In this document: one piece after another, positions 1 through 6,113 of the stretch
How positions within the stretch are numbered: the stretch's first letter is position 1
Layout of the letters: each line of letters opens with the position of its first letter
Origin: JACPSX01 sp035288405 [NCBI: bacterium]
GTDB lineage: Bacteria; JACPSX01
NCBI GenBank assembly: GCA_035288405.1
Contig: DATEAK010000049.1
Span: 1-6,113 of the forward strand
Direction of reading: 5' to 3'
Length of the DNA stretch: 6,113 bases
Position numbers and translations under genes: made by a program
Notes under the pieces: model-generated
Told to the model about the DNA's origin: nothing
Database searches by the model: none
What the model saw: only the letters and a program-made list of their open reading frames with translations

Positions 1-1
1 C

Positions 2-349
2 ATTTCCTATCTCACTATTGAAAAGAAGGGGGAGATTCCCGACGAATTCCACGCGGCCATGGGAGATTGGATCTTCGGTTGTGACGTTTGCCAGGAGGTT
101 TGTCCGTGGAACCGTTTCGCACAGCCGACTTCCGAGCCGGCTTTCCAGCCCAGAATGGAGAACCGAGCTCCGATCCTTTCCGACCTCCTTCAACTTACAC
201 CCCAAGAGTTCTCCATCCGCACCCGCCGGTCGCCGCTGAAAAGAGCGAAACGCCATGGCCTGCAGCGCAATGCCGCCATCGCCCTAACCAACTGCAGGCA
301 GGGAGAGGCCACAGACGATGAGACCTCTCCCCCTGCCGGTGATCGGTAA
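2..349 (+). CDS. queG: Epoxyqueuosine reductase QueG, C-terminal part (5' end outside window)
   Basis: The last 115 residues of QueG are visible, entering the window already in frame and ending at TAA 347-349. QueG is a cytoplasmic, cobalamin- and iron-sulfur-dependent enzyme that reduces epoxyqueuosine to queuosine at wobble position 34 of tRNAs with GUN anticodons, the last step of queuosine synthesis. The visible part begins with ISYLTIE and continues through GDWIFGCDVCQEVCPWN. The three Cys of the CxxCxxxCP motif (visible residues 27, 30, 34) are ligands of the second 4Fe-4S cluster region. A tail of the GLxRNAxIALxN type follows, which is the usual end of short-form QueG; no HEAT-repeat extension is present. 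The catalytic Asp and the first cysteine cluster lie upstream of the window. The gene converges on the deacetylase gene, with 35 nt between the stop codons. The family call is secure from the motif block and tail together. Confidence 0.93.
   Translation: MSYLTIEKKGEIPDEFHAAMGDWIFGCDVCQEVCPWNRFAQPTSEPAFQPRMENRAPILSDLLQLTPQEFSIRTRRSPLKRAKRHGLQRNAAIALTNCRQGEATDDETSPPAGDR
297..337 (+). repeat. Inverted repeat in the 3' end of queG
   Basis: GGCA (297-300) plus GGGAGAGG (301-308) pairs with CCTCTCCC (324-331) plus TGCC (334-337), giving 12 base pairs with a 2-nt bulge (CC, 332-333) and a 15-nt loop. It lies inside the last codons of queG, in the poorly conserved tail after the conserved RNAxIALxN block. 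No T-run follows it, so it does not look like a standard intrinsic terminator. It could stabilise the mRNA 3' end or be a REP-like element; its role is unknown. Confidence 0.55.
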
Positions 350-372
350 GGAACAATGCTGAGGAATGTTCC
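350..372. terminator. Weak hairpin between convergent queG and deacetylase genes
   Basis: GGAACA (350-355) and TGTTCC (367-372) form a perfect 6-bp stem with an 11-nt loop, directly after the queG stop and just past the deacetylase stop on the other strand. Its position suggests a shared transcription end. The plus strand continues with GGATATTTTCGG, only a short interrupted T-run, and the minus strand has no T-run, so termination strength is doubtful. Confidence 0.3.
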
Positions 373-384
373 GGATATTTTCGG

Positions 385-1308
385 TTACGGGTTCACGTAC
401 TGTTTGCGCAGCAGTTCGGCTACATCAATGGTGCGGGCAAACCAGACTTCCGGGTATCCCTTGATGTGTTTGAGCATTCCTTCTACGGCTTTAGAACGGT
501 TCGCGCGACCTGAGATATAGGGGTGCATCGTGACGATGAACATCTTGGGCTCGCGTTTGGCCTCCTCGTAGAGGACATCAAATTCATCCTGCCACACCCA
601 GAGGGCGTTTCGCGGGTTTCCGTAGGGGCCGGGGGCCACCGTGGCTCCACCCCCTTGGCGGCGTTGGGACCCGGGCATGTAGAGCTGGGCATCGTCGGTC
701 GCCACGGTGTAGGGGATCTCCACCATCGTCTTGCCGTTGACCTTGAGCAGATAGGGGAGGTCATCGTTCAGGTAATCGCTGCGCCAGATGAAGCCGTTTT
801 CCAGCAGAAGGGTGAGAGTGTTCTCGCTGGCCCGGATCTGCGGGGAACGCCAGCCCACCAGCGGTGCACCGGAAATGTCCTCCAGAACCTGTTTCGTTTT
901 GCGGATGACTTCATTTTCCTGATCGCGGCTCAGCTCCCACAGGGATTCGTGAAGATAAGCATGGCCGCCGATGTCGTGCCCTGCGTTGCGTATGGCCCGG
1001 GTGGCCTGGGGGTATAACTCTGCTGTGCGTCCGGAGATCATGAAACTCGCCTTGACCCCGTTGCGCTCCAGGATTTCCAGGATACGCCACACCCCTCTGC
1101 GCCCCCCGTACTGGCGTTCCGTAAGCTCCATGTAGTCGGGTTTCCCGGTCGGCAGCACGGGGGTTCCGAGTTCAGCTTGGAAATCGAAGGTAATGAGGAC
1201 GGCGATTCTCGCCTCGTTGGGCCAACGAAAATCCTCGGGGAGCTGGACCTCTGTGAGATTCGGAAGTAAATGAGACGTGGATTTGTTATCTCCTCGATGG
1301 AATTTCAT
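385..1308 (-). CDS. Polysaccharide deacetylase family protein (CE4/NodB fold, H. pylori PgdA-like group)
   Basis: This 307-residue protein has a NodB-type deacetylase domain after about 30 N-terminal residues. Members of the wider family are metal-dependent hydrolases of N-acetyl groups on peptidoglycan or other glycans; some relatives act on cyclic imides or allantoin, so the substrate is not predicted. Visible motifs are ITFDFQAE (D42), GVWRILEILERNGVKASFMISG (72-93, the strand and helix around the barrel), GGHAYLHE (H116 and H120, metal ligands), GWRSP (152-156) and MHPYISGR (H262). The WVWQDEFDVLYEEA segment (237-250) followed by TMHP closely resembles the end of the H. pylori PgdA domain. 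Position 44 is Gln where I expect a metal-binding Asp. No signal peptide or membrane segment is seen, suggesting a cytoplasmic protein. The ATG start is supported by AGGAG 8 nt upstream (complement of 1317-1321). It stands alone, divergent from ffh. Confidence 0.87.
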   Translation of the reverse strand: MKFHRGDNKSTSHLLPNLTEVQLPEDFRWPNEARIAVLITFDFQAELGTPVLPTGKPDYMELTERQYGGRRGVWRILEILERNGVKASFMISGRTAELYPQATRAIRNAGHDIGGHAYLHESLWELSRDQENEVIRKTKQVLEDISGAPLVGWRSPQIRASENTLTLLLENGFIWRSDYLNDDLPYLLKVNGKTMVEIPYTVATDDAQLYMPGSQRRQGGGATVAPGPYGNPRNALWVWQDEFDVLYEEAKREPKMFIVTMHPYISGRANRSKAVEGMLKHIKGYPEVWFARTIDVAELLRKQYVNP

Positions 1309-1435
1309 ATAACTTTCTCCTCTCTGAGATTTCGGCGATACTCCTGGACCCGCCAGGAGGCAGTGCTGGTAGCAAGAGACCGCCCTTCGGGAGTATCCTT
1401 AGTCACGTATTTGGGATCAGCGGGGTGCGAAACCG
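1309..1435 (-). promoter_or_regulatory. Putative structured 5' leader of the deacetylase gene
   Basis: Read on the minus strand, a weak promoter candidate is TTGCGC (1470-1465), 17 nt, TAAAGT (1447-1442), which would start RNA near 1435. The following leader of about 127 nt can fold in two exclusive ways. One is a local 7-bp hairpin with loop CGGGT (arms 1353-1359 and 1341-1347). The other is a long-range 8-bp helix, GATACTCC with GGAGTATC (arms 1390-1397 and 1337-1344). Both use bases 1341-1344. A further hairpin GTGCG/CGCAC lies near the 5' end. The ribosome binding site (1317-1321) follows 16 nt after the last arm. I do not recognise a known riboswitch class. The helices are read directly from the sequence; the promoter and regulation are inference. 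Confidence 0.35.
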
Positions 1436-1474
1436 CGCACTACTTTATTCAAAACCAGCCAGAGGCGCAAGCAA

Positions 1475-1532
1475 GAAACGAGGGAGGAAGAGTCCGTATT
1501 CGGGCGAGCCACCAACGGCCTCCCTCAGTTTC
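1475..1532. other. Strong 13-bp bulged stem in the divergent intergenic region
   Basis: GAAACGAGGGAGG (1475-1487) pairs with CCTCCCTC-A-GTTTC (1519-1532), giving 13 pairs interrupted only by bulged A1527. Inside it, GTCCG (1492-1496) and CGGGC (1501-1505) close a TATT loop, with one G-T wobble. The stem lies about 40 nt beyond the candidate deacetylase start site and about 87 nt before the ffh promoter, outside any supported gene. It could be part of a small RNA on either strand or a relic of a mobile repeat. It does not match RNase P RNA, SRP RNA, tmRNA or tRNA signatures I know. Confidence 0.5.
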
Positions 1533-1618
1533 CCAAAGGCTTCAGACGTGTAGGATTAAAGAAAGGCGGGTCTTTATGTTTTGCCAAATTGACCCAACGG
1601 GCACGGCAAGAATAGTCC

Positions 1619-1646
1619 TTGACTCCCCTCTGCAATTCCGTAAAAT
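1619..1646 (+). promoter_or_regulatory. Sigma70-type promoter for ffh
   Basis: TTGACT (1619-1624, 5 of 6 consensus) and TAAAAT (1641-1646, 5 of 6) are separated by 16 nt, placing the RNA start near 1653 and leaving a 5' UTR of roughly 80 nt before the ffh ATG. A weaker overlapping candidate upstream is TTGACC (1589-1594) with AATAGT (1611-1616). This promoter probably drives ffh and the tightly packed genes after it. Confidence 0.65.
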
Positions 1647-1723
1647 GTCGTATTTACACGGGTTTCCAAAGCCTGTTCCGCACCGCTGAACGTAGAGGCG
1701 GGTTTTTTTCGAATCCTAAGAGT

Positions 1724-1727
1724 GGAG
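1724..1727 (+). promoter_or_regulatory. Ribosome binding site deciding the ffh start
   Basis: GGAG at 1724-1727 lies 9 nt before ATG 1737. An in-frame GTG at 1722 would give five extra residues (MECVW), but it would place this site inside the gene, and Ffh proteins normally begin with MFE-type residues. ATG 1737 is therefore chosen. Confidence 0.75.
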
Positions 1728-1736
1728 TGTGTGTGG

Positions 1737-3068
1737 ATGTTTGAAGCACTGAGCGGCCGTCTTGAGGGGATCTTTCAGAAACTCAGAGGCCGAGGCTTGT
1801 TGACCGAGGAGAACATCCGGGAGGGACTGAGGGAAGTAAGGCTCGCCCTCCTGGAGGCGGATGTCCATTTCTCCGTTGTGAAACGGTTCGTCGAGCGAGT
1901 TCGGGAACGAGGCGTCGGTCAGGAAGTGCTGAAGAGTCTCACCCCCGGGCAGCAACTGGTAAAGATTGTCCATGAGGAATTGATCGGGCTTCTCGGTGTG
2001 AACCATGCGCCGCTGGCCTTTGCTCCGCAACCTCCGACTCTGATCTTCCTCGTAGGCCTGCAGGGCTCTGGAAAGACGACTACTTCTGGAAAGCTGGCTC
2101 TTTGGTGCCGGGAAAAGGGACGCTCCCCATTGCTGGTGGCTGCCGACGTCCACCGGCCTGCCGCGGCGGCTCAGTTGGCTACATTGGGAGAGCAGTTAAA
2201 GGTGTCCGTTCTGACTCCGAAGCCTGGAGCCAAACCCGTTGAGATCGGCAAGGAAGGTCTTTCCCGGGCGCGTGCGGGAGCCCACGATGTGGTGATCGTG
2301 GATACCGCCGGCCGCCTTCACATCGATCCGGATCTCATGGAAGAGCTCAAAGAAATGGTGACGACCCTGCGGCCTCACGAGGTCCTTCTGGTTGCCGATG
2401 CGATGACGGGTCAGGATGCGGTCAACAGTGCCACCGCATTTCATCAGGCGGTGGGACTCACGGGGATCATTCTCACGAAGATGGATGGGGATGCTCGCGG
2501 AGGCGCCGCTCTCTCGATTCGTGAGGTTACGGGGCAGCCCGTGAAGTTTATCGGAGTCGGAGAGAAGCTGGACCGCCTCGAAGTGTTTCATCCGGAGCGC
2601 ATCGCCTCACGAATCTTGGGAATGGGAGACGTCCTCTCGCTGATCGAAAAGGCCGAGCAGGTCATGGAAGTGGAGAATGCGGAGAAGCTGGCTCGCAAGA
2701 TTCGGGAAGATGCTTTCACCCTCGATGATTTCCGGCAGCAGCTTCAGCAGGTGAAACGCATGGGGTCCATGCAGCAGGTCCTGGAGATGATCCCCGGGTT
2801 AAAGAAGCTCAAAGGGGTGCAGGCCGATGAGAAGGAACTGGTGAAAGTCCAGGCCGTCATCGATTCCATGACGCCCGGGGAACGTCACGAAATTTCCATA
2901 ATCAACAGCAGCCGCAAGCGGCGCATTGCGCTGGGCAGTGGGACGCAAGTTCATGATGTGAACCGGCTGCTCAAGCAATTTACGGAAACAAAGAGACTCA
3001 TGCGCCAGCTTTCTAAAGCCGGCCCGCAGAGCCTGGGGAAGATGTTCTCCGGACTGCGGGGGATGTAA
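1737..3068 (+). CDS. ffh: Signal recognition particle GTPase Ffh (SRP54)
   Basis: Ffh binds SRP RNA and signal sequences of nascent membrane and secreted proteins, and delivers ribosomes to the receptor FtsY at the inner membrane. The 443-residue product has the usual family length and the order N, G and M domains. The four-helix N domain spans about 1-90. The P-loop is GLQGSGKTT (107-115), then DVHRPAAAAQL (137-147), DTAGR (189-193), TKMDGDARGG (247-256) and the GVGE closing motif (273-276). The Met-rich M domain begins near 325 and contains RRIALGSGTQVHDVNRLLKQF (395-415), the SRP-RNA-binding helix region; the usual form is IAxGSG, matched here. All GTPase residues look intact. It is the first gene of the cluster, behind the promoter at 1619-1646, and is followed after a 75-nt gap by rpsP. 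No SRP RNA gene is seen nearby. Confidence 0.98.
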   Translation: MFEALSGRLEGIFQKLRGRGLLTEENIREGLREVRLALLEADVHFSVVKRFVERVRERGVGQEVLKSLTPGQQLVKIVHEELIGLLGVNHAPLAFAPQPPTLIFLVGLQGSGKTTTSGKLALWCREKGRSPLLVAADVHRPAAAAQLATLGEQLKVSVLTPKPGAKPVEIGKEGLSRARAGAHDVVIVDTAGRLHIDPDLMEELKEMVTTLRPHEVLLVADAMTGQDAVNSATAFHQAVGLTGIILTKMDGDARGGAALSIREVTGQPVKFIGVGEKLDRLEVFHPERIASRILGMGDVLSLIEKAEQVMEVENAEKLARKIREDAFTLDDFRQQLQQVKRMGSMQQVLEMIPGLKKLKGVQADEKELVKVQAVIDSMTPGERHEISIINSSRKRRIALGSGTQVHDVNRLLKQFTETKRLMRQLSKAGPQSLGKMFSGLRGM

Positions 3069-3086
3069 AGATCCAGAAGTGCTGAA

Positions 3087-3107
3087 GGGTGCAATACCGT
3101 TGCACCT
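3087..3107 (+). other. Hairpin in the ffh-rpsP gap
   Basis: GGTGCAA (3088-3094) and TTGCACC (3100-3106) form a perfect 7-bp stem with loop TACCG, extendable by one G-T pair (3087/3107). No T-run follows, so it is not an intrinsic terminator. It sits 37 nt before the rpsP start and may be a processing or stability element in the mRNA. A 10-bp palindrome, GACCATGGTC, follows at 3115-3124 by approximate count. Confidence 0.5.
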
Positions 3108-3131
3108 GAATTGAGACCATGGTCCTACAAG

Positions 3132-3139
3132 GGAGGTGA
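3132..3139 (+). promoter_or_regulatory. Strong ribosome binding site deciding the rpsP GTG start
   Basis: GGAGGTGA (3132-3139) is a near-perfect match to the 16S rRNA 3' end, with 7 nt between GGAGG and GTG 3144. It fixes the GTG start; no ATG lies in frame at the proper place, and the conserved S16 N-terminus starts exactly there. Confidence 0.85.
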
Positions 3140-3143
3140 AGAG

Positions 3144-3395
3144 GTGTCAGTAAAGATCCGTTTGCAACGAATGGGTACAAAGAAGAAGCCGTTTTATCGA
3201 ATGGTCGTCGCCGACAACCGGTTTCCCCGGGATGGCCGGTGTATTGAAAACCTGGGGGTTTACGATCCGAAGCGAGCTGAAAGCCCCTTGACCCTCCAGG
3301 CTGATCGGGCGGCCGTCTGGGTCGGGCGGGGAGTTCAGTTGACCGAGACCGTACGAAGCCTCCTGAAGGGGGCAAAAGTCCCGGGAGTCGTATGA
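3144..3395 (+). CDS. rpsP: Small ribosomal subunit protein bS16
   Basis: bS16 is a structural protein of the 30S subunit needed for 16S rRNA folding in the body domain. The 83-residue product begins (GTG read as Met) with SVKIRLQRMGTKKKPFYRMVVAD and continues with RDGRCIENLGVYDP, the two highly conserved bS16 blocks. The family-typical segment DRAAVWVGRGVQLTETVRSLL follows at about residues 54-74, and a short tail ends the protein. Length is normal for the family. It lies between ffh and khpA, the standard order in this cluster. The GTG start with a very strong ribosome binding site is well supported. Confidence 0.97.
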   Translation: MSVKIRLQRMGTKKKPFYRMVVADNRFPRDGRCIENLGVYDPKRAESPLTLQADRAAVWVGRGVQLTETVRSLLKGAKVPGVV

Positions 3396-3506
3396 TCTCG
3401 CGGTTCTGGCAGTTTGATGGTGGACCTGGAGGGGGAGGTCGCCGTTCCTGACGTTATAAGAAGGCAGTTTGGAGAAGTTCCATTGCTTTCCGCGGAGGAA
3501 CGAGTG
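3396..3506 (+). other. 111-nt gap between rpsP and khpA
   Basis: The khpA reading frame stays open upstream to a TTG at 3414, which would add 31 residues (MMVDLEGEV and on). This extension resembles no KhpA I know and has no good ribosome binding site at its start. TATAAG at 3455-3460 resembles a -10 box but lacks a matching -35. I see no terminator. The GGAGG at 3494-3498 serves khpA. Confidence 0.45.
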
Positions 3507-3737
3507 ATGAAGGAATTGATCCTGTACATCGCCAGGTCGCTTGTGGACAAGCCCGATGAAGTAGCCGTGATGGAAGTAGAAGGCGAAAAGACGACCGTCA
3601 TTGAACTGCGAGTTGCTCAAGAGGATTTGGGGAAAGTCATAGGACGTCAGGGCAGGACGGCACGGGCCATGCGGACAATTCTCAATGCGGCTGCCACCAA
3701 GTTGAAAAAGAGAACGGTGTTGGAGATTCTGGAGTAG
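3507..3737 (+). CDS. khpA: KH-domain RNA-binding protein KhpA
   Basis: KhpA is a small cytoplasmic KH-domain protein that binds RNA, in many bacteria together with KhpB (also called EloR or Jag), and affects post-transcriptional control and cell-shape functions. The 76-residue product starts [19 protein letters not shown], the classic N-terminus of this family. It carries the KH signature [19 protein letters not shown] (41-59), with the GxxG loop as GRQG (46-49), and ends with [13 protein letters not shown] 3507 is chosen because GGAGG at 3494-3498 lies 8 nt upstream and the length fits the family; the adjacent GTG at 3504 is less likely. The stop codon TAG 3735-3737 is embedded in the ribosome binding site of rimM, indicating translational coupling. 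The placement between rpsP and rimM is the conserved one. Confidence 0.95.
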
Positions 3738-3746
3738 GAGGTTGTC

Positions 3747-4298
3747 GTGCCCACCCCTGTACGGAATCCTCGGAGGATCGGAATTTCCGGCAGCCGGGTG
3801 GCTGTCGGAAAGATCACACGGCCCCACGGCTTGCGCGGGGCCCTTCACGTGTTCCCTTATGCACAGAACCTGATGGATTCCCTGCCGATGGAAGAGATTT
3901 TTCTGGAACCGGAGGGCGGCCAGCGTCTGGCCGTACGGGAAGTCCGTCTTCAGAATTCGAATCTAATCCTCTCTTTTTGGGACATTGATACCCTGGAACG
4001 AGCCCAGTTTCTTGTCCAGCGGGAGCTCTGGGCCGAGAAATCTTCCTTTGTCCCATTGCCGCCGGGAGACTATTACTGGTTTGAGATCGAGGGGCTTGCG
4101 GTACAATCAGTGGAAGGGGAGTGTCTGGGCATCATACAAGAGATTCTGGAGACCGGCAGTAACGACGTGTACGTCGTTCAGGGGGAGCGCGGTGAAATCT
4201 TGGTGCCGGCAATTCGGGATTTTATTGAGAGAATCGATGTGGAGGCCGGGATCGTGACCATCCGAAATCTTTCGGGATTATTGGATTATGCGGATTGA
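3747..4298 (+). CDS. rimM: Ribosome maturation factor RimM
   Basis: RimM binds ribosomal protein S19 and helps mature the 30S head and 16S rRNA. The 183-residue product has the two expected domains. The N-terminal RimM barrel starts with VAVGKITRPHGLRGALHV (about 18-35). The C-terminal PRC barrel runs from YYWFEIEGLAVQ (about 108) through LGIIQEILETGSNDVYVV to ILVPAIRDFIERIDVEAGIVTI, both hallmark segments of RimM. A short basic extension of about 16 residues precedes the first domain. The GTG start follows AGGAGGT (3736-3742), which overlaps the khpA stop. The next strong in-frame GTG (3798) would cut into the conserved start of the domain. The gene overlaps trmD by 11 nt. Confidence 0.95.
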   Translation: MPTPVRNPRRIGISGSRVAVGKITRPHGLRGALHVFPYAQNLMDSLPMEEIFLEPEGGQRLAVREVRLQNSNLILSFWDIDTLERAQFLVQRELWAEKSSFVPLPPGDYYWFEIEGLAVQSVEGECLGIIQEILETGSNDVYVVQGERGEILVPAIRDFIERIDVEAGIVTIRNLSGLLDYAD

Positions 4299-5079
4299 CG
4301 TCCTCACCCTCTTTCCGGAGATCTTCGAGTCTCCTCTAAACGCGAGTCTTCTGCGCAAGGCTCAGGAGCGGGGAGCCGTTCATTTTGCCATCTACAACCT
4401 GCGCGATTATGCTGTGGATCGTCACCGGACCACGGACGATTCCCCCTTCGGTGGAGGGGCAGGAATGGTTCTCAAACCGGAGCCCATTGTGCGAGCGCTG
4501 GAAGCTGTCCAGTCCCAAGGGGAAAGGGGCAAGGTCATTTTGCTCTGTCCTCAGGGCCGGCGACTCAGTCAGGAAATTGTCCAGGAACTGTCCTCCGAGA
4601 GCCGCTTGATCCTGCTTTGCGGCCACTACGAAGGGGTGGATGAGCGCATCCGGTTGCACTATGCGGACGACGAGATCTCGATCGGGGACTATATCCTGAC
4701 GGGAGGAGAGTTGCCTGCCCTGGTTCTCCTAGATGCGGTGGTCCGGTTGCTTCCCGGGGCTCTAGGGAATCCCGGCTCGACCCGTGATGAATCGTTTTGC
4801 GGAGGGGGACTCGATTACCCTCAGTACACCCGGCCGCAGGAATTTGAAGGCCGGCGGGTGCCGGATGTCCTCCTCTCGGGTGATCACCGGGAAATTGCGC
4901 GCTGGAGGCGCAAGGAGGCTTTACGCCGAACTCGAGACAGAAGACCCGACTTGCTGGATCTAAGCGTGCTGACGGCCGAGGACCGCAAACTCCTGGATGA
5001 AAGCGAACGGGAAGACCTGCTTAGAACTTCCGCACCGGACGGTCACGCGTTGGAATCCTCCGCAGCGCAGCGGAAATGA
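4288..5079 (+). CDS. trmD: tRNA (guanine-37-N1)-methyltransferase TrmD
   Basis: TrmD uses S-adenosylmethionine to make m1G37 in tRNAs, next to the anticodon, preventing +1 frameshifting. The 263-residue product begins MRIDVLTLFPEIF and contains the SPOUT trefoil-knot elements in order: DDSPFGGGAGMVLKPEPI (50-67), LLCPQGRRLSQ (85-95), LCGHYEGVDERI (110-121), and SIGDYILTGGELPALVLLDAVVRLLPGALGN (131-161). R153 and D167 (in STRDESF) match the catalytic Arg and Asp known for bacterial TrmD. LDYPQYTRP (175-183) and the C-terminal helical tRNA-binding region with LLSGDHREIARWRR (195-208) complete it. The start overlaps rimM by 11 nt and the stop overlaps the next gene by 4 nt (ATGA), implying coupled translation. 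The C-terminal tail after about 250 is unconserved. Confidence 0.98.
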   Translation: MRIDVLTLFPEIFESPLNASLLRKAQERGAVHFAIYNLRDYAVDRHRTTDDSPFGGGAGMVLKPEPIVRALEAVQSQGERGKVILLCPQGRRLSQEIVQELSSESRLILLCGHYEGVDERIRLHYADDEISIGDYILTGGELPALVLLDAVVRLLPGALGNPGSTRDESFCGGGLDYPQYTRPQEFEGRRVPDVLLSGDHREIARWRRKEALRRTRDRRPDLLDLSVLTAEDRKLLDESEREDLLRTSAPDGHALESSAAQRK

Positions 5080-5681
5080 AATCGTTCCTCTCCGATGTTT
5101 TTCTTGCCCTGGTTCACTACCCGGTTACCAACAAACGGGGGGAAGTGGTGGTCAGCGCTCTCACAACTCTCGACGTGCACGATATTTCTAGAGCTGCGGC
5201 CACCTACGGTGTGCGAGGCTTTTATGTGGTCACCCCTCTGGAGGCTCACAAGGAGCTGGCGGCTCGGATGTGCCGACATTGGATCGATGGCTACGGCTCC
5301 ACCTATAATCCCCTGCGTGGTGAAGCCTTGCGCTATTCGCACGTAGTCGACACGGTAGAAGATGCTGTTGCCGCCGCAGCTCGGGAGGCGGAAATTTCCC
5401 CGGTCGTTGTGGCCACAACAGCTCGGGATGTGGAGAGACCGCGGCTCTCGTACGAGTCGTTGCGGCGTCAATTACAGGAATCGGAAGGTGCTTATCTTCT
5501 TCTGTTCGGGACGGGCTGGGGGCTTACGGAAGAAATCCTGTGCAGATCAGACCAGGTGCTTGCTCCCATATGCGGCCCGACCTCGTACAACCACCTCTCG
5601 GTTCGAAGCGCCGTCGCGATTACACTGGATCGACTCCTGGGATCGAGACAAAAAGAGAAATTTTGCCCTGGCGCGGAGTGA
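5076..5681 (+). CDS. SPOUT-type SAM-dependent RNA methyltransferase linked to TrmD (TM1570-like, PF09936 family)
   Basis: This 201-residue protein resembles the small SPOUT methyltransferase family represented by Thermotoga maritima TM1570, which sits beside trmD in several phyla. The N-terminus FLALVHYPVTNKRGEVVVSALTTLDVHDISRAA (9-41) is a strong family block. It is followed by GVRGFYVVTP (45-54), the HWIDGYGSTYNPLRGEAL segment (68-85), LLLFGTGWGL (141-150, the glycine-rich SAM-binding turn) and GPTSYNHLSVRSAVAITLDRLLG (167-189, the knot region). No signal or membrane segment is seen. The RNA target is not known to me; the location suggests tRNA or rRNA. The ATG overlaps the trmD stop by 4 nt, so expression is probably translationally coupled. 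The tail after about 190 is unconserved, and a promoter for rplS begins inside its last codons. Confidence 0.88.
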   Translation: MKSFLSDVFLALVHYPVTNKRGEVVVSALTTLDVHDISRAAATYGVRGFYVVTPLEAHKELAARMCRHWIDGYGSTYNPLRGEALRYSHVVDTVEDAVAAAAREAEISPVVVATTARDVERPRLSYESLRRQLQESEGAYLLLFGTGWGLTEEILCRSDQVLAPICGPTSYNHLSVRSAVAITLDRLLGSRQKEKFCPGAE

Positions 5682-5706
5682 CTCCAGTCCTGGGACGTGC
5701 TATACT
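5678..5706 (+). promoter_or_regulatory. Internal extended -10 promoter for rplS
   Basis: GTGACT (5678-5683) resembles a -35 box, and 17 nt later TATACT (5701-5706) matches 5 of 6 of the -10 consensus and is preceded by TG at 5698-5699 (extended -10). Transcription would start near 5713, just past the methyltransferase gene. This would let rplS be made independently of the upstream genes. Confidence 0.55.
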
Positions 5707-5712
5707 ACCTCG

Positions 5713-5834
5713 CCATGCCGGGCCGGGATGTAAGTATACAGGTCCAGCAAACACGCAATCTTACGCTCCCGAGAAGGGAGTTTTTGTTGGTTCGGGCATG
5801 CTTTAGGAATTCTTAAGTAGAGGAGAAGTATCCC
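5713..5834 (+). promoter_or_regulatory. Attenuator-like leader of rplS with competing helices
   Basis: The leader can form CGGGA-T-GTAAG (5724-5734) paired with CTTAC-GC-TCCCG (5760-5771), 10 Watson-Crick pairs plus a possible T-G wobble and one bulge. It can alternatively form the terminator hairpin at 5766-5780. Both use bases 5766-5771, so they exclude each other, the layout of a transcription attenuator. Ribosomal protein genes, including rplS in some Firmicutes, are known to have autoregulatory leaders; this one matches none I recognise. The ligand is unknown, with L19 itself the obvious candidate. Confidence 0.45.
5766..5785 (+). terminator. Intrinsic terminator-like hairpin before rplS
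   Basis: CTCCC (5766-5770), loop GAGAA, GGGAG (5776-5780) and then TTTTT (5781-5785) form a compact stem and T-run, extendable by a G-T pair (5765/5781). It is downstream of the rplS promoter and upstream of the rplS start, so it may attenuate rplS or partly end transcription coming from ffh. Confidence 0.55.
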
Positions 5835-6113
5835 ATGGGTGGGGTGGAGATCGTCGCAGCGGAACAGGTAAAGCAACGGGTGCCTTCCTTTCGGATCGGG
5901 GACCAGGTGAAAGTTCACCTCCGCATCAGCGAGGGAGAAAAAGACCGAATCCAGGTGTTTGAGGGTCTTGTGATTTCACGTAAGGGCGAGGGAGTCAACG
6001 AGAGTTTTACCGTGCGGAAAGTTTCCTATGGGATCGGGGTCGAGCGGATTTTCCCCTTGCACTCCCCGCGGGTAGAGAAAATCGAGGTGGTCCGGCAGGG
6101 TCAGGTACGGCGG
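5835..6113 (+). CDS. rplS: Large ribosomal subunit protein bL19 (3' end outside window)
   Basis: bL19 is a 50S protein at the subunit interface, contacting 16S rRNA through an intersubunit bridge. The 93 visible residues contain [35 protein letters not shown] (19-53) and [37 protein letters not shown] (57-93), which are the near-invariant core of bL19. The frame is still open at the last base; family members usually run about 20-30 residues further, ending in a lysine-rich YYLR region. ATG 5835 is supported by AGGAG at 5821-5825, 9 nt upstream; an in-frame GTG at 5844 is poorly spaced from it. It closes the conserved ffh-to-rplS gene order and appears to have its own promoter and structured leader. 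Confidence 0.97.

What the first reader, a model, noticed from the sequence alone, without database searches (positions are those of the whole stretch)
5713..5834. Mutually exclusive antiterminator and terminator upstream of rplS
Directly seen: arms 5724-5734 and 5760-5771 can form about 11 pairs with one bulge. The CTTACGCTCCCG arm includes the whole CTCCC that is the 5' arm of the terminator hairpin (5766-5780, then TTTTT). A good extended -10 promoter lies just upstream, so the whole switch would be in a short dedicated leader. Inference: L19 or another signal decides between the folds and so sets rplS expression separately from the ffh-trmD genes. I recognise no described leader class that fits.
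Basis: partly seen in the sequence, partly recalled or inferred. Interest (0 to 1): 0.6.

Follow-up and report, generated by a model that had tools for sequence, protein, structure and literature searches.

The report
Promoter and terminator before rplS
In front of a bacterial gene for ribosomal protein L19 lie a good promoter-like site and a likely transcription terminator, an ordinary way to limit expression, while the proposed RNA switch between two folds is hardly better than chance and could not be tested in close relatives.

Summary
The sequence features are as described: arms 5724-5734 and 5760-5771 form 11 pairs with C5766 bulged; the terminator hairpin is 5765-5781, with TTTTT at 5781-5785; an extended -10 ends at 5706. 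Promoter (0.5% of shuffles) and terminator (2 of 2000 gap shuffles, criterion set with the hairpin in view) look real. The antiterminator does not clearly exceed chance: helices as stable arise in 3.9% of shuffles of the upstream RNA and 11.5% of the window's own segments, and sequestration of the terminator arm as strong in 43% and 50%; only 1 of 36 natural hairpins has so stable a competitor. Once the terminator's 3' arm is out, equilibrium folding favours it (1.00). No close relative was reachable (best Ffh identity 64%), so covariation was not testable. Of 71 distinct rplS upstream gaps of 60-350 nt, only one (L002) holds a strict terminator; 30 of 87 gaps of 45-350 nt carry promoter-like sites at p<=0.05. 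No Rfam family matches, the L19 leader included. Most likely: a dedicated rplS promoter whose leader holds an intrinsic terminator that trims expression. Whether it is regulated is open.

The parts
5076..5681 (+). SAM-dependent RNA methyltransferase gene (PF09936) between trmD and rplS; last gene before the leader
   Evidence: E 6.9e-70
5678..5706 (+). sigma-70-type promoter-like site, GTGACT-17-TATACT with TG before the -10
5713..5834 (+). predicted 122-nt leader of rplS (start position inferred from the -10)
   Evidence: inference
5716..5749 (+). upstream hairpin that would block part of the antiterminator's 5' arm (possible anti-antiterminator); 27% of 1000 shuffles fold as well
5724..5734 (+). 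5' arm of the alternative (antiterminator) helix
5760..5771 (+). 3' arm of the alternative helix; overlaps the terminator's 5' arm
5765..5785 (+). intrinsic-terminator hairpin (6 pairs, loop GAGAA, -10.3 kcal/mol) and TTTTT
5835..6113 (+). rplS (ribosomal protein L19), cut by the window's end; a GAGGAG ribosome-binding site is seen by eye just upstream
   Evidence: PF01245, E 2.1e-37

Best explanation
rplS has its own promoter at the end of the methyltransferase gene, giving a leader of about 122 nt, and an intrinsic terminator about 70 nt into that leader stops part of the transcripts from this promoter and of the read-through from the ffh-trmD genes. L19 output is thereby set by promoter strength and read-through. 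The overlapping helix 5724-5734/5760-5771 may slow formation of the terminator during transcription but need not be a regulated switch. Shown: the sequence elements, and their excess over shuffles for promoter and terminator. Inferred: the start site, that both work, partial termination, and the absence of a ligand.
For: Promoter and terminator exceed shuffles. Promoter-like sites at p<=0.05 in 30 of 87 distinct rplS upstream gaps of 45-350 nt, about 4 expected, though many of these loci are near kin of each other. Terminator helix at probability 1.00 from 5780 on. The alternative helix does not clearly exceed chance.
Against: Only one of 71 distinct gaps of 60-350 nt (L002) holds a strict terminator, and L002 is not among the gaps with a promoter-like site at p<=0.05, so the arrangement is not conserved at this distance. 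A terminator in front of an essential ribosomal gene makes most sense if it is regulated. Among natural terminator-like hairpins only 1 of 36 has so stable a competitor. A loose terminator scan finds no excess in the window.
Confidence: 0.5

Rival explanations
1. A regulated three-state attenuator: hairpin 5716-5749 (anti-antiterminator), helix 5724-5734/5760-5771 (antiterminator) and hairpin 5765-5781 (terminator) exclude each other in turn; a protein such as L19, stabilising the first, promotes termination, as L10(L12)4 does on the Bacillus subtilis rplJL leader.
For: The three helices can form and overlap as required; on 5713-5771 the free fold (first hairpin) is -12.9 and the fold with the antiterminator enforced -12.5, and the antiterminator is favoured (0.82) at 5774, before the terminator arm is complete. 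Same anatomy as rplJL (PMC4538822, abstract). Competitor this stable in only 1 of 36 natural hairpins.
Against: First hairpin reached by 27% of shuffles and arm sequestration by 43%; leader z -1.21 and -1.29; nothing similar in the gaps read.
Confidence: 0.22
2. The hairpin mainly ends transcripts of the ffh-trmD-methyltransferase genes, and rplS is expressed by leakage; the promoter-like site 5678-5706 is weak or silent.
For: The hairpin starts 84 nt after the methyltransferase stop; L002 has a terminator-like hairpin 20 nt after the same gene.
Against: The scan found no promoter-like site between 5786 and rplS, so rplS would depend on leakage; the site 5678-5706 scores above 99.5% of shuffles.
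Confidence: 0.15
3. The hairpin is not an active terminator (five U followed by GUUGG, 6-pair stem) but a leader stem, possibly inside the long closing helix 5714-5724/5789-5800, with an effect on mRNA stability only or none.
For: The closing helix has probability 1.00 once 5801 is made and 0.82 at 5834; loose terminator-like sites are no commoner in the window than in shuffles (4 against 7.0).
Against: Stem plus uninterrupted TTTTT is rare in shuffles; the fold of the whole leader has z -1.21 only.
Confidence: 0.13

Closest known systems
Bacillus subtilis rplJL leader (L10(L12)4 transcription attenuation; PMC4538822, abstract read)
   Same: Ribosomal-protein gene; leader that can form an anti-antiterminator, an antiterminator and an intrinsic terminator.
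   Different: There each structure was tested by mutation, competitor oligonucleotides and L10(L12)4 binding; here they are only predicted, the first two do not clearly exceed chance, and the gene is rplS.
L19 leader of Firmicutes and Flavobacteria (Rfam RF00556; PMC7247131, two passages read)
   Same: Lies upstream of rplS.
   Different: RF00556 is a 42-position model; no match here at E up to 10.
Promoter-like sites before rplS in distant relatives
   Same: Promoter-like site in the same gap.
   Different: In six Dadabacteria loci and the L115-like group the -10 starts 35-37 nt before rplS, leaving no room for a leader with a terminator; here it starts 134 nt before.

Membership tests
L19_leader (RF00556) | covariance-model match upstream of rplS | tested here: not met
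   No match in 5640-5900 at E<=10 or in the window at E<=5. Control: the model rings above its cut-off in 1 of 14 control genomes, B. subtilis, and below it (27 of 36 bits) directly upstream of rplS in the genome of L013; it did not ring in the Firmicutes genomes of L003 and L014.
Any other family of Rfam 15 | match to any of 4227 models in the leader | tested here: not met
   No match in 5640-5900 at E<=10; three weak, sub-threshold matches elsewhere in the window
Transcription attenuator | promoter followed by an intrinsic terminator in the leader | tested here: met
   (sequence level only; activity not testable here)
Transcription attenuator | mutually exclusive alternative helix beyond chance | tested here: inconclusive
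   3.9% of shuffles and 1 of 36 natural hairpins by energy; 43% of shuffles by sequestration
Transcription attenuator | compensatory changes in both helices among relatives | not testable with these tools
   Nearest relative reached, L071, has 64% Ffh identity, and its rplS overlaps trmD
rplJL-type autogenous attenuation | encoded ribosomal protein binds the leader and promotes termination | not testable with these tools
   needs binding and transcription assays

The most novel reading that the evidence does not exclude
An autogenous three-state transcription attenuator of rplS, with L19 stabilising the hairpin 5716-5749, unlike the L19 leader modelled in Rfam, in a lineage that the Ffh-TrmD tree puts apart from the Firmicutes rows (no Flavobacteria were in that tree). 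A review states that there is no information on regulation of the trmD operon (PMC10931766, passage read).
Probability: 0.12. Interest if true: 0.55.

Novelty: new member of a known kind. Interest (0 to 1): 0.24.

Why it matters
If regulated, it would be a new way to balance L19 against the enzymes encoded in the same gene cluster; a 2024 review says that nothing is known on regulation of the trmD operon (PMC10931766, passage read). As it stands it is an ordinary promoter-terminator leader with an unproven switch, and a reminder that a partner helix for a GC-rich terminator arm is easy to find by eye.

Tried and rejected
Three viral-contig scans found none. With Ffh, the phyla of L071 (5 genomes), L024 (1), L048 (118 drawn), L031 (60 drawn) and L049 (18) gave no match as good as L071's; searches used a cut-off of 1e-158 and came back empty. 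In L002's phylum (77 genomes) only the methyltransferase was sought, best identity 54%. The window's phylum is therefore not assigned.

Covariation test on the two helices: not run, as no relative with a comparable leader was found. Leader peptide: of the ATG starts in 5690-5834 only 5715 gives an ORF that spans the structures (to 5816, 33 codons), and it would start 2 nt after the inferred transcript start without a ribosome-binding site; kept as a note. Rfam: no match in the leader. Searches (four Firmicutes loci, gathering cut-off; L003 upstream of rplS) gave no L19 leader and so were no positive control; one search supplied one. One search aligned one stretch in the wrong orientation and was not used.

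Looser terminator screens: (loose, L001-L083) listed hairpins also in L021, L023, L026, L040, L049, L064, L067 and L068; (TTTT or 5 T of 6) gave 9 of 140 undeduplicated gaps: L002 three times (also as L081 and L172), L006, L026, and L115, L116, L124, L126, the last four being the inverted repeat over a promoter. Only L002 passes the strict criterion.

Dropped or flawed rows: of 133 distinct gaps, 3 over 350 nt were not examined for terminators, 40 are under 30 nt or overlaps (15 negative), so the fair denominator is the 71 of 60-350 nt. L153 and L163 gave an impossible gap (-357), probably an artefact of stop assignment, and stayed in the 133. L117 and L123 show no rplS on the stretch held. 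Three partial hits (G011, G064, G065) were not fetched.

Full report
What is there. The window carries ffh, rpsP, a KH-domain gene, rimM, trmD, an RNA methyltransferase of family PF09936 and the start of rplS on the + strand (one search confirms trmD, the methyltransferase and rplS; the other names are recalled from the gene order and were not scanned). Between the methyltransferase stop at 5681 and the rplS start at 5835 lie 153 nt. A promoter-like site, GTGACT-17-TATACT with an extended TG, begins at the end of the methyltransferase gene, and a hairpin 5765-5781 is followed by a T run, T5781-T5785.

Chance. The promoter score is reached by 0.5% of 2000 shuffles of the region, though 14 of 297 tiles of the window do as well. 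A stem of at least 5 pairs with 4 G-C and an uninterrupted TTTTT occurs in 2 of 2000 shuffles of the gap; this criterion was set with the hairpin in view. With a looser scan terminator-like sites are not in excess in the window (4 against 7.0). The antiterminator was tested in several ways. By duplex energy 3.9% of 3000 shuffles of the upstream 45 nt and 11.5% of 800 segments of the window pair as well with the terminator arm, and 14 of 31 chance terminators in shuffled windows have as good a partner. Among 36 terminator-like hairpins of loci L001-L080 only one has, and none of 16 with matched hairpin energy, which speaks mildly for it. By the probability that the terminator's 5' arm is held by upstream RNA, 43% of 2000 shuffles and 50% of 514 segments do as well. 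Fold z-scores are +0.18 for 5713-5774, -1.29 for 5713-5790 and -1.21 for the whole leader.

Folding along transcription. In equilibrium folds of growing transcripts the antiterminator has probability 0.49 at 5771, 0.82 at 5774, 0.73 at 5777 and 0.00 at 5780, where the terminator is at 1.00; later the antiterminator's outer part returns to at most 0.04. A closing helix 5714-5724/5789-5800 forms around the terminator once 5801 is made. A further hairpin, 5716-5749, competes with the antiterminator's 5' arm and is about as stable; 27% of 1000 shuffles fold as well. So the anatomy of a three-state attenuator can be drawn, but without a factor the terminator should win unless kinetics hold the antiterminator. 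Kinetics were not simulated.

Relatives. The window's own genome is not held. The one scan of genome contigs gave 80 loci, L19 identity 55-72%. By Ffh the closest is L071, 64%; in it rplS overlaps trmD. Five phylum searches with Ffh found no match as good. In L002's phylum 69 of 77 genomes have the methyltransferase; the step to rplS was read in 64 of these 69 (28 of 30 loci; 35 more, and G003), two of the 64 being artefacts. Over all loci 133 distinct gaps were found, 71 of them 60-350 nt long. Of the 130 not longer than 350 nt one, L002, holds a strict terminator: CTCCCC-TTTGGAAAA-GGGGGG then ATTTTT, 20 nt after the methyltransferase; looser screens list a few more. In L002 the flank AGGGGGAT could also pair with the terminator arm (read by eye, not tested). 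Promoter-like sites at p<=0.05 occur in 30 of 87 distinct gaps of 45-350 nt; many of these loci are close kin. In six Dadabacteria loci and in the L115-like group the -10 starts 35-37 nt before rplS. A promoter-like site before rplS is thus recurrent; the leader with a terminator is not, at this distance.

Known families. No Rfam 15 model matches the leader, including L19_leader RF00556, which rings in B. subtilis among 14 control genomes, and below its cut-off just upstream of rplS in the genome of L013, but in none of the other 8 genomes searched. PMC7247131 (two passages) mentions the L19 leader in Firmicutes and its extension to Flavobacteria; PMC4342826 (passages) lists an L19 leader before rplS in Bacillus methanolicus. 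The closest mechanism is the B. subtilis rplJL attenuator (PMC4538822, abstract). PMC10931766 (passages) states that there is no information on regulation of the trmD operon. Literature searches that bear on rplS leaders were made; they cover only the open library held.

Judgement. A dedicated promoter with an intrinsic terminator in its leader is the best-supported reading. The regulated switch is possible but not shown, and L19 as the signal is a guess.

Noticed in passing
L115, L116, L124, L126, L155 (gap of 68 nt before rplS): A promoter-like site (TTGTGA or TTGAGA, 17 nt, TATGAT or TATCAT) whose -10 lies inside an inverted repeat GCGGAT...ATCCGC, 37 nt before rplS; in L138 and L146 the promoter is kept and the repeat is degraded.
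   Followed up: partly
L029, L032, L033, L047, L051, L055: Six Dadabacteria loci share TTGACA-17-TATATT with the -10 starting 35-36 nt before rplS, after the methyltransferase gene: a likely dedicated rplS promoter.
   Followed up: partly
L002 (72-nt gap before rplS): Strong terminator-like hairpin 20 nt after the methyltransferase gene; the flank AGGGGGAT could pair with its 5' arm.
   Followed up: partly
window 5715-5816: A 33-codon ORF from ATG 5715 runs through the hairpins, without a ribosome-binding site; and ATG-TAA at 5728-5733 lies inside the antiterminator's 5' arm.
   Followed up: partly
window 5714-5800: Closing helix 5714-5724/5789-5800 (CAUGCC/GGCAUG plus further pairs) that would wrap the terminator in read-through transcripts.
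   Followed up: partly
L153, L163: The frame of the methyltransferase hit reads past the rplS start (computed gap -357 in both), probably a stop-assignment artefact.
   Followed up: no
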